Part shown: positions 1 through 64,000 of the stretch, one piece after another
How the letters are laid out: each line of letters starts with the position of its first letter
How positions within the stretch are numbered: position 1 is the stretch's first letter
NCBI GenBank assembly: GCA_947629675.1
Contig: CANREM010000003.1
Location: 62,001 to 126,000, forward strand
Direction: 5' to 3'
Length of the DNA: 64,000 bases
From: an uncultured Clostridia bacterium
GTDB taxonomy: Bacteria > Bacillota > Clostridia > Christensenellales > Borkfalkiaceae
Program-made: the position numbers and the translations under genes
The notes under the pieces: generated by a model
The model's input: the letters and a program-made list of their open reading frames with translations, nothing else
What the model was told of the DNA's origin: nothing
The model's database searches: none

Positions 1-1
1 A

Positions 2-541
2 AACGAGCTATCGAAGCTGTCGGTTGCGGACATGGGTGCCTTCTTGAAGGTCTGGGCGGAGGAATTTGGCACCGAGGAGCAGCGGCATTATTTCGATGAT
101 GAGGAAAAGCTCTCCCGCGTCCTTGCCCTCTGCATGGGGGTGGGCGGAAAGAAGAGGAGAAAGGATTTTATGACCGCCTCGCAGGCGATGGAGACTATCC
201 GCTACTTCTTCGAGCGCACCCCGCGCACGGACGAATACCGTGTGGAAAAGGCGGAACGGTGCGGCATTCTTTCCGACTTCCTCGCGACTTACAGCCCCGC
301 GGACGATGCACAGGTTTGGTTTGAAAAGGTGAAGGCGATCGCGGGAAAACACGGCTTTGCGACGGATATGAAGGAATATAAGCTCTCCCCCGAAAGTTTC
401 AAAGGGAGCGTCGCCGACGTTGCCGAGGTTCTGCGCATCGCGACGACGGGCAGGGCGAACACCCCCGACCTTTGGACCATCATGCAGATCTTGGGCGAGA
501 ATGAAGTACACGGAAGATTAGAGAAGGCAAAAGATGAGTAA
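2..541 (+). CDS. gltX: Glutamyl-tRNA synthetase, C-terminal part (5' truncated by window edge)
   Basis: An open frame enters from the left edge and encodes about 179 residues of the C-terminal, anticodon-binding part of a class I glutamyl-tRNA synthetase, which charges tRNA-Glu in the cytoplasm. Recognisable Clostridia-type stretches are GGKKRRKDF near the middle, the PADDAQVWFEKVK helix, and the closing helices RIATTGRANTPDLWTIMQI and LGENEVHGRLE. The catalytic HIGH and KMSKS parts lie outside the window. Its stop codon overlaps the thyA start by 8 bases (ATGAGTAA), so the two genes are probably translated together. The family call rests on remembered C-terminal patterns of clostridial GluRS; a GlnRS-like member of the same class is the main alternative. 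Confidence 0.82.
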   Translation, partial: NELSKLSVADMGAFLKVWAEEFGTEEQRHYFDDEEKLSRVLALCMGVGGKKRRKDFMTASQAMETIRYFFERTPRTDEYRVEKAERCGILSDFLATYSPADDAQVWFEKVKAIAGKHGFATDMKEYKLSPESFKGSVADVAEVLRIATTGRANTPDLWTIMQILGENEVHGRLEKAKDE

Positions 542-1364
542 AGCAGATCTCATATTTATTGAAAATTGCAAGGACATCCTTGAAAACGGCACTTGGGATA
601 CGAACCTTTCCGTCCGTCCTCATTGGGAGGACGGAACCCCCGCGCACACGGTGAAGAAATTCGGCATCGTCAACCGCTACGATCTCCGCGAGGAGTTTCC
701 GATCTTGACCCTCCGCCGCACCGCCTTCAAGAGCTGCATCGACGAACTTCTCTGGATCTGGCAAAAGAAGAGCAACAACATCCGTGACCTTCGCTCTCAC
801 ATCTGGGACAGCTGGGCGGACGAGAACGGCTCCATCGGCAAGGCGTACGGCTATCAGCTCGGCGTCAAACATGAATACAAAGAGGGGATGTTCGACCAAG
901 TCGACCGCGTTCTCTATGATTTGAAGCATGACCCCGCCTCCCGCAGGATCCTCACGAACATCTTTAATTTTGAGGACCTTCACGAGATGCACCTCTACCC
1001 CTGTGCCTACTCCATGACCTTCAACGTCTCGGGGGACACCTTGAACGGCATCCTCAACCAACGCTCGCAGGATATGCTCACGGCGAACAATTGGAATGTC
1101 GTGCAGTACAGCATCCTTCTCATCATGATGGCGCAGGTGAGCGGCCTGAAGGTAGGCGAACTTGTGCATGTCATCGCCGACGCGCACATCTACGATCGGC
1201 ATGTCCCCATCGTCGAGGAGATGATAAAGAGGGCACCCATGTCCGCGCCCAAGCTCTCGGTAGACGATTCCATCACCAATTTTTACGACTTCACGACGGA
1301 TAGCTTCAAGCTGGAAAATTACGAGTTCCACCCGCTTGACGCAAAGATCCCCGTCGCCATTTAG
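534..1364 (+). CDS. thyA: Thymidylate synthase
   Basis: This 276-residue protein should convert dUMP and methylene-tetrahydrofolate to dTMP and dihydrofolate in the cytoplasm. The catalytic cysteine is C157 in LYPCAYSMTFNV, a variant of the usual LPPCH box. The phosphate-binding RSQD (residues 177-180) and the NNWNVVQY helix follow it, and the HVIADAHIYDRHV segment matches the late nucleotide-binding region. Length is normal for ThyA. The start overlaps the gltX stop, and folA begins 13 bases after the stop. This is the classic thyA-folA pair, in which DHFR regenerates the tetrahydrofolate consumed here. The Tyr-Ala around the catalytic Cys is a small departure from the commonest motif but does not suggest inactivity. 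Confidence 0.96.
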   Translation: MSKADLIFIENCKDILENGTWDTNLSVRPHWEDGTPAHTVKKFGIVNRYDLREEFPILTLRRTAFKSCIDELLWIWQKKSNNIRDLRSHIWDSWADENGSIGKAYGYQLGVKHEYKEGMFDQVDRVLYDLKHDPASRRILTNIFNFEDLHEMHLYPCAYSMTFNVSGDTLNGILNQRSQDMLTANNWNVVQYSILLIMMAQVSGLKVGELVHVIADAHIYDRHVPIVEEMIKRAPMSAPKLSVDDSITNFYDFTTDSFKLENYEFHPLDAKIPVAI

Positions 1365-1377
1365 GAAGGAAAAGAGG

Positions 1378-1872
1378 ATGCGCGCCATTTTTCATGCAGA
1401 CAAAAATTGGGGCGTCGGCAGGGCGAACTCGCTCATGTTCGATCTCCCCAAGGATATGAAGTTTTTCCGCGAGACCACGTGGGGGAAGGTCGTCGTCATG
1501 GGGCTGAACACCCTTCGATCCCTCCCCGGGGGAAAGCCGCTCAAAAACCGCACGAACATCCTCCTCTGTCCCGAGACGCAGGAGGGGATCACGACCGTCC
1601 ACGACCTCAAAGAGCTGTTTGAGGCGTTGAAGAATTTCCCCGAAGAGGACGTCTTTATCATCGGCGGGGCGAGCGTCTACCGCGCGCTTCTTCCCTATTG
1701 CACGGAAGTACTCGTGACAAAGGTGGACGCGGACGGCGGCGCGGATGTGTTCGTCCCGGACCTCGACGCGGATCCTTCCTTTGCGCTCATAAAGGAGAGC
1801 GCGCCCGAGGAGGACAACGGGTACACCATCCGCTTCTGCACCTACCGAAACGAGAACGTCAAAAGCATATAA
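1378..1872 (+). CDS. folA: Dihydrofolate reductase
   Basis: This 164-residue DHFR reduces dihydrofolate with NADPH. The start at 1378 is chosen because AGGAAGGAAAAGAGG precedes it and the protein then begins MRAIFHADKNWGVGR, the usual first strand. The active-site stretch is LMFDLPKDMKFFRETTWGK, with the Asp in the position of the catalytic acid. NADPH-binding VVMGLNTLRSLPGG and DVFIIGGASVYRALL are both present. It lies immediately behind thyA and is followed by an intrinsic terminator, so gltX-thyA-folA end as one transcription unit. Confidence 0.95.
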   Translation: MRAIFHADKNWGVGRANSLMFDLPKDMKFFRETTWGKVVVMGLNTLRSLPGGKPLKNRTNILLCPETQEGITTVHDLKELFEALKNFPEEDVFIIGGASVYRALLPYCTEVLVTKVDADGGADVFVPDLDADPSFALIKESAPEEDNGYTIRFCTYRNENVKSI

Positions 1873-1880
1873 GCAGTAAG

Positions 1881-1907
1881 ACGGTTTGTTCGCGCAAGCC
1901 GTTTTTT
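1881..1907 (+). terminator. Intrinsic terminator after folA
   Basis: An 8-bp stem with one G-U pair (ACGGTTTG with CAAGCCGT), a six-base loop and a run of T. The T run merges into the -35 box of the next promoter, so termination and re-initiation are packed together. Confidence 0.75.
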
Positions 1908-1935
1908 GACAGGGAAAAAAATTTTGTGATATAAT
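1906..1935 (+). promoter_or_regulatory. Sigma-A promoter giving a leaderless mRNA
   Basis: TTGACA (1906-1911), an 18-base spacer and TATAAT (1930-1935). The ATG at 1942 lies six bases after the -10 box, exactly where transcription would start. There is no Shine-Dalgarno sequence in between, so a leaderless transcript is inferred. Confidence 0.75.
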
Positions 1936-1941
1936 AAAAAT

Positions 1942-3777
1942 ATGGATACCAAAGAGTGCAGGGCAGACGACATCCTTTTGGAGCCGCTCGAGGCCTACAA
2001 GACAAAATACGAAGGCGAATTCTCCCGTCGCTGCGAGGAATATTTTAACGGTCTTCTGGGAAAGTCCGGCGTCGATGTCGAAGAAAATCGTGCGACCGTC
2101 GCAAAGTACGATGCGGAGTCCCGCCTTGCGGACGCGGCGGCAAAGAGGGCCGCAGGTCAGAGGTCGCTCCGCACCTTCTTCATCTGTCTCATCGTCCTCG
2201 GATCGCTTCTTCTGCTTATCGGTATCATTTTCCTCATCGAAGGCAGCATCGCCGCGGGAGCATCGCTCACTGCGATCGGCCCCGCACTCGTTGTCGGCTT
2301 TCTTCTCTTTGTCTTTCTCTACAGTAAGCCGCGCATCAAGCGCAGCAGCGAGGAGGAAAAGTTGCACCGCACCGCGGCGGGGGAGCATCTTCGCGAGGCC
2401 TGGCGGCAAATGGATGCTCTCAACATCCTGTTCGAGAACAACGTCACCAAGAAGCTCATCGAAGAGACGGTCCCGCTCCTTGAACTCGACGAATACTTCG
2501 ACGTCCGCCGCTACGACTATTTGAGCGGCAAGTACGGCTATGGCGGAAACGGCGATCCGAACGCCTCGACGATCGGGATCCTTACGGGGGAGATCGTCGG
2601 CAATCCCTTTGTCGTTGACCGCGTCCTCGTCCACACGATGGGGACGCACACCTATTTCGGCTCCATCGTCATCTCGTGGGTGACCTATGAACACGACTCG
2701 GAGGGGCACTCCAGACCTGTTACGCATACACAGACGCTCACCGCCTCTGTCACCCGTCCCAAACCCTACTACCACAGGGAGACCCGCCTCGTCTATGGGA
2801 ACGAGGCCGCGCCCTCCCTGCACTTTTCAAGAAAGCCCTCTCACGTGGAGGATCTTGGCGAAAACGCCCGCGAGAACAAGGTAAAGCGGGGCGTCAGGAA
2901 GATCCGAAAAAAGCAGAAGAAGGCGATGAAGAGCGGCAAGAATTTCACCGAGATGGGAAACGAGGAGTTCGACGTCCTCTTCGGTGCGGTCGATCGTGAC
3001 AACGACGTGGAGTTCCGCCTTCTCTTCACCCCGCTTGCACAGAAGAACATCCTCGCCCTCCTCACGGACAGGGACCGCTTCGGCGATGATTTTTACATGC
3101 GGAAAGCGGGGCCGCTCAACTACATCATCTCCGAACATTCCGCAGCGTGGGATATGGACGAACAGCGGGAAAAATATCTCTCGTATAGCGTGGATCTTGC
3201 AAAGAGGAACTTCATGCAGTTCAACGAGCAATATTTCCGCTCTCTCTACTTCGACCTCGCGCCCCTTCTCTCCATTCCGCTCTATCAGCAGCACAAGCCG
3301 CACGAATACATCTATCAGGACCTCTATCCCCGCCACTTTACCGAACAGGAGACGGAATGCTCCGTCAACCGCATCGAGGAGAGCGCGTTCGCTCCCTTGG
3401 GCGCGGCGACGCCCAGCATCCTCAAGACGACGTTCCTCCAAAAGGATGGGGGAAGCGACCGCGTCCGCGTCACGGCAAGCGCGTACCGCGAGGTCCCGCA
3501 CACCGATTTTGTGCCAATGCTCGGCGGCGACGGCCACATGCACAGCGTTCCCGTCGATTGGATAGAATATGTGCCCATCTCCGCAGATACCGACGTGGAA
3601 CTCAAACACATCGGACTCTCCGATCGGGAGTTTCGGAGCGCGGCCTCGGGCGGGAGTTTTTGCGAAGCCTTCCAAAAGCACTCGAAGTACGCATATGGCT
3701 ACAACCACGGCATTTTGTGCTGTGTCGTCCCCGAAGAGGATTCCGGGTTCGATAAGGATTTCACCATCGAAAAATAA
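1942..3777 (+). CDS. DUF3137-like membrane protein, partner of LemA
   Basis: A 611-residue membrane protein of unknown function. Two hydrophobic segments near residues 75-130 (FFICLIVLGSLLLLIGIIF and GPALVVGFLLFVFLY) follow a soluble N-terminus. A long cytoplasmic region comes after, with a GEIVGNPFVVDRVLVHTMG strand set and a later region rich in aromatic residues. The overall plan (short head, two membrane spans, a domain that begins with a dimer-like helix pair) resembles the DUF3137 family, which I recall often sits next to LemA. That assignment is tentative. It is followed 32 bases later by the LemA gene and appears to share its promoter. No enzyme motif was recognised. Confidence 0.6.
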   Translation: MDTKECRADDILLEPLEAYKTKYEGEFSRRCEEYFNGLLGKSGVDVEENRATVAKYDAESRLADAAAKRAAGQRSLRTFFICLIVLGSLLLLIGIIFLIEGSIAAGASLTAIGPALVVGFLLFVFLYSKPRIKRSSEEEKLHRTAAGEHLREAWRQMDALNILFENNVTKKLIEETVPLLELDEYFDVRRYDYLSGKYGYGGNGDPNASTIGILTGEIVGNPFVVDRVLVHTMGTHTYFGSIVISWVTYEHDSEGHSRPVTHTQTLTASVTRPKPYYHRETRLVYGNEAAPSLHFSRKPSHVEDLGENARENKVKRGVRKIRKKQKKAMKSGKNFTEMGNEEFDVLFGAVDRDNDVEFRLLFTPLAQKNILALLTDRDRFGDDFYMRKAGPLNYIISEHSAAWDMDEQREKYLSYSVDLAKRNFMQFNEQYFRSLYFDLAPLLSIPLYQQHKPHEYIYQDLYPRHFTEQETECSVNRIEESAFAPLGAATPSILKTTFLQKDGGSDRVRVTASAYREVPHTDFVPMLGGDGHMHSVPVDWIEYVPISADTDVELKHIGLSDREFRSAASGGSFCEAFQKHSKYAYGYNHGILCCVVPEEDSGFDKDFTIEK

Positions 3778-3809
3778 TTTGAAAAATAAAGGAAAAAGGA
3801 GATATCAAA

Positions 3810-4478
3810 ATGAACGAATTGGATGAACTCACAGGCCCTGTAAAGCAGGAGGGCAACGACGTACATGTCATCGCAAAACAGCTCCCCGTCACGGTCGGGA
3901 CAGGATCAAAGGTGTTCGACGTCATCTGGTGGTTCCTGCCTCCCATTATCGGTGGCATCATTTGGCTCATTCTCAAGCGCAAGGCGCGCAGCTACTTTTT
4001 GCAGCTCCAGCAGAAGATCCAGCATGACGCATCGCAGATCGACAATTACCTCGAACAGCGCGTACAGATCCTGCAGAATTGCGCCCGCCTCCTCGATAAG
4101 GCGATCGATCTCGACAAGGATACCTTCGAAAAGATCGCTGCATACCGTAGCCGCGTGACCCCCGAAGGGGACGAGGAGAGAAACGCATTGGCACAAGAGG
4201 TCGGCACGCTCGCCCGCTCTGTGAGCATTGCTTTCGAGAATTATCCCGAACTTCGCGCCCACCGCGAGATCGCGGACGCCATGCAGCAGAATTCCTACCT
4301 GCAGCGCGAGATCACCGCTGCCCGCGAGGTGTATAACGACACCGTGAACACATGGAACCGCGAGATCTACGCCTGGCCCACCAAACAGATCGTGGCCGCA
4401 AAAGCGGGCTACACGACGCGCATTCCCTTCATCGCTGATGAGGAGACGCGCGAAGCCGCCCGCGGCAACTTCTTCTGA
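3810..4478 (+). CDS. lemA: LemA family protein
   Basis: This 222-residue protein has one N-terminal membrane anchor (residues about 29-50, FDVIWWFLPPIIGGIIWLIL) followed by the helical LemA domain. Diagnostic pieces are NYLEQRVQILQNCARLLDKA, the ENYPELRAHREIADAMQQ helix, and the TREVYNDTV-like region that here reads AAREVYNDTVNTWNREI. LemA proteins are helical-bundle membrane proteins whose role is not settled. The start has a good ribosome site (AAAGGAGATATCAAA). It probably forms a two-gene operon with the DUF3137-like gene and is closed by a strong terminator. Confidence 0.88.
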   Translation: MNELDELTGPVKQEGNDVHVIAKQLPVTVGTGSKVFDVIWWFLPPIIGGIIWLILKRKARSYFLQLQQKIQHDASQIDNYLEQRVQILQNCARLLDKAIDLDKDTFEKIAAYRSRVTPEGDEERNALAQEVGTLARSVSIAFENYPELRAHREIADAMQQNSYLQREITAAREVYNDTVNTWNREIYAWPTKQIVAAKAGYTTRIPFIADEETREAARGNFF

Positions 4479-4514
4479 TCTTTGGCGGACAATCGCAATA
4501 ATGATCGCAAAAGG

Positions 4515-4540
4515 AAGGGCGGGGATGACCCCGCCCTTTT
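4515..4540. terminator. Bidirectional intrinsic terminator
   Basis: A perfect 10-bp stem (AAGGGCGGGG with CCCCGCCCTT) around ATGA, with T on one side and A on the other. It sits between the converging lemA and lipoprotein genes and can serve both. Confidence 0.85.
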
Positions 4541-4566
4541 CGCGTACTTGAAATTTGATTTTCCCC

Positions 4567-7621
<3,055 letters not shown>

Positions 7622-7648
7622 TAAATTTAACCTTATCAAAAATGTTAT

Positions 7649-7677
7649 ATAATAACAAGTATTCTTACAATAGTCAA
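7649..7677 (-). promoter_or_regulatory. Promoter of the Gly-Asp-Thr lipoprotein gene
   Basis: On the minus strand TTGACT (7677-7672), a 17-base spacer, and TATTAT (7654-7649). The leader is about 45 bases and ends in a strong Shine-Dalgarno. Confidence 0.6.
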
Positions 7678-7790
7678 TTTTGTTTTGTAAATTTTTCACA
7701 CTTTACATTTTTTTGTATAAAAGCAACATAGGAGAAAGAGGGAAAACATTGCAAATATATGCGTTTTTTTGCAAACAGCCTCTTTTTTTG

Positions 7791-7819
7791 TTGTCAAAAA
7801 AAAGGAAAAGTACTATAAT
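7791..7819 (+). promoter_or_regulatory. typA promoter
   Basis: TTGTCA (7791-7796), a 17-base spacer and TATAAT (7814-7819), 30 bases before the typA ATG. Confidence 0.75.
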
Positions 7820-7849
7820 CTTCTATGGTCTCAAAGGGAATTTACAAAT

Positions 7850-9685
7850 ATGATCAGACAAGATTTAAGGAACATCGCCATCATTGCACACGTTGACCAC
7901 GGCAAGACGACGCTCGTCGATCAGATGCTCCGCCAGAGCGGCACCTTCCGCGCCAATCAGGTCGTGGAGGAGCGCGTCATGGACAGCGGGGATTTGGAGC
8001 GCGAGCGCGGCATCACCATTCTCGCAAAGAATACTTCCATCCATTATAAAGGGGTGAAGATCAACATCGTCGATACCCCCGGCCACGCCGATTTTTCGGG
8101 CGAAGTGGAGCGCAGCCTCAAGATGGTCTCGGGCGTCCTCATCCTCGTGGACGCCGCCGAAGGTCCCATGCCTCAGACGCGCTTCGTCACGCAGAAGGCC
8201 CTCGAGATGGGGCATAAACTCATCATTGTCATCAATAAAGTGGACCGCCCCGATGCGAGGACGGCGGAAGTCGTCGACGAGGTCCTGGAGCTTCTCATGG
8301 ACCTCAATGCCTCGGACGAACAGCTCGACAGTCCCATCGTCTACTGTTCGGGAAGAGCCGGCACCTCCTCTCTCGAGATCGGAAGGGCGGGGACAGATCT
8401 CATGCCGCTCTTCGATACCATCATCGATCATTTCCCGCCCCTCGAGCTTGACGAAAAAGGCCCCCTGCAGATCCTCGTCTCTTCCATCGATTATAACGAC
8501 TATGTGGGGCGTATCGGAATAGGCCGCATCGAGCGCGGCGTTGCACGCCACGGCGCAGACGTCACCGTCTGCAATTATAACCATAAGGAAGTGCATGACC
8601 CCGGGAAACTCGTCAATCTCTATGAGATCGAGGGACTCGAGCGCGTCCCCTGCGAGGATGCGAAGGCGGGCGACATTGTATGCTTTTCGGGTCTTGAAAA
8701 GATCAACATCGGCGACACAGTCTGCGCAAGCGACTGCGTGGAGGCCGTTCCCTTCGTCAAGATCTCTGAGCCGACCGTCGAGATGATCTTTTCCGTCAAC
8801 GATTCTCCGTTTGCGGGGAAGGAGGGGAAGTGGGTCACCACCCGCCATCTTCGCGACAGGCTGTACCGCGAACTTCTGCGCGATGTGTCCCTCCGCGTCG
8901 AGGACACCGATTCGACGGATTCCTTCCGCGTGAGCGGGAGAGGGGAAATGCACCTCTCCATCCTCATCGAGACGATGCGCCGCGAAGGGTACGAATTTCA
9001 GGTCAGCTCCCCCAAAGTCCTCTATAAGGAGATCGACGGGCAGAAGTACGAGCCTGTGGAACGCCTCATCGTGGACGTGCCGGAAAGCTCGACGGGCTGT
9101 GTCTTTGAGAAGATGGGCACCCGCAAGGGAGAACTTCTCCACATGAACGCGGTCGGATCTCGCATGCGCCTCGAATTTCTCATCCCTGCCCGCGGCTTAT
9201 TCGGCTATAAGAGCGAATTTCTGACGGATACGAAGGGCGAGGGCGTGATGAGTTCGGTATTCTACGAATATCAGCCCTACAAGGGGGACATCCAGCGCAA
9301 ACAGACGGGGTCCCTTGTCGCATTTGAGACGGGGGAAGCAGTCACATACGGTCTCTTCAACGCACAGGGAAGGGGGATGCTCTTCATCGGCGCGGGCACG
9401 GAAGTTTATGAGGGAATGGTCATCGGCGTCTCCCCGAAGGCGGAGGATATCAATGTGAATGTCTGCAAGACCAAGCATCTCACCAACACCCGTTCCTCCT
9501 CTTCCGACGAGGCACTCCGCCTCATCACTCCCAAGAAGCTTTCCCTCGAGGAGGCACTTGAGTTCATCGGCGACGACGAACTTCTGGAGATCACTCCGCA
9601 AAACGTCCGCATCCGCAAGCGCATCCTGAACGGCGAACTGCGCGCAAAGGCACGTGCAAAGGCGAAATTAGGGCAAAGTGAATAG
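7850..9685 (+). CDS. typA: Ribosome-associated GTPase TypA/BipA
   Basis: A 611-residue translational GTPase that binds the ribosome and aids ribosome assembly and stress adaptation. The start at 7850 gives the usual [19 protein letters not shown], so the in-frame codons before it are left out; they lie across the promoter. G1 is AHVDHGKTT, the switch region has [13 protein letters not shown]3 is DTPGHADF, and G4 is [11 protein letters not shown]-like domains III and V follow ([19 protein letters not shown]), then the TypA-specific C-terminal domain with [18 protein letters not shown] and the closing [12 protein letters not shown]. Length is normal. It has its own promoter and terminator. Confidence 0.97.
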
Positions 9686-9703
9686 TACTATGTCAGACAT
9701 AAT
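9684..9703. repeat. Intergenic motif AGTACTATG-N5-CATAAT, copy 1
   Basis: AGTACTATGTCAGACATAAT, overlapping the last bases of typA. The core TATGTC-A-GACATA is a perfect inverted repeat. Three other copies lie in intergenic DNA of this window. Confidence 0.8.
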
Positions 9704-9708
9704 ATAGC

Positions 9709-9737
9709 AAAAAACCTCGCACATTGCGGGGTTTTTT
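9709..9737 (+). terminator. Intrinsic terminator after typA
   Basis: An 8-bp stem (AACCTCGC with GCGGGGTT, one G-U pair), preceded by A and followed by TTTT. Confidence 0.85.
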
Positions 9738-9743
9738 CTCTTC

Positions 9744-9772
9744 GCATAATCAGGCCGCCCTCCGCATACGAT
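9744..9772 (+). promoter_or_regulatory. Candidate sigma-E (sporulation) promoter of yabP
   Basis: GCATAAT (9744-9750), a 14-base spacer and CATACGAT (9765-9772) match the mother-cell sigma-E pattern with one change in the -10 box. The yabP ATG begins five bases later with no Shine-Dalgarno, suggesting a leaderless or near-leaderless transcript. Confidence 0.55.
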
Positions 9773-9777
9773 AAGAC

Positions 9778-10032
9778 ATGCAAGATACAAAGCAAAGCGT
9801 TCTCACCCTCGAACAGCAGCAAAAACTTTCCATTTCCGGCGTTGCCTCCGTAGACAGCTTTACGGAGAATGCGATCCTTCTTTCCGTCAACGGAAAGCGC
9901 GTGCAGATCTCGGGAAGCAAACTCAAGGTCCTCGCCTTCTCGGAGGGGAGCGGAAATTTTGTCGCAAGCGGGGAAGTTACGTCCATCAAGTTCGGCGGCG
10001 ACAGATCGGGTTTCAAAAAACTTTTCAGGTAA
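9778..10032 (+). CDS. yabP: Sporulation protein YabP (YabP/YqfC family)
   Basis: An 84-residue protein with the YabP/YqfC beta-rich fold: LSISGVASVDSFTENAILL, then a short strand carrying 'ISGSKLKVLAFSEGSGNFVA' and the final VTSIKFGG. In Bacillus and Clostridia this family works in the mother cell during spore coat or cortex formation. Five bases separate it from yabQ. The order yabP-yabQ-divIC equals that of Bacillus subtilis, which supports the call more than the short sequence alone. A sigma-E-like promoter directly precedes the start. Confidence 0.85.
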   Translation: MQDTKQSVLTLEQQQKLSISGVASVDSFTENAILLSVNGKRVQISGSKLKVLAFSEGSGNFVASGEVTSIKFGGDRSGFKKLFR

Positions 10033-10037
10033 ATGGT

Positions 10038-10427
10038 ATGCGGGAGCAGGTCTATTGCTTTTTATTCATGCTCCTCATCGGTGCGGCGGGGGGCTTTTTC
10101 TACGATCTCTTTGCCTGCATCTATCGCCCTTTTCATGCAAGATGGGTGCGGTATCTCGTAGATTTTCTCTTCTGTGCCGCGTTCGCTTTTTCCGTTCTTT
10201 GCCTGTCCGTCCGGCTCGCTCTTCCCACCCTTCGCGTCTACATGCTCGCCTCCATTCTGCTGGGCGTATTTCTGTATGAAAAAAGTTTTCATAAAATCGT
10301 TGCAATTTTTCTTGAAAAGATATATAATGTTTACAGAGGAAGAACGAAAAAGGAAAGACGGATATGTCGAAAAGGCTTTCGATGCCCGAAGAAAAATCAA
10401 AGAGGATCGCTGTCGGCGCAACAATAG
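10038..10427 (+). CDS. yabQ: Spore cortex biosynthesis protein YabQ
   Basis: A 129-residue membrane protein with about three hydrophobic segments (YCFLFMLLIGAAGGFFYDLF, the VDFLFCAAFAFSVLCLSV span, and YMLASILLGVFLYE). GAAGGFFYDLF near the N-terminus is the recognisable YabQ feature. YabQ localises to the forespore membrane and is needed for cortex assembly. The basic tail overlaps the start of divIC by 64 bases in another frame. It lies between yabP and divIC as in Bacillus. Confidence 0.85.
   Translation: MREQVYCFLFMLLIGAAGGFFYDLFACIYRPFHARWVRYLVDFLFCAAFAFSVLCLSVRLALPTLRVYMLASILLGVFLYEKSFHKIVAIFLEKIYNVYRGRTKKERRICRKGFRCPKKNQRGSLSAQQ
10300..10328 (+). promoter_or_regulatory. Internal sigma-A promoter for divIC
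   Basis: TTGCAA (10300-10305), a 17-base spacer and TATAAT (10323-10328), located inside the yabQ coding region, 36 bases upstream of the divIC start. Confidence 0.7.
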
Positions 10428-10645
10428 GGGGCGTCCTTCTTGTCATATTGCTCGTCGTGATCATCGTCGTTCAGTTTGTGCAGATGGGCGTAAGACAGCG
10501 GAAACTCAACGAATATAAGGCCTTGGAGAGCAAACTCGAGCAGGAGATCGAGGAGGGCGAACACGATCTTGAATACTACGATTATTGGTTCAAATACATG
10601 TCCGCGCTCCGCATGGGCTACGTTCCCCCCGAATCTCAAAAGTGA
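10364..10645 (+). CDS. divIC: Septum formation initiator DivIC/FtsB-like
   Basis: A 93-residue bitopic membrane protein with a short cytoplasmic head, one membrane span (residues about 16-40, VGATIGGVLLVILLVVIIVV) and an extracytoplasmic coiled coil (QRKLNEYKALESKLEQEIEE) ending in a small conserved tail. This is the architecture of DivIC/FtsB, which with FtsL and DivIB links the divisome to septal cell-wall synthesis. It follows yabQ as in Bacillus. GGAAAGACGGAT supplies the ribosome site. The Tyr-Trp-Phe-Lys-Tyr part of the tail resembles the DivIC 'EYIEKLARE' position only loosely, so the symbol rests partly on gene order. Confidence 0.8.
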   Translation: MSKRLSMPEEKSKRIAVGATIGGVLLVILLVVIIVVQFVQMGVRQRKLNEYKALESKLEQEIEEGEHDLEYYDYWFKYMSALRMGYVPPESQK

Positions 10646-10659
10646 TCGATACATTTCCT

Positions 10660-11517
10660 ATGGTCGCAATTCTCGATATCGGTTCAAATTCCGTTCGTCT
10701 CATGCTCTGGGCGGACGGAAAATCTTTATATAAGAAGGTTTCCACTACCCGTCTCGGGGAGGGAGCCTCGGCGAGCGGCCGCCTGTCAGACGCTGCGATC
10801 AAGCGCACTCTTTCGGCGATCGACGCCTTCTCAAGGGAGGCAAGAAGCATCCGCGCACCCATCTTTGCCTTTGCGACGGCGGCAGTCCGCTCCGCCGAAA
10901 ACGGCAGAGAGTTTTGCGCCCTCGTGAAAGAGAAATGCGATATCGACGTGGATGTTGTCTCGGGGGAGGAGGAAGCATCCCTCGGCCTTGGTGGCGCACT
11001 CCCTCCGGATAGTGACGGCGGAATCATCGATATCGGCGGGGCAAGCACCGAGCTTTGTTTCCGTAGGAGAGGAGAGATTACTTTTCGGACAAGCCTTCCC
11101 GTCGGCTGCGTGAGCCTCTTCGATTCCTGCGGGGAACAAAAGGATGCCCTCGAAGCGAAGATCGACGCCGCACTTTTCCCGCTTTCCGGCCTTGCTCCCG
11201 TAGGGGCGATCTATGCGATCGGCGGCACGGCCTCCACGCTTGCCTCAATAAAACTCGCCCTCCCCGCTTACGACGCTTCCCGTTTGCAGAACTGTGTGCT
11301 TGAGATCGAATGGATGCGGAGCGAGGCAGAGACGCTCCTCGCCCTGAAAAGGGAGGAGAGGGAGTACATCGTCGGGATGGACAAGTCCCGCGCGGACATC
11401 ATCGCGGGCGGGGCGTTGCTCCTTGCTAAGATCATGGAAAAGCTACACCTTCCCGAGGTCTTGTTCTCCGATCGGGACAATTTGGAGGGATATCTCCGCA
11501 TGAGAGGTCTGGGATGA
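10660..11517 (+). CDS. Ppx/GppA-family phosphatase, short form
   Basis: A 285-residue protein with the actin-like ATPase fold of exopolyphosphatase/guanosine pentaphosphatase. The first phosphate loop is ILDIGSNSVRLMLW; the second is GGIIDIGGASTEL; YAIGGTASTLASI and DIIAGGALLLAKIM complete the fold. It matches the two-domain N-terminal portion only, as in many Firmicutes, and lacks the C-terminal HD-like extension. Polyphosphate or pppGpp hydrolysis is the family activity; the real substrate cannot be told. No Shine-Dalgarno precedes the ATG. A GTG at 10642, overlapping the divIC stop, is an alternative start that adds six residues. It overlaps the next gene by four bases (ATGA). Confidence 0.88.
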   Translation: MVAILDIGSNSVRLMLWADGKSLYKKVSTTRLGEGASASGRLSDAAIKRTLSAIDAFSREARSIRAPIFAFATAAVRSAENGREFCALVKEKCDIDVDVVSGEEEASLGLGGALPPDSDGGIIDIGGASTELCFRRRGEITFRTSLPVGCVSLFDSCGEQKDALEAKIDAALFPLSGLAPVGAIYAIGGTASTLASIKLALPAYDASRLQNCVLEIEWMRSEAETLLALKREEREYIVGMDKSRADIIAGGALLLAKIMEKLHLPEVLFSDRDNLEGYLRMRGLG

Positions 11518-12431
11518 GCGGAAGGACAAAACGCATCCTATATGCGATCGTGACGATCTTCGGTCACTTGGCCGCACTTGCAGCGGCGGTTTTGGCGTGC
11601 TATTTTTCCACGCCGAGAAACATGCTTGTCCTCGGCATCTTCGGCATCTTCTACGCCCTTCTTCCCTTGAACGTCTTCATCCACGAACTCGGGCACATCT
11701 TCTTCTGCCTCATCATGGGAATGCGGCTCGAAGGGGTGAAGGTGGGCCGTTTCCTTTTCTATAGGGAGAAGGGGAAACTCAAATTCCGTTTCTCCGCATG
11801 GGGGAACACGGCGGGCGAATGCGCCATCTGCCCCAAGTCGGAAAGGGGGGTGCGCGGCAAGTTTTTGGCGGCGACGCTTGGCGGTGTCATTTTCAATTTT
11901 CTCTATGCGGCGGTCTTTTTCCCGCTCTACTTTCTTCTCCCGCAATACCCCGTCCTTCTGTTTTTCGAAGCGTTTGCCCCGCTCTCCCTTCTCGAGGGGA
12001 TCGCAGCGATTCTTCCCGTCGAGCTTACCGCGGGCAAGACGGACGGCCTCGTTGCCTTGGGACTCATCCGTGGCACCGCGGAGGAAGAGATCGCTCTCCG
12101 CGTCCTGATGGCGCAGGGGATCCTGTATAAAAAGAGTTTTTCCGAAGTTCCGCATGAACTTCTCTTCGATGCGCCCACGGTGCGGGAGGACCTCACCTCT
12201 TTGCACGCCCTTGAGCTTATGTGCATGCAGTCTCTTCTCTGGGAGGGGAAAAAAGATGAGGCATGGGGAATCTTGCAGAAAGCGACTTCGAGCGATGAAC
12301 TGTTCGAGGAGGAGAAGGGGGAATTTGAACGCTACCGCACCGCCTTCAGCGGGGGATTTGTCAGGGAGAAATGCCCGCTTCACGGCGTGGAGCTTCTCGA
12401 GGAAAAGCTCGAACAGGAAGCGGGAAAATAA
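11514..12431 (+). CDS. M50-like zinc metalloprotease, membrane
   Basis: A 305-residue membrane protein with HELGH (residues about 57-61) inside a hydrophobic segment, the zinc motif of site-2-type intramembrane proteases. A second region, ILPVELTAGKTDGLVALG, sits where M50 enzymes carry the third zinc ligand (here Asp of KTDG). About four to five membrane spans occupy the first 190 residues, followed by a soluble helical C-terminus. Such proteins cut membrane-anchored regulators; no target is evident here. It overlaps the Ppx-like gene by ATGA, so they are translationally coupled. Confidence 0.8.
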   Translation: MSGRTKRILYAIVTIFGHLAALAAAVLACYFSTPRNMLVLGIFGIFYALLPLNVFIHELGHIFFCLIMGMRLEGVKVGRFLFYREKGKLKFRFSAWGNTAGECAICPKSERGVRGKFLAATLGGVIFNFLYAAVFFPLYFLLPQYPVLLFFEAFAPLSLLEGIAAILPVELTAGKTDGLVALGLIRGTAEEEIALRVLMAQGILYKKSFSEVPHELLFDAPTVREDLTSLHALELMCMQSLLWEGKKDEAWGILQKATSSDELFEEEKGEFERYRTAFSGGFVREKCPLHGVELLEEKLEQEAGK

Positions 12432-12434
12432 AAA

Positions 12435-12455
12435 ATTCTGCCCGAAAAGCAGAAT
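12435..12455. terminator. Weak hairpin after the M50 gene
   Basis: A 7-bp perfect stem ATTCTGC/GCAGAAT, with A before and a T-rich stretch ten bases after. A possible terminator, but the U tract is displaced. Confidence 0.4.
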
Positions 12456-12539
12456 CATCAGAATACTTTTTCCGTAAATACGGTCAAATCTCGGCTTGCG
12501 AGAGCGAAAGTAAATTATGAAGTTGTGATGCGCACTCTT

Positions 12540-12743
12540 TTAGTCGGAAAGCCCGAGGAGATAATCCGAGGTAACATTGAAATAACGTGCAATCTTTGCA
12601 ATGTTGGATGCCGTCGGGTCGCTCTTGTTCGTCTCCCAATAGCACACAATCCCCAAACTGACGCTCAGATCCTTCGCAACAGTCGCTTGTGAGAGGCCTC
12701 GTTCTTTTCTCAGTTCCATGAGCCGTTCTGCAAAAACTTTCAT
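12540..12743 (-). CDS. Small Xre-type HTH repressor
   Basis: A 67-residue protein that is nearly all helix-turn-helix of the Cro/C1 type: FAERLMELRKERGLSQ, then ATVAKDLSVSLGIVCYWETN, then KSDPTASNIAKIARYFNVTS and the typical end DYLLGLSD. It is probably a DNA-binding regulator, with no associated phage genes nearby. No Shine-Dalgarno precedes the start; the -10 box of its promoter ends eight bases upstream, so a leaderless mRNA is likely. The targets are unknown. It stands alone between the M50 gene and aroA. Confidence 0.88.
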   Translation of the reverse strand: MKVFAERLMELRKERGLSQATVAKDLSVSLGIVCYWETNKSDPTASNIAKIARYFNVTSDYLLGLSD

Positions 12744-12751
12744 ATGAAAAT

Positions 12752-12780
12752 ATTATACTAAATTTCATTTGTAAATGCAA
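12752..12780 (-). promoter_or_regulatory. Promoter of the Xre gene (leaderless)
   Basis: On the minus strand TTGCAT (12780-12775), 17-base spacer, TATAAT (12757-12752), then eight bases to the ATG. Confidence 0.65.
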
Positions 12781-12873
12781 TCATTTTTCGAGAATATTTT
12801 CCCGAAAAAATACAAAATTTCACCAAATATCGCGGGGGCATGTCTGCGAACAAAGGAAAAAATACAATTTTCA

Positions 12874-12908
12874 CAAAAAAAATTCGAAATGTTGAAGGGT
12901 ACTTCGAA
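12874..12908 (-). terminator. Probable terminator after aroA
   Basis: On the minus strand TTCGAA pairs with a second TTCGAA across 14 bases, and the second arm runs into a stretch of T (A at 12874-12882 on the + strand). Confidence 0.5.
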
Positions 12909-12926
12909 GAGGCATAAAACGGAACG

Positions 12927-14183
12927 CTACAGACAGTTGAGGCTGCGAAGGATCTCAAAGAAATTTTCAAAGGTCTTGTCCGCGCATTCCGCCCCGCGAA
13001 CGGCGATCACTCCTTCTTTCAGGCCTGCGACGGCGAAGGCCATCGCGATCCGGTGGTCCCCGAACGAGGATACCGTTCCGCGCGGGTTTGCATTCGGATA
13101 GATCGTAAGAGAGTCGCCCTCTTGCTCACAATCCGTCCCGAGAGCTTTCAGGTTTTCAAGTACCGTTTTCACTCGATCGCTCTCCTTGAACGCACTCCTC
13201 ATAAGCCCCGAGAGACGGGAAGGCGTCCTTGCAAAGAGAGCGAGTGCGGCGAGGGTGGGCATCTGGTCGGCGAGATCGGAGACGTCCTCCGTGAATCCGT
13301 CGAAAGCTTCAACTTCTCTCCCGTCCGCGACAAGCCCTTCTTCCGTCTCGAAAATACGCACTCCGCGCTCCTCAAGAAGGGAGAGAAGGCGAATATCTCC
13401 CTGAATGCTCTCCCGTCTTAACCCCCGTACGGTGACTTTGGTGCGGCAGAGGAGAGCAACGGCGTAAAAATAACAGGCCGCGGAGACGTCCGGCCCTACG
13501 CAGAAGCGGCAAGGTTTCTCCTTGATGGGAAGGATGCAAAAGCTCTCTCCCTCCCGCACAAAGTCGCCGCCGAAGGCGCGGATGACGCTTGCCGTCATTG
13601 CAAGATAGGGAGAATTTTTTCCCTCGCCCGTGAGCAAGACCGTGAGCGGATTTGCTCCCACCGCACCCGCGAGCATGGCTCCGCTCGCAAATTGCGTGCT
13701 TTGAGAGCAGTCGCAAGCAATGTTGTTCGTCCCGATCCCGGCGGATCGGATGCAGAGGGGAAGATGTCCGCTCTCTTCGGGGAAGCAAATTTCAGCTCCG
13801 CATTGTTTGAGTGGGGCAACGTCCATGGGGCGGGAACGAAGTTGCTGCTCTCCGTCAATAAGATATTCTCCGCCGAGGAAGGACAGGATGGCCGTCAGAA
13901 AGCGCGCCGTCGCCCCCGAAGAGCGCACATCGATCACAGCTTCGTTGCGCAAATTTTGTGTTCCGTGTACGAGAAGTCCCTCGGGGCATTCCTCGATCTT
14001 CACCCCGAGAGCGGAAAGCGCGCCGATCATCGCCCGCGTATCACCCGCCAATTTCCCGCAGGAAATCAAAGTTTCACCTTCGTGAAAGGCGGCAAGAGGG
14101 AGCGCGCGGCAGAGGATGCTCTTGGAAGCGGGCACCTCGACGCAAAATTCTTTTGTTTTCAAGGGCTGAATGCAGACGTCCAT
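12927..14183 (-). CDS. aroA: EPSP synthase (3-phosphoshikimate 1-carboxyvinyltransferase)
   Basis: A 418-residue enzyme of the shikimate pathway joining shikimate-3-phosphate with phosphoenolpyruvate. Shikimate-phosphate contacts are seen in VPASKSILCRALPLAAF and DVRSSGATARFLTAIL; the PEP-binding loop is RSRPMDVAPLKQCGAE. The late FGDHRIAMAFAVAGL carries the conserved Asp-His-Arg. SQFASGAMLAG-like residues appear as QSTQFASGAMLAGAV. The start at 14183 is taken because the first strand (MDVCIQPLKTKEFCVEVPASKS) begins there and the promoter -10 box ends nine bases before it, leaving no room for a ribosome site. No other aro gene is nearby. Divergent from the YgjP-like gene, whose start lies within the same 40 bases. 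Confidence 0.96.
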   Translation of the reverse strand: MDVCIQPLKTKEFCVEVPASKSILCRALPLAAFHEGETLISCGKLAGDTRAMIGALSALGVKIEECPEGLLVHGTQNLRNEAVIDVRSSGATARFLTAILSFLGGEYLIDGEQQLRSRPMDVAPLKQCGAEICFPEESGHLPLCIRSAGIGTNNIACDCSQSTQFASGAMLAGAVGANPLTVLLTGEGKNSPYLAMTASVIRAFGGDFVREGESFCILPIKEKPCRFCVGPDVSAACYFYAVALLCRTKVTVRGLRRESIQGDIRLLSLLEERGVRIFETEEGLVADGREVEAFDGFTEDVSDLADQMPTLAALALFARTPSRLSGLMRSAFKESDRVKTVLENLKALGTDCEQEGDSLTIYPNANPRGTVSSFGDHRIAMAFAVAGLKEGVIAVRGAECADKTFENFFEILRSLNCL

Positions 14184-14192
14184 GACAAGCAA

Positions 14193-14221
14193 ATTATAAA
14201 GGAAGATTCCGGAAAAGTCAA
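14193..14221 (-). promoter_or_regulatory. aroA promoter (leaderless)
   Basis: On the minus strand TTGACT (14221-14216), exactly 17 bases, TATAAT (14198-14193), then nine bases to the ATG. No Shine-Dalgarno fits between. Confidence 0.75.
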
Positions 14222-14222
14222 G

Positions 14223-14846
14223 ATGCAAGTCATAAGAAGCAACAGAAAGACGTTGAGCCTCTCCATTTCCCGCGCGGGTGAAGTCGTCGTGCGCGCGCCC
14301 TTCCGCGTCCCTGAGAGCGAAATCGGGAAATTCATCCTGCGCCACGAGGGCTGGCTGAAAAAACATCTCGCGGAAAACAGGACCGCCCCCGATTTTTCGG
14401 ACGGTTGCGAAATTCCCATCGCCGGGAAGGTCTATACGATCTGCGAGGGACAGCGTGCCCGCATCGCGGGGACGGAAGTTTATCTTCCGAAAGAGGGGCG
14501 GGAGGAGACGCTGAAAAACCTTCTCCGCCGCATCGCCCGCATGCGCATGAAGGGTTTTCTCGACCGAATTTGCTCGGACCAGCCCCTGAGTTATTCCAAG
14601 CTCGCCATCACTTCCGCCCGAGGACGGTGGGGGTCCTGCAGTGGAAAAAGCCACATCTCCTTTTCCTTCCGCACGGCATTTCTGCCCGACGGTCTTTGTG
14701 AATACCTCGCGGTGCATGAACTCTGTCACACCCTTCACATGGATCACAGCGCGGCGTTCTGGCGGGAAGTCGAAAAAATTCTTCCCGACTATAAAGAAAG
14801 GAGAAAGGCCCTCAAGGGCTATCTTTGGGCAATGAATTGTCTCTGA
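14223..14846 (+). CDS. YgjP/SprT-like zinc metalloprotease (DUF45)
   Basis: A 207-residue protein of the YgjP (DUF45, M48-like) family. The N-terminal strand set (VIRSNRKTLSLSISRAGEVV and VRAPFRVPE) leads to helices carrying RWGSCSGKSHISFSFR, a family signature. The zinc motif HELCHTLHMDHSAAFW with HExxH follows, and PDYKERRKALKG closes the domain. These proteins are predicted cytoplasmic metallopeptidases, and YgjP is linked in some bacteria to restriction-modification loci, but none is present here. The start is ATG 14223; a GGAAAAG stretch 8-12 bases upstream may serve as ribosome site. Its 5' end lies over the -35 box of the aroA promoter. Confidence 0.88.
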   Translation: MQVIRSNRKTLSLSISRAGEVVVRAPFRVPESEIGKFILRHEGWLKKHLAENRTAPDFSDGCEIPIAGKVYTICEGQRARIAGTEVYLPKEGREETLKNLLRRIARMRMKGFLDRICSDQPLSYSKLAITSARGRWGSCSGKSHISFSFRTAFLPDGLCEYLAVHELCHTLHMDHSAAFWREVEKILPDYKERRKALKGYLWAMNCL

Positions 14847-14870
14847 TTCTCATCAAAATAGTCTTTGCAC

Positions 14871-14890
14871 AGTACTATGTCACGCATAAT
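14871..14890. repeat. Intergenic motif AGTACTATG-N5-CATAAT, copy 2
   Basis: AGTACTATGTCACGCATAAT. Its core TATGTC-A-CGCATA combines a TATGTC half-site with the complement of TATGCG. It sits just upstream of a TATAAT at 14907-14912, over the place a -35 box would occupy. Confidence 0.75.
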
Positions 14891-15008
14891 CGAAGGAAAT
14901 TTGTGTTATAATTTAATTCTCTCAATATTTTGTATTCGTGGAAGCTCTGCATATTTCGCGGAAAAATTTTCTATTATTTTATTTACAAATTCGAATAAGT
15001 AGGATATA

Positions 15009-16037
15009 ATGAAAGACGGTAGTTTGTATTTTATTCGCATCGTTACATGCAGCGAGGGGAAGGAGAGCGTCTTTACCGCTCCCGTCGCACTTGTCCGGGA
15101 GGCGGACGGCTTCACCTTTTCTTACGTAACTTACGGCGGACCCACGAAACTTTTCCTATCCCATAGCCGCCTTCTTATGGAGCGGCAGGGGGAGAATGCC
15201 TTTTCCTGCATCTTCGAAGAGGGGAAAGAGGGCAAGATGCTCCTCTCTTCGGGGAATTTTACCGCTTCCCTTCCCGTCAGGACGAGATCGCTCAAGATAC
15301 TTCCCACGCAGGACATCTTTGAAGCACAACTTGCATACGATTTGAAATTTGACGAACATTTTGTATCATTCACCCTTGACATCCATATCTTTTCTGGAGG
15401 CCCCATGAAAATCGTCTATTTCGGACATTCCTGTTTCGCGCTTCAAAGCGGCGCGGGCACGACCGTCGTGACCGACCCCTACGGCGACGTCGGCCTCGGG
15501 AAACTCTCTCTTAGCGCAAATATTCTCACCGTCAGCCACGGTCACTATGATCATAGTAACATTTCCGCCGTTTCACACGTCTATCTCTTTGATAAGGCGG
15601 GCGAATACAAGCATGACGGCATATCCATTGACGCCTATCCCTCCTTCCATGACCAAAGAGGCGGCGCGCTTCGCGGAAGAAATCTTATCTTTTCCTTTGA
15701 GATCGACGGGTTTCGCGTCGTCCATCTCGGAGACAGCGGAGTGAAGGCGGAAGACCTTCCGAAGGGGCTTTCTCCCGACATCCTGCTTCTTCCCGTCGGC
15801 GGGAATTATACGATCGACGCGACAGAGGCAATGCGCTACATCGAGCATCTTTCTCCGAAGATCGTCATCCCCATGCACTACCATGTGGAAGGTCTTACCG
15901 TGGATATCGAGGGCGTGGAGCATTTTGTCCGTCTTGCGAAGGAGAAATATCCCGTCGAATTTGCGGGATGCGAATGGAGGGCGGAAGGCCTCCCCGAAAC
16001 AACAAAAATCATCGTTATGGAGCGTAAAAAATTATGA
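15009..16037 (+). CDS. DUF1934 beta-barrel fused to metallo-beta-lactamase-fold hydrolase
   Basis: A 342-residue two-domain protein. Residues about 1-130 match the DUF1934/YwiB calycin-like barrel (FTFSYVTYGGPTKLFLSHSR, LAYDLKFDEHFVSFTLDIHI). Residues 133-342 are a UlaG-like metallo-beta-lactamase domain starting MKIVYFGHSCFALQSG, with the metal motif SHGHYDHS, the HLGDSG aspartate and the late histidine in PMHYHVEG. The frame is open through the junction, yet CTGGAGGCCCC lies just ahead of an internal ATG at 15405, so a separate short hydrolase could also be made. The substrate is unknown. It overlaps rho by ATGA. The TATAAT at 15005-15010 overlaps its own start and is unlikely to be its promoter. 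Confidence 0.8.
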   Translation: MKDGSLYFIRIVTCSEGKESVFTAPVALVREADGFTFSYVTYGGPTKLFLSHSRLLMERQGENAFSCIFEEGKEGKMLLSSGNFTASLPVRTRSLKILPTQDIFEAQLAYDLKFDEHFVSFTLDIHIFSGGPMKIVYFGHSCFALQSGAGTTVVTDPYGDVGLGKLSLSANILTVSHGHYDHSNISAVSHVYLFDKAGEYKHDGISIDAYPSFHDQRGGALRGRNLIFSFEIDGFRVVHLGDSGVKAEDLPKGLSPDILLLPVGGNYTIDATEAMRYIEHLSPKIVIPMHYHVEGLTVDIEGVEHFVRLAKEKYPVEFAGCEWRAEGLPETTKIIVMERKKL

Positions 16038-17488
16038 GCGGTTCACCGAAAGAAAAGGAACTTTTCGACTATCTGAATTCTCTTCCCATCCCTATGCTGC
16101 GTGTGATCGGAAGGGAGAAGGGGGTATCGCAGCCCTCTTCCTGCAACAAGGAAAAACTCATCACGGGGATCGTGAACATCCTCATCGGTGAGGCACAGCC
16201 CTCGCCCCGTTCCAAGCGCGGGGCACCCGTCAAAAAGTCCTTCGTCGACCCAGAAGTCTGGGAGATGCTGGATAAGATCTCAAAGCGGTATCCCGACCAA
16301 GAGGAGGACGAGGAGAAGAAGGATGTCAAGCTGAATGTGGAATGCGCCGACAAAGAGGAGAGCGGCTACACCCAGCCCGTCAATACGGGCATTCTCGAGA
16401 TCACGCAGGCGGGGTACGGGTTCCTTCGCGCGAAGAATTGTCAGCCCTCTGTGGACGGAGATGTCTTTATCCCCGCACCGATCATCAAAAATTTGCACCT
16501 TCGGCCGGGCGATTTTATCGCCTGCACCGCAAAGCCGAAGCTCAAGAGCGATTCCGCGGCGGTAGAAGAGATCCTCTCCGTCAACGATCTCCCTGTCGGG
16601 AAGTTCGACCGCCGTCCGCTCTTCGATTACCTCACGGCGAAATATTCCAAGGAGAAGATCGCCCTCTCCGAAAATTGCAATGAGCCTTCGCTCCGCCTTT
16701 TGGACCTGTTTGCACCCATCGGCAAGGGGCAGCGCGCCCTCATCATCGCACCTCCCAAGGCGGGCAAGACCACCCTTCTGAAGTCGGTCGCACACGCCAT
16801 TTCCGAAAATCACAAGGAGATCCACCTCATCATCCTTCTCATCGACGAGCGGCCGGAGGAGGTCACGGACATGCGGGAGAGCGTCCCCGGGGCGGAGATC
16901 ATCTATTCCACCTTCGACGAAGGGGCGGAACATCATATCCGTGCAGCCTCGCTCACCCTCGAGCATGCCAAACGCCTTGCAGAGTTGGGGAAGGACGTCG
17001 TCATCCTCCTCGATTCGCTCACCAAGCTCACGCGGGCATACAACTATGTCGTAGAGAGTTCGGGAAAGACGCTCACGGGCGGCCTCGATGCGGCGGCATT
17101 TGCGGAGCCGAAACGCTTCTTCGGCGCGGCAAGAAACACCGTGGAGGCGGGGAGCCTCACCATACTTGCGACCGCGCTTGTCGAGACGGGCAGCCGCATG
17201 GATGACATCATCTATGAAGAATTCAAGGGAACGGGCAATTCGGATATCTTCCTCTCCCGCGATCTCGCCGAGCGGAGAATTTTCCCCGCAATCGACATCC
17301 GCCGTTCGGGTACGAGAAAGGAGGAGATGCTCCTATCCCCCGAAGAACTTTCCGCCGTCTATAAGATGCGCGAAAGGGGGCTTTGCGAAAATGTCGCTGG
17401 GCTGATCGATATGATCAAGCGCACGGAGAGCAATGCAGACTTTGTCGCACGCCTCCCCGAATGGCTCAAAGTTTACAAGACTTCTTAA
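16034..17488 (+). CDS. rho: Transcription termination factor Rho
   Basis: A 484-residue RNA-dependent ATPase/helicase that ends transcription. An N-terminal helical Rho_N region is followed by an acidic/basic insert (residues about 60-115). The cold-shock-like RNA-binding domain has [17 protein letters not shown] and [18 protein letters not shown]. The ATPase core carries the P-loop [19 protein letters not shown], Walker [17 protein letters not shown], and the Q/R-loop region [41 protein letters not shown] and the closing [15 protein letters not shown] complete the Rho match. Length is moderately above the E. coli protein because of the charged insert. It is co-translated with the DUF1934-MBL gene. 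Confidence 0.97.
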
Positions 17489-17507
17489 AAGGAAGGGAGG
17501 AAATGTT

Positions 17508-18455
17508 ATGATCGTCGGCATCGATTTGGGCGGCATGTCCGCCAAGGCCGCAGTTCTCGCAAAGGACGGGACGCTCAAGGGCAAGACGCGCGTGCAGACT
17601 TCCGCGACGAATTCCCCCGAAGAGACCGCCCTCGCCCTCGCCCGCCTCGCGGAGCGCGCCGCAGAGGCCGCAGGGGTGGAGTTTTCCGAGGTGGAGGCTA
17701 TCGGCATCGGTTCTCCCGGGGTCATCGACAGCCAAAACGGCGTCGTCGTGCAGTGGTCGAATTTCGGCTGGAAGGATGTTCCGCTCGCCGCCCTCGTCGC
17801 GAAATATTCGGGCAAGAGGACCTTTGTTTTGAATGATGCCAATTCCGCCGCACTCGGCGAGGCAAAGTTCGGCGCGGGCAAGCGGTTCGACGACTGCGCC
17901 CTCGTCACCATCGGCACCGGCGTCGGGCTGGGCGTCATCATCGGCGGGAAGCTCTTCGAGGGCTTCCGCGGCGCGGGAACGGAATTCGGCCACATGGTCA
18001 TAAGGCAGGGGGGAGAACTATGCACCTGCGGAAGACGGGGCTGCTTTGAGTGCTACGCCTCGGCGACCGCCCTCATCCGCCTCACCCGCGAAGAGATGCA
18101 GCGTCGTCCCGCTTCCCTTCTTTGGAAGTATGCAATAAGTTTGGAGGGCGTGAACGGAAGGACGGTCTTTGATGCTGCAAGAGAGGGGGACGACGGCGCG
18201 AAACGCGTCCTCGACGAATACTTCTCCGTCCTCGGGGAGGGCATTGTCAATCTCGTGAATTTGTTCCGCCCGCAGGCTGTCCTCATCGGTGGCGGCGTCT
18301 CCGCAGAGGGGGAGAATCTTCTGACGCCTCTGCGCGAATACATCTTCCCGCGCCTGTATGTCTTGGACTATGCCCCCGTCGAACTGCTCTGCGCCACCCT
18401 CGGTAACGACGCCGGCCTCTACGGTGCCATCATCAACGCCCAAGAGAAACTATAA
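17508..18455 (+). CDS. glcK: ROK-family glucokinase
   Basis: A 315-residue sugar kinase of the ROK family. The phosphate loop is IGIDLGGMSAKAAVL-like (MIVGIDLGGMSAKAAVLAKD); the catalytic aspartate lies in VLNDANSAALGEAKFG; the ATP-binding VTIGTGVGLGVIIGGKL follows. The ROK zinc signature is GTEFGHMVIRQGG, then CTCGRRGCFECYAS (four cysteines). The closing PQAVLIGGGVSAEGE completes the fold. Glucose is the usual substrate for this Firmicutes subgroup, though N-acetyl sugars are possible. ATG 17508 is preceded by GGAAGGGAGGAAATGTT, an excellent ribosome site. It is 20 bases behind rho. Confidence 0.85.
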   Translation: MIVGIDLGGMSAKAAVLAKDGTLKGKTRVQTSATNSPEETALALARLAERAAEAAGVEFSEVEAIGIGSPGVIDSQNGVVVQWSNFGWKDVPLAALVAKYSGKRTFVLNDANSAALGEAKFGAGKRFDDCALVTIGTGVGLGVIIGGKLFEGFRGAGTEFGHMVIRQGGELCTCGRRGCFECYASATALIRLTREEMQRRPASLLWKYAISLEGVNGRTVFDAAREGDDGAKRVLDEYFSVLGEGIVNLVNLFRPQAVLIGGGVSAEGENLLTPLREYIFPRLYVLDYAPVELLCATLGNDAGLYGAIINAQEKL

Positions 18456-18462
18456 AAGCGCG

Positions 18463-18720
18463 GAATAATTTTCATCGTCATTCCGAGCTTGTCGAGGAAT
18501 CACAAAATTTATGGCTTCCCCCTTTGTAAGGGGGAAGCTGTCACTTTAGTGACTGATGAGGGTTGGCTTCCCAATGGGATGTACCGCGTCATCCTGCCCC
18601 GCGCTCCCGCGTCATGCTGCCCCGCGCGCACTATTGTCTACTAAGCGCGGCACGAGGGGCAAAGCCCCGAAGTAGCGCAGTCGAAGCATCCCCCCATACG
18701 AAGTCCGTTACAAAAAATCC
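18463..18720. repeat. Cluster of REP-like palindromic repeats, no gene
   Basis: About 260 bases of GC-rich repeat DNA behind the ROK gene. Seen inside it: a 'cattccgagcttgtcgagg' unit, the hairpin GGCTTCCCC..GGGGGAAGC (about 18512-18540), GTCACTTTAGTGACTGATGAGG, paired 'gcgtcatcctgccccgcgc' blocks and the box CATACGAAGTCCG. The last box and the CTTCCCC hairpin recur in inverted orientation at 23165-23225. No credible ORF. Such units are known as extragenic palindromes in many gut Firmicutes. Confidence 0.7.
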
Positions 18721-18739
18721 GATAAATCTTCCAAAAATC

Positions 18740-18768
18740 TTGCTATTTTTCCCGTCCCGTGCTATACT
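18740..18768 (+). promoter_or_regulatory. Promoter of a candidate small RNA or leader
   Basis: TTGCTA (18740-18745), 17-base spacer, TATACT (18763-18768). Transcription would start at about 18774, the first bases of the long stem that follows. Confidence 0.55.
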
Positions 18769-18773
18769 GAATT

Positions 18774-18928
18774 TGCGCCACAATTGAATATTGATTTTAG
18801 TAAATGGCTACAATAGGCAAAGTTGTATCCTTTTTTTCCGTTTACTAAAATCAAGGAAAAACTATTGTGGCGCAACACATCGGGATACTCTCTGCGGGCG
18901 TTCCCAATGTGGAGCGTCCTTATTTTTT
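18774..18928 (+). ncRNA. Candidate structured small RNA or attenuated leader
   Basis: A bipartite long hairpin followed by an intrinsic terminator. Outer stem: TTGCGCCACAAT (18773-18784) with ATTGTGGCGCAA (18864-18875), 12 perfect pairs. Inner stem: TTGATTTTAGTAAA (18791-18804) with TTTACTAAAATCAA (18841-18854), 14 perfect pairs. Apical stem of eight with one mismatch: GGCTACAA/TTGTATCC. Then a second hairpin GGGCGTTCC/GGAGCGTCC (18896-18919) with TTATTTTTT. With the promoter just upstream this predicts a discrete RNA of about 155 bases, ending 90 bases before the next gene. A MITE-like inverted-repeat element is the alternative reading of the perfect arms. Confidence 0.5.
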
Positions 18929-19017
18929 ATGTCGGAATAACTTTGATGTGTCATGTTGAGCGGAGCGGCTTTGCCGCGCAGTCGAAACATCTCAAAATAT
19001 AGAAAGGAGAAAGGAAC

Positions 19018-22000
19018 ATGAAACACAAATTTTTGCTCATCTTGCTTGCCCTTGCGAGCGCACTTTGCCTCGTCTTCGGCCTTACGGCTTGCGGAAAGGC
19101 CAAAGACGCACCCAATCAAGGCGGCACCGAGCAAACCACGCCGGGCGGCACTCAAAGTGGCAGTCAAGGCGGCGGCAACGAAACAAAGCCCGGCGGTTCG
19201 CAAACGCCGTCGAAAAAGACCTACGACATGAGTGCGGTCGTTTTTGCAAACGTCACCGTGACATATAACGGCGAACCGCAATCAATTTTTGCGACCAATT
19301 TGCCCGAAGGCGTCGCCGCTACTTACGACGGCAACGGGATGACGGACGCAGGCGTCTATACCGTCACGGCGCATTTTAAGGGGGATGAGAAAAACTACAA
19401 GCCCATTCCAGACAAAACGGCGAAACTTACAATCGAAAAAGCCGAATACGACATGAGCGCGGTCATATTTGCAAACGTTACCGTGACATACAGCGGCGAA
19501 CCGCAATCAATTTTTGCGACCAATTTACCCGAAGGCGTCGCCGCAACTTACGACGGCAACGGGATGACGGACGCAGGCGTCTATACCGTCACGGCGCACT
19601 TTACGGGCGAGGACACAAAAAACCATGAACCGATCACGGACAGAACAGTCACACTCAAAATCGAAAAAGCCGAGTACGATATGAGCGCGGTGGTCTTTTC
19701 CGATGTCACCGTAACTTACAACAAGCAACCACATTCCATTTTGGCGATAGGCGTGCCCGCGGGCGTTACGGTCGAATATGATGGCAATAAAAAAACGAAT
19801 GCGGGTGACTACATCGTCACGGCGCACTTCACGGGAGAGGACACAAAAAACCATGAATTGATTGCAGACAGAAAGGCGACCCTCAAAATCGAGAAGGCCG
19901 AATACGATATGAGCGCGGTGACGTTCGACGACCTCACCGTAACCTACGACGGTTCCATCTACTATGTCACGGCGAAAAATTTGCCCGACGACGTGGAAGT
20001 TTCCTACGACAACAACCGCAAGAGCACCGCGGGCAATTACACCGTAACGGCGCATTTTAAGGGCGACAGTCAAAATTATAAGGAGATTCCCGACCGCACG
20101 GCGCACCTCGTGATCAATAAGGCGGAGTACGACATGAGCCGTGTTGAGTTCGAGGACGCTGAATTCTCCTACGACGGCGAGCCGCATTCGCTCTATGCGA
20201 GAAATCTTCCCGACGGCGTTACCGTTACCTACGACGGGAACAATCAAACGGAGGACGGCGAGTACACCGTAACGGCGCACTTTGCGGGCGACAGCCAAAA
20301 TTATAAGGATATCCCCGACCGCACGGCGAAGCTCTCGATCGTTCGGGATTTCTACGATATTATCTATCACTTTGTCGGCGACGGCGTGGAGAACGCCAAC
20401 CCGACAACGGTCTCCCGCAATGCAGGGGAGACGCCGCTCCTTTCGCTCGAATGCAGGGGCTATGAGTTCGTGGAGTGGTGTAGCGACGAGGCGCGGGAAA
20501 CTCCGATCAAAAGCATTCCCGCCAACCCCCGCCAAAATTACCATTTGTATGCGAAGTGGGCCTCTCCGTTCCGCCTCGTGGACGGCACGCTCTATACGCT
20601 GACGTCGGAAGGGAAGGCGCAGGAATACCTTGCGATCAACAACGGCATTGAGGGCGTCGAAGTGACGAAGATCAATGCAAGGGCATTCAACAACTCGCTT
20701 GCGACAGAGATCGTCTTGCCCGACAGCGTTACGGAAATCGGGAAAAACGCATTCTATAACTGCGGACATCTCGAAAGCCTTACAACGCCCGTGGTCGCGG
20801 GGATAGACGAAATGGATTCGAATACAACATATTATCCGTTTGGATGGTTTTTTGGCACAGATAATTTGAGTAACACGGATACTCTTTACATGAATGTTTT
20901 GGCATCATATATATATTGTTCTGCTTCTAGTTCAAGTCCGAACTATTTTAATGCTTATGTGCCAACCTCGCTTTGTCGGTTGACGATTCACGCCGCGACG
21001 CTTGGGAAATTTGAAGAAAGGGAAAATAGGGTGTCCTGCGATGTGTCGATATTTGAGAACTTTTCCATGCTCAAATCCGTTTGGTTTGGAAAGAATGTGA
21101 TTTTAGTTGGATCTGATGAATTCAAAGGGTGCACCAATCTCTCGGAGGTACACTTTGAGAATCCGAACATTCAAATTGATTCTACTGCCTTTGAGAATAC
21201 CGCCGTCTATTCCAACAGTACCTATCGGGAAACGTATCGGGAGGGGGATAATCAGTATCGGGGAATATACCGTGACGGTGTACTCCTTCGTGCGGAGAAT
21301 GTAGATAGCGACGGGGTCTTTAAGATCAAACCGGGGACGGTTACAATTTCGGGCGGCGCATTTGCTACGCTCAAAACTTCGCTCAAGGAAATTGAAATTC
21401 CCAACAGTGTGACCTCGATCGGAGAGAGAACGTTCTATAATTGCAGCAGCCTTGAAAATGTGACGATCGGAAACGGTGTGACCTCTATCGGAAGGTATGT
21501 GTTCTCTGGTTGCAGTGGACTGACGGGAGAGTTGAAGATTCCCGATAGCGTGACCTCGATCGGAGAGCGTGCGTTCGAGGGTTGCAGCGGGCTGACGGGA
21601 GAGTTGAAGATCCCCGACAGCGTGACCTCGATTGGAAATAATGCGTTCTCCAGTTGCAAAAGGCTTGAAAGCGTAACGATCGGGAGCGGCGTGACCTCGA
21701 TCGGATTTGATGCGTTCGATGTTTGCAGCGGGCTGACGGGTGTCTATATCACCGACCTTGCGGCATGGTGCAGGATTGATTTTAATGGTTACTATTCCAA
21801 TCCACTCAATTATGCGAATCATTTATATTTGGACGGAAACGAAGTAAAAGATCTGACGATCCCTTCTGAAATCACGGAAATCAAAGCCTATGCTTTCTAT
21901 GGTTGCAGCGGGCTGTCGAGCGTGACGATCGGGAGCGGCGTGACCTCGATCGGAGATTATGCGTTCTATAATTGCAGCGGGCTTGAAAGCGTGACGATCG

Positions 22001-22332
22001 GGACCAGCGTGACCTCGATCGGAGAGTATGCGTTCAGTGGTTGTAACGGGCTGACGAGCATTGAGATCCCCGACGGCGTGACCTCAATTGGAGAGCATGC
22101 GTTCTATAATTGCATCGGACTGGAAAGCGTAACGATCGGAAGCGGCGTGACCTCGATCGGGGCATATGCTTTTGCGTATTGCACCAGCCTGACCGATTTG
22201 ATTTTTGAAGCTCCAAACGGGTGGCAAAAGGGATCTTCTCAAAAGCACAACTTTGATGATCCGCTTGTCGCCGCATTGTACTTCACAGCGGATAGTGAAT
22301 ATATGAACTACGGTTGGAAGCGTGTCGATTGA
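19018..22332 (+). CDS. BspA-like surface lipoprotein: MBG repeats, InlB-type repeat, LRR_5
   Basis: A 1104-residue lipoprotein. The signal peptide ends in LTAC, so C25 is the lipid anchor, followed by a Gly/Gln/Thr linker to about residue 62. Five MBG-type beta repeats of about 72 residues come next, each starting with a variant of 'YDMSAVVFANVTVTYNGEPQ' and ending in 'TAHFKGD..NYK.IPD.TA.L.I'. A Listeria-Bacteroides (Flg_new) repeat spans about 440-520 (ECRGYEFVEWCSDEA, NYHLYAKWAS). The rest is BspA-like leucine-rich repeats of about 23 residues (IPDSVTSIGERAFEGCSGL). BspA LRR proteins act in adhesion or host contact; ligand unknown. AGAAAGGAGAAAGGAAC is the ribosome site. The LRR coding DNA is itself repetitive and may recombine. 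Confidence 0.9.
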   Translation: MKHKFLLILLALASALCLVFGLTACGKAKDAPNQGGTEQTTPGGTQSGSQGGGNETKPGGSQTPSKKTYDMSAVVFANVTVTYNGEPQSIFATNLPEGVAATYDGNGMTDAGVYTVTAHFKGDEKNYKPIPDKTAKLTIEKAEYDMSAVIFANVTVTYSGEPQSIFATNLPEGVAATYDGNGMTDAGVYTVTAHFTGEDTKNHEPITDRTVTLKIEKAEYDMSAVVFSDVTVTYNKQPHSILAIGVPAGVTVEYDGNKKTNAGDYIVTAHFTGEDTKNHELIADRKATLKIEKAEYDMSAVTFDDLTVTYDGSIYYVTAKNLPDDVEVSYDNNRKSTAGNYTVTAHFKGDSQNYKEIPDRTAHLVINKAEYDMSRVEFEDAEFSYDGEPHSLYARNLPDGVTVTYDGNNQTEDGEYTVTAHFAGDSQNYKDIPDRTAKLSIVRDFYDIIYHFVGDGVENANPTTVSRNAGETPLLSLECRGYEFVEWCSDEARETPIKSIPANPRQNYHLYAKWASPFRLVDGTLYTLTSEGKAQEYLAINNGIEGVEVTKINARAFNNSLATEIVLPDSVTEIGKNAFYNCGHLESLTTPVVAGIDEMDSNTTYYPFGWFFGTDNLSNTDTLYMNVLASYIYCSASSSSPNYFNAYVPTSLCRLTIHAATLGKFEERENRVSCDVSIFENFSMLKSVWFGKNVILVGSDEFKGCTNLSEVHFENPNIQIDSTAFENTAVYSNSTYRETYREGDNQYRGIYRDGVLLRAENVDSDGVFKIKPGTVTISGGAFATLKTSLKEIEIPNSVTSIGERTFYNCSSLENVTIGNGVTSIGRYVFSGCSGLTGELKIPDSVTSIGERAFEGCSGLTGELKIPDSVTSIGNNAFSSCKRLESVTIGSGVTSIGFDAFDVCSGLTGVYITDLAAWCRIDFNGYYSNPLNYANHLYLDGNEVKDLTIPSEITEIKAYAFYGCSGLSSVTIGSGVTSIGDYAFYNCSGLESVTIGTSVTSIGEYAFSGCNGLTSIEIPDGVTSIGEHAFYNCIGLESVTIGSGVTSIGAYAFAYCTSLTDLIFEAPNGWQKGSSQKHNFDDPLVAALYFTADSEYMNYGWKRVD

Positions 22333-22398
22333 CCGCACCCAACAAAATTCAGCTTTATCGGCACAGGCGAAAAAGATAAAACAAAAGGAGAAAAGATT

Positions 22399-23040
22399 AT
22401 GAAAAGCGAAAATGTAGAACAGCTTGCAAACCTTTTTAAGGATAGAATGATTTTCCCCGACAATGGAAGAGAGTTTTTGAATACAATTATAAAATATCTA
22501 TTGCAAGAGCATGAAAATGGATTTGGTTGCGAGAAAGAATTTCAATTTGAACTTGCATGGGCAATTCGTCAGATTTCCGACATGCTGAATTTAGGATATC
22601 GCGTTTACTTTGAGTATGTGGCAAAAAATGCCTATCCAACAAGTAAAAAGAGAAATTACATTGACCTTGCAATAGAGGATCAAAACAAGCAACTAACCTT
22701 CATAGAATTAAAACATAAGCTGACGCGCCAAGCTGCATATCCTTACAATGTTTATCTATTCTTAAAGGATGTAGCTCGCCTTGAAACCTTAAAGAAACAG
22801 GCTCATGGATTCGCCGTTTTTTTAACAGACGGGGATAGGTATAGCAGTGGGGGCGAGAATTCAAACGCTTGGAGCGATTTCTGCTTGAAAGGTAAACTCG
22901 AGAAGCAGTTGCGGAGATATAAAGGACATTATGACAAATATAAACCCTGTCAAGTGGAATTGACGAACGAATATGATTGCGATTGGGAGCCAAAAGGGCA
23001 ACAAGGGAAGGCTCAATATTTAATTTGGGACATCAAATAA
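22399..23040 (+). CDS. Solitary PD-(D/E)XK nuclease-like protein
   Basis: A 213-residue protein with a possible PD-(D/E)XK nuclease core. An acidic residue in the first helix (EKEFQFELAWAIRQ) precedes a strand LGYRVYFEYVA, then KRNYIDLAIEDQNKQL with the Asp, and FIELKHKL with the E-x-K. That spacing and hydrophobic pattern fit the restriction-endonuclease-like fold. The gene is clearly more AT-rich than the flanking core genes and has no methylase or helicase partner, suggesting transfer. ACAAAAGGAGAAAAGATT is a strong ribosome site, and a terminator follows. Substrate and role are unknown; a defence or DNA-repair nuclease is possible. Confidence 0.6.
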   Translation: MKSENVEQLANLFKDRMIFPDNGREFLNTIIKYLLQEHENGFGCEKEFQFELAWAIRQISDMLNLGYRVYFEYVAKNAYPTSKKRNYIDLAIEDQNKQLTFIELKHKLTRQAAYPYNVYLFLKDVARLETLKKQAHGFAVFLTDGDRYSSGGENSNAWSDFCLKGKLEKQLRRYKGHYDKYKPCQVELTNEYDCDWEPKGQQGKAQYLIWDIK

Positions 23041-23119
23041 TCATTAAAAAATTTTTAATGCAGGCGGGGCAACATGACGTGATTAGTGCGGAATGGCACC
23101 CCCAACTCTTCATGCTTAG

Positions 23120-23160
23120 CCGCCGAGGTGGATACCATGTCCGCCTCGGCGGTTTTGTTT
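23120..23160 (+). terminator. Intrinsic terminator after the nuclease-like gene
   Basis: A perfect 9-bp stem CCGCCGAGG/CCTCGGCGG around a 15-base loop, followed by TTTTGTTTT. Confidence 0.75.
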
Positions 23161-23164
23161 TGCT

Positions 23165-23585
23165 CGAGAAGGGGGCTTCCCCCTTCGCAAGGGGAAGCCT
23201 TGCGGACTTCGTATGAGGGGATTCTCTCAGGGCTGCGCGCTTCGGAATGACGCGGTAGACCGAGGAGGGAATGACACGTGCCCCTTGGCACCCCCTTGAG
23301 GGGGGAGCTGTCAAGGCGAAGCCGAGACTGAGGGGGTGTTATTCTATTCGTCATGTTGAGCTTGTCGAAACATCACCGCAATATAAGCGACACCCCTTCC
23401 GTCACTCGCATTGCTCGTGACACCCACCCCTCGAGGGGTGGGCAAGGATAAAGACCCGTCCGGGACGGGTCGCAAGTAACAATCGCGCCGACTGGCAGGT
23501 CGTCACATGTGCGCGTGGCGCACGGACTAGTAATCAAGGGCTATGCCCGAAAATGAAGAACCGCCGGCTATGCCGGCGGGTTACT
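23165..23585. repeat. Second cluster of palindromic repeats, no gene
   Basis: About 420 bases made of successive hairpins: GGCTTCCCC..GGGGAAGCC (about 23168-23195), the box CGGACTTCGTATG (inverted copy of one at 18695), a 'catgttgagcttgtcgaaac' unit, CCCACCCC-TCGA-GGGGTGGG (23423-23442), GACCCGTC-CGG-GACGGGTC (23453-23471), and CCGCCGGC-TAT-GCCGGCGG (about 23564-23582). The last could end transcription of the padR-like gene on the minus strand. No credible ORF. Confidence 0.65.
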
Positions 23586-23599
23586 TTTGATTATATGGT

Positions 23600-25693
23600 T
23601 TATTGCTTTTTCTTGGGGCGGGTGAGGATGTAATAGCAGACGCCGAAGATGACCATTCCGAAGAGGAAGATGATGGGGACGACGACGAAGGTCGCAAGGT
23701 AGGAAGTGGACGTAAAGTCGATCCTTGCCGAGAGAGCCACGATGAACACGATGACGATAGAAAGGCAATAGCCGACGACTGCGTTGATGATCGCAGGGCC
23801 GTTCCTTCGTATCGAGCGTGCGCCGTAGCGGTTCGCATAGGCAAGCCCGGTGACGAGGAGGACGACGATGCCGATCGCCCACATGATATAGGGGAAGAAG
23901 GCGGGGATGCCGTATTTCTTTCTCACTGCCATCACGATCGCACCTTCGATGATGCACACGAAGAGGAGGACGATCGCGGAGAGGAAGAGCATCTTGCCCT
24001 TATGGATGGTATTGACGACGTCCTGTTCCTTTTTGACAGGCAACTGGCCGCCCGTCGTCGTAAGGCGGATGCCGTCGCGGTTAGCCCGCGTTTCGAGGTC
24101 GTGGAAGTCGATGCCGTCGAGCGAACGGGCGCGGGGCGCGGATTGCGTTTCGCGCTCTCCCTGCGTGGCTCCTGCGTAGATGTGCTGCACGACGGAGCGA
24201 TATTCCGTCGAGGGGGGAGTTGTCCCTTCCGCGGGAACCTCCTTGGGAACAGCATAGGTAAGCGTTGCGTCCGTCTCCTCCTTCGAGGGAGAGTTGACGA
24301 GGTCGAGATAGTTCTTATGAAGGAGCTGCTGTTCACGGCGACGGAAGATGGCCTCCTGCTCCTGCTTGATTCGATGCTCCTGTTCCACCAGCTCCTGTGC
24401 ATGCGCCCTGCGCTCTGCGTCGATCTGCTCGTCGCGCTGGCGTAAAAGTTCGGAAAAACGGTTGCGCTCGCGGTTGTAGAAGGCTTCCCGCTCGTTGAAT
24501 TGCTGTTCGCGCTCCTCGATGATGCGTTTTCTCGAGGCCTCTTCCTCGTCGAGGATGCGCTTTCTCTCCGCTTCTTCGGCGGCGAGAGTGGATTTCTTCG
24601 CGGCCTCTTCCGCCTCATAGGCGGCGCGCCTCACCGATTCCACTTCCTCATAGGCGCGGCGGCGTTCATTCTCCTCGGCGTCCAACTTCGCCCTGCGCGC
24701 GGTCTCCTCTTCGTCGAGGATGCGGCGGCGTTCGCTCTCCTCCGCATCGAGGGCGGAGCGGCGGGCAGCTGCCTCCTCTTCAAACGCACGCTTGCGTTCG
24801 TCGAGACGGGCAAACTCCTCTGCAAGGGCGGCCTCCTTTTGTTCCTGTTCGGCGTCGGCGACCTGAATTTGCTCGGAGCGCATGGCCTCGAGGCGTCTCC
24901 TCTCGTCCGCAAGGGCCTGTTCGCGGGCCGCAAGCTCCTGTTCACGCCAGACCTGTTCTCCTTCGACAGCCTCGCTGCGCGCCTTCATCTCATCTTCAAA
25001 TGCCTTGCGCTGTTCTTCTAAAGCCTTTCTCTCCTCTTCGAGGGCGGCGTTCTTCTGATCGTATTCAGCGGCAAGGTCGGAGTTTTTCTTCTCGAATTCC
25101 TCGTTGAGCGCGGCGTTCTTCTGATCGTACTCAGCGGCAAGGTCGCTGCTCTTCTTTTCGAATTCCTCGTTGAGACGGACGCGCTCCTGAGGGTCCTCAA
25201 AGACAGGTTCGAAGTCCAGCTCCTCGCCTTCGCCCTCGCGGGAGGGGACGCGGGAAGTGGAGCTGCGCAGAACGCGCATATCCACCTGCGTGGGAGCGGG
25301 GTTGCTGAAGTCGAAGTCCTTATCGGAAATGAGCGAGTCGATGACGGTGCGGGAATATTCCCACTCCGATTGGTTCTGCTCGGAGACCGCTTTGCCCTCA
25401 TCGGTGAGGGAGAAGTATTTTCTCCTGCCGCCTGCGACCGACCCGCCCCAATAGGAGGTGACGTAGCCGCTCTTTTCCAGCCTCTTCAAGGCACTGTAGA
25501 GGGAAGGTTCCTTCAAAGAATATTGCCCGTGGCTCTTGCGTTCGATCTCGGCCATGATCTCATAGCCGTATTTGTCGCCGTCGTAGAGCGCGCGCAAAAT
25601 GATGGTATTGATGTGCCCGCGAATGAGATCCGAACTGATGGATTTTTCGTCTTTGTTTTCGCCGTCATTCCCGGTGGTAACTTCATCGTCCAT
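23600..25693 (-). CDS. PadR-type regulator fused to long coiled coil and membrane domain
   Basis: A 697-residue protein of unusual make-up. Residues about 20-105 are a PadR winged helix: DLIRGHINTIILRALYDGDK, YGYEIMAEIERKSHGQ, PSLYSALKRLEKSGYVTSYW, GGRRKYFSLTDEGKAV. Residues about 175-470 form a near-continuous charged coiled coil with repeated EFEKK..DLAAEYDQKNAAL units and runs of 'EEAERKRILDEEEASRKR' type. After a 100-residue linker, the last 130 residues contain four hydrophobic spans (MLFLSAIVLLFVCIIEGAIV, IMWAIGIVVLLVTGLAYA, NAVVGYCLSIVIVFIVAL, VVVPIIFLFGMVIFGVCYY). GAAGGAGGAAATGTC is the ribosome site, choosing start 25693. It may be a membrane-tethered transcription regulator; targets unknown. 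Confidence 0.85.
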   Translation of the reverse strand: MDDEVTTGNDGENKDEKSISSDLIRGHINTIILRALYDGDKYGYEIMAEIERKSHGQYSLKEPSLYSALKRLEKSGYVTSYWGGSVAGGRRKYFSLTDEGKAVSEQNQSEWEYSRTVIDSLISDKDFDFSNPAPTQVDMRVLRSSTSRVPSREGEGEELDFEPVFEDPQERVRLNEEFEKKSSDLAAEYDQKNAALNEEFEKKNSDLAAEYDQKNAALEEERKALEEQRKAFEDEMKARSEAVEGEQVWREQELAAREQALADERRRLEAMRSEQIQVADAEQEQKEAALAEEFARLDERKRAFEEEAAARRSALDAEESERRRILDEEETARRAKLDAEENERRRAYEEVESVRRAAYEAEEAAKKSTLAAEEAERKRILDEEEASRKRIIEEREQQFNEREAFYNRERNRFSELLRQRDEQIDAERRAHAQELVEQEHRIKQEQEAIFRRREQQLLHKNYLDLVNSPSKEETDATLTYAVPKEVPAEGTTPPSTEYRSVVQHIYAGATQGERETQSAPRARSLDGIDFHDLETRANRDGIRLTTTGGQLPVKKEQDVVNTIHKGKMLFLSAIVLLFVCIIEGAIVMAVRKKYGIPAFFPYIMWAIGIVVLLVTGLAYANRYGARSIRRNGPAIINAVVGYCLSIVIVFIVALSARIDFTSTSYLATFVVVPIIFLFGMVIFGVCYYILTRPKKKQ

Positions 25694-25717
25694 GACATTT
25701 CCTCCTTCGTTTTCCTT

Positions 25718-25747
25718 ATTATACAACAAATCGCATTTTTTTGTCAA
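25718..25747 (-). promoter_or_regulatory. Promoter of the PadR-like gene
   Basis: On the minus strand TTGACA (25747-25742), 18-base spacer, TATAAT (25723-25718). Motif copy 3 lies just upstream of the -35 box, a place suited to an activator or repressor site. Confidence 0.7.
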
Positions 25748-25754
25748 TAGATAT

Positions 25755-25774
25755 AGTACTATGTCAGACATAAT
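25755..25774. repeat. Intergenic motif AGTACTATG-N5-CATAAT, copy 3
   Basis: AGTACTATGTCAGACATAAT, identical to copy 1 over 20 bases, located between the divergent PadR-like and YkvI-like genes. Confidence 0.8.
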
Positions 25775-25832
25775 TTTTATAAAAATTTAAAGTTTTTTCA
25801 TAAACTTTGCCGCAAAGGCATACAACAGCTTG

Positions 25833-27122
25833 ATGGGGATTTTGAGGGGAACGCTATTTCTTGTGGGCGGAGCGATCGGCGCGGGATTTATCTCGGGTGC
25901 GGAACTTCTGCGTTTTTTTCCGTCTGCACAGTACTTTGCACCCGTCATTTTCTCTGCATGTTTTTTTCTTTTATTCTCCTCCGCGCTCCTTTTTCTCGGG
26001 AGAAAACACGGGGGATACAGGGGGTGCTTGGACGCCCTCTTCAAAAGGGCCTCTCCCGCCGTTCGGGTAGTCCTCTCTCTCTTCGCGCTCATACCCTCCG
26101 CGGCCATGTTGGCGGGGCTGGATAGCCTCTCTCCCGCGCTCTCGCCGCTTTTCTCCCTTTGCGGTCTCGCACTGTGCGTTGCCGTCCTGAAAAAAGGTGC
26201 AAAGGGGATCTCATATCTGAACGCCTGCCTTGTGCCGCTGCTTCTTTTTTTCATCTTCTATTTCGGCGGGAGGCATTTGGGAAGGCCGACTTTTGCCGTT
26301 CGCGGAACCTTCGGGGGCGCGCTCTATGCGGGTCTCAATCTCTTCATGGTGACGCCCGTCCTCCTTGATGCGGGGAGGGAGATGAAGCATATCCTCCCGT
26401 CCGCAGCTATTGCCGCAGCCGTCATCGCCATGGCCTCCCTCGCGGTCCTCGGGAGCGTGCATGCGGCGGGAGAGGGGGCAATGCAAGCCGAGATGCCCTT
26501 TTTATATGCGATGCGCGGAAAGACGCTCTTTTCCATAGCGGCGGCACTCGCCATCCTCACCTCGCTCGCTTCCTCCCTCTATCCGCTCCTTTCCCTTTGC
26601 GAAGAGCTTCCCCATGTAAAAAAGACCGCCGCAAAGACAGGAATGCTCTTTGCGGCGTTTGCACTTTCCCGCATAGGACTTTCGGGGATCGTGACTTATA
26701 TTTACCCCGTCGAGGGGATATTGGGTATCGTATTTTCAGTTTTCGGTATTTTTCACGAGCAGTTTCTCGAGAAGGACGACGAGAAAGTACATCCCCGCCG
26801 CAAGCACGCAAAGGATAAAGGTCGCACTCATCACAAGGTCGAGGCGGAACACCTGCCCGCCGTAGACGATGAGGTACCCAAGTCCCGCCCGCGAGACGAT
26901 GTATTCGCCCATCACGGAGCCGATCCACGCCATGCCCACATTCACCTTCAGCATGGAGATAAAGGCGGGGAGCGAGGAGGGAATGACGAGCTTTGTGAGG
27001 AGCTGCAGTTTGCTTGCCCCCATCGAGCGCAGAAGGAGAATTTTATTTTTATCTGTCTCGATGAAGGCGGAGAGCATGTGCATGATCGCGACGATGACGC
27101 CCACGATGACCGTCATAAATAG
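25833..27122 (+). CDS. YkvI-like membrane transporter with read-through tail
   Basis: A 429-residue frame. Residues 1 to about 305 are a multi-span membrane protein of the YkvI type (APC-like fold): GTLFLVGGAIGAGFISGAEL near the N-terminus, and many hydrophobic helices ending in YIYPVEGILGIVFSVFGIF. Substrate unknown. Residues about 302-429 are encoded opposite the downstream ABC permease gene and form a charged, histidine-rich tail with no membrane character, apparently because the original stop codon is gone. The two convergent genes thus overlap by 387 bases. Start is ATG 25833; a TTG directly before it is possible. No good Shine-Dalgarno. It may still be functional if the tail is tolerated. 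Confidence 0.65.
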   Translation: MGILRGTLFLVGGAIGAGFISGAELLRFFPSAQYFAPVIFSACFFLLFSSALLFLGRKHGGYRGCLDALFKRASPAVRVVLSLFALIPSAAMLAGLDSLSPALSPLFSLCGLALCVAVLKKGAKGISYLNACLVPLLLFFIFYFGGRHLGRPTFAVRGTFGGALYAGLNLFMVTPVLLDAGREMKHILPSAAIAAAVIAMASLAVLGSVHAAGEGAMQAEMPFLYAMRGKTLFSIAAALAILTSLASSLYPLLSLCEELPHVKKTAAKTGMLFAAFALSRIGLSGIVTYIYPVEGILGIVFSVFGIFHEQFLEKDDEKVHPRRKHAKDKGRTHHKVEAEHLPAVDDEVPKSRPRDDVFAHHGADPRHAHIHLQHGDKGGERGGNDELCEELQFACPHRAQKENFIFICLDEGGEHVHDRDDDAHDDRHK

Positions 27123-27554
27123 AATGGCCGAACTCCCCGTCCCGAACCAGATGATGATGAGAGGCCCGAGAGCGATCTTGGGGAGAGCGTTGATGACGAC
27201 AATATACGGCTCGAGGACCTTTCTCACCGTCTCGCTCCACCAGAGGGCAAGGGCGACGCCGTAGCCGACAATGACTGCGATCGCAAATCCCACGAGCGTC
27301 TCCCAGAGCGTCGTTCCGATGTGATAGAAGAGGGTGCCTTCCCGGTAGAGGGATGCGATCGTCTTGGCGATGCGGGAGGGGGAACTTACGAGAAAGGCGT
27401 CCACCCAGCCGAGCTGCGTCGATAGCTCCCAAAGTCCGAGAAGAAGGGCAAGTAACCCTATGCGAAGCGACCATACGAGGGCGATGTTTCTCTTTCTCTT
27501 TCGCAAAAACAGTCTGTGTTCCGCGGAAAAATTGCGGTTTCTTTTGCTTTTCAT
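26736..27554 (-). CDS. ABC transporter permease (SsuC/TauC/ThiX type)
   Basis: A 272-residue inner-membrane permease with six hydrophobic spans. The EAA loop interacting with the ATPase reads LRSMGASKLQLLTKLVIPSS. The ATG at 27554 overlaps the ATPase stop (ATGA) and is preceded by GGAAGGAGTTGAACGG, so it is preferred to in-frame starts 18 and 33 bases upstream. The family imports nitrate, sulfonates, taurine or pyrimidine precursors of thiamine. Nothing in the sequence fixes the substrate. Its 3' half lies opposite the read-through tail of the YkvI-like gene. Confidence 0.88.
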   Translation of the reverse strand: MKSKRNRNFSAEHRLFLRKRKRNIALVWSLRIGLLALLLGLWELSTQLGWVDAFLVSSPSRIAKTIASLYREGTLFYHIGTTLWETLVGFAIAVIVGYGVALALWWSETVRKVLEPYIVVINALPKIALGPLIIIWFGTGSSAILFMTVIVGVIVAIMHMLSAFIETDKNKILLLRSMGASKLQLLTKLVIPSSLPAFISMLKVNVGMAWIGSVMGEYIVSRAGLGYLIVYGGQVFRLDLVMSATFILCVLAAGMYFLVVLLEKLLVKNTEN

Positions 27555-28288
27555 CCGTTCAACTCCTTCCATAGTATTTCGAACCACCCCGAAAAGCCGC
27601 TCATCTCCCTTCTCCGCATGGGATTTTTTTCGCCGCCGAAGTCGAGGGTGTGTTCGTGTGTCACGCGGGCGGGACGGGGGGAGAGGACGAGGACGCGGTC
27701 TGCAAGAGAGATCGCCTCCGAGATGTCGTGGGTGATGAGAAGGGCGGTCTTTCCCTCGCTCCGGATGATCTCCGCGACGTCCTCCGTCACGTTGAGGCGG
27801 GTCTGATAGTCGAGCGCGGAGAAGGGTTCATCGAGAAGGAGCAGATCGGGATCCGTCGCGAGCGTACGGATGAGCGCGGCGCGCTGCCGCATGCCGCCCG
27901 AGAGCTGCGAAGGATAGCTCTGCAAGAAGTCTCCCAGCCCGTATTTCTCCGCGAGGGCGCGGGCGCGAAGGCGGTTTTCCTCCGTATTTTGATGTTTGAT
28001 CTCGAGCGGAAGATAGATATTTTTTTCGATCGTGCGCCAGCGGAAGAGTTCATCCTTTTGCAGCATATATCCGCAGCTTCCGTGGCGTTCGATGCTTCCC
28101 GAGGAGGGCTTGAGAAGCCCCGCCGCAAGGGAGAGGAGGGTGGTCTTTCCGCACCCCGATGGGCCGATGACGGCGACAAACTCTCCCTCGGAGACAGTAA
28201 AGCTGAGTCCTTCCGCCGCCTTGGTCTCCCCGCGGGCAGTGTGATAGATGAGGGATACATCGGAAAAGAGCAGCATTTCCTTTTTCAT
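27551..28288 (-). CDS. ABC transporter ATP-binding protein (SsuB/TauB/ThiZ type)
   Basis: A 245-residue ATPase. Walker A is GPSGCGKTTLLSLAAGLL, the Q-loop CGYMLQKDELFRWRTIEKN, the signature QLSGGMRQRAALIRTLA, Walker B LLLLDEPFSALD and the switch histidine ITHDISEAISLADRVLVL. The start at 28288 is set by GGAAGGTTTGCAT; an upstream TTG is less likely. It lies between the binding-protein and permease genes in one operon and energises import. Confidence 0.92.
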   Translation of the reverse strand: MKKEMLLFSDVSLIYHTARGETKAAEGLSFTVSEGEFVAVIGPSGCGKTTLLSLAAGLLKPSSGSIERHGSCGYMLQKDELFRWRTIEKNIYLPLEIKHQNTEENRLRARALAEKYGLGDFLQSYPSQLSGGMRQRAALIRTLATDPDLLLLDEPFSALDYQTRLNVTEDVAEIIRSEGKTALLITHDISEAISLADRVLVLSPRPARVTHEHTLDFGGEKNPMRRREMSGFSGWFEILWKELNG

Positions 28289-28318
28289 ATGCAAACCTTC
28301 CGTAAGTAATTTAGAGAA

Positions 28319-29323
28319 CTATTTTTTGAGGGCTGCGTATACCTCTTCTACATAGCTGTTATCGACAAAGAGGGAATAATCCGCCCGCTCGGGGAGTTCT
28401 CCCGCCGAGGCAATGATGTCCTGAAGGCGTTCGAAACTCTCTTTCGTCATCACCATGTCCGTCGCCCACGAATCGATGCGCTGATAGTTGCCGATGCCTG
28501 TCGCAAGCGATTCGAGGGAGGTATCCGCAAAGTGCTTCTGAAGGTAGGGCGCGATCGTCTCGGGCGTGCTGTTTTGGGCAAATTCCACCCCCCTGAGCAT
28601 TGCGCGCAAAAATCCCTTTGCGGTCTCTTCATGTTTTTGGAGCCATGAGCGTTTTGCGATAAAGCTCGTATAGGGGACGACGCCGCTCTGTGATCCTACC
28701 GCCGCGACGATGTAGCCCTTGTTCTGCGCCTGCACGTCGGAGGCGGTCGGCTCGAACATCGTACAATATTCCGCCGTTCCCTCGATGAAGGCCGCGGTCA
28801 TGTTGTTGAAGGAGACGTCGAAGTTGAGTTTGATATCCTTGTCGGTAAAGCCGTGTTCGCGCAGGATATATTCGAAAGTCATCGCGGGGACGCCGCCCTG
28901 GCGGCCGGCTAAGATCTCCTTACCCTTGAGGCTCTCCCAGGTAAAGGTATCCGCTTCATCCTTTCTCGAGACGAGGAAGGAGCCGTCACGCTGCGTCAGC
29001 TGTCCGAAGACGGTGGGAATATCCTTCGTGCCGCCGAGGGCGACATAGAGGGCAGCTTCGGGGCCGCAGAACCCAATCTCCGCACCGCCGGAAAGCACCG
29101 CCGCCATCGTACTGTCCGCACCGCCGCCGTTGGTAAATTGGATCTTGATCCCTTCCTCCTCGAAATATCCGAGGGAATCCGCGAGATACATCGGGGCATA
29201 GAAGATGGAATGGGTAACTTCGTTGAGACGGATGGTTTTGAGTCCGTCGCTTTCTCCGCCGCAGGCGGAGAGGGGAAGGAGGGCAAATAAGGCCGCTCCC
29301 AAAATTGCAAATGTTTTTTTCAT
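28319..29323 (-). CDS. ABC transporter substrate-binding lipoprotein (NMT1/SsuA-like)
   Basis: A 334-residue lipoprotein; signal peptide MKKTFAILGAALFALLPLSA with C21 as lipidation site. The mature part has the NMT1/THI5-like fold: IRLNEVTHSIFYAPMYLADS, LGYFEEEGIKIQFTN, GGADSTMAAVLSGGAEIGFC and GPEAALYVALGGTK. ACGGAGCGTTCT supplies the ribosome site. It heads the binding protein-ATPase-permease operon on the minus strand. No TPP or other riboswitch-like leader was seen, so a thiamine-precursor role has no regulatory support; sulfonate or another small anion is equally likely. Confidence 0.85.
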   Translation of the reverse strand: MKKTFAILGAALFALLPLSACGGESDGLKTIRLNEVTHSIFYAPMYLADSLGYFEEEGIKIQFTNGGGADSTMAAVLSGGAEIGFCGPEAALYVALGGTKDIPTVFGQLTQRDGSFLVSRKDEADTFTWESLKGKEILAGRQGGVPAMTFEYILREHGFTDKDIKLNFDVSFNNMTAAFIEGTAEYCTMFEPTASDVQAQNKGYIVAAVGSQSGVVPYTSFIAKRSWLQKHEETAKGFLRAMLRGVEFAQNSTPETIAPYLQKHFADTSLESLATGIGNYQRIDSWATDMVMTKESFERLQDIIASAGELPERADYSLFVDNSYVEEVYAALKK

Positions 29324-29374
29324 AGAACGCTCCGTAAAATTGGAATAATATATCTTATGAAGGCGAGCGTTTAA

Positions 29375-29403
29375 TTGACAACGCAAAAAATTTGCGGTAT
29401 AAT
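29375..29403 (+). promoter_or_regulatory. valS promoter
   Basis: TTGACA (29375-29380), 17-base spacer, TATAAT (29398-29403). Leader about 25 bases, too short for a T-box. The complement of the same region (TTGTCA at 29381-29376) could be the -35 of the divergent ABC operon. Confidence 0.8.
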
Positions 29404-29434
29404 CAAACGGTAGTACATTTTTAAGAGATGGTTT

Positions 29435-32083
29435 ATGAAGGAAATGCAGACAACGTATACCCCCGGGCAATTCGAGGATGCGATCTACGAAAAATGGCTT
29501 AAAAGCGGCGCGTTTTCCGCAAAGATCGACCCCGACAAAGTCCCTTTCACCGTGATGATGCCGCCCCCCAACGTGACGGGGCAGCTGCACATCGGGCACG
29601 CCCTCGACGAGACGATGCAGGATATCGTCGTACGTTTCAAGCGCATGCAGGGATATGCCGTATTATGGCAGCCCGGCGTTGACCACGCCTCCCTTGCCAC
29701 AGAGCATAAGATCGTCGAAAAACTCCGCGAAGAGGGGACAACGAAGGAAGAACTCGGAAGAGAAGAGTTTCTGAGAAGGGCCTGGGCATGGAAGGAGCAG
29801 TACGGCGGCAGGATCGTCGAACAGCTCAAAAAGCTCGGCTCCTCCTGCGACTGGTCGCGTCTCGCCTTTACGATGGATGAGAAATGTTCGCGTGCCGTCC
29901 GCGAGGCCTTCTTCCGCCTCTACGAAGCGGGGCTGATCTACCGCGGGAGCCGTATCATCAATTGGTGTCCCGACTGCAAGACCGCCCTCTCCGACGAGGA
30001 GGTCTCTTGGTCGGAGGATGCGGGGCATTTCTGGTACTTCAAATATCCCGTCGAGGGTTCGGATGAATTTCTGACGATCGCCACGACCCGTCCCGAGACG
30101 ATGCTCGGCGATACGGCCGTCGCCGTCAATCCCGCGGACAAGCGGTATGCCTCTCTCGTCGGAAAGACGCTCATCCTTCCCCTTGTCGGAAGAAGGATCC
30201 CCGTCGTCGCAGACAGCTATGTCGATCCCGCATTCGGAACGGGTGCGGTGAAGATCACCCCCGCACATGACCCCAACGACTTCGAAGTGGGCCTTCGCCA
30301 CGATCTTCCCATGATCCGCATCTTGAATGATGACGGAACGATCAACAAGGAGGGGGGCGTCTATGAGGGCCTCGACCGCTATGAGGCGAGACGCCGCATC
30401 GTCGAGGACATGGAAAAGGAGGGGCTTCTCCTAAAAGTCGAGGCGCACACCCACAACGTGGGGCATTGCCACAGGTGCAATGCGACGCTCGAGCCGCTCG
30501 TCTCCAAGCAGTGGTTCGTCTCCATGCAGACGCTTGCAAAGCCCGCCATCGACGCGGTCGCCAAGAACAAGACGAAGTTCACCCCCGACCGTTTTGCGAA
30601 AATATATTATAATTGGCTGGAAAATATCCGCGATTGGTGCATCTCCCGCCAGCTTTGGTGGGGACACAGGATCCCCGTCTGGTACTGCGCGGATTGCGGC
30701 GCGGAAGTGGTCACCCCCAAGGACGACCCGACCGTCTGCCCGCACTGCGGCGGCACAAATCTTTCGCAGGATGAGGACTGCCTCGACACATGGTTCTCCT
30801 CCGCGCTCTGGCCGTTCTCCACGCTCGGCTGGCCGGAAGAGACGCCCGAGTATAAATACTTCTACCCGACCGACGTCCTCGTCACGGGGTACGACATCAT
30901 CCCGTTCTGGGTGATGCGCATGATGGTCTCTGGCCTTCGCTACACGAAGAAGGTCCCGTTCCGCGACGTCCTCATCCACGGCCTTTTGCGCGACGATCAG
31001 GGGCGGAAGATGTCCAAATCTCTCGGCAACGGCGTGGATCCCATCGAAGTCATTCAAAATTACGGTGCGGATTCTCTCCGCCTCGCCCTCATCTCGGGCG
31101 TGGCACCCGGCAACGACACCCGCATCTCCAATGCGAAATTCGAGGCCTCGCGCAACTTCCTCAACAAGATCTGGAATGCCTCCCGCTTTGTCCTCATGAA
31201 CGTCAAAGAGGAGATCTCGGAGGACCTTTCCAAGGTCAAACTGCAGCCCGCAGACCGCTGGATCATCTCACATCTCATGACGACGGTGCGCGAAGTCACC
31301 CTCGCCCTGCAAAAGTACGACCTCGGCATCGCCGCCGACAAGGTGATGTCCTTCGCGTGGGAGGACTTCTGCGATTGGTATATCGAACTCTCCAAACCCG
31401 CCCTCTATGGGACGGACGATGAGCGCAGACGGCAGACGCTTTCCGTTCTCCTCTTCGTATTGAGGAATACACTGAAACTTCTGCACCCGTTCGCTCCCTT
31501 CATCACAGAGGAGATCTGGAGCTATCTTCCGGGCAACGAAGGCCTCATCCTCACGGCGGATTTCCCGCGGTATAATTCCCGTCTTGCCTACCGCGAGGAG
31601 GCGAAGTCCTTCGAGGGCATCATCGAACTCATCAAGGCCATCCGTGCCATCAAAGTCTCGGTGAACTGTCCGCCCGCAAAGAAGGTACACGTCTATCTCG
31701 TCACCGATCCCCGTCAGCTGCAGGGGGTAAAGCGGCTCGTCGGCCTCAACAAGCAGTCCATTCTTCGTCTCGCGGGAGCGAGCGAGGTGGAGTTTTCGGA
31801 GAGCGGCGAAGCGGCAGGGGATAAGACGGTCTCGCAGGTCGTCTCCATTGCCCACATCTTTGTGCCGCTCGGAGAACTTGTCAATATCGAGGAAGAGCGC
31901 GCCCGCATCCAGAAGGAGCTTTTGAAGGTGGAGGAGGAGATCGCCCGCGCAAGCGGCAAACTCGCCAATCAGAACTTTGTTGCAAAGGCTCCCAAAAAAC
32001 TTGTGGACGACGAGCGGGCGAAGCTTGAGAAATACATGGATATGAAGCAAAAGCTCGCTGTCCGTCTCGCCGCGCTCGCATAA
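29435..32083 (+). CDS. valS: Valyl-tRNA synthetase
   Basis: An 882-residue class I synthetase. HIGH is in PPPNVTGQLHIGHALDETM; the editing domain has ATTRPETMLGDTAVAVNP and GTGAVKITPAHDPNDFEVG; a zinc-ribbon pair CPDCKTALSDEE is followed by CADCGAEVVTP and CPHCGGTN. The KMSKS loop is DDQGRKMSKSLGNGVDP. The C-terminal coiled coil (EEERARIQKELLKVEEEIAR) clamps tRNA, as usual in ValRS. The catalytic core is complete. It has its own promoter and may be cotranscribed with adhE, which starts 45 bases after the stop. Confidence 0.97.
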   Translation: MKEMQTTYTPGQFEDAIYEKWLKSGAFSAKIDPDKVPFTVMMPPPNVTGQLHIGHALDETMQDIVVRFKRMQGYAVLWQPGVDHASLATEHKIVEKLREEGTTKEELGREEFLRRAWAWKEQYGGRIVEQLKKLGSSCDWSRLAFTMDEKCSRAVREAFFRLYEAGLIYRGSRIINWCPDCKTALSDEEVSWSEDAGHFWYFKYPVEGSDEFLTIATTRPETMLGDTAVAVNPADKRYASLVGKTLILPLVGRRIPVVADSYVDPAFGTGAVKITPAHDPNDFEVGLRHDLPMIRILNDDGTINKEGGVYEGLDRYEARRRIVEDMEKEGLLLKVEAHTHNVGHCHRCNATLEPLVSKQWFVSMQTLAKPAIDAVAKNKTKFTPDRFAKIYYNWLENIRDWCISRQLWWGHRIPVWYCADCGAEVVTPKDDPTVCPHCGGTNLSQDEDCLDTWFSSALWPFSTLGWPEETPEYKYFYPTDVLVTGYDIIPFWVMRMMVSGLRYTKKVPFRDVLIHGLLRDDQGRKMSKSLGNGVDPIEVIQNYGADSLRLALISGVAPGNDTRISNAKFEASRNFLNKIWNASRFVLMNVKEEISEDLSKVKLQPADRWIISHLMTTVREVTLALQKYDLGIAADKVMSFAWEDFCDWYIELSKPALYGTDDERRRQTLSVLLFVLRNTLKLLHPFAPFITEEIWSYLPGNEGLILTADFPRYNSRLAYREEAKSFEGIIELIKAIRAIKVSVNCPPAKKVHVYLVTDPRQLQGVKRLVGLNKQSILRLAGASEVEFSESGEAAGDKTVSQVVSIAHIFVPLGELVNIEEERARIQKELLKVEEEIARASGKLANQNFVAKAPKKLVDDERAKLEKYMDMKQKLAVRLAALA

Positions 32084-32128
32084 ATAAAGTACACTTCTTT
32101 TAGCCATCTTTATGGAATGGAGGAAAGC

Positions 32129-34744
32129 ATGAAAGACTTCATCGTAAACGATGAGGGGACCCTCGAAAAGCTGCTCGCAAGAGTGCGCGCCGCGCAAAGG
32201 AAGTTCTCCACCTATTCGCAGGAACAGGTGGACGAGATCTTCTACCGCGCCGCACTCGCAGCAAACAAGGCCCGCATCCCGCTCGCCAAAATGGCGGTGG
32301 AGGAGACGGGCATGGGCGTCGTCGAGGACAAGGTCATCAAAAATCATTATGCCTCCGAATATATCTACAACGCCTATAAAAACACCAAGACCTGCGGGGT
32401 CATCGAACACGACGAGGGGTTCGGCTTCACCCGCATCGCGGAGCCGATCGGCGTTATCGCCGCCATCATCCCGACGACGAATCCCACTTCGACCGCGATC
32501 TTTAAGGCCCTCATCTGCCTGAAAACGCGCAACGGGCTTGTCATTTCACCCCATCCGCGCGCAAAGAATAGCACCATCGAGGCGGCAAGGATCGTCCTCG
32601 AGGCGGCAGTCGAGGCGGGTGCGCCCGAGGACATCATCGGCTGGATCGATATGCCGACCGTTCCGCTCTCCGCCATGGTCATGCGCGAGGCGGATATGAT
32701 CCTTGCGACGGGTGGCTCGGGCATGGTGAAGGCGGCATATACTTCGGGAAAACCCGCCCTCGGCGTGGGCGCGGGGAATACGCCCGCCGTCATCCATTCT
32801 TCGGCGGACATACGGCTTGCCGCCTCCTCCATTCTGCATTCCAAGACCTTCGACAACGGCATGATCTGCGCCTCGGAACAGTCTGTCATCGTCATGGACG
32901 AGGTGTACGAAGCCTTCAAGAAGGAGATGATGCTCCGTGGAGCGTACTTCCTCTCCGAAGAGGAGACGGAAAAGGTGCGGGGGACGATGTTCATAAACGG
33001 CGGCCTCAATTCCCGCATCGTCGGCCAGACGGCAAAGACCATTGCCTCGCTCGCGGGTTTTGAAGTGCCCGCTACGACAAAAGTTCTCGTCGGCGAAGTG
33101 GAGAGCGTGGACTTTTCCGAGCCGTTCGCCCACGAGAAGCTCTCGCCCGTGCTTGCGATGTATCATGCAAAGACCTTCGAAGATGCCGTAAAAAAGGCGG
33201 AACATCTCATCGAGGACGGCGGCCTCGGCCACACTTCCTCCCTCTTTATCGATGTTCACAAGCATAGGGAGGAGGTCGAATATTTCGCATCAATTCTCAA
33301 AACTTGCCGTATCGTCCTCAATACGCCCTCCTCGCACGGCGGGATCGGGGATCTGTATAACTTCAAATTTGCACCCTCACTGACGCTCGGATGCGGCTCG
33401 TGGGGCGGGAATTCCGTCTCCGAAAACGTGGGCGTCAAGCACCTCATCAATATCAAAACCGTTGCGGAAAGGAAGGAAAATATGCTTTGGCTCAGAACAC
33501 CCGAAAAGGTCTATTTCAAGCGCGGCTGCCTCGGCGTCGCCCTCAGGGAACTCAAAGAGGAATATGCGAAAAAGCGGGCATTCATCGTCACGGATAAATT
33601 CCTCTTCGAGAGCGGCTTCACAAAGCGTGCGACGGACATTCTCGACGAGAACGGCATCATCCATGAAACTTTTTCCGGCGTCACGCCCGACCCCACCCTC
33701 GCCTGTGCGAAGGAAGGGCTTGCCCGCATGCGGGAGTTTGCCCCTGACGTCATCATCGCGGTGGGAGGCGGTTCGCCCATGGACGCCGCAAAGATCATGT
33801 GGGTGATGTACGAACATCCCGAAGCGGACTTCGAGGACATGGCGATGCGCTTTTCGGACATCAGAAAGCGCGTCTATAAGTTCCCGCATATGGGGGATAA
33901 AGCCCTGTTTGTCGCCATTCCCACGACTGCGGGCACGGGGAGCGAAGTGACGCCCTTTGCCGTCATCACGGACGAAAAGACGGGCGGCAAATACCCGCTC
34001 GCCGATTACGAACTCATGCCCGACATGGCAATCGTAGACGCCGACCTCATGATGAATATCCCGAGGGGCCTCACGGCGGCATCGGGCATCGACGCTCTGA
34101 GCCACGCCCTCGAGGCGATTGCCTCCGTCATGGCGACGGATTTTACGAACGGCATGGCGAAGGAGGCCGCAAAGCTTCTCTTCGAATTTCTGCCCCGCGC
34201 ATACGAGAAAGGGGCGGAGGACGTGGAGGCGCGTGAACGCGTAGCAAACGCCGCGACGATCGCGGGCATTGCCTTTGCAAACGCCTTCCTCGGCGTCAGC
34301 CACTCGATGGCACACAAACTCGGGGCATATTTCCATATTGCTCACGGCGTCGCGAACGCCCTCATGCTCGAGGAGGTCATCCGCTTTAACAGCGCGGACG
34401 CGCCCACGAAGATGGGTACCTTCCCGCAGTACGCCTATCCGCAGTGCAAGCAGCGTTATGCGGATCTCGCCCGCTATGTCGGCCTCGAAGGGGAGACGGA
34501 CGACGAGCTTGTAGAGGCTCTCATTGCAAAGGTAAAGGAGCTTCGCTCGGCGATCGGCATCCATGCGACCATCCGCGAAGAGCTCGAGGGGAAAATCTCG
34601 GAGGAGGAATTTCTTGCAAAGCTCGACGAGATGTCGGAAGCCGCCTTCGACGACCAATGCACGGGCGCGAATCCCCGGTACCCGCTCATCTCCGAGATCA
34701 AAGAGATGTACCTGAATGCCTACTACGGGAGAGATAAAAAATAA
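32129..34744 (+). CDS. adhE: Bifunctional acetaldehyde-CoA/alcohol dehydrogenase
   Basis: An 871-residue fermentation enzyme reducing acetyl-CoA via acetaldehyde to ethanol with NADH. The aldehyde dehydrogenase half (residues about 1-440) has the catalytic cysteine in DNGMICASEQSVIV and the cofactor region GVGAGNTPAVI. After the linker, the iron alcohol dehydrogenase half shows AVGGGSPMDAAKIMWV, AIPTTAGTGSEVTPFAV, ASGIDALSHALEAIAS, and the metal histidines in SHSMAHKLGAYFHIAHGVA. The start at 32129 follows GGAGG by five bases; an ATG 12 bases upstream overlaps that site. Length is normal for AdhE. It indicates an anaerobic, ethanol-forming metabolism. Confidence 0.97.
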   Translation: MKDFIVNDEGTLEKLLARVRAAQRKFSTYSQEQVDEIFYRAALAANKARIPLAKMAVEETGMGVVEDKVIKNHYASEYIYNAYKNTKTCGVIEHDEGFGFTRIAEPIGVIAAIIPTTNPTSTAIFKALICLKTRNGLVISPHPRAKNSTIEAARIVLEAAVEAGAPEDIIGWIDMPTVPLSAMVMREADMILATGGSGMVKAAYTSGKPALGVGAGNTPAVIHSSADIRLAASSILHSKTFDNGMICASEQSVIVMDEVYEAFKKEMMLRGAYFLSEEETEKVRGTMFINGGLNSRIVGQTAKTIASLAGFEVPATTKVLVGEVESVDFSEPFAHEKLSPVLAMYHAKTFEDAVKKAEHLIEDGGLGHTSSLFIDVHKHREEVEYFASILKTCRIVLNTPSSHGGIGDLYNFKFAPSLTLGCGSWGGNSVSENVGVKHLINIKTVAERKENMLWLRTPEKVYFKRGCLGVALRELKEEYAKKRAFIVTDKFLFESGFTKRATDILDENGIIHETFSGVTPDPTLACAKEGLARMREFAPDVIIAVGGGSPMDAAKIMWVMYEHPEADFEDMAMRFSDIRKRVYKFPHMGDKALFVAIPTTAGTGSEVTPFAVITDEKTGGKYPLADYELMPDMAIVDADLMMNIPRGLTAASGIDALSHALEAIASVMATDFTNGMAKEAAKLLFEFLPRAYEKGAEDVEARERVANAATIAGIAFANAFLGVSHSMAHKLGAYFHIAHGVANALMLEEVIRFNSADAPTKMGTFPQYAYPQCKQRYADLARYVGLEGETDDELVEALIAKVKELRSAIGIHATIREELEGKISEEEFLAKLDEMSEAAFDDQCTGANPRYPLISEIKEMYLNAYYGRDKK

Positions 34745-34780
34745 AGGGGGGGAAATTCTCCTACTCAAGCGCGTTTGCAA

Positions 34781-34800
34781 AGTACTATGCGTGACATAAT
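34781..34800. repeat. Intergenic motif AGTACTATG-N5-CATAAT, copy 4
   Basis: AGTACTATGCGTGACATAAT. Its core TATGCG-T-GACATA is the exact reverse complement of the core of copy 2. It lies 37 bases after adhE. Confidence 0.75.
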
Positions 34801-34821
34801 ATATGAATTAAGGCATAATAT

Positions 34822-34849
34822 AAGCACCCTTTCGAGGGTGCTTAAGTTT
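34822..34849. terminator. Terminator between adhE and araC-type gene
   Basis: A perfect 9-bp stem AAGCACCCT/AGGGTGCTT with a TTCG loop, then AAGTTTT. It lies between convergent genes and can act for adhE; the A side may help the other strand. Confidence 0.7.
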
Positions 34850-34943
34850 TGCAACGAAAAATTTGTGTCGGTGGTATTGATATGAAATAAATGTGGTTCG
34901 CTCAAATTATATGTTCTCGTGGAATCAGCCACTTGTAGGGCGG

Positions 34944-35717
34944 TTATATCTTTTTCTCTTCAAAGATTTGTTTCCTGTTTTTTACGCGGTACTCCTCGGT
35001 GGTGACGGAGGCCTCCTTCTTGAATGCGCGTGACAATCGTTCTTCTGTTAGACCAACCTTCTTGGCTATTTCGGAGAGGGGAAGATCAGTTTCCGTAAGA
35101 AATTGTTTTGCCGCCTCAATGCGTTTTTTCTGCAACAACCTTGGGAGATTGCAATGAAATTCAGACTGCAGACAAATACGCAGAGAGTTGATGTCGGTAT
35201 CAAGTGCGCGACTAACAGATTGCAATGTCAGCTTATTACCTAAATTGGAGGAGATGTATTCCTCGAGCCTATCCTTTAGGCTCGAGTCTATGACGACAAC
35301 TTCTTTGAGGCAGGATTGAACACCGAAGGAGATGAGCGACAGGGCATCCCGGATGAAGATCTCATCGTAGACGGGCAAGCCGCTACGGAATTGTTTGACA
35401 TGGGGATTGGCGGTCTCCTCAAAGTAGAACCCGGAAAGCACGATGTAGGCAATGGTGATACCGTCGGAAAGAGTTTCGCCGATCACCTCCGAGGTCTTGT
35501 CGGCGAGAGGACGAATGGCGGGGTATCTCAAATTGGGAAGTTCGCGCCGTTTTTCCCAGGCCTCAGCCTGCTCCTCTGTTTCCACTCCCCCAGTCGTTTC
35601 AATGAGGCGAAATTGTGGGTCGAAAATGGAAACGGCCATATGCAGCAATGCTCCGATCTTTCCAAGCCAACCTTTAAGTCCGGAAGGATCTTGTGTATCA
35701 TATCGGACATAAATCAT
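34944..35717 (-). CDS. AraC-family regulator with degenerate PocR-like sensor
   Basis: A 257-residue protein. The C-terminal AraC DNA-binding region has SLKDRLEEYISSNLGNKLT, SVSRALDTDINSLRICLQ and SEIAKKVGLTEERLSRAFKK. The N-terminal region (WLGKIGALLHMAVSIFDPQF, then RYPAIRPLADKTSEVIGETL, then GITIAYIVLSGFYFEE) aligns by eye with the PocR sensor of the neighbouring regulator, but the PocR cysteines are missing. Start 35717 is 13 bases after the stop of the PocR-type gene, so they form one operon. The likely role is control of the divergent gal/ara genes; effector unknown. Confidence 0.8.
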   Translation of the reverse strand: MIYVRYDTQDPSGLKGWLGKIGALLHMAVSIFDPQFRLIETTGGVETEEQAEAWEKRRELPNLRYPAIRPLADKTSEVIGETLSDGITIAYIVLSGFYFEETANPHVKQFRSGLPVYDEIFIRDALSLISFGVQSCLKEVVVIDSSLKDRLEEYISSNLGNKLTLQSVSRALDTDINSLRICLQSEFHCNLPRLLQKKRIEAAKQFLTETDLPLSEIAKKVGLTEERLSRAFKKEASVTTEEYRVKNRKQIFEEKKI

Positions 35718-35730
35718 CTGTATTGCTTCC

Positions 35731-36567
35731 TTACTTGTGTTGTTTTCTGTATTGCATGGGCGTGATCCCCGCATTCATTTTCACCTTGAAAAATTGTGAA
35801 AAGACGCTCGGTTTGCTGAATCCAAGCTCATCGGAAATGACAGTTATGGGCTTCTTCGTGTTTGCAAGCATCTCTTGCGCGCGCTGGAAACGCACCCTGT
35901 CAATGTATTCGTGTGGCGTCGTCTTAAAATTTTTCTTAAAAAGGGCATAGAGTTCATGATAGGGGATATGAAGATCCGTACATATCGTCTCAACGGTGAT
36001 CTTATCCATCAGATGACTCTTGATGTATTCTTCAATTTGCTTTGTAAAAGTGTTTTGGATGGTGTGGAATAACCTTTCGTTACGGATATAACCTACGAAC
36101 ATTTTCAAAAGAAGAAGTGTGGACGTAAGCTCTTCTTTATCCAAAAGCTCAAGCCTATTCCAAAGTGTCATCATCTCATCTTTGTCAAGACCATATTTTT
36201 CTGCGGCTTCGATGACGGTTTCCTTGGAAGAATATTCTCCCCGTTCGTCACGGAATTTTCCGATCATGATATAGCCGACCAATGTATTATCGACATAGAT
36301 AGGCGTCACTGCTTCAGCGAGTCCTGCATGGCAACGATAAATATACGGCTCCGACTTTTTTTCGGATTCTTTTGCATGCCTTCGATTGCATTCTCTGCAT
36401 TTTTCAAGACGTATGGGATCGCTTTCGATGAGAGTACAATAATCTTCCCATTTCCCGACATCAAGCACTGGCTCCAATTCGTCGTTGAACAATGTAATGA
36501 CAACGTGCGTGATCTTGTAGAAGAGCGTCATTACTTCTTTGAGCTTTTCTAATTCATGCGTAGACAT
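35731..36567 (-). CDS. AraC-family regulator with PocR ligand-binding domain
   Basis: A 278-residue protein. Residues about 15-130 are a PocR sensory domain: ITLFNDELEPVLDVGKWEDY, CTLIESDPIRLEKCRECNRR, YRCHAGLAEAVTPIYVDNTL, GYIMIGKFRDERG. Its cysteine set (C-x-x-C within KCRECN, plus RCH) may bind a metal or small ligand. The C-terminal AraC double HTH includes EYIKSHLMDKITVETICTDL and ISDELGFSKPSVFSQFFKVK. No Shine-Dalgarno; the -10 box ends six bases before ATG, implying a leaderless mRNA. It heads the two-regulator operon that diverges from galT, so it probably senses galactose or arabinose metabolism. Confidence 0.88.
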   Translation of the reverse strand: MSTHELEKLKEVMTLFYKITHVVITLFNDELEPVLDVGKWEDYCTLIESDPIRLEKCRECNRRHAKESEKKSEPYIYRCHAGLAEAVTPIYVDNTLVGYIMIGKFRDERGEYSSKETVIEAAEKYGLDKDEMMTLWNRLELLDKEELTSTLLLLKMFVGYIRNERLFHTIQNTFTKQIEEYIKSHLMDKITVETICTDLHIPYHELYALFKKNFKTTPHEYIDRVRFQRAQEMLANTKKPITVISDELGFSKPSVFSQFFKVKMNAGITPMQYRKQHK

Positions 36568-36573
36568 AGTTCT

Positions 36574-36602
36574 ATTATAACACGTATTTTTTTATCTTGC
36601 AA
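36574..36602 (-). promoter_or_regulatory. Promoter of the PocR-AraC operon (leaderless)
   Basis: On the minus strand TTGCAA (36602-36597), 17-base spacer, TATAAT (36579-36574), then AGAACT and the ATG. Confidence 0.75.
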
Positions 36603-36724
36603 GAACGTAACAAGGATGCGAGAAAAAATATTTAGAAATCATATATTTTCATATCGAATCAGGGTAGAACAGAAAATATAGTTATGTTAAAATTCAAGTA
36701 CTATTTTTATAGGGCTATTAGAAG

Positions 36725-38194
36725 ATGATTTATCGTGAAATCGACGCGCTCATAAAGTATGCCGAAAAGAACCTGCTTCTCCCGAAGAAGAACGCCGACT
36801 TTGTGCGCAACAATATCTTCCGCCTGCTCGGGCTAGACGCCTATCCGGGCAACGGTGAGGGCGTGGGGGAAGTTTTGGACGAGACGCCCGAGAAATTGCT
36901 CGACGCGTTCGTCTCCGCTTGCACGGCGGATGGGCTGTTTTCTCCCGACGAAGCGGGCTGCTATTGCGACGCCGTCATGGGCGAGCTGATGCTTTCCCCC
37001 AAAGACGTGCAGGACATCTTCGAGAAAAAGCGCGAGGAAGAGGGGAGCGAAGCCGCCCTCAGTTGGTTTTACGATTACAGCGTCAAGGGCGACTATGTGA
37101 AAAAGGCCGTCCTCGACAAGAACCCCCGCTTTGCCTCGCAAGGACTCATTATAACAATTAACAAGGCGAAGCCTGAGTTCCGCGACCCGAAGAAGGCGGT
37201 CAGCGGCAATTCCACCAAGACGGGCTACCCCAAGTGCAATATCTGTCACGAGAATGAGGGTTTCGCGGGAAGATCGAAGCGCACCCTCCGCACCATCGAT
37301 ATCACCCTCGGTGGGGAGCCGTGGTTTTGGCAGTACTCGCCCTACGGGTATTTCAGAGAGCACGGCATTGCGGTCAATTATACGCATACGCCGATGTACA
37401 TAGACCGCGGCACATTTACGAGGCTGATGGACTTTGTGGATATGTTTCCCGCATATTTTATAGGGTGCAATGCGCCGCTTGAGCGCATCGGCGGGAGCGT
37501 GCTCGCCCATGACCACTATCAGGGCGGCGGGGAGATCCTTCCCATGCACAAGGCGGGCGCAACTTATATTTTGCGAAGTCCGAAATATCCGGATGCAGTC
37601 GTCGAAGTCTTAGATTGGCCAGGAACGGTTTTGAGAATTGTCTCCAAATCGCGCCAAGATATTGAAGAGATCGGGGAAAGCATTCGGGCGAAGTGGGTCG
37701 CTTATGAGGACCGCGCGCTCGGCATCATTCCACAGGACGAGAAGGGCGTCCACAATGCGATCAGCCCGACCGTCGTCAAAACGCAGCACGGCTACGAGAT
37801 GAGCATCATTCTCCGCAGCAATATCACGAGCGAGCAGTATCCAGACGGTATCTTCCACGCACATCCCGAATATCACATGATAAAAAAAGAGTCCATTGGC
37901 CTCATCGAAGCGCAGGGGCTGTTCATTCTCCCCGGCAGACTTGAAAGAGAACTCGGCGAAATCGAGGTGCTCATCGCGGAGGGGAAACCGCTCCCTGAAA
38001 CACTTCAAGATTTCAAGCTCGTTTACGATGACGTCGTAAAACGTGTGGGGTCAACCTCGGACATGGGTATGGTGAAAGCCGCCATGCGCGAGGAATTGGG
38101 GGCAATTTGCAACGCCATTCTCGAAAACACCGCCGTCTTCAAGGATAAGCGGCAAACGGTCGCATTTATGAACGATTTGGGGTTTGCGCTATGA
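36725..38194 (+). CDS. galT: UDP-glucose--hexose-1-phosphate uridylyltransferase (Firmicutes type)
   Basis: A 489-residue GalT of the type found in Firmicutes, longer than the E. coli form. It moves UMP from UDP-glucose to galactose-1-phosphate in the Leloir pathway. Family blocks are LDKNPRFASQGLIITINKAK, KCNICHENEGFAGR, WFWQYSPYGYFREHGI and the active-site segment GGSVLAHDHYQGGGEILPMH, where HDHYQGG resembles the nucleophile-histidine region. FHAHPEYHMIKKESIGLIEAQG follows. It begins the galT-galK-galE operon, overlapping galK by ATGA, and faces the two AraC-type regulators. No strong promoter could be picked in the AT-rich 157-base divergent gap. Confidence 0.95.
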   Translation: MIYREIDALIKYAEKNLLLPKKNADFVRNNIFRLLGLDAYPGNGEGVGEVLDETPEKLLDAFVSACTADGLFSPDEAGCYCDAVMGELMLSPKDVQDIFEKKREEEGSEAALSWFYDYSVKGDYVKKAVLDKNPRFASQGLIITINKAKPEFRDPKKAVSGNSTKTGYPKCNICHENEGFAGRSKRTLRTIDITLGGEPWFWQYSPYGYFREHGIAVNYTHTPMYIDRGTFTRLMDFVDMFPAYFIGCNAPLERIGGSVLAHDHYQGGGEILPMHKAGATYILRSPKYPDAVVEVLDWPGTVLRIVSKSRQDIEEIGESIRAKWVAYEDRALGIIPQDEKGVHNAISPTVVKTQHGYEMSIILRSNITSEQYPDGIFHAHPEYHMIKKESIGLIEAQGLFILPGRLERELGEIEVLIAEGKPLPETLQDFKLVYDDVVKRVGSTSDMGMVKAAMREELGAICNAILENTAVFKDKRQTVAFMNDLGFAL

Positions 38195-39315
38195 TAGATA
38201 CCAAGGATTACAAATACGAAGTCTCGGCGGCTGGGAGGGTCAACCTCATCGGCGAACACGTCGATTATTGCGGCGGGAAAGTTTTGCCCTGCGCACTCTC
38301 CTTAAAGTGCAAAGTCTATGCCCGTCCCAACGGGACGGATTTTATCAATCTGAAATGGAGCAATATGTCCGACGAGATCTCCCTTGATATTCGCGATTTG
38401 AATGCGTATCGGGAATACAAACACGCCAAGTATCAGGCGGGCTGCGCCTACCTTTGGCAGGAGGCGGGGCATGAAGTGAAGGGGTGTGACCTTCTCATCG
38501 ACTGCAAGGTGCCGTTCGGAAGCGGACTTTCTTCTTCTGCGGCGATCGAAGTCGCAACGCTTGCGGCGTATGCCCTCATCGCGGGGGAGACGCCCGACCC
38601 CGTCGAGATCGCCCTCATTGCCCAGCGCGCCGAACAGGAATATGCGGGCGTGAATTGCGGGATCATGGACCAGTACGCCTCTGCCTGCGGCAGAGCGGGC
38701 ATGGCGATGCTCCTTGACTGCAAGACCTTAAAATGTGAATATATCCCCGTTTATACGGGGGAATATTCCTTTGTCATCATCAACAGCAACAAGCCGCACG
38801 ATCTCGTGGAGAGCAAATACAACGAACGCCGCGCGGAGACGGAAGCCGCGCTTACGCTTCTTCAACGCCGCTTTCCCATCGAGTGCCTTGCAGATATGCA
38901 GCCGTTCGTCTTACGGACATATAAGACGATGCTTCTTCCTTCCATTTACCGCCGTGCACAACATGTCGTCGAGGAATGCGCGCGGGTGGAGCTTGCGACG
39001 GAGGCGATGAGAATGGGGGACATGAAGCGGCTCGGCGGGCTTCTCACTGAATCGCATAAGTCCCTCGAAGAGCTGTATGAGGTGACGGGGCGGGAACTTG
39101 ATAGCCTCGCCCATGCCGCATGGGATCACCCCGCTTGCGCGGGCGCACGCATGACGGGCGCGGGTTTTGGGGGATGCACGATCAATCTCGTAAAGAGTGC
39201 CGCCGTCGAGGAGTTCAAGCGGAAGGTCTGCGCCCGCTACAAACGCGAGACAGGCTACACCGCAACATGTTACGACGTGGATATCTCCGACGGTCTCCGC
39301 TACCGCGAGATATAA
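38191..39315 (+). CDS. galK: Galactokinase
   Basis: A 374-residue GHMP kinase that phosphorylates galactose at C1. The galactose signature is SAAGRVNLIGEHVDYCGGK; the ATP-binding loop is VPFGSGLSSSAAIEVATLAA; NCGIMDQYASACGRAGMAM holds the catalytic Asp; the third GHMP motif is RMTGAGFGGCTINLV. Start overlaps the galT stop by four bases, so the two are translated together. A small hairpin (CGTCGCA/TGCGACG, 39321-39337) sits in the short gap before galE. Confidence 0.95.
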   Translation: MIDTKDYKYEVSAAGRVNLIGEHVDYCGGKVLPCALSLKCKVYARPNGTDFINLKWSNMSDEISLDIRDLNAYREYKHAKYQAGCAYLWQEAGHEVKGCDLLIDCKVPFGSGLSSSAAIEVATLAAYALIAGETPDPVEIALIAQRAEQEYAGVNCGIMDQYASACGRAGMAMLLDCKTLKCEYIPVYTGEYSFVIINSNKPHDLVESKYNERRAETEAALTLLQRRFPIECLADMQPFVLRTYKTMLLPSIYRRAQHVVEECARVELATEAMRMGDMKRLGGLLTESHKSLEELYEVTGRELDSLAHAAWDHPACAGARMTGAGFGGCTINLVKSAAVEEFKRKVCARYKRETGYTATCYDVDISDGLRYREI

Positions 39316-39369
39316 AAAGCCGTCGCATCATGCGACGAGAAATGTATGAAATATGATAGGAGGCAGGGA

Positions 39370-40383
39370 ATGAAAATCTTAGTGACAGGCGGGGCGGGGT
39401 ATATCGGCTCGCACACCTTGGTGGAACTACTTGATGGCGGGCATAAAGTCATTGTGCTCGACAACTTCTCGAATTCTTCGCCCGAAAGCATCAAGAGGGT
39501 GGAGAAAATTACAGGGAAGAAGGTCGCCCTCTACGAAGGAGACGTGCGCGACAGAGCCTTACTTTCCCGTATCTTCGAGGAGCATAAAATTGATTGGGTC
39601 ATCCACTTCGCCGGGCTGAAAGCGGTGGGGGAATCCTGCCAAAAACCCGTCGAATACTACGACAACAATATCGGCGGCACGCTCGCACTTTTGGAGGTCA
39701 TGCGCGGACATGGGTGCAAGAGAATCGTTTTCTCCTCGTCTGCGACAGTCTACGGCACGCCCGAAAAACTTCCTCTCGACGAGACTTGCAAGGTGGGCGG
39801 TACGACCAACCCTTACGGCACTTCCAAGTACATGCAGGAGCTGATTCTAAAAGACGTTTTTGCCGCAGATCCCGCATGGACGGTCGCGCTTCTGCGCTAT
39901 TTCAATCCCGTCGGTGCGCACGAGAGCGGACTCATCGGCGAGGATCCAAAGGGTATTCCCAATAATCTCACGCCCTACATTGCCAAGGTCGCGATAGGCG
40001 AACTCAAAGAGATCGGCGTCTTTGGGAACGACTATCCCACGCGGGACGGAACGGGCATTCGCGACTATATCCACGTCGTCGATCTTGCCAAGGGTCACGT
40101 CGCCGCGATTGAAAAGCTCAACAAGGCGGGCGTTTTCACCTACAACCTCGGCACGGGGAACGGGTATAGCGTCCTAGAAGTCATCCACGCCTTTGAAAAG
40201 GCTTGCGGGCATCCGCTTCCCTATTCCATAAAGCCCAGAAGGACGGGTGACATTGCCGAGTGCTATGCCGACGCTTCCAAGGCGAAGGAAGAGCTTGGCT
40301 GGCAAGCACAGCTCGGTATCGACGAGATGTGCGCCTCTCTTTGGAATTGGCAGAAGAAGAACCCCAACGGCTATCGCCCTTAG
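39370..40383 (+). CDS. galE: UDP-glucose 4-epimerase
   Basis: A 337-residue short-chain dehydrogenase-type epimerase. The NAD loop is ILVTGGAGYIGSHTLVELL; the catalytic Ser/Tyr/Lys are in VFSSSATVYGTPEKLPLDE and NPYGTSKYMQELIL. LRYFNPVGAHESGLIGEDP and the late RRTGDIAECYAD are typical GalE. It interconverts UDP-galactose and UDP-glucose, closing the Leloir pathway of the operon. The start at 39370 is set by AGGAGGCAGGGA; an in-frame ATG 24 bases earlier lacks a ribosome site. Confidence 0.96.
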   Translation: MKILVTGGAGYIGSHTLVELLDGGHKVIVLDNFSNSSPESIKRVEKITGKKVALYEGDVRDRALLSRIFEEHKIDWVIHFAGLKAVGESCQKPVEYYDNNIGGTLALLEVMRGHGCKRIVFSSSATVYGTPEKLPLDETCKVGGTTNPYGTSKYMQELILKDVFAADPAWTVALLRYFNPVGAHESGLIGEDPKGIPNNLTPYIAKVAIGELKEIGVFGNDYPTRDGTGIRDYIHVVDLAKGHVAAIEKLNKAGVFTYNLGTGNGYSVLEVIHAFEKACGHPLPYSIKPRRTGDIAECYADASKAKEELGWQAQLGIDEMCASLWNWQKKNPNGYRP

Positions 40384-40418
40384 GACGAATGTTCTAAGGC
40401 CTTCTATATTTCCTCTAT

Positions 40419-40450
40419 GCGTCGTCTGCGGAGATTCCGCAGGCGATTGC
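40419..40450. repeat. REP-like hairpin, copy 1 (before TIGR04141 gene)
   Basis: An imperfect palindrome: GTCGTCTGCGG pairs with CCGCAGGCGAT (two G-U pairs). It belongs to the same family as the hairpins at 42225 and 42329. Confidence 0.75.
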
Positions 40451-40536
40451 AGGAGAGGGGCTTACGAGCGGAGATTGTTGTATGATTTACTGAACGGTAA
40501 GACGAAGGCACACCTGTGCTTTTGTGGAGGGGATCT

Positions 40537-42147
40537 ATGGCTTTGATCAATGTTTTCAAAATAGAAACAAATCAATATGATGATTTTATAAAAAGGTTGC
40601 GAGACCTCTGCGGCGATCCTCACAAAAAGGATATCAGCATTTTCGGGTTGAATCTCCATACAGAACTCTATGTAAAAAACGATAAGATTCCGCAAAAAGT
40701 CGGCTGGAAGTGGGTTTTACAGGATTTTTCTGTAAATGCCATTGAAAAAGAGAAGCAGGCTTGGTCTGTGATGGTGTCAAAAGTCGGGGAGGCATACTAT
40801 GCTTTGACTTTTGGCAATGCTTTCTTCCATGTAGATAAATTTTCTGATAAGGATTTTGCTTTTTCAATAGGAAGGAAATTCGATTATAAACAAATTAAAT
40901 CGACTGCACAAGCCAATCCTGATTCTAATCGTAATAAAACAATAGTATCATATCTGAAAAACGATAAATTTGAGTATACCAGTGGTGAGTCATTTATAAA
41001 GATAAAGGGGAATGTTAAACTCGCCGAGGATTTCTCTCTTTTCAAGGAAAATATTGAAATCGGCTCATCAATCAAATTTGATGTCAATGAGCCGACAGTG
41101 GAAAAGTGTTTGGAAATCTTGCTATATTTGAATGATCTTGCCCAGAAAGATGATGTCACCAGGATCCCAATTTTTATTAAGGTGAAAGATGATCGTTTGA
41201 AAGAGGAATTGGACAAGCACCTTGCGGACGACATTAAGCATGGGAACTTTACAATGTCTTTTTCTGATTTCGATATCATCGGAACACAGGAGTCATTTTA
41301 TAGTGTTTCTCAGGGATATACCATCAGATATAAGCATAAATCCAAAGTTGTTGATGCGCTTACAGAAGATAACCTTAAAGCTTTTTGCCAAGAGAAGGAA
41401 TTGGATTATGATGATGTTGTGCTTTCTCTGTATATTGTAGTCAAGGCAAATGACTTTGAAGAAGAGCGTAGCATCAAGGAACTGATAGACTATACCGATG
41501 AGGAGAGACGGTGTGTTCTTCTTAAGGGGGAGTGGTACCAATATAATAATGATTATCTGGCAGAATTAGATGAATCAATGGACGAGATTGATGTATTAGA
41601 GGATCAGAGGTTCAACTGGACAGATGAAAGGTATGATGCATTTTTATATCAAAAATATGCCGAAGAAAAAGATTCGGATCAGTATAAGGGGATGAGTGAG
41701 ACTGCAATCAATGAATTTCTGAGAAGAAAATATTATCCTGAAAGAGCATACAACGAATACATGGCGGCTACACACGGCTATTTGCTTTTAGATCGTAAAC
41801 TTATACCAATAGAAAACCATAAAGTAGAGGTAGCAGATTTATATAGTAATGGGTGTATGATTGCCGTTAAAATGGGCGACTCATCATCAAAGCTCTGCTA
41901 TGCCGTTGATCAGATTGAGGCATCTGCCAAAGTTGTAAAAAAGAACAAGATCAAGTTCGAGCAACCAATCGAAAGAGTGGCCGTCCTCTTTGTTTTAGAT
42001 CGAAAGAACGCTTTGCCAAAGGAGAACGGCAAAGTTGCCCTGCGACACCTCAAAATGCTTGTTTTGAAAAATAGGCTAAACGAATGGAAGAGGGAAATGA
42101 GACTTCTTGGTTTCATCCCCCAGGTTTATATCGGATATCGAACATAA
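40537..42147 (+). CDS. TIGR04141/DUF6119-like sporadically distributed protein
   Basis: A 536-residue protein resembling the TIGR04141 'sporadically distributed' family (DUF6119). Matching points are an N-terminal beta-rich part with AWSVMVSKVGEAYYALTFGN, the block RCVLLKGEWYQYNNDYLAEL in the middle, HGYLLLDRKLIP, and the later EVADLYSNGCMIAVKMGDSS. I recall members of this family near restriction or other defence genes, with unknown function. The gene is far more AT-rich than galE and araB, and it interrupts the gal/ara genes with REP-like hairpins on both sides, which suggests acquisition. TGGAGGGGATCT is a strong ribosome site for ATG 40537. No catalytic motif seen. Confidence 0.7.
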   Translation: MALINVFKIETNQYDDFIKRLRDLCGDPHKKDISIFGLNLHTELYVKNDKIPQKVGWKWVLQDFSVNAIEKEKQAWSVMVSKVGEAYYALTFGNAFFHVDKFSDKDFAFSIGRKFDYKQIKSTAQANPDSNRNKTIVSYLKNDKFEYTSGESFIKIKGNVKLAEDFSLFKENIEIGSSIKFDVNEPTVEKCLEILLYLNDLAQKDDVTRIPIFIKVKDDRLKEELDKHLADDIKHGNFTMSFSDFDIIGTQESFYSVSQGYTIRYKHKSKVVDALTEDNLKAFCQEKELDYDDVVLSLYIVVKANDFEEERSIKELIDYTDEERRCVLLKGEWYQYNNDYLAELDESMDEIDVLEDQRFNWTDERYDAFLYQKYAEEKDSDQYKGMSETAINEFLRRKYYPERAYNEYMAATHGYLLLDRKLIPIENHKVEVADLYSNGCMIAVKMGDSSSKLCYAVDQIEASAKVVKKNKIKFEQPIERVAVLFVLDRKNALPKENGKVALRHLKMLVLKNRLNEWKREMRLLGFIPQVYIGYRT

Positions 42148-42224
42148 ACCAATTCGTGAACTTATAATTTCATTGCTTACAACCGCTATACCTCAGCGGG
42201 TTGTATTTTCACTCCATTTTTATA

Positions 42225-42258
42225 GCAATCGTCTGTGGAGCAATTTGCAGACGATTGC
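42225..42258. repeat. REP-like hairpin, copy 2
   Basis: Perfect 11-bp stem GCAATCGTCTG/CAGACGATTGC. It is part of a diverged direct repeat of about 100 bases with copy 3; both are preceded by an AGCGG-TGTAT stretch. Confidence 0.8.
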
Positions 42259-42328
42259 TGAGGGGGTGGTTAACTAATTTGGTTACATCCGCATTATCCC
42301 AGCGGACTGTATCACCTCCCACTATATA

Positions 42329-42361
42329 GCGTCGCCTGCGGAGCGAGCCGCAGGCGATTGC
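42329..42361. repeat. REP-like hairpin, copy 3
   Basis: Stem GTCGCCTGCGG/CCGCAGGCGAT with a six-base loop, ending 25 bases before the araB-like start. Its loop-proximal GGAG is shared with copies 1 and 2. Confidence 0.8.
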
Positions 42362-42386
42362 TAAAAAAGGAGAAATCCGGAGAAAC

Positions 42387-43934
42387 ATGCAAACTGATAC
42401 GGCATTGGGCATCGAACTCGGCTCCACGCGTGTCAAGGCGGTCTTAATTGACAGTGATGCGAACCTCTTGGCAGAGGGCAGCTGCGCATGGGAAAATCGC
42501 TTTTCGGACGGCTTTTGGACCTATTCCGAAGAGGAGATTTGGCGCACGCTTCAAGCCTGTTTTGCAAACTTATCGAAAAACTATGCGGAGAAGTTTTCCG
42601 CGCCACTTGAAAGAGTGGATGCGATCGGCGTCTCCGCGATGATGCACGGCTATCTTGCACTTGGGAAAGACGACAATCTCCTCGTTCCCTTCCGCACTTG
42701 GCGCAACACGAATACGGGGGAAGCGGAGGAGGAGCTTACAAATTTATTTGATTTCAACATTCCCATGCGTTGGAGCGTGGCGCACTTCTTTTCGGCAGTC
42801 TTGAACAAAGAGCCGCATGTGAAAGAAGTTGCTCAACTCACGACGCTCGCGGGATACATCCACTTTAAGCTCACGGGCGAGAAAGTCTTGGGCATCGGCG
42901 ACGCATCGGGAATGTTTCCATGTGACGAAAGGGGATACCGGAGGGACCTTCTTTCCGCGTTCGACGAGCTTCTCAAATCGAAAGGGCAGCTTCTTCATTT
43001 TGAAGATCTTTTGCCCAAAGTTCTGCTCGCGGGAGAGGATGCGGGAACGCTCACAAAGGCGGGTGCGCGCCTTCTCGATCCTACAGGGACCTTGCAGGCG
43101 GGATCCGTCTTTTGTCCGCCCGAAGGAGATGCCGCGACGGGAATGGTGGCGACAAACAGCATCGCCCCCTGTACTGCAAATGTGTCCGCAGGCACAAGCG
43201 CATTCCTTATGGTGGTGCTGAATAAACCTCTTGAACATCTGCATAGAGAGATAGATATTGTATCCACGCCCTGCGGAGAGCCGGTGGCGATGGTGCATGC
43301 AAATAATTTCACCAATGAGCTTAATGCTTGGTGCGATCTGTTCTCGGAAGTGGCGCAGCTCACGGGCGGTAGCTCAGACAGCTTGATGTTAAAACTGTTC
43401 GATGAGTCATTGCAAAGCGATAGGGATGTCGGCGGACTCATGGGCTACAACTTTCTTTCCGGAGAACCCATTGTCGGTTTAGAGCGCGGAGATCCGATCG
43501 TCATCCGCGGCGCAGAGGGCGAATTTAACCTTGCAAACTTTATGCAGATGCAGATATATTCCGCGCTCGCGCCGCTTGCCATGGGCGCGGAAATTCTCTT
43601 TTCCGAGGGCGCGACGATTCGAGAAATCTGCGGACACGGCGGTTTTTTCAAGGCGGGCGCGGTGGCGCAGACGGCAATGTCGGCGGCACTCGGCGTCCCC
43701 GTCTCCGTGATGAAGAATGCGGGTGAGGGCGGCGCATGGGGCATGGCGATCTTAGCACTCTACCGCGGCAAAACGCTGCCGCTCGAAGCGTTCCTTGCAA
43801 AGATCTTTGCAAAAGCGGAAAAATCAACGCGAACGGCTCCTCAAAATGAGATAGATAAATTTAATCAATTTTTGAAGAGATATAAAACGGGTTTGGCGGT
43901 CGCAAAGGCCGCCGCTGAGGGCGCACTATGTTAG
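42387..43934 (+). CDS. araB: FGGY sugar kinase, probable L-ribulokinase
   Basis: A 515-residue FGGY-family kinase. The first phosphate loop is LGIELGSTRVKAVLIDSD; the substrate-binding aspartate region is SAMMHGYLALGKDDNLLVPF then RTWRNTNT; the second half has NVSAGTSAFLMVVLN and the adenosine site ICGHGGFFKAGAVAQ. Sequence alone could be called xylulokinase. The assignment to ribulokinase rests on its overlap with araD (7 bases) and the following araA: the three together turn L-arabinose into D-xylulose-5-phosphate. GGAGAAATCCGGAGAAAC is the ribosome site. Confidence 0.82.
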   Translation: MQTDTALGIELGSTRVKAVLIDSDANLLAEGSCAWENRFSDGFWTYSEEEIWRTLQACFANLSKNYAEKFSAPLERVDAIGVSAMMHGYLALGKDDNLLVPFRTWRNTNTGEAEEELTNLFDFNIPMRWSVAHFFSAVLNKEPHVKEVAQLTTLAGYIHFKLTGEKVLGIGDASGMFPCDERGYRRDLLSAFDELLKSKGQLLHFEDLLPKVLLAGEDAGTLTKAGARLLDPTGTLQAGSVFCPPEGDAATGMVATNSIAPCTANVSAGTSAFLMVVLNKPLEHLHREIDIVSTPCGEPVAMVHANNFTNELNAWCDLFSEVAQLTGGSSDSLMLKLFDESLQSDRDVGGLMGYNFLSGEPIVGLERGDPIVIRGAEGEFNLANFMQMQIYSALAPLAMGAEILFSEGATIREICGHGGFFKAGAVAQTAMSAALGVPVSVMKNAGEGGAWGMAILALYRGKTLPLEAFLAKIFAKAEKSTRTAPQNEIDKFNQFLKRYKTGLAVAKAAAEGALC

Positions 43935-44620
43935 AAGAACTCAAAAAACAAGTCTACGAACAAAATCTTGCGTTGGTGCAACACGGATTGGTCGTCCTCA
44001 CTTGGGGGAATGTGAGCGGCATCGACCGAGAGAGGGGGCTTGTCGTTATCAAGCCGAGCGGGGTCCCGTATGCGGACATGGTACCCTCCGATCTCGTCGT
44101 AGTCGATTTAGAGGGCAATATCGTAGAGGGGAAACTTCGCCCGTCGTCTGATACGCCGACGCACCTCGAGCTGTATAAGGCGTTCTCGAGGATCGGCGGC
44201 GTCGTCCACACGCATTCCGCCCATGCGACGGCGTTTGCGCAGGCGGGGATGCCCATCAAGGCATACGGTACGACGCACGCGGACACCTTCTACGGCGACG
44301 TTCCTTGCACCCGCGCCCTTACCAAAGAAGAGATCGAAGAAAACTATGAGCAAAACACTGGCAAAGTCATTGTCGAAACCGTCAAAGACTGTGAGGCCAT
44401 TCCCGCAATTCTTGTGAAAAATCACGGTCCATTCGTATGGGGAAGGACATGCGTGGAAGCGGTGGAGAATGCCGTAATCCTGGAAGAGGTTGCGCGTTTG
44501 GCCTTATTCACAGAATCTCTTGATCCGCATACGCCGAGAGTGCAACGGTATTTATTGGACAAGCATTACTTCCGCAAACACGGAAAAGACGCCTATTACG
44601 GGCAGGGGGATAAAAAATGA
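43928..44620 (+). CDS. araD: L-ribulose-5-phosphate 4-epimerase
   Basis: A 230-residue class II aldolase-fold enzyme. The start region LTWGNVSGIDRERGLVVIKP SGVPY (in two blocks) matches AraD. Metal-binding histidines lie in GVVHTHSAHATAFAQAGM, and a further His in LVKNHGPFVWG. It epimerises ribulose-5-phosphate to xylulose-5-phosphate, the last arabinose step. Overlaps araB upstream and araA downstream (ATGA). Confidence 0.95.
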   Translation: MLEELKKQVYEQNLALVQHGLVVLTWGNVSGIDRERGLVVIKPSGVPYADMVPSDLVVVDLEGNIVEGKLRPSSDTPTHLELYKAFSRIGGVVHTHSAHATAFAQAGMPIKAYGTTHADTFYGDVPCTRALTKEEIEENYEQNTGKVIVETVKDCEAIPAILVKNHGPFVWGRTCVEAVENAVILEEVARLALFTESLDPHTPRVQRYLLDKHYFRKHGKDAYYGQGDKK

Positions 44621-46071
44621 AAGAGAAAATCGTCTATTGGATCACGGGGGCGCAGACGCTCTATGGCGAGGAAGTGCTTTCCCACGTCGCTGAGCATTCC
44701 AAACAAATGGCGGACTATGTGAGCGCAAAAATGCCCGTCACTGTCAAATACCTTGCGACATGCAAAAGCTCGGAGGAAGTGGAAGTGGCGATCAAAGCGG
44801 TGAACTGCGACGAGAATTGCATCGGCGTCATCGTCTGGTGTCATACCTTTTCCCCCGCGAAAATGTGGATCAAGGGGCTGAAAAAGCTCCAAAAACCGCT
44901 CTGCCATTTCGCCACGCAGTTCAACAAAGAGCTACCTTATTCTTCCATCGACATGGACTTCATGAACGAAAATCAATCTGCCCATGGTGACAGAGAATTT
45001 GGCTATATTTTGGCGCGGATGCGCCTTCCGCACAAGGTTGTTGTCGGGCATTTCACTGACGAACGAGCATTGCACGGGCTTGCCCATTGGTGCATTGCCG
45101 CTGCCGGCTATGCGTTTTCCGAGGGGGTCAAAGTGTGCCGTTTTTCGGATAACATGCGCGGCGTCGCCGTCACCGAGGGTGATAAGGTCGAGGCGCATAT
45201 CAGGTTCGGCTGGCAGGTAGACTATTTCCCTATTGGTGAACTCGAAGAGGAGATCGGGCGGGTCACGGAAGCCGAAACAAACGCTCTTCTTGACGAATAT
45301 AAAGAAAAATACACCCTCGCCACGGAGAATGTTGCCGCTGTCCGCGAACAGGCGAAATATGAGATCGCAATCGAGCGATTTTTGAAAAAACAGGGCGGAT
45401 ACAACGCCTTTGTGGACCACTTCGGAACGCTTGGCGGCCTTAGACAGCTCCCCGGGCTTGCCGTGCAGGACCTTCAAGCAAAGGGATATGGCTTCGGACC
45501 CGAGGGGGATTGGAAGGTTGCTGCCCTCGGCGTGATCATGAGCTACATGGCGGGGAACAGTTGCACGGGCATGATGGAAGATTACACCTACGACCTTTCG
45601 CGGGATGCCGTCCTCGGCGCACACATGTTGGAGGTCTCTCCGCAGTTCGCAAAGGACAAACCTCGGATCGAAGTGCATCCGCTCTCCATCGGCGGGAAGG
45701 AAGACCCTGCGAGGCTTGTGTTTGAAGGCATTTCCGCACCCGAGGCCATTGCTGCAACCATGGTGGATATGGGCGGGCACATGCGTCTCATCTTGCAGAA
45801 GATCGAACTCATTCCCTATCCCGAAAAAATGCTGCACCTTCCTGTGGGCGGACTTATGTGGCGGTATGCGAATGGCTTCCAAGAGGGCGTCGCGGCGTGG
45901 CTGTATGCGGGCGGCGCACACCATAGCGTCGTCTCGGCGAAGGTGACGATGCAGGAAATGCTCGACCTCGCCGAAATGTGGGGAATCGAGGCAGTTGTCA
46001 TCGACGGATACACTGACCTTGCAACCTTAAAGAGGCAGCTCGCCGTCGGCGATAAAATTTGGAACGTATGA
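44617..46071 (+). CDS. araA: L-arabinose isomerase
   Basis: A 484-residue manganese-dependent isomerase of L-arabinose to L-ribulose. Typical blocks: WITGAQTLYGEEVLSHVAEH at the N-terminus, GVIVWCHTFSPAKMWIKGL, LPYSSIDMDFMNENQSAHGD, and AEGD-like FGPEGDWKVAALGVIM. Metal ligands fall in the Glu of FGPEGDWK and the later histidines (AGGAHHSV). ATGA overlaps join it to araD and to galM. The arrangement araB-araD-araA-galM suggests one polycistronic mRNA. Confidence 0.96.
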   Translation: MKEKIVYWITGAQTLYGEEVLSHVAEHSKQMADYVSAKMPVTVKYLATCKSSEEVEVAIKAVNCDENCIGVIVWCHTFSPAKMWIKGLKKLQKPLCHFATQFNKELPYSSIDMDFMNENQSAHGDREFGYILARMRLPHKVVVGHFTDERALHGLAHWCIAAAGYAFSEGVKVCRFSDNMRGVAVTEGDKVEAHIRFGWQVDYFPIGELEEEIGRVTEAETNALLDEYKEKYTLATENVAAVREQAKYEIAIERFLKKQGGYNAFVDHFGTLGGLRQLPGLAVQDLQAKGYGFGPEGDWKVAALGVIMSYMAGNSCTGMMEDYTYDLSRDAVLGAHMLEVSPQFAKDKPRIEVHPLSIGGKEDPARLVFEGISAPEAIAATMVDMGGHMRLILQKIELIPYPEKMLHLPVGGLMWRYANGFQEGVAAWLYAGGAHHSVVSAKVTMQEMLDLAEMWGIEAVVIDGYTDLATLKRQLAVGDKIWNV

Positions 46072-47048
46072 ATATGGAAAAATCATTCAAGGATAAGGAC
46101 ATCTCGCGATTTGTAATTCAAAGCGAGGGTATACAAGCAACGATCTCGCGTTTGGGCGGGGCGATCGAATCCCTTCAAATCAAGGGAAAGGATGGCACTT
46201 GGCGCGAGGTGTGTCTGCATTTCGACAGTCCTATTGAGCGTATCAAGAGCGATACATACGCGGGCGCGGTCATCGGGCGCGTTTGCAACCGCATCGCGGA
46301 GGGGAAGTTTTCGCTGAATGGCAGGACGTATTTCCTGCCCCGAAACGACGGGAAGAACACCCTTCACGGCGGGAAGGACGGTTTTGACAAGCGGCTATTT
46401 AACCGCGAGGGATATGAACCGCACGCCTTAACTCTTTCGCTTTTAAGCTCTGACGGCGACCAAGGCTTCCCGGGGATGCTCCTCTTGCGCGTTTTTTACA
46501 CTGCCGAGGGAAGCTCGCTCACCGTGCGCTTTTCGGCGGTCTCGGACGAGGACACTGTTTGGGCACCCACCATTCATCCTTATTTCAACTTTGGGGAAGG
46601 CATTGACGAGACCTATCTCCAAATCTATGCCGATTCCTATACGCCCATGGAAGGGCGGCAAATTCCGACGGGAGAGATAAGATCCGTCGAGGGGACGCCG
46701 TTCGACTTTCGAAAGCCGAAGAAGATCGGGGAAGAAATCGGCGATGAGATTCTAAAACCCACGCATGGCTACGACCATAACTTTGTCCTGCGCGACAACC
46801 ATGCCGCGACCGCATACAGCGAAAAGAGCGGCGTCAAACTGGATATCTATACGGACATGCCCGGGCTGCATTTCTATTCGGGGAACTTTTTGAAGGGGAA
46901 TACGGGGACGCATGAACTTGTTCCCCGCGAGGGCTTCGCGCTTGAACCGCAGTTCTTCCCGAACGCGGTGAATATCAAAAAATTCCTGCAGCCGATCCTC
47001 AGAAAAGGGGAGAGGAAGACCTATTTTATTCGCTTCACATTCACTTGA
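46068..47048 (+). CDS. galM: Aldose 1-epimerase
   Basis: A 326-residue galactose mutarotase. Signature pieces are IGRVCNRIAEGKFSLNGRTY and NTLHGGKDGFDKRLFNREGY with the catalytic HGG histidine. TIHPYFNF has the second histidine; TDMPGLHFYSGNFLKG and LVPREGFALEPQFFPNAV contain the catalytic glutamate. It speeds alpha/beta-anomer exchange for galactose or arabinose entering the Leloir and Ara steps. The start at 46068 overlaps the araA stop by ATGA; ATG 46074 is an alternative. A terminator follows. Confidence 0.93.
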   Translation: MNMEKSFKDKDISRFVIQSEGIQATISRLGGAIESLQIKGKDGTWREVCLHFDSPIERIKSDTYAGAVIGRVCNRIAEGKFSLNGRTYFLPRNDGKNTLHGGKDGFDKRLFNREGYEPHALTLSLLSSDGDQGFPGMLLLRVFYTAEGSSLTVRFSAVSDEDTVWAPTIHPYFNFGEGIDETYLQIYADSYTPMEGRQIPTGEIRSVEGTPFDFRKPKKIGEEIGDEILKPTHGYDHNFVLRDNHAATAYSEKSGVKLDIYTDMPGLHFYSGNFLKGNTGTHELVPREGFALEPQFFPNAVNIKKFLQPILRKGERKTYFIRFTFT

Positions 47049-47075
47049 TAAAGCTTTTCACCGGATATGATCGGA

Positions 47076-47105
47076 GGACGTTCCTGTGCGGGACGTTCTT
47101 TTTTT
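47076..47105 (+). terminator. Intrinsic terminator after galM
   Basis: A 9-bp stem GGACGTTCC/GGGACGTTC with two G-U pairs, loop TGTGC, then seven T. The following bases to 47358 are AT-rich, hold no gene and show no confident promoter. Confidence 0.8.
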
Positions 47106-47358
47106 GACTGAAAATCGGTGAGTTTCATACAAAAAATTGTAAGATACTTGCGCAATTATAGTAGCGTATCACAAAAAATTTTTAGATTTTTTCATTTTTT
47201 TTCAGAAACGATATATTTTCTGCAGAATTTGAGGTAGTAATGAAAAATCCGTTATGTTATGATAAAACCGTAAAATCGGGGAAAGGGGCTCTTTCTATGC
47301 TTTTTTGGGAAAAGGGACCCTCGGAAATTCCCCCAAAGCATCATCCGGAGGCACAAGC

Positions 47359-49158
47359 GTGGAAAGCAAATTGGCACTCAATATCATTCATCGTCCCGAA
47401 CTTTCACCCGAATATGCGGAGCGTGCGCTCGGCGGCAAACGGGACGTGCGGGACGAATCCCTCGACATTTTCCTCTTTCAGCAGGAAAGCGCCCACGAAT
47501 GCGGGCTGAAAACTACCATTCAAATTACTTACGCCTCGCTCTTTTCGGATAAGATCGTCGAGATCGCAAAGGAGCACCACGAGAAATACGGCGACGAGAT
47601 CGGTCTCTCCCTCTTGGGGCTCCCCTGCAAGCAGTTCAAGGAGAAGTACAAGACCGAGGACTTCTGCATTTGGATGTTCGACGAAGAGACAAAAAAGCAA
47701 ATTGTGGATGACTGTTTTGGACTCTTCCACGAGAAGTTCGGCTTCTATCCCGAGTCCACGGGAAGTTACTTCCTCGACGCCTTTACAATCAACTATATTA
47801 AAGAAAAATACCCGAGCGTGAAGTGCGCCGTGGCGACCTGTTGGGAAGAGGGGCCCAAGGCCTATCATACTTGCAACAACTCGTGGTACACCTTCATGGA
47901 CGGCGGTCCGTGGAATCCGTGGATCCCTTCCAAAGTCAACTCGCACTGCCCTGCAAGCGATGAAGAGGACGACAGCGGCATCGTCGCCATTCCGCACCTT
48001 TCGCGCGACCTCATGGCGTGCTTCGACGGGAACGGCTCCAACTTCGGTACCCACCCGCAGAATGTTCTGCGCGGCATGATCTATTACGAGGACGAGAAGG
48101 GGACGGAATATCCCTATCTTTATAACCTGATCGATCAATATCGTCATCTTGCAAAATACAATCGTGGCTTCTGCTACAACATGGTTTTTGTCGGTCCCGG
48201 TTGGCTGAACAAGGCGGGCAGGTGGGAATCTCCCTATGAGTGCCTCGCCAAGTCCTATAAGGACATGATGAAGTACTACGGCAAGCTCAAAGAAGAGGGC
48301 AAGTGCGTGGATATGACGATGAGCGAGCTCGCCGATTACTACCGTGAAACGCACCCCGATTACCGCCGCGCCGAGTGCGCCCTTTGGAAGGATATCCTCT
48401 ACGGGAGCGACAAGGAGTACTTTTGGTATGCGGATCCGAATATGCGTTGTTGCCTCGACTTCAACCAAGGCGGCGCCATGATCGACCTTCGCCCGTATGT
48501 AGGGCGCATCGAGCAAAAGACGGGCATCGGGACGGAGAACGTGTACGACGCTTCCTACCCTTACCTCATTCAGGCGAATTACCGCGCGGGGTATTTCACC
48601 CACTACGCAGGCGCGGGGACGGTCAAATCCTGTAAGGTAAGTTATCACGGGAAGACTGCCGACTTGTGTCTTTGCCGCACGATGGCGGCCTTCGAAAGGG
48701 TCGAAGGCGGCGTGAAAATTACGGCAGACCCCGTCACGGTCACCCTCGACGGACTTGATATCGCCATCCGCTCGGTATTCTTCTTCGAAGAGGGCACGGG
48801 CAGGATGATGACGCGACGTAAGATTGTCAATGATTTGCGCGGCGAGAAAGTCACCTTCGAAGAATACCTGACGGGAGGCTTCGGTACGACGGAATATCAG
48901 CCCGACATGACGAAAGTGACACTCGGCGCGGGTAAAAAATGCCTCGAATATGCCTATCGCGGGAGGTCGGTCTCGGGCATGGGAAGTTCGTATGCCGTCC
49001 TGCCGCCCGTTTCGATCCGTATTGAACTGGGCGGAGATGCGGACGAATTTTTGGCCGAGGAGGGCATTGCATTCTCTCCCGTCTATCACTTGAAAGCAAG
49101 AAAAACGACTGCAAAAGGAGGGATCGAGACATGGCTCAAGCTACTAAAGGCAGATTGA
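47359..49158 (+). CDS. Unrecognised cytoplasmic protein of the galactan locus
   Basis: A 599-residue protein that I do not recognise with confidence. Start GTG 47359 is chosen because GGAGG lies nine bases upstream. No signal peptide or membrane span is visible. The first half has a barrel-like rhythm reminiscent of NodB/GH-type (beta/alpha) barrels: DIFLFQQESAHECGLKTTIQ, GDEIGLSLLGL, FGFYPESTGSYFLDAFTINY, VKCAVATCWEEGPKAYHTCN, then DGGPWNPWIPSK. The second half, after about residue 370, looks beta-rich (CLCRTMAAFERVEGGVKITA), like a carbohydrate-processing accessory domain. It contains many cysteines. It overlaps the zinc-ribbon gene and lies between galM and the GH53 gene, so a role in arabinogalactan breakdown is inferred from context only. 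Confidence 0.6.
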   Translation: MESKLALNIIHRPELSPEYAERALGGKRDVRDESLDIFLFQQESAHECGLKTTIQITYASLFSDKIVEIAKEHHEKYGDEIGLSLLGLPCKQFKEKYKTEDFCIWMFDEETKKQIVDDCFGLFHEKFGFYPESTGSYFLDAFTINYIKEKYPSVKCAVATCWEEGPKAYHTCNNSWYTFMDGGPWNPWIPSKVNSHCPASDEEDDSGIVAIPHLSRDLMACFDGNGSNFGTHPQNVLRGMIYYEDEKGTEYPYLYNLIDQYRHLAKYNRGFCYNMVFVGPGWLNKAGRWESPYECLAKSYKDMMKYYGKLKEEGKCVDMTMSELADYYRETHPDYRRAECALWKDILYGSDKEYFWYADPNMRCCLDFNQGGAMIDLRPYVGRIEQKTGIGTENVYDASYPYLIQANYRAGYFTHYAGAGTVKSCKVSYHGKTADLCLCRTMAAFERVEGGVKITADPVTVTLDGLDIAIRSVFFFEEGTGRMMTRRKIVNDLRGEKVTFEEYLTGGFGTTEYQPDMTKVTLGAGKKCLEYAYRGRSVSGMGSSYAVLPPVSIRIELGGDADEFLAEEGIAFSPVYHLKARKTTAKGGIETWLKLLKAD

Positions 49159-49391
49159 ATTACCGTTGCCCGGAATGCTTCAAGCGGGACATCGACATGG
49201 ATATGTTCTTCGATGAGGAAAAAAATGAGTACTACTGCCTCCGCTGCTGTTTCCACGGCAATGAAGAGGAAGTATTGAAGCGCAACGAGAGTTTTAAGAA
49301 TAAGTACGGAAGGCTCCGTGAGCGCGTCGTGGATTTCGGCGCAGACAACGAGCCGCCGAAATTTGTAGAACACAAGGCAGGAGAACAATAA
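49131..49391 (+). CDS. Zinc-ribbon miniprotein
   Basis: An 86-residue protein with a single zinc ribbon: YRCPECFKRD, then after about 18 residues YYCLRCCFHG. The four cysteines (CPEC and CLRC) fit a classical zinc knuckle pair. The C-terminus is charged. AAAGGAGGGATCGAGAC is a strong ribosome site, and its start overlaps the end of the 599-residue protein gene by 28 bases, with the GH53 gene three bases after its stop. The tight packing suggests a shared function, perhaps as a small binding partner. No family could be assigned. Confidence 0.75.
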   Translation: MAQATKGRLNYRCPECFKRDIDMDMFFDEEKNEYYCLRCCFHGNEEEVLKRNESFKNKYGRLRERVVDFGADNEPPKFVEHKAGEQ

Positions 49392-49394
49392 ACT

Positions 49395-50528
49395 ATGGAT
49401 TTTGGAATTGACGTTTCTACTTATTTGGAAGAACTTGAACATGGGGCCAAGTACTTTGACGGAGATAAGGAAGTGGATCCGCTTGATCTCTTCCGCATGA
49501 ATGGCGTCGGAGGGATGCGCATTCGCCTTTGGGTGAATCCGAAGTCAGAGGACGGCAAACCTTACCTTGCGGGCAACTGCGATCTTGGTAACTTTCTCCG
49601 TCTTGCCAAGCTCGCGACGGGTAAGGGATTTAAGATCATGCTTGACTTCCATTACTCGGACTTTTGGGCAGACCCCGGCAAACAAATCATCCCGAAGGCT
49701 TGGCGGGGACTCGGTCTGGAAGATCTCGCCGATAAGGTCTATACCTACACCGCGGATACGCTCAAAGCGATCAAAAAAGAGGGGATCGATCTCGAATATA
49801 TCCAAGTCGGCAACGAGATCACGAACGGCATGCTCTGGCCCGTCGGGAAGCTCATCGAACAACCTGACGGCTCCCGCACGAACTATGAAAGTCTTGTCAC
49901 GCTATATAAAGCGGGCGTTAAGGCGTGCAGGGAAGTATATCCGAAGGCCGCGATCATCTTGCACCTCGAGAGAAGCTACGATCAAAAAATCTATAACGAA
50001 TATCTGACGCACATGCAGGAGGCGGGCGTCGATTACGACATTATCGGCTATAGCTACTATCCCTATTGGCATGGAACGTTCGATATGTTCTTTGCGAATG
50101 TCGATATGTGCAAGAAGTTTGGGAAGCGGCAGATGGTCGTGGAACTCGGCTATGCGTTCACCGCGGAGGACTACATAAAGAATGAGCATGGCGGGGCGCA
50201 GCTCATCGTCAGCGAGGATAATATGGCGACGCTCGGCTTTACCCAAGAATATCCTCTCTCCCGCGAAGGGCAGGTGCATTTTATCGAGGATTTCGTGAAA
50301 CTTGCCAAGCAGCACGGGATAGAGGGCGTCTACTATTGGGAACCGCTTTGGATCCCCGGAGACGGGATCTGTTGGGCTTCGGAAGAGGCAATGGAATACA
50401 CGGGCGACGCAAAGCGATACGCCGAGGCGGGGAAGAAGAAGTCTACGCGCAACGAATGGGCGAACCAGTGTCTCTTCGACTATGAAGGGCGCAAACTGCC
50501 CGCATTCGATGCATATAAAGTCAAATGA
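49395..50528 (+). CDS. Intracellular GH53 endo-beta-1,4-galactanase
   Basis: A 377-residue GH53 enzyme without signal peptide, so probably cytoplasmic, cleaving imported beta-1,4-galacto-oligosaccharides. The (beta/alpha)8 barrel shows MRIRLWVNP, the family block IMLDFHYSDFWADPGKQ, the acid/base E141 in IQVGNEITNGMLWP and the nucleophile E250 in MVVELGYAFTAED. DIIGYSYYPYWHG is also typical. It is essentially the catalytic domain alone. It lies between the zinc-ribbon gene and the oligosaccharide ABC transporter genes. Confidence 0.92.
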   Translation: MDFGIDVSTYLEELEHGAKYFDGDKEVDPLDLFRMNGVGGMRIRLWVNPKSEDGKPYLAGNCDLGNFLRLAKLATGKGFKIMLDFHYSDFWADPGKQIIPKAWRGLGLEDLADKVYTYTADTLKAIKKEGIDLEYIQVGNEITNGMLWPVGKLIEQPDGSRTNYESLVTLYKAGVKACREVYPKAAIILHLERSYDQKIYNEYLTHMQEAGVDYDIIGYSYYPYWHGTFDMFFANVDMCKKFGKRQMVVELGYAFTAEDYIKNEHGGAQLIVSEDNMATLGFTQEYPLSREGQVHFIEDFVKLAKQHGIEGVYYWEPLWIPGDGICWASEEAMEYTGDAKRYAEAGKKKSTRNEWANQCLFDYEGRKLPAFDAYKVK

Positions 50529-50542
50529 CCCGTAAAATCTCG

Positions 50543-50588
50543 GGGCAGGGGTGCCCCTGCCCTGTCTGTACGATTACCCATCGTACAG
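50543..50588 (+). promoter_or_regulatory. Double hairpin between GH53 and binding-protein genes
   Basis: GGGCAGGGG-TG-CCCCTGCCC (50543-50562) followed by CTGTACGAT-TACCC-ATCGTACAG (50566-50588). Neither is followed by a T tract. The pair may protect or process the mRNA so that the binding protein is made in excess. Confidence 0.5.
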
Positions 50589-50663
50589 AAAATATCTAAC
50601 AGAAACGACAAGTCATTCGTCTTGTAAAATATAAAACAAAAAAAACAAAAAGGGGATACCGAC

Positions 50664-51944
50664 ATGAAAAAACGTTTTTTGGCACTTGGCATGGGAGCTT
50701 TGATGCTCCTTCCCGCCCTCTGCGGCGTAGCGGCCTGCGGCGGTAATAAGGACAGCAAGACCTACAATATCACCGTCTGGGTAGGCGAGGGGACAGACAC
50801 CCTTACGAAGCAGCAGATCCAAAGGTTCAACGAGACCAACGAGGATGGCGTGACATTCAATGCGAGCGTGCGTATCGTCAGCGAGTCGAAGGCGGTGGGC
50901 GACGCTTCGTCCAAACCGCAGTCTTGCGCCGACATCTTCTGCTTTGCCCAGGACCAGCTCGCAAGGGCGGTCTACGGCAAACTTCTGGCTCCGCTCAATA
51001 ACGGTTCGGTCAATGCAATCACGTCGAGTTGCGACGAACGCTCGGTCGAGGGCGCAAAGATCGGCGGCACGATCCGCGCCTTCCCGCTTACATACGACAA
51101 CGGGTATTTCATGTATTACGACAAGCGCGTCGTCAAAGAGGAGCATATCGGAAGTTTGGAGGACATTCTCGCCGACATCGACGCCTACAAGGGGGAGGGC
51201 GGCCTTCCGAGGAATTTCTCCATGAATCTCACCGACGACGGCGGAAGCTGGTATTCGGCCTCCTTCTTCTATGCGACGGGATGTGAGTCGGAATGGACGA
51301 CGGACGATGAAGGCAACTTTATCGACTACAGCGATACCTTCAAATCGGAGAACGGCCTCATTGCCCTCAAGGGTATACAGAAGGTCTTGAAATTTTCGAA
51401 ATATCATGCTTCTGCCGAAGTCTCCGACTTCAAAGCGGGCATCCCTTCCGCAGTTGTTGTGAGCGGGATCTGGGGCTACAATGCCGCAAAGAATGCCCTC
51501 GGAGACAATCTCGGGATCGCGCCGCTTCCCTCGTTCTGGGTGGATGCGAACGGGAACGGGCAGAAGGATGAGGGCGAGAGCTATCAGCTCAAGACCTATC
51601 TCGGCAGCAAATTCATGGGGATCAAACCGCAGTCCGACCTTTACCGCGTGGCCTATCTTCAGAAGCTCGCGCAGTTCTTGACGAACGAGCAGTGCCAGAA
51701 GGAGCGTTATGAAGCAGTGGGCTGGGGTCCCTCCAACAAAGCGGCAGCAGCTTCGGCCTCTTCTCCTGCACTCAACGCCTTGAAAGAATCGGCGACAACG
51801 CCGCAGGGCCAATATCCGACCGGTTGGTGGGCGAAGCTCGATGTCATGGTCGGGAACGCGAAGACGAGTGCGGGCGATGACGCCTCGCTCAACGCTCTTC
51901 TCACTACATACAGCAACGCATTGAACGAACTCAAGAAATCGTAA
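50664..51944 (+). CDS. ganS: Oligosaccharide-binding lipoprotein (GanS/MalE-like)
   Basis: A 426-residue lipoprotein: signal peptide then lipobox VAAC, with C25 lipidated. The mature part is a type I (MalE-like) solute-binding fold: YNITVWVGEGTDTLTKQQIQ, RFNETNEDGVTFNASVRIV, ADIFCFAQDQLARAVYGKLL, and FPLTYDNGYFMYYDKRVV. GGGWGP-like late region reads YEAVGWGPSNKAA. It should capture galacto-oligosaccharides made by the surface GH53 enzyme. AAAAGGGGATACCGAC precedes the start. It heads the ABC transporter genes; substrate by context. Confidence 0.88.
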   Translation: MKKRFLALGMGALMLLPALCGVAACGGNKDSKTYNITVWVGEGTDTLTKQQIQRFNETNEDGVTFNASVRIVSESKAVGDASSKPQSCADIFCFAQDQLARAVYGKLLAPLNNGSVNAITSSCDERSVEGAKIGGTIRAFPLTYDNGYFMYYDKRVVKEEHIGSLEDILADIDAYKGEGGLPRNFSMNLTDDGGSWYSASFFYATGCESEWTTDDEGNFIDYSDTFKSENGLIALKGIQKVLKFSKYHASAEVSDFKAGIPSAVVVSGIWGYNAAKNALGDNLGIAPLPSFWVDANGNGQKDEGESYQLKTYLGSKFMGIKPQSDLYRVAYLQKLAQFLTNEQCQKERYEAVGWGPSNKAAAASASSPALNALKESATTPQGQYPTGWWAKLDVMVGNAKTSAGDDASLNALLTTYSNALNELKKS

Positions 51945-51960
51945 AACGGAGAACATTTCG

Positions 51961-54015
51961 ATGAGCAAGAGGGAAACTATGGAGCTGGCGATCGGCGGCG
52001 AAATGCTCCCGATGCATCCTCTCCTGAATTTTAAGTATCAGGGCGAAAGATATGCGGCATTTACGCCCGCCGACAGCGCGGACCCTTCCGAGGAGGGAGA
52101 GGTCGCGCTTACGCATGTAACGACGAAAATTGAGTCATCCAATGGCTCCGTCGATTTATCTGCAATAAAGAGCAATGACAATTTAGAGCGCAAGCTTTTA
52201 CTCATATTGTCCACATGCATCATTTACTTGGTCTTGGCACTTTGTATTTCGTTCACAACGCTCGTCTTTGTGCTATGGCCCAAATTCTGGTGGATCGGAA
52301 TGATGTTGATTATCATCGGTGTGGTCGCTCTTATCATGCTTTTTCCGCTCCACATTGCTTATGCACAACTTCGAAAACAGCGAAGGTTGCAAGGACTGCA
52401 AAAAGTAACTTGTTATGAAGTTGTCCCCTGTGAAGGAAATGACCCGATCTTTGCCGAGTTTGAGATTCGCTATCAAATTCTTGAAAAGCTCTCAAAGAAT
52501 CAGCAGCTCTCGATGTTGGAGTATCAACGTCTGAATTTCCGGCAGAAATTTTTATATAAGTTGAAAATGTTCTTCCGTGGCATCCCGAGGTGGTTTGCCC
52601 GCAAGTTCAAACGGCTTGGGCTTCGCCTCAAAGCCTTCGGCATCTCCATATGGGAGAATATCAAGGACATCGGGAGGACCTTCAAAAACGGGAGTTGGAA
52701 GACGAGAGTTTCCTACTTATTCATGGGGTTTGGCAATCTCTCGCACAGGCAGGTATTACGCGGAATTCTCTTTTTCCTCTTCGAGGCCAGTTTCGTTGTA
52801 TTTATGGTCCTCTCAGGTGGGCATTGGCTTGGAAAATTCGGCACATTGGGCACGACGGCATACGAAACCGTCTATGATCCGGAACTCGGTGAGGCGACAA
52901 TACGCGTTGATAATTCTTTCAAGATCCTGCTCTACGGACTTCTCACGATCTTCTTTATCATCGCCTTCATCTATACCTGGAGATTGAATGTCAAACAGTG
53001 CCGCATCCTCGATGAGATCACGGCAACCGGCAAGCGGGTGAAGTCGAGCAAAGAGGATATCCAATCTCTCGCCGACAACGAATTTCACAAGACGCTTTTA
53101 TCCCTCCCCGTACTCGGCATCGTGATGTTCACCGTCCTGCCTATCATCTTCATGATCCTCGTCGGCTTTACAAATTACGATTACCATTACGACGGTTACG
53201 GTAACCTATTCACATGGTGCGGACTCGACAACTTCAACACGTTGTTTGCGTTCGGCTCCAAGCTCTCCCTCGCATTCGGCGAGATCTTGGCTTGGACGCT
53301 CATCTGGGCGGTCGTGGCGACCTTCTCCAACTACTTCCTCGGCATGTTCGTCGCGATGATGATCAACAAGAAGGGGATCAAGATCAAGAAGTTCTGGCGC
53401 ACCATCCTTGTCATGACGATCGCCATCCCGCAATTTATTTCCCTTCTATATGTGAGTAACCTCTTTGCGGAAAACGGTATCGTAAACGCAACGCTCATGC
53501 GCTGGGGATGGATCAAAAATCCCATCCCGTTCTGGGGAAACGGAACGCTCGCCAAGGTCATGGTGCTTGTCATTAATATATGGGTAGGTATCCCGTACCT
53601 CATGCTTATCACGACGGGCATTCTGATGAACATTCCCGCGGATCTCTATGAATCGGCGCAGATCGACGGGGCGAATGCCTTCCAGCAGTTCTGCAAGATC
53701 ACGATGCCGTACATGCTCTTCGTCACGGGGCCATACCTTTTGACAAACTTCGTGTCTAACATCAACAATTTCAACGTCATCTATCTTTTGACGCAGGGTG
53801 GACCGCGGCACTTCGCTTGGGGGGAGGTCGGCGGGTATGTCGCCGGCGATACGACCATCCTCATCACTTGGCTCTTCGGTATCACAACGGGAAGCGAGGC
53901 GTCCTATAAAATGGCCTCCGTCATCGGTACGCTCATCTTCCTCGTTGTCTCCATCATCTCGCTCATCGTCTTTACCATCATGCCTTCCACCAGAAGGGAG
54001 GAGGACTACGCATGA
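51961..54015 (+). CDS. ganP: Sugar ABC permease (GanP/MalF-like) with long N-terminal extension
   Basis: A 684-residue permease. The C-terminal part (about residues 370-684) is a normal MalF-type unit with GFTNYDYHYDGYGNLFTWCG, LFAENGIVNATLMRW and the EAA loop SAQIDGANAFQQFCKITMPY. Before it lie about 190 unusual residues: MELAIGGEMLPMHPLLNFKY plus an acidic stretch, a hint of a DUF1292-like fold, then two membrane spans (LLLILSTCIIYLVLALCISF and WWIGMMLIIIGVVALIMLFP). A basic helical linker with another two spans follows. Typical GanP proteins are near 420-440 residues. Overlaps the next permease by ATGA. Confidence 0.88.
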   Translation: MSKRETMELAIGGEMLPMHPLLNFKYQGERYAAFTPADSADPSEEGEVALTHVTTKIESSNGSVDLSAIKSNDNLERKLLLILSTCIIYLVLALCISFTTLVFVLWPKFWWIGMMLIIIGVVALIMLFPLHIAYAQLRKQRRLQGLQKVTCYEVVPCEGNDPIFAEFEIRYQILEKLSKNQQLSMLEYQRLNFRQKFLYKLKMFFRGIPRWFARKFKRLGLRLKAFGISIWENIKDIGRTFKNGSWKTRVSYLFMGFGNLSHRQVLRGILFFLFEASFVVFMVLSGGHWLGKFGTLGTTAYETVYDPELGEATIRVDNSFKILLYGLLTIFFIIAFIYTWRLNVKQCRILDEITATGKRVKSSKEDIQSLADNEFHKTLLSLPVLGIVMFTVLPIIFMILVGFTNYDYHYDGYGNLFTWCGLDNFNTLFAFGSKLSLAFGEILAWTLIWAVVATFSNYFLGMFVAMMINKKGIKIKKFWRTILVMTIAIPQFISLLYVSNLFAENGIVNATLMRWGWIKNPIPFWGNGTLAKVMVLVINIWVGIPYLMLITTGILMNIPADLYESAQIDGANAFQQFCKITMPYMLFVTGPYLLTNFVSNINNFNVIYLLTQGGPRHFAWGEVGGYVAGDTTILITWLFGITTGSEASYKMASVIGTLIFLVVSIISLIVFTIMPSTRREEDYA

Positions 54016-55049
54016 CGGACAAAATGTTTGAAGTGTTCGAGTTCTATCCGGCATCGGAGGAAAAACCGCAGGAGATGGTCGAGATCGTGACCGGGGAAGA
54101 CACCTTTGAAATTTCGGCCATGCCTGAAGCACCCATTGCAGACATCATCCTTGCGGAGACACCGGAAGTGAATGCCGCAGAGGAGAAAAAGAAGAAGCGC
54201 ATTTCGCAGAGGACGAAAAACAGGATCTCAAACACGATCATCCATATCGCGCTCGCCGTCATGTGCGTCGTGTGGATCTTGCCCTTCATCGGCATCGTGT
54301 TCGAATCCTTCCGCTGTGAGAGCACGGGGGTCGTGGGATACATCCTTCCTAAGCACTGGGGCTTTGACAACTATGTTCGCCTCTTCAAGGAAACGAAGTT
54401 CCCCACATGGTTCGGCAACACCCTGCTGATGGGTGTCGTGACGGCGGTGGTGCAGACCGCTTTCCAGCTCGCCGTCGCATACGTCCTTTCCCGCTTCCGC
54501 TTCAAGGGGAGGAAGTTCCTCATGAATCTCATCCTCGTGTTCGGGATGTTCCCCGGGTTTATGACCCTCATTCTCCTCTACACCTGGATGCACGACTGGC
54601 ATCTGACGGACGCGAACGCGCCCTATGGCCTCATCATTATCTATGTCGCAAGCTCGGGCATGGGGTACTATATCGCGAAGGGCTTCTTCGATACCATCTC
54701 CAAATCGCTCGACGAGGCGGCGCGGGTGGACGGCGCGACGCGCATGCAGATCTTCTTCAAGCTCATTCTGCCGCTCTCCAAGCCCATCGTCATTTACACG
54801 GTCCTCATGGGGTTCATGGGGCCGTGGGGGGACTTCGTCATGGCGTCCTTCATGGCGAACAACGAGACCGGCGGTTATAACGTTGCGGCAGGCCTCCAAT
54901 GGCTCATAGACGAACCTGCAAAAAAGGACATGAACTATACGACCTTCTGCGCGGGCGGCGTCGTGGTGGCATTTCCCATCACGGTCCTGTTCCTCCTGTT
55001 GCAGAAGTATTATGTCGCGGGCGTCACGGGCGGCGCGGTCAAAGGATAA
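54012..55049 (+). CDS. ganQ: Sugar ABC permease (GanQ/MalG-like)
   Basis: A 345-residue permease with about six spans after a 75-residue acidic/basic N-terminal head. The EAA loop is SLDEAARVDGATRMQIFFKL, followed by ILPLSKPIVIYTVLMGFMGP. Its partner is the preceding permease gene; together they form the channel for galacto-oligosaccharides. It is longer at the N-terminus than typical MalG proteins, which start close to the first span. The ATPase gene begins nine bases after the stop. Confidence 0.92.
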   Translation: MTDKMFEVFEFYPASEEKPQEMVEIVTGEDTFEISAMPEAPIADIILAETPEVNAAEEKKKKRISQRTKNRISNTIIHIALAVMCVVWILPFIGIVFESFRCESTGVVGYILPKHWGFDNYVRLFKETKFPTWFGNTLLMGVVTAVVQTAFQLAVAYVLSRFRFKGRKFLMNLILVFGMFPGFMTLILLYTWMHDWHLTDANAPYGLIIIYVASSGMGYYIAKGFFDTISKSLDEAARVDGATRMQIFFKLILPLSKPIVIYTVLMGFMGPWGDFVMASFMANNETGGYNVAAGLQWLIDEPAKKDMNYTTFCAGGVVVAFPITVLFLLLQKYYVAGVTGGAVKG

Positions 55050-55058
55050 GGTGAAACT

Positions 55059-56333
55059 ATGGCAGAAGTTGTATTGGAAAATGTAAAAAAGGTTTACGGC
55101 AAGAACGTCGTTGCCGTACAGAATTTCAACCTCACGATCAAAGACAAGGAATTTGTCGTCTTCGTCGGCCCCTCGGGGTGCGGCAAATCAACGACGCTCC
55201 GCATGATCGCGGGCCTCGAGGACATCAGCGAGGGCACGGTGAAGATCGGGGGCAAGGTCGTCAACGACCTGAAGCCCAAAGACAGGGACGTCTCGATGGT
55301 CTTCCAGAATTATGCTCTCTACCCCAACTACACGATCTTCAAGAATATCGCGTTCCCGCTCACGCTCATGCGCGTGCCCGTAGAAGTACCTGTGACGGAT
55401 AAAGACGGGAATGTGACGGGCGTCAAGATCAAGACCAGAAAGCTGACGAGCGAGGAGATCGCAAACAAAGTTGGCGAAGCTGCAGAGATTCTCGGCATCA
55501 CCGAATATCTCGGGCGGCGTCCGAGGGAACTTTCGGGCGGGCAGAAACAGCGCGTCGCGATCGGCAGGGCGATGGTGAAAGATGCCGCCGTGTTCCTTCT
55601 CGACGAACCTCTTTCCAACCTCGATGCGAAGCTCCGCGCCCAGATGCGTTCCGAACTCATCGAATTGAGGAAGAGGATCAATACGACCTTCATCTACGTC
55701 ACCCACGACCAGGTGGAGGCAATGACGCTCGCCGACCGCATCGTCATCATGAAGGACGGCGTGATCCAGCAGGTGGGAACGCCCACGGAGCTGTTTGATA
55801 TGCCCGCCAATCTCTTTGTCGGCGAGTTCATCGGCTCTCCCAAGATGAACACCTTTAAGACCCGTCTCGAGCGGGACGAAGAAGGGTATTTCGTCGAACT
55901 TTGCGGCGTGAAAAAACGCATCGGCGGGGTGCGCGGCGAGGCACTTGCGGCAAAGAACATCGAGCCGCAGGACGTCGTCATGGGCGTCCGCCCCGAACAT
56001 ATCACGCTCTCCAACCACGAGGACAAGGAGGCCATCCCCTGTGTCATCGGCGTGAGGGAACTCATGGGCAGTTCGCTCCATCTCCACGTCAAGACGGCTA
56101 CAGAGGAGGAACTCATTGTCTGTGTGCCCACCGCGCCCTTCACGCTCGCACAGATCGCAAAGCTCGTGACGGGCACGCGGATCTATCTCACATTCGATAG
56201 TAAATCAACGCATTTCTTCAACGAAGAGACGAAGGTCAATCTTCTCGTCGAAGATGCCCCCGTCGCTTCTTCCGAGGAGAAGCAGCAAAAACAGGAAGAA
56301 CAGCCGCACAAGAAGTGGCGCAGAATTTCATGA
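55059..56333 (+). CDS. msmX: Sugar ABC transporter ATPase (MsmX/UgpC type)
   Basis: A 424-residue ATPase. Walker A GPSGCGKSTTLRMIAGLE, Q-loop VFQNYALYPNYTIFKNIAF, signature ELSGGQKQRVAIGRAMVKDA, Walker B VFLLDEPLSNLDAKLR and switch YVTHDQVEAMTLADRIVIM. A 25-residue insert with VTDKDGNVTGVKIKTRKLT lies in the helical subdomain. The C-terminal TOBE/OB region matches UgpC/MsmX, with a Glu/Gln/Lys-rich end. MsmX ATPases often serve several sugar importers, but here the gene is inside the operon. The symbol reflects type rather than proven identity. Confidence 0.92.
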   Translation: MAEVVLENVKKVYGKNVVAVQNFNLTIKDKEFVVFVGPSGCGKSTTLRMIAGLEDISEGTVKIGGKVVNDLKPKDRDVSMVFQNYALYPNYTIFKNIAFPLTLMRVPVEVPVTDKDGNVTGVKIKTRKLTSEEIANKVGEAAEILGITEYLGRRPRELSGGQKQRVAIGRAMVKDAAVFLLDEPLSNLDAKLRAQMRSELIELRKRINTTFIYVTHDQVEAMTLADRIVIMKDGVIQQVGTPTELFDMPANLFVGEFIGSPKMNTFKTRLERDEEGYFVELCGVKKRIGGVRGEALAAKNIEPQDVVMGVRPEHITLSNHEDKEAIPCVIGVRELMGSSLHLHVKTATEEELIVCVPTAPFTLAQIAKLVTGTRIYLTFDSKSTHFFNEETKVNLLVEDAPVASSEEKQQKQEEQPHKKWRRIS

Positions 56334-56349
56334 GGTGTAGGAGGAAACC

Positions 56350-58992
56350 ATGAAAAAGCTGAAAAATACACTTATATCCATCATTCTCGCGTTTTGTATG
56401 CTCCTGCCGCTTGCGGCATGCGGAGGGGACAACAATGCGGCCGATATCGAGAGCGTTGAGCTTGACCGTGCAGAAATCAACCTCAACGTCGGCGAGCAAA
56501 TTACGCTCACCTATATCGTCTTCCCGCAGGGAGCCAGCACGAAGGACACGAGATGGCTCTCGTCCGATCCGAGCGTAGCGACTGTCCAAGATGGCGTCGT
56601 CACGGCTTTGAAAGAGGGTTCAGCCCTGATCAGACTCAGCATCGGCGGCAAATCATCGCAATGCAGGATTAACGTCATAGACCCGTCGCTCATCGGCGGT
56701 GCGGCAACAGGCGTTTCGCTCGACAAACACAGCCTTAAACTCATGCAGATTGGGGCAACGGGCAAATTGGAAGCGACGGTAGAACCCGATGACGCTTCGC
56801 AGGCCGTAACATGGTCGTCATCTAACACGGGTATCGCAAAGGTTGAGAATGGTACCGTTACGGCCGTTTCTTCAGGACGTTGCGTAATAACCGTCAGGAC
56901 GGCGAACAACTATTTCGACAGTTGCGTCGTGGAGGTTGAAGGAGAAGTCGCAGATCCTGAACTTTATGTGGGGCAGATCACCTCTCTGGCGGGCCGTGAA
57001 GCGGGCAGTGAGCATCCCTTCATCATGGCGATGGACTCCTCAGAACTTCTCTCTGTCGAGGCGGCTCGTAAAGAAAGCGGCCTTACCTTCAAGGATTTTG
57101 ACGGTAATGAAGCGGATGTTTTGCAAGTATTGAAGGACAACGGCATCACGGACATCCGTATCCGCGTCTGGAACGACCCTTACGCCGATGCCGCAAAACA
57201 GCAGGGCTATGGCGCGGGAAATTGCGATGTCGAAAACGCCGTAGAGCTTTCCAAACGTTGTGAAAAAGTGGGGCTTGGTGTCATCATCGACTTCCATTAC
57301 AGCGACTTCTGGGCAGACCCCGCCAAGCAGAAGGCTCCCAAGGATTGGGAGATCTATGCGAACAATATCGACGGGAAAGTCACCGCGCTGAAAAAGTTTA
57401 CGCAGGATGCTCTCGAAGAGATCAAGGGGACGAACGTCAAGATCACGATGGTGCAGGTCGGCAACGAGACGACGGGCGGCATGGCAGGCGAAACTGATTG
57501 GACGAAGATCTGCAAGCTCATGAATGCGGGTGCCGAGGCGGTGCGCGAAGTGACGGATACCGTCGCAAACGGCGGCGCAAAGGTCGCAGTGCATTTCACC
57601 AACGCCGGTTCCAACAATTTCATGGAGAAGGCGAGGACGCTCTCCGACAACCATGTCGATTACGACGTATTCGGAAGTTCCTGGTATCCCTATTACACTT
57701 CGGCAGGATCTCTTTCGGGACTTGTCAGCCAGTTCAGATCCATCCATGACGAATTCCATAAGGAAGTCATGGTGCTCGAGACGGGCTATGCGTGGACGAG
57801 AGATGATTTCGACGGCTGCGGCAATACCGCCCTCGAAGAGACGACACAGCCTTTGACCGTGCAGGGCATGTCGAATTCAGTGCGCGAAGTCATCGAAGCG
57901 GTGGCCAATCTCGGCGATTATGGTCTCGGCGTCTCCTATTGGGGCGGCACGTGGGTCGCAGCGAGCATGAGCACGGATGGCAATACCAACCGCGCGCTCT
58001 GCCTCGAACACGGCTGCGGTTGGGCGACCTCCTATGCGCACAACTATGACAGTTCCGCACCCTCGCCGGTGGGCACTGCCAAAACACCTACGAGCGGCGG
58101 CACGATGGTGGATAACAACGCCTTCTTCCGCTCCGACGGCTCGCCCATCGAGGCACTCAAAGTGTTCAAGTATGTTTGGGAAGAAGGGCACACATCCGAC
58201 CTTCACGCCGACTATCTGGAAGATCAAGAACTTTATTATACGGTCGGACAGGGGACGATTGAACTTCCCAAGACCGTGAATGTTGTTCTCAACAATGGTT
58301 CGGCGATGGAAACGGATGTTGTGTGGGCGATCGAAAAAGCCGATCTCGAAGAGTATATCAACGAAGTCGGCACGTATCAGGTAGAGGGCACGACCAATTT
58401 CGGCGGCACTTGTTACTGCTATGTATGGGTCACGAATGTCAACCTCCTCACGGGCGGCAGCTTTGAGGAGGATCAGGGCATCGCGAAGTCCTACGGCTCG
58501 CAGAACGGCGGCGCGATCTACCTCAGCAATATGGGGGACTGGGCGGCCACCTACAATAACAGTGGCAGCGGCAACCTGCAACTTTACGTCAGCAACGAAT
58601 CGCAAAACGCCGTCATGGGAACGAACAGCTTCCACTTCTGGGATAGCGGAAAGGTAGACTTCAAGCTCTTCCAGATGGTCGATATGTCCAAGATCACCGA
58701 AAACGGTAAGTACACTTGCAGCTTCGAACTGCAGGGCGATCAGGGCGAGAAGATCGACGTCCACGCCTATATCACAGTGACGTATAAAGACGGAAGCACG
58801 CAGACCTTCGAAGGCAGCAAGCTGACCCAGCTCGACGGCTGGACGCATTGGCAGCGCACGCAGGCGAGCGTCACGATCGAGGATATCGCCAACATCGCGA
58901 GCATCGAAGTCGGCATCTCCGTCTACTCCGATCCCGTAGGAGAGGGGCCTTGGGGGAACATTGATAACGCACAATTCTACTTCGAAGGCTAA
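56350..58992 (+). CDS. Surface GH53 endo-galactanase lipoprotein with Big_2 and CBM61-like domains
   Basis: An 880-residue lipoprotein (LAAC lipobox, C24). Residues about 33-110 and 118-198 are two Big_2 immunoglobulin-like domains (VTALKEGSALIRLSIGG and VTWSSSNTGIAKVENGTVTA). The GH53 catalytic domain spans about 203-610: RIRVWNDPYADAAKQQGYGA, VIIDFHYSDFWADPAKQ, acid/base E373 in VQVGNETTGGMAG and nucleophile E477 in MVLETGYAWTRDD. A Big_4-like domain (VNVVLNNGSAMETDVVWAIE) follows, and the last 170 residues (LLTGGSFEEDQGIAK... DIANIASIEVGIS) look like a CBM61 galactan-binding module, the usual companion of GH53. It cuts galactan on the cell surface for the transporter encoded just upstream. 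Confidence 0.93.
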   Translation: MKKLKNTLISIILAFCMLLPLAACGGDNNAADIESVELDRAEINLNVGEQITLTYIVFPQGASTKDTRWLSSDPSVATVQDGVVTALKEGSALIRLSIGGKSSQCRINVIDPSLIGGAATGVSLDKHSLKLMQIGATGKLEATVEPDDASQAVTWSSSNTGIAKVENGTVTAVSSGRCVITVRTANNYFDSCVVEVEGEVADPELYVGQITSLAGREAGSEHPFIMAMDSSELLSVEAARKESGLTFKDFDGNEADVLQVLKDNGITDIRIRVWNDPYADAAKQQGYGAGNCDVENAVELSKRCEKVGLGVIIDFHYSDFWADPAKQKAPKDWEIYANNIDGKVTALKKFTQDALEEIKGTNVKITMVQVGNETTGGMAGETDWTKICKLMNAGAEAVREVTDTVANGGAKVAVHFTNAGSNNFMEKARTLSDNHVDYDVFGSSWYPYYTSAGSLSGLVSQFRSIHDEFHKEVMVLETGYAWTRDDFDGCGNTALEETTQPLTVQGMSNSVREVIEAVANLGDYGLGVSYWGGTWVAASMSTDGNTNRALCLEHGCGWATSYAHNYDSSAPSPVGTAKTPTSGGTMVDNNAFFRSDGSPIEALKVFKYVWEEGHTSDLHADYLEDQELYYTVGQGTIELPKTVNVVLNNGSAMETDVVWAIEKADLEEYINEVGTYQVEGTTNFGGTCYCYVWVTNVNLLTGGSFEEDQGIAKSYGSQNGGAIYLSNMGDWAATYNNSGSGNLQLYVSNESQNAVMGTNSFHFWDSGKVDFKLFQMVDMSKITENGKYTCSFELQGDQGEKIDVHAYITVTYKDGSTQTFEGSKLTQLDGWTHWQRTQASVTIEDIANIASIEVGISVYSDPVGEGPWGNIDNAQFYFEG

Positions 58993-59040
58993 AACGGATA
59001 TTATATCCGAGATAATAAGTACGTGACAATAAGTTTGGAA

Positions 59041-59062
59041 GGAGGTAGCTCCGATGGTTTGA
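59041..59062 (+). promoter_or_regulatory. Mini-ORF (SD-AUG-GUU-stop) in leader, copy A
   Basis: GGAGG, eight bases, ATG GTT TGA (59054-59062). TCCGATGG around the start is shared with copies B and C. A complete translation start is thus followed by a stop one codon later. Confidence 0.5.
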
Positions 59063-59072
59063 CTTCATTGAT

Positions 59073-59183
59073 ATGGGGGGAAATTTAGCAAAATCTGCAT
59101 CCCGGGTTCGAGATGCGAACTCACCGAAAGGGAAGGGGGATCGCGCCCTTAACGGCGAAATAATAATAGGAGTAATTTTATGA
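59073..59183 (+). CDS. Possible 36-codon upstream ORF coupled to the lipoprotein gene
   Basis: ATG 59073 opens a 36-codon frame (starting MGGNLAKSASRVRDANSPK) whose TGA at 59181 overlaps the downstream ATG at 59180 (ATGA). It has no clear Shine-Dalgarno of its own other than the GGAGG of mini-ORF A 28 bases earlier. Composition is basic and it includes a 7-bp hairpin (59104-59122). Coding status is uncertain; the overlap would allow translational coupling. Confidence 0.3.
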   Translation: MGGNLAKSASRVRDANSPKGKGDRALNGEIIIGVIL

Positions 59184-61708
59184 AAAGGACCAAGCACTAT
59201 TTGATTGCATTCCTGTGTTTGCTCTCGGTTTTAGCCCTTAGTTTATCGCTTGCAGCATGCGGGATTGTCAAGAAGGAAAAATTTTCTGTAACAATTGCCG
59301 ACTATGATACGACTAATGGTAAAGTAACTCTTTCTCCCGAAGCAGAGGACGGCAAGTATGAGAAGGACACCGAGATCACCGTGACCGTCGAAGCATACGA
59401 AGGCTACGCGCTCGACACCTTCACGCTCAGTACGGATGCGAATGCCGCGCTTGATGGCGAAGGCAAGTTCGTATTCAATGTAATTGCCGATACGACGATT
59501 ACCGTTACCTTTAAGGCAACAACTGTTCCCGTAGAGAGCGTCACTTTGGGGTCAAATACCCTTGAACTTGAAGTGGGCGGAAGGACAGAAGATGCCACCG
59601 CAACGCTCGTTGCAAATGTGCAGCCCGATAACGCAACGGATAAGACCGTGACTTGGACGTCAAGCAATCCCGCCGTTGCCACCGTGGAAGGCGGCAATGT
59701 GACGGCTCTGACAGCAGGCGAGACGACGATCACCGCGACGGCAGGCGGCAAGAGCGCGACCTGCACCGTGACCGTTACCCAACATACCCATACGATTGAT
59801 ACCGAGAAGGGTTTGCAGAATGACGAAACATCCCACTGGCATGTCTGCAAGACCTGTGGCGAGAAGATGGATGAGGCTACGCACAGCCTCAAGATCAACG
59901 AGGCAAAGACCGCGTTCAAGTGCGAGCAATGCGAATACGAAGTCGCTCACACGCACGACACCGAACTCCGTAACACGGGTGACGATGGCCACAAGACAGT
60001 TTGCAAGACCGAAGGTTGCGGCTACGAAAGTGCAGTCACCGCGCACGCCGCGGCAGAAGGCGCTCAGTGGAAGCAGGACACCGAGAACAATCAGCACTAT
60101 AAGGAATGTGTCTGCGGTGCACACGTCGAAGTCGCTTCGCACACCGCCAAAGACGATGAGTGGCTCAAAAACGAAGATAACACCAAGCATTATCAACTCT
60201 GCATTTGCGGAGAGAAGGTAAACGAAGCCGAGCATACCGCGAAGGACGATCAATGGCATCAAGATGCTGAAAAGGGCGAGCACTACAAAGAATGCGTCTG
60301 CGGTGAACACGTCGAAGTCGCTTCGCATACCGCGAAGGACGATCAATGGCATCAAGATGCTGAAAAGGGCGAGCACTACAAAGAGTGCGTCTGCGGTGAA
60401 CACGTCGAAGTTGCCGCGCACTATAACGAAGATGATGAATATGTAAGCGATGGCGCTACGGGGCATCACCAAGTATGCACGGCGTGCGAGGCGTCCTTCA
60501 ATCAGGGTCAACATGAGCTTGATAGCGAATACACGTCTGAGCAGGGAGGGCATTATCAGGAATGCTTAGACTGCGATTATCATACAGACCTTGTGCCTCA
60601 TACAAATCCCAACCCAGGCGGGAAATATACATGGTATAAAGATGAGGACAATGGCTATTATCATGGGTTCGATTGCTCTACCTGCGAATATGCAGTGCGG
60701 ATTGATCACTCGAATTCATACAAACAGGATTATACTCAAGATGATGGTGAGTATAGATACTGCGATGAATGTGAGTATCGCGAGAAGATAAAGAATCATT
60801 CCCTTAATAATATCACTTCGAACAGCAACGGCACACACAATGTGGCATGTTCAAATCTTCTGTGCACTTACAAAAAGGAAAACGTGACTTGCTCTATGAC
60901 TTGGACCACACTCGAAGATGCCGTCTCCGGTCATAAAGGGGAATGCTCCGAGTGCCATTATACGGTTGAGCGTGAAGATCATGTTTTTAACACTGACAAA
61001 GAATGTTCTAAGTGCGGGTACAAAGATACCGGTGAACATACATGCAAGGACGAACCTGTAAATGGATTCTATGATGGCTTGTGCGATACTTGCGGCAAAA
61101 TTATTGATAATTTCTGGACTGTTTCGTCGGCGGGTCAAATAACTGCCTATGGCGGAACGCAGGCGAAGGTAATTGTTCCGGCGCAATACGAATCGTCAAA
61201 ATCAATTGTGAGCTTTACGAAAGATGTATTTGGCGATAATGCGACAGTAACCGATGTCATTATCTCCAATGGGGTTTCTTTCCCCCAAAGTTACGGTTTC
61301 GCTAATTGTACAAATTTAGAATCCGTTGTAATTTTGAATGAGAGCGCGAAGAGCCTTCCTTCCCTGTTTTTTAGTGGTTGCGCTAAATTGAAATCAATTG
61401 TTTTGCCGAGCAGCATTACGGAAATTAAAGTTGCAGCGTTTGGACCAGACTCGCGAAACTCCAATGGCTTTGCTGAATCCTTAACAATTTATTATTTGGG
61501 ACAGGCAAATTCATTAAAGAAAACGACTTCTAACACAACGTACTCAAAAGCAAATGAGTTTCTGACCAATGCAACGGTACTTAGCTACAATAAAGATGGT
61601 CAAGCGTCAGCAAAAAGTACAGAATGGCATTGGAAAACGACAGATGAATCCGGTAAAGTTATTCCCGAAGGTATTCTTCCGGAGGCATGGAAACAAGTCG
61701 TGTCTTAA
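59180..61708 (+). CDS. Surface lipoprotein with His/Cys (zinc-ribbon-like) repeats and LRR_5
   Basis: An 842-residue lipoprotein; LAAC lipobox, C27. Residues about 35-112 form an InlB-type repeat (EKDTEITVTVEAYEGYALDT). A Big_2 domain follows (VTWTSSNPAVATVEGGNVTA). Residues about 198-630 are an array of short units with spaced histidines and Cys pairs, such as HWHVCKTCGEKMDEATH, HYKECVCGAHVEVASH, HYQLCICGEKVNEAEH, HHQVCTACEASFNQGQH and HYQECLDCDYHTDLVPH; two of these are near-identical 93-base repeats. The end (about 660-842) has LRR_5-like segments (VVILNESAKSLPSLFFSGCA). The array resembles zinc-binding modules but on the cell surface. TAATAGGAGTAATTTT is the ribosome site. Ligand unknown. 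Confidence 0.82.
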   Translation: MKRTKHYLIAFLCLLSVLALSLSLAACGIVKKEKFSVTIADYDTTNGKVTLSPEAEDGKYEKDTEITVTVEAYEGYALDTFTLSTDANAALDGEGKFVFNVIADTTITVTFKATTVPVESVTLGSNTLELEVGGRTEDATATLVANVQPDNATDKTVTWTSSNPAVATVEGGNVTALTAGETTITATAGGKSATCTVTVTQHTHTIDTEKGLQNDETSHWHVCKTCGEKMDEATHSLKINEAKTAFKCEQCEYEVAHTHDTELRNTGDDGHKTVCKTEGCGYESAVTAHAAAEGAQWKQDTENNQHYKECVCGAHVEVASHTAKDDEWLKNEDNTKHYQLCICGEKVNEAEHTAKDDQWHQDAEKGEHYKECVCGEHVEVASHTAKDDQWHQDAEKGEHYKECVCGEHVEVAAHYNEDDEYVSDGATGHHQVCTACEASFNQGQHELDSEYTSEQGGHYQECLDCDYHTDLVPHTNPNPGGKYTWYKDEDNGYYHGFDCSTCEYAVRIDHSNSYKQDYTQDDGEYRYCDECEYREKIKNHSLNNITSNSNGTHNVACSNLLCTYKKENVTCSMTWTTLEDAVSGHKGECSECHYTVEREDHVFNTDKECSKCGYKDTGEHTCKDEPVNGFYDGLCDTCGKIIDNFWTVSSAGQITAYGGTQAKVIVPAQYESSKSIVSFTKDVFGDNATVTDVIISNGVSFPQSYGFANCTNLESVVILNESAKSLPSLFFSGCAKLKSIVLPSSITEIKVAAFGPDSRNSNGFAESLTIYYLGQANSLKKTTSNTTYSKANEFLTNATVLSYNKDGQASAKSTEWHWKTTDESGKVIPEGILPEAWKQVVS
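60233..60418 (+). repeat. Two near-identical 93-bp tandem repeats
   Basis: Units 60233-60325 and 60326-60418 differ at only a few positions and each encode a 31-residue His/Cys unit. Their near identity suggests recent duplication within the gene. Confidence 0.9.
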
Positions 61709-61745
61709 TGACATGACTGTCTGATTGGGCAGAGTCAAATAATTC

Positions 61746-61770
61746 AAGGGAGATGAGTCCAATGGTTTAG
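61746..61770 (+). promoter_or_regulatory. Mini-ORF (SD-AUG-GUU-stop) in leader, copy B
   Basis: AAGGGAG, nine bases, ATG GTT TAG (61762-61770), with TCCAATGG at the start. Same layout as copy A. Confidence 0.5.
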
Positions 61771-61783
61771 GTTAATATTGTCC

Positions 61784-61957
61784 GAGGCAAAATGGTATAC
61801 TCAATGCCTCAATCCCGCTTCATGCGAAGCGGCAAGAAAATTCTACACAAGGGGGTGGTTCCGATGGAATAATTCACATGAAGCAATGTTACCCGGCACG
61901 AAAGTGCCATAGCCTGGGACCTTCAGTCTCAGGAGCACATCAGTCTGCAAAGCAGAC
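61784..61957 (+). promoter_or_regulatory. Structured leader of the Big_2 protein gene
   Basis: Four hairpins in line: GAGGCA/TGCCTC (61784-61810), CCGCTTC-ATGC-GAAGCGG (61815-61832), GGCAC-GAAA-GTGCC (61895-61908, GNRA loop) and GTCTGC-AAA-GCAGAC (61943-61957). Mini-ORF C (AAGGGGG, eight bases, ATG GAA TAA at 61864-61872) lies between the second and third. No known riboswitch consensus fits. Confidence 0.5.
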
Positions 61958-61986
61958 AAATCTAAATTTATATGAGGTGAATAACC

Positions 61987-64000
61987 ATGAAAAAGGCAAT
62001 TAACAAGACAAATTTGATTGTTGCGCTTCTCTTTGCGTTTATCGCTTGCCTCACCGGTGCAACAATGTTGTCACTCAGTGCAAACGCGCAGGAAGAACAG
62101 CCTAAATCGACTGTTGAATTCACTTCGTACACATCCGTCTTAGGAATTGGCGAAGAATTTGAATTCGCCGCGTTGGTCACGAACGAAGACGACACCACAA
62201 GTACGGAAGTTGAGTGGTCTTCGAGCAATTACGATGTCTTGGATATTGATGAAACCGGTCTTGCGCTTGCTCTTGATGCGGGGAATGCTACCATTACAGC
62301 TACGGCTCCGGATGGTGCATTTGCTTCGATCGATGTCCTCGTTTCGGATGAAGCTATTCGCGTTAACAGCATCGAGGTCTATCCCGAGGTTCTTGAGCTT
62401 GGTGTCGGTTGGACGACGAGAATGAGCTATACGATCCTCCCCGACGATGCCTATGAGCAGAGAGCAACCTGGGCTTCGGACGATCCTTCCGTGATCTCGA
62501 TCGACCAAAATGGTAATGTCGAAGCTATGAAAGCGGGTACGGCTACAATCACCGTTACCAGTATCGACAACCAAAAGACGGCGACCTGCACAGTTGTGGT
62601 CTATGAAGATCTTGTAGAGGCGACGCTTACCCCCGATACGCTTGTGACAACGATCGGACAAGTTGAGAACAACACGATGGAACTTATGGCTCCGGATGAA
62701 GTGACCTTCGTTGATGAGAGCTATCATTGGTATTCCATGGACGATTCGATCGCTTCAATCGATCCCAATGCGGATAAAATCGGTACGATTTACTCCTGGA
62801 ATTTTGGCACGACAACGATTTATGCGGTCGCACACGGTTCCGACGGGAACGTCTATGCCGCTATGGGTACCGTCCATGTAACGGCAAGCTATTTCTACAT
62901 CACAGGTCTTTATTCCGACCTCGATGATCCCGAAGGAGATCCTTGGGTGACCTACAACACGGCAGAAGCCGCAGAAGCCGCAGGCGTGCTCCTTGGGCAG
63001 TCCGCGACCGAGCCTTACGTCTACTCCATCACCCGCGACTTCTGGGCAAACGACTACTTCCAGATCATCCACGGCGGAATCGATGATGATTGGACGACGA
63101 AGATCACTTCCACCTCCTTCAATGAAGAAGGATCGACGATGGCATATGTCGCGAACACTGCTGATTCGTTCGGCGTTTCAGACCTTGGTACATACACCGT
63201 GACGCTTGACCTCAGGAATGGCCGCGCGCAGGTTACAATCGAAATGGTTGAGCTCAGCGTAACGTCCTTTGATCTCTCGATCGGTGAAAGCTCCAAATCC
63301 TATCTCCAGTATGTCTGTGCGGAAGAGGGTGCGGAAGAAGATGCTGCCCGCAAGATGGTGATCAATGCTTATACCATCCCCGAAACTGCGGTGATCAATC
63401 CCGCCGACGTGATCATCTCGACCGATCCGAGCGTGTCCCAGTACGTGACGATCGAACACGAAGTAATCACAACACAACTTCCCGATCAGGAGCTCCCCGA
63501 GTATTCCATTCAGATCACGCTGACGCTTCTTCCTGCTTATGAAGAAGTAAAAGACATGACCACTTTCCGACTGATCGTTGAGATCGATAATGGATTTACG
63601 ACCCTCGAAAATCCCACGGATAACATCACCATTACGATCCTTCCCAATGGCGTGGTTTATGCTCCTGTAGAAACTGTCACTTTCACAAATCCGGAAGGAT
63701 ATCTCGTGAATGTGAATAATGGGGCGACCGAATGGATCTCCTCGACGCCTATCGAAGCGGTCGTGAATACAGACGCCTCTGTGCAGGGTGTTGTCTATTC
63801 CGAACTTTCCGATCACATCTACATCGAGTATCGGGACATCGATCCGAGCGAAGAAGTGGTAGACCTTAGGCCGTTCGTTCATGCGGACGCGCTTGGCACC
63901 TATAAGATTTATGCAACGTCTCTCGGTGCGAACAAAGATGGCGAAACCGTCACGGCAGAGACCACGGTGCTTGTGACGTCGCTCATCGAAACTGAATCGG
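61987..64000 (+). CDS. Secreted Big_2-domain protein (3' truncated by window edge)
   Basis: At least 671 residues with no stop before the window ends. A signal peptide (residues about 1-35, VALLFAFIACLTGATMLSLS then ANAQ) has no lipobox, so signal peptidase I cleavage after ANA is likely. Big_2-type domains follow: VEWSSSNYDVLDIDETGLAL, then ATWASDDPSVISIDQNGNVE with AMKAGTATITVTSIDNQKTA, and a third (YHWYSMDDSIASIDPNADKI). Later segments look like further beta-sandwich modules (FYITGLYSDLDDPEGDPW and YEEVKDMTTFRLIVEIDNGF). ATGAGGTGAATAACC is the ribosome site. Likely a large adhesin or a carbohydrate-binding surface protein; its C-terminus is not visible. Confidence 0.85.
   Translation, partial: MKKAINKTNLIVALLFAFIACLTGATMLSLSANAQEEQPKSTVEFTSYTSVLGIGEEFEFAALVTNEDDTTSTEVEWSSSNYDVLDIDETGLALALDAGNATITATAPDGAFASIDVLVSDEAIRVNSIEVYPEVLELGVGWTTRMSYTILPDDAYEQRATWASDDPSVISIDQNGNVEAMKAGTATITVTSIDNQKTATCTVVVYEDLVEATLTPDTLVTTIGQVENNTMELMAPDEVTFVDESYHWYSMDDSIASIDPNADKIGTIYSWNFGTTTIYAVAHGSDGNVYAAMGTVHVTASYFYITGLYSDLDDPEGDPWVTYNTAEAAEAAGVLLGQSATEPYVYSITRDFWANDYFQIIHGGIDDDWTTKITSTSFNEEGSTMAYVANTADSFGVSDLGTYTVTLDLRNGRAQVTIEMVELSVTSFDLSIGESSKSYLQYVCAEEGAEEDAARKMVINAYTIPETAVINPADVIISTDPSVSQYVTIEHEVITTQLPDQELPEYSIQITLTLLPAYEEVKDMTTFRLIVEIDNGFTTLENPTDNITITILPNGVVYAPVETVTFTNPEGYLVNVNNGATEWISSTPIEAVVNTDASVQGVVYSELSDHIYIEYRDIDPSEEVVDLRPFVHADALGTYKIYATSLGANKDGETVTAETTVLVTSLIETES

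Follow-up and report, generated by a model that had tools for sequence, protein, structure and literature searches.

Candidate ribosome-docking minigenes in the leaders of surface-protein genes of an uncultured gut Clostridia lineage

The window analyzed here, a 64,000-nucleotide stretch from an uncultured Clostridia bacterium, carries on its plus strand two ABC permease genes and a MalK-type ATPase gene, followed by genes for a GH53 protein (gene 1), a surface-type protein (gene 2), and a Big_2-domain protein (gene 3). Coordinates are given in Table 1. Orthologs of gene 3 were found in G009, G084, G277, G257, G204, G363, and L065. Gene order suggests a sugar-use operon of gut Clostridia, and no terminator-like site was found on the plus strand in 56200-62100. 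Two of the elements described below, A and B, have promoter-like plus-strand matches (9/12) on or between them, at 61772-61801 and 61844-61873, which would count against the assumed co-transcription.

Table 1. Genes, two-codon elements, and hairpins discussed in the text.
Feature	Position	Strand	Evidence
ABC permease genes (two)	51961-54015, 54012-55049	+	Pfam BPD_transp_1 twice
MalK-type ATPase gene	55059-56333	+	ABC_tran, OB_MalK, TOBE_2 (Pfam)
Upstream part of gene cluster (permeases and ATPase)	51961..56333	+	
Gene 1, GH53 (endo-galactanase family) protein with Big_2	56350..58992	+	Glyco_hydro_53 E 7e-93, Big_2
Element 1 ribosome site AAGGAGGTAGCTCCG	59039..59053	+	TCC at 59050-59052; predicted 16S 3' end duplex -17.9 kcal/mol
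Element 1 two-codon ORF ATG GTT TGA	59054..59062	+	Sequence; 61 nt past gene 1 stop
Gene 2, surface-type protein	59180..61708	+	Big_2, BspA-type LRR_5, CxxC repeats
Element A ribosome site AAGGGAGATGAGTCCA / AGGGAGATGAGTCCA	61747..61761	+	Predicted 16S duplex -15.1 kcal/mol
Element A two-codon ORF ATG GTT TAG	61762..61770	+	Sequence; 53 nt past gene 2 stop
Element B ribosome site AAGGGGGTGGTTCCG	61849..61863	+	Predicted 16S duplex -20.0 kcal/mol
Element B two-codon ORF ATG GAA TAA	61864..61872	+	Sequence
Three-hairpin block, element B to gene 3	61883..61960	+	Covariation; model R1 match G000:C3:123883-123960
Hairpin arms	61895-61899/61904-61908, 61913-61920/61926-61933, 61943-61948/61952-61957	+	
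Gene 3, Big_2-domain protein, continues past window end	61987..64000	+	Big_2 domains

A sequence-only reading of this DNA had reported three plus-strand sites with one common layout in these leaders, and the sequence confirms it. Every one of the three ribosome sites is followed by a well-spaced ATG, and each element consists of an ATG, one sense codon, and a stop, with a Shine-Dalgarno (SD) sequence, in the leader of another gene. Under a simpler rule, at least five contiguous bases of AAGGAGGTGATC, element 1 alone counts as having a strong SD, those of A and B being G-rich variants dependent on G-U pairs.

The word TCCRATGG is by itself not rare, with 8 instances in the window against 5.87 expected. 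The 22-nt layout GGNNNTNNNTCCRATGGNNTRR, searched without mismatches, occurs at only three places in its own genome (91% complete), namely elements 1, A, and B; allowing one mismatch adds four further places, and none for a reversed-pattern control. Across 201 family genomes, GGRGRTRRNTCCRATGG gave nine matches (reversed control, one), of which three are from the same genome as the window and one is the G009 ortholog. Four of the other five resemble gene starts or coding sequence by eye, and the remaining one (G108, L013) continues with ATG GAA TAC, which lacks a stop. The element-B pattern, with up to three mismatches, matched in six of 103 genus genomes (control, one): the window's own, G009, G277, G084, and two with open gene starts. 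A DNA search with the leader 61700-61995 across 41 genomes found nothing beyond itself. For background, we sampled 400 kb, as 20 stretches of 20 kb out of 1,567,280 bases. Of 1,499 strong-SD ATGs (dG <= -9) in this sample, 27 open a one-codon ORF (1.8%). Counts by contiguous SD bases in 464 kb were 21 of 1,350 ATGs (5-base SD) and 7 of 383 (6-base SD). General use of the element across the genome was ruled out, as the sample holds no general excess of one-codon ORFs.

The comparison covered 13 leaders of this operon, taken from ten genomes or contigs. Strong-SD upstream ATGs open a one-codon ORF in 13 of 21 cases, weak-SD ATGs of the same leaders in 2 of 58 (Fisher p 6e-8 with relatedness ignored; since the MAGs are related, the events are fewer than the counts). 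The middle codon varies across units (GTT, GAA, GGC, GTA, ACT, GGA), as does the stop, which is TAA in five, TAG in six, and TGA in two of 13 one-codon elements. In a profile of 13 elements, from which G009_A and G363 were left out, base conservation drops directly after the stop codon; conservation of the stop columns themselves is by choice, because the elements were picked for having a stop.

Element 1 has counterparts in the same leader of G204 (ATG GGC TAA) and G084 (ATG GTA TAA), the latter with unchanged layout in a different context (TAATTATGG). The unit is absent from G175 and from the gene 1-2 leader of G273, which retains AAGGAGG without a nearby ATG. At element A it is retained in G273 (GTT TAG), G277 (ACT TGA), and G084 (GAA TAA); G257 and L065 have no one-codon unit at this position, and G009 has ATG CTT TAT, which runs on for 13 codons. 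Element B is retained in G277, G009, L065, G257 (GAA TAG), and G273 (GGA TAA), while G084 keeps the SD and has lost the ATG, and G363, from another genus, has ATG GGG ATA TAA, one codon longer. In G204 genes 2 and 3 overlap and leave no leader between them, and no strong-SD upstream ATG occurs in seven leaders between genes 3 and 4 of these operons. The outcome that the earlier reading had named as refuting it, a start-stop pair not conserved in close relatives, did not occur: most keep the unit with changing middle and stop codons. Conservation is incomplete, 3 of the 13 leaders (G273 gene 1-2, G175, and G363) being without a unit.

One explanation that has to be weighed is chance, by which short ORFs would simply fall behind purine-rich stretches in a few genomes. 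Such ORFs do exist, in the background sample and, twice, behind weak SDs in these same leaders, and the MAGs compared are not independent; even so, we consider this explanation highly improbable, given 13/21 against 2/58 and 27/1,499, a stop that is retained while its type and the middle codon change, and an element 1 in G084 that keeps its layout in a different context. The layout is real, and the start-stop unit, kept far above the background rate in relatives' leaders, looks selected. Real sites, a common layout, and a unit kept through changing codons together make a translation-based cis element that would park ribosomes a good reading.

The ribosome sites are themselves unusual in predicted strength. 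Pairing with the 16S 3' end at -15 kcal/mol or below is predicted for 11 of 15 elements, whereas only 7 among 420 gene-start proxies from the genome sample reach this value, using a 16S tail read with a looser pattern from 3 of 103 same-genus genomes, the window's own not among them; a strict pattern found the 16S end in none of the 103. Strong SDs also occur at genes, since 6 of 7 gene 4 starts in these operons score -11 to -18, and by the same measure element A of the window (-10.7) is no better than the SD of gene 3 (-11.5). The TCC before the ATG forms a predicted local hairpin on the SD with an energy below all 400 random 5-mer sets. This conserved TCC may lengthen the predicted 16S pairing or may make the small hairpin; the two explain it equally well.

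Strong predicted complementarity to the 16S 3' end within a long leader is also what marks a STAB-SD, an SD that acts as a 5' mRNA stabilizer (PMC4113751). The SD alone might then matter, with AUG and stop as tolerated by-products, and both the extreme SD strength and the two sites that keep an SD without an ATG (the G273 gene 1-2 leader and G084 element B) would agree with this. A by-product, however, would hardly keep a codon and a stop at 13 of 21 strong-SD ATGs while the codons changed, and we judge this alternative very unlikely. Since a STAB-SD can do without AUG and stop, protection alone leaves their retention here unexplained.

The position of the units within the leaders bears on a further alternative, a translational relay or standby, in which a ribosome arriving from the end of the upstream gene, or loading at the strong SD, would restart at the minigene, terminate immediately, and be handed over the folded hairpins to the surface gene's SD; the minigene would then tune translation rather than mRNA decay. 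The SD of element A in G084 reaches into the gene 2 stop codon, and its ATG follows 5 nt past that stop. An SD at the same place in L065 does likewise but has no one-codon unit, and the element-B ATG of G257 is found 16 nt past the stop. Most of the SDs that belong to the genes in these leaders are weaker than those of the minigenes, and the hairpins would shorten the path to the gene. In LEE1 the distance from minigene to gene determined the sign of the effect, and in axe-txe it was also of influence (PMC8708949). Against such a relay, the nearest one-codon unit lies 119 to 237 nt from its gene, a long and variable distance with no fixed reading frame relation, compared with 15 nt in axe-txe, and the first units of the window's own leaders begin 61 and 53 nt past the upstream stop. 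A relay of this kind seems to us unlikely.

Between element B and gene 3 lies a block of three hairpins with 18 pairs, of which 9 have changed on both sides among six sequences. Its covariation score is 0.493 against 0.285 for shuffled alignments, and none of 500 shuffles reaches it. In alignment A3 the first of two candidate third hairpins of G257 was used; G273 and G363 were left out of both A2 and A3. RNA model R1 finds its 5 training loci; its 8 other matches, the G273 leader among them, are weak (E 0.0045-0.092), and with 46 candidates scored per genome no strong match to the block was found elsewhere in the genus. Folded together, six element-B leaders give a consensus in which the SD of B is paired to a CUC/CCC word just ahead of the first hairpin. 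The sequence-only reading had suggested a test for covariation: the hairpin block shows it, and in this SD pairing 0 of 4 pairs change on both sides. When ribosome footprints are masked, both of the window's own leaders are predicted to fold differently.

These folds would suit a switchable leader, riboswitch-like or otherwise a sensor, whose fold opens or closes the minigene ribosome site and in which a ribosome seated there alters folding of the hairpin block. The low energy of the TCC hairpin, the SD pairing in the consensus fold, the covarying block, and the response to masking all lean that way. We nevertheless think it quite unlikely, because the SD-to-word pairs do not covary, longer 16S pairing explains the TCC equally, the plus strand has no terminator-like site in 56200-62100, and the block has no strong match elsewhere in the genus; Rfam 15, moreover, gave no match above gathering score in the 64 kb, and at a relaxed threshold one chance-level match (E 6.6) in 58900-62050. 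Likenesses of TCCGATGG and nearby words to c-di-GMP-I, T-box, and c-di-AMP riboswitches were dropped, as Rfam gave no match. A leader-peptide attenuator was rejected on the single varying sense codon and the missing terminator-like site; the sense codon changes, and a role for the peptide is therefore rejected.

Start and stop are kept in most relatives while the flanks drift, which makes the three sites probably real ribosome-docking elements. That they are cis-acting docking minigenes which protect or partition a polycistronic mRNA is a reading to which we give about an even chance. Seen directly are the layout, its conservation in most leaders, exceptional predicted 16S pairing, covarying hairpins, and two types of RNase gene: RNase Y (TIGR03319) and the TIGR00649 family, which we take to be that of RNase J, both score above cut-off in the window's own genome. 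On the docking-minigene reading, the ABC transporter, GH53 enzyme, and surface proteins would share one polycistronic mRNA, and the unusually strong ribosome site past an upstream gene would catch a ribosome. This ribosome would initiate at the AUG, take one step, and stop, and would thus stay on a fixed short stretch, leaving the structured RNA before the next gene unwound by no passing ribosome. It would cover that stretch, most likely against RNase J or RNase Y; shielding could then stabilize the downstream surface-protein segments and set their level. A point against this reading is that two-codon ORFs with a strong SD can be toxic in E. coli (PMC8708949).

A bolder version, which we offer tentatively and regard as doubtful, is that a repeated module (a two-codon ORF preceded by an SD whose 16S pairing extends nearly to the start codon, and followed by a conserved hairpin block), present several times per operon, parks ribosomes and so sets the stoichiometry of a polysaccharide-use operon. 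This would be the first case that we found in which genome comparison suggests that a bacterial two-codon ORF is itself under selection, with its middle codon varying and all three stops in use. Regulatory two-codon ORFs are so far known, in the literature covered here, from single loci studied by mutation; the uncultured gut lineage described here has several per operon. That the stop persists while codons change is evolutionary evidence for selection on immediate start-and-stop. In compact form, the docking minigene models the way in which a docked ribosome might split a polycistronic mRNA, and it is a warning that gene finders will miss or misread two-codon sites.

The bar minigenes of phage lambda are, like the elements here, two-codon ORFs with an SD, but they are known for peptidyl-tRNA drop-off and tRNA depletion and are not known as leaders of surface genes. 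The earlier reading knew of no described system with this arrangement, which was mistaken: PMC8708949 describes axe-txe mg2 and cites LEE1/ler and B. subtilis ycbK, all two-codon minigenes that act in cis from leaders, and PMC4113751 describes STAB-SD. One close system is mg2 (ATG ACT TAA) of Enterococcus faecium pRUM, which lies within the leader of a further gene and has two codons and a functional SD. It works in cis, with mRNA protection proposed, and is reported to lose its effect in AUG or stop mutants with the SD intact (PMC8708949). It differs in its toxin-antitoxin context and its distance of 15 nt from the gene against 119-237 nt here, and a hairpin block was not found in the passages of PMC8708949 used. 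LEE1/ler likewise has a two-codon leader minigene influencing a downstream gene, and in LEE4/espADB the strong SD of a mini-ORF protects mRNA from RNase E, but both belong to Enterobacteria with RNase E, and the LEE4 ORF has six codons (cited in PMC8708949). The STAB-SD of cry3A, from a Gram-positive bacterium, is an SD-like sequence in a long leader, close to the leader's 5' end (-129), and is thought to block RNase J1 there; it directs no translation initiation and has no start-stop unit (PMC4113751). Extended SDs of Staphylococcus aureus share 16S pairing reaching towards the start codon, seen by cryo-EM, but at ordinary gene starts, and neither 'start-stop' nor 'two codons' occurs in the text of that paper (PMC13009471). 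The cip-cel operon of Clostridium cellulolyticum is another Clostridia polysaccharide-use operon whose conserved intergenic stem-loops set segment levels, and conserved stem-loops, as expected of an SRPS operon, lie between genes here as well, if the operon suggested by gene order is accepted; cip-cel relies on selective RNA processing and stabilization with protection mainly at 3' ends, and 'Shine-Dalgarno' occurs 0 times in the paper's text (PMC4423207). On these comparisons, the elements are probably a variant of the minigenes that earlier work described from a few other bacteria.

Three sites in which a purine-rich Shine-Dalgarno (SD) sequence is followed by ATG, one sense codon and a stop, all sharing TCCRATGG, occur in sequence and position as the sequence-only reading had claimed. 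Two intergenic leaders of a single gene cluster contain them (table); the genes of the cluster, judged by order and strand, probably form one transcript. The window (G000:C3:62001-126000) belongs to a genome of 1.57 Mb in 37 contigs. The minus-strand promoter-like match in the first leader points back across the end of the GH53 gene, and an antisense transcript is possible.

Elements, genes and other features of the cluster (window positions)
Feature	Position	Strand	Description
Two ABC permeases and MalK-type ATPase			upstream part of the same cluster
Gene 1	56350-58992		GH53 protein with Big_2 domains
Promoter-like match	59029-59000	-	TTGTCA, 18 nt, TATAAT (11/12)
Element 1	59054	+	ATG GTT TGA; purine-rich SD before it, inside TCCRATGG
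Gene 2	59180-61708		Big_2/LRR_5 protein
Repeats in gene 2	60230-60420		tandem repeats, nearly identical, containing CxxC-like words; HTAKDDQWHQDAEKGEHYKECVCGEHVEVA occurs twice
Element A	61762	+	ATG GTT TAG; purine-rich SD before it, inside TCCRATGG
Weak promoter-like match	61772-61801	+	
Weak promoter-like match	61844-61873	+	
Element B	61864	+	ATG GAA TAA; purine-rich SD before it, inside TCCRATGG
Gene 3	starts 61987		further Big_2 protein
Gene 4	beyond window		1375 aa, after gene 3

The word TCCRATGG is not rare by itself (8 in the window, 5.87 expected). The full 22-nt layout occurs without mismatch in the source genome, 91% complete, at these three places only; allowing one mismatch gives seven places in total, and a reversed-pattern control gives none. 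Among strong-SD ATGs in a 400-kb sample of the genome, counts that include real gene starts, one-codon ORFs number 27 of 1,499 at dG <= -9, 9 of 593 at -11 and 2 of 180 at -13. A one-codon ORF after a strong SD is no general habit of this genome. Under a stricter rule requiring a contiguous SD match, element 1 alone is strong, and A and B are G-rich variants.

We compared thirteen leaders from ten genomes or contigs (G, genomes; L, loci or contigs): five between genes 1 and 2 (source, G204, G084, G273, G175), seven between genes 2 and 3 (source, G277, G009, L065, G084, G257, G363), and one in G273, where gene 4 directly follows gene 2. G204 has no leader between genes 2 and 3, the two genes overlapping. 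The sequence-only reading had proposed looking for the unit in close relatives, and it is there: 13 one-codon elements occur in 10 of the 13 leaders. At element 1 the codon and stop are GTT TGA in the source genome, GGC TAA in G204 and GTA TAA in G084, the last in a different context, TAATTATGG. Element A reads GTT TAG in the source genome and G273, ACT TGA in G277 and GAA TAA in G084, and element B reads GAA TAA in the source genome, GAA TAG in G277, G009, L065 and G257, and GGA TAA in G273. The elements are real, in their anatomy as in their conservation across most leaders. The exceptions are the G273 gene 1-2 leader (an SD with no ATG nearby), G175 (no element), G363 (ATG GGG ATA TAA), A of G009 (ATG CTT TAT, a 13-codon run), the A position of G257 (SD and ATG inside the end of gene 2, a 4-codon run), B of G084 (ATG lost) and the A position of L065 (only a badly spaced ATG TAA).

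When every non-gene ATG of the thirteen leaders is counted, 21 have a strong SD, and 13 of these open a one-codon ORF; for ATGs with a weak SD the figure is 2 of 58 (Fisher p 6e-8, too small a value because the sequences are related); at a threshold of -10 the counts are 13 of 19 and 2 of 60. The eight others, some of which use the same SD as a listed unit, are the second ATGs of G277 (22 codons) and G084 (0), G009_A (13), L065 (0), G257_A (4), the G273 gene 1-2 leader (open to the leader end) and two in G363 (11 and 2). Stops are TAA in five elements, TAG in six and TGA in two, and such exchange at one position is what selection on termination would predict. In a column profile conservation falls at the base right after the stop; as only stop-bearing elements were taken, the stop columns are conserved by choice, but the fall is not. 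As an internal control, seven leaders between genes 3 and 4 in the same operons contain no strong-SD upstream ATG; the G273 leader before gene 4, counted within the thirteen, does contain one.

The gene 4 leaders of the source genome (L047, before base 1629), L048, L049, L051, L065 and L090 carry a GC-rich hairpin and no minigene; the G204 version is CTGCGCCGGCAGAAATGCCGGCGCAG. At about base 1500 of L013 (G108, another genus), GGAGGTGAATCCGATGG precedes ATG GAA TAC, with a similar ribosome site and no early stop, then by eye a terminator-like hairpin and a further gene.

The 16S rRNA 3' end of the genus is GGATCACCTCCTTTT, as found in 3 of 103 genomes, the source and leader-bearing genomes not among them. 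Pairing with such a tail is predicted at -15 kcal/mol or better for 11 of 15 elements, G009_A and G363 being counted with the 13, against 7 of 420 sampled gene-start proxies. The five bases before the ATG, including the conserved TCC, add a mean of 3.7 kcal/mol to this predicted pairing, against 1.1 for random leader 5-mers (best of 400 sets, 2.4) and 0.8 for strong-SD gene starts (n=52); one reading of TCC is therefore that it prolongs the complementarity, matching the GGA of GGATCACCTCC. In Staphylococcus aureus, cryo-EM has shown SD pairing reaching towards the start codon (PMC13009471). TCC also forms a small predicted hairpin on the SD (mean -2.4, random -0.5, 0 of 400 sets), and the duplex in the same test gives -17.4 against -14.8 (0 of 400 sets); in these models the two readings are equally unusual, and sequence does not separate them. 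Within these leaders, most genes have a weaker SD than the minigenes do, a counter-case being A (-10.7) and gene 3 (-11.5) of the source genome. Gene 4 starts have a strong SD in 6 of 7 operons (-11.3 to -17.8).

Between B and gene 3, six leaders (source, G277, G009, L065, G084, G257; G273 and G363 were left out of the alignment) share a block of three hairpins. Its covariation score is 0.493, against 0.285 +/- 0.040 when shuffled (0 of 500) and 0.07-0.15 when slid. Pairing cells make up 93.5% (reached by 0 of 500 shuffles), and two-sided changes occur in 9 of 18 pairs (mean among shuffles 4.8, with 4 of 500 reaching 9), while the 14 further pair types are not above shuffles (457 of 500 reach 14). 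Folding the B-to-gene alignment whole adds four pairs that join the SD of B to a word preceding the first hairpin; none of the four changes on both sides. The covariation that the earlier reading had suggested looking for is thus present in the hairpin block and absent from the SD pairs. A fold is also predicted for the leader before gene 2. A covariance model, scoring 46 candidates per genome in 103 genus genomes, gave strong scores only at five of its training loci and eight weak matches besides, one being the G273 leader. No Rfam family matches, and no terminator-like site was found on the plus strand at 56200-62100.

The cluster is patchy, since gene 3 orthologues (E <= 1e-50) occur in 7 of 398 family genomes, including the source and G363 of another genus, and 5 of 103 genus genomes contain the C-terminal part of the GH53 protein. 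Four orthologous loci in a named collection are MAG contigs (three uncultured Clostridia, one uncultured Atopobiaceae) with isolate names starting with Lapin, which suggests a rabbit host. L065, from the bin called Atopobiaceae, shares the gene order and carries element B; perhaps the contig was misbinned, or else the operon has moved.

In the mechanism we favor, a ribosome that has just finished the upstream gene, or one drawn from the pool, would dock at the exceptionally strong SD, initiate, take one step and terminate. The stop two codons in would hold it on a fixed footprint, clear of the hairpins and of the next gene's start, and the parked or rapidly reloading ribosome would shield the RNA. 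The source genome has genes for RNase Y and for TIGR00649, which we take to be RNase J-type; a processed downstream segment could therefore be protected from 5'-3' decay. Expression of the surface-protein part could then differ from that of the transporter part. The rival explanations are a translational relay across the hairpins, a switchable leader and a pure SD stabiliser.

The arrangement had been thought to match no described system, but several exist. PMC8708949 describes axe-txe mg2, a cis-acting two-codon minigene (ATG ACT TAA) that raises txe expression, possibly through mRNA protection, and in which start- and stop-codon changes have an effect; it also cites the two-codon minigene of LEE1, the six-codon mini-ORF of LEE4, whose SD guards against RNase E, and dipeptide ORFs upstream of B. 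subtilis ycbK. An SD-like 5' stabiliser (STAB-SD) is described for cry3A (PMC4113751), and in a clostridial operon for polysaccharide use, stem-loops set the levels of the segments (PMC4423207). Among titles and abstract openings of open-licence literature, weak evidence of absence, we found neither several conserved two-codon ORFs per operon nor selection on their stop. We read the elements as minigenes joined to STAB-SD-like pairing and to a hairpin module between genes: minigenes of this kind are known, and the present variant appears new.
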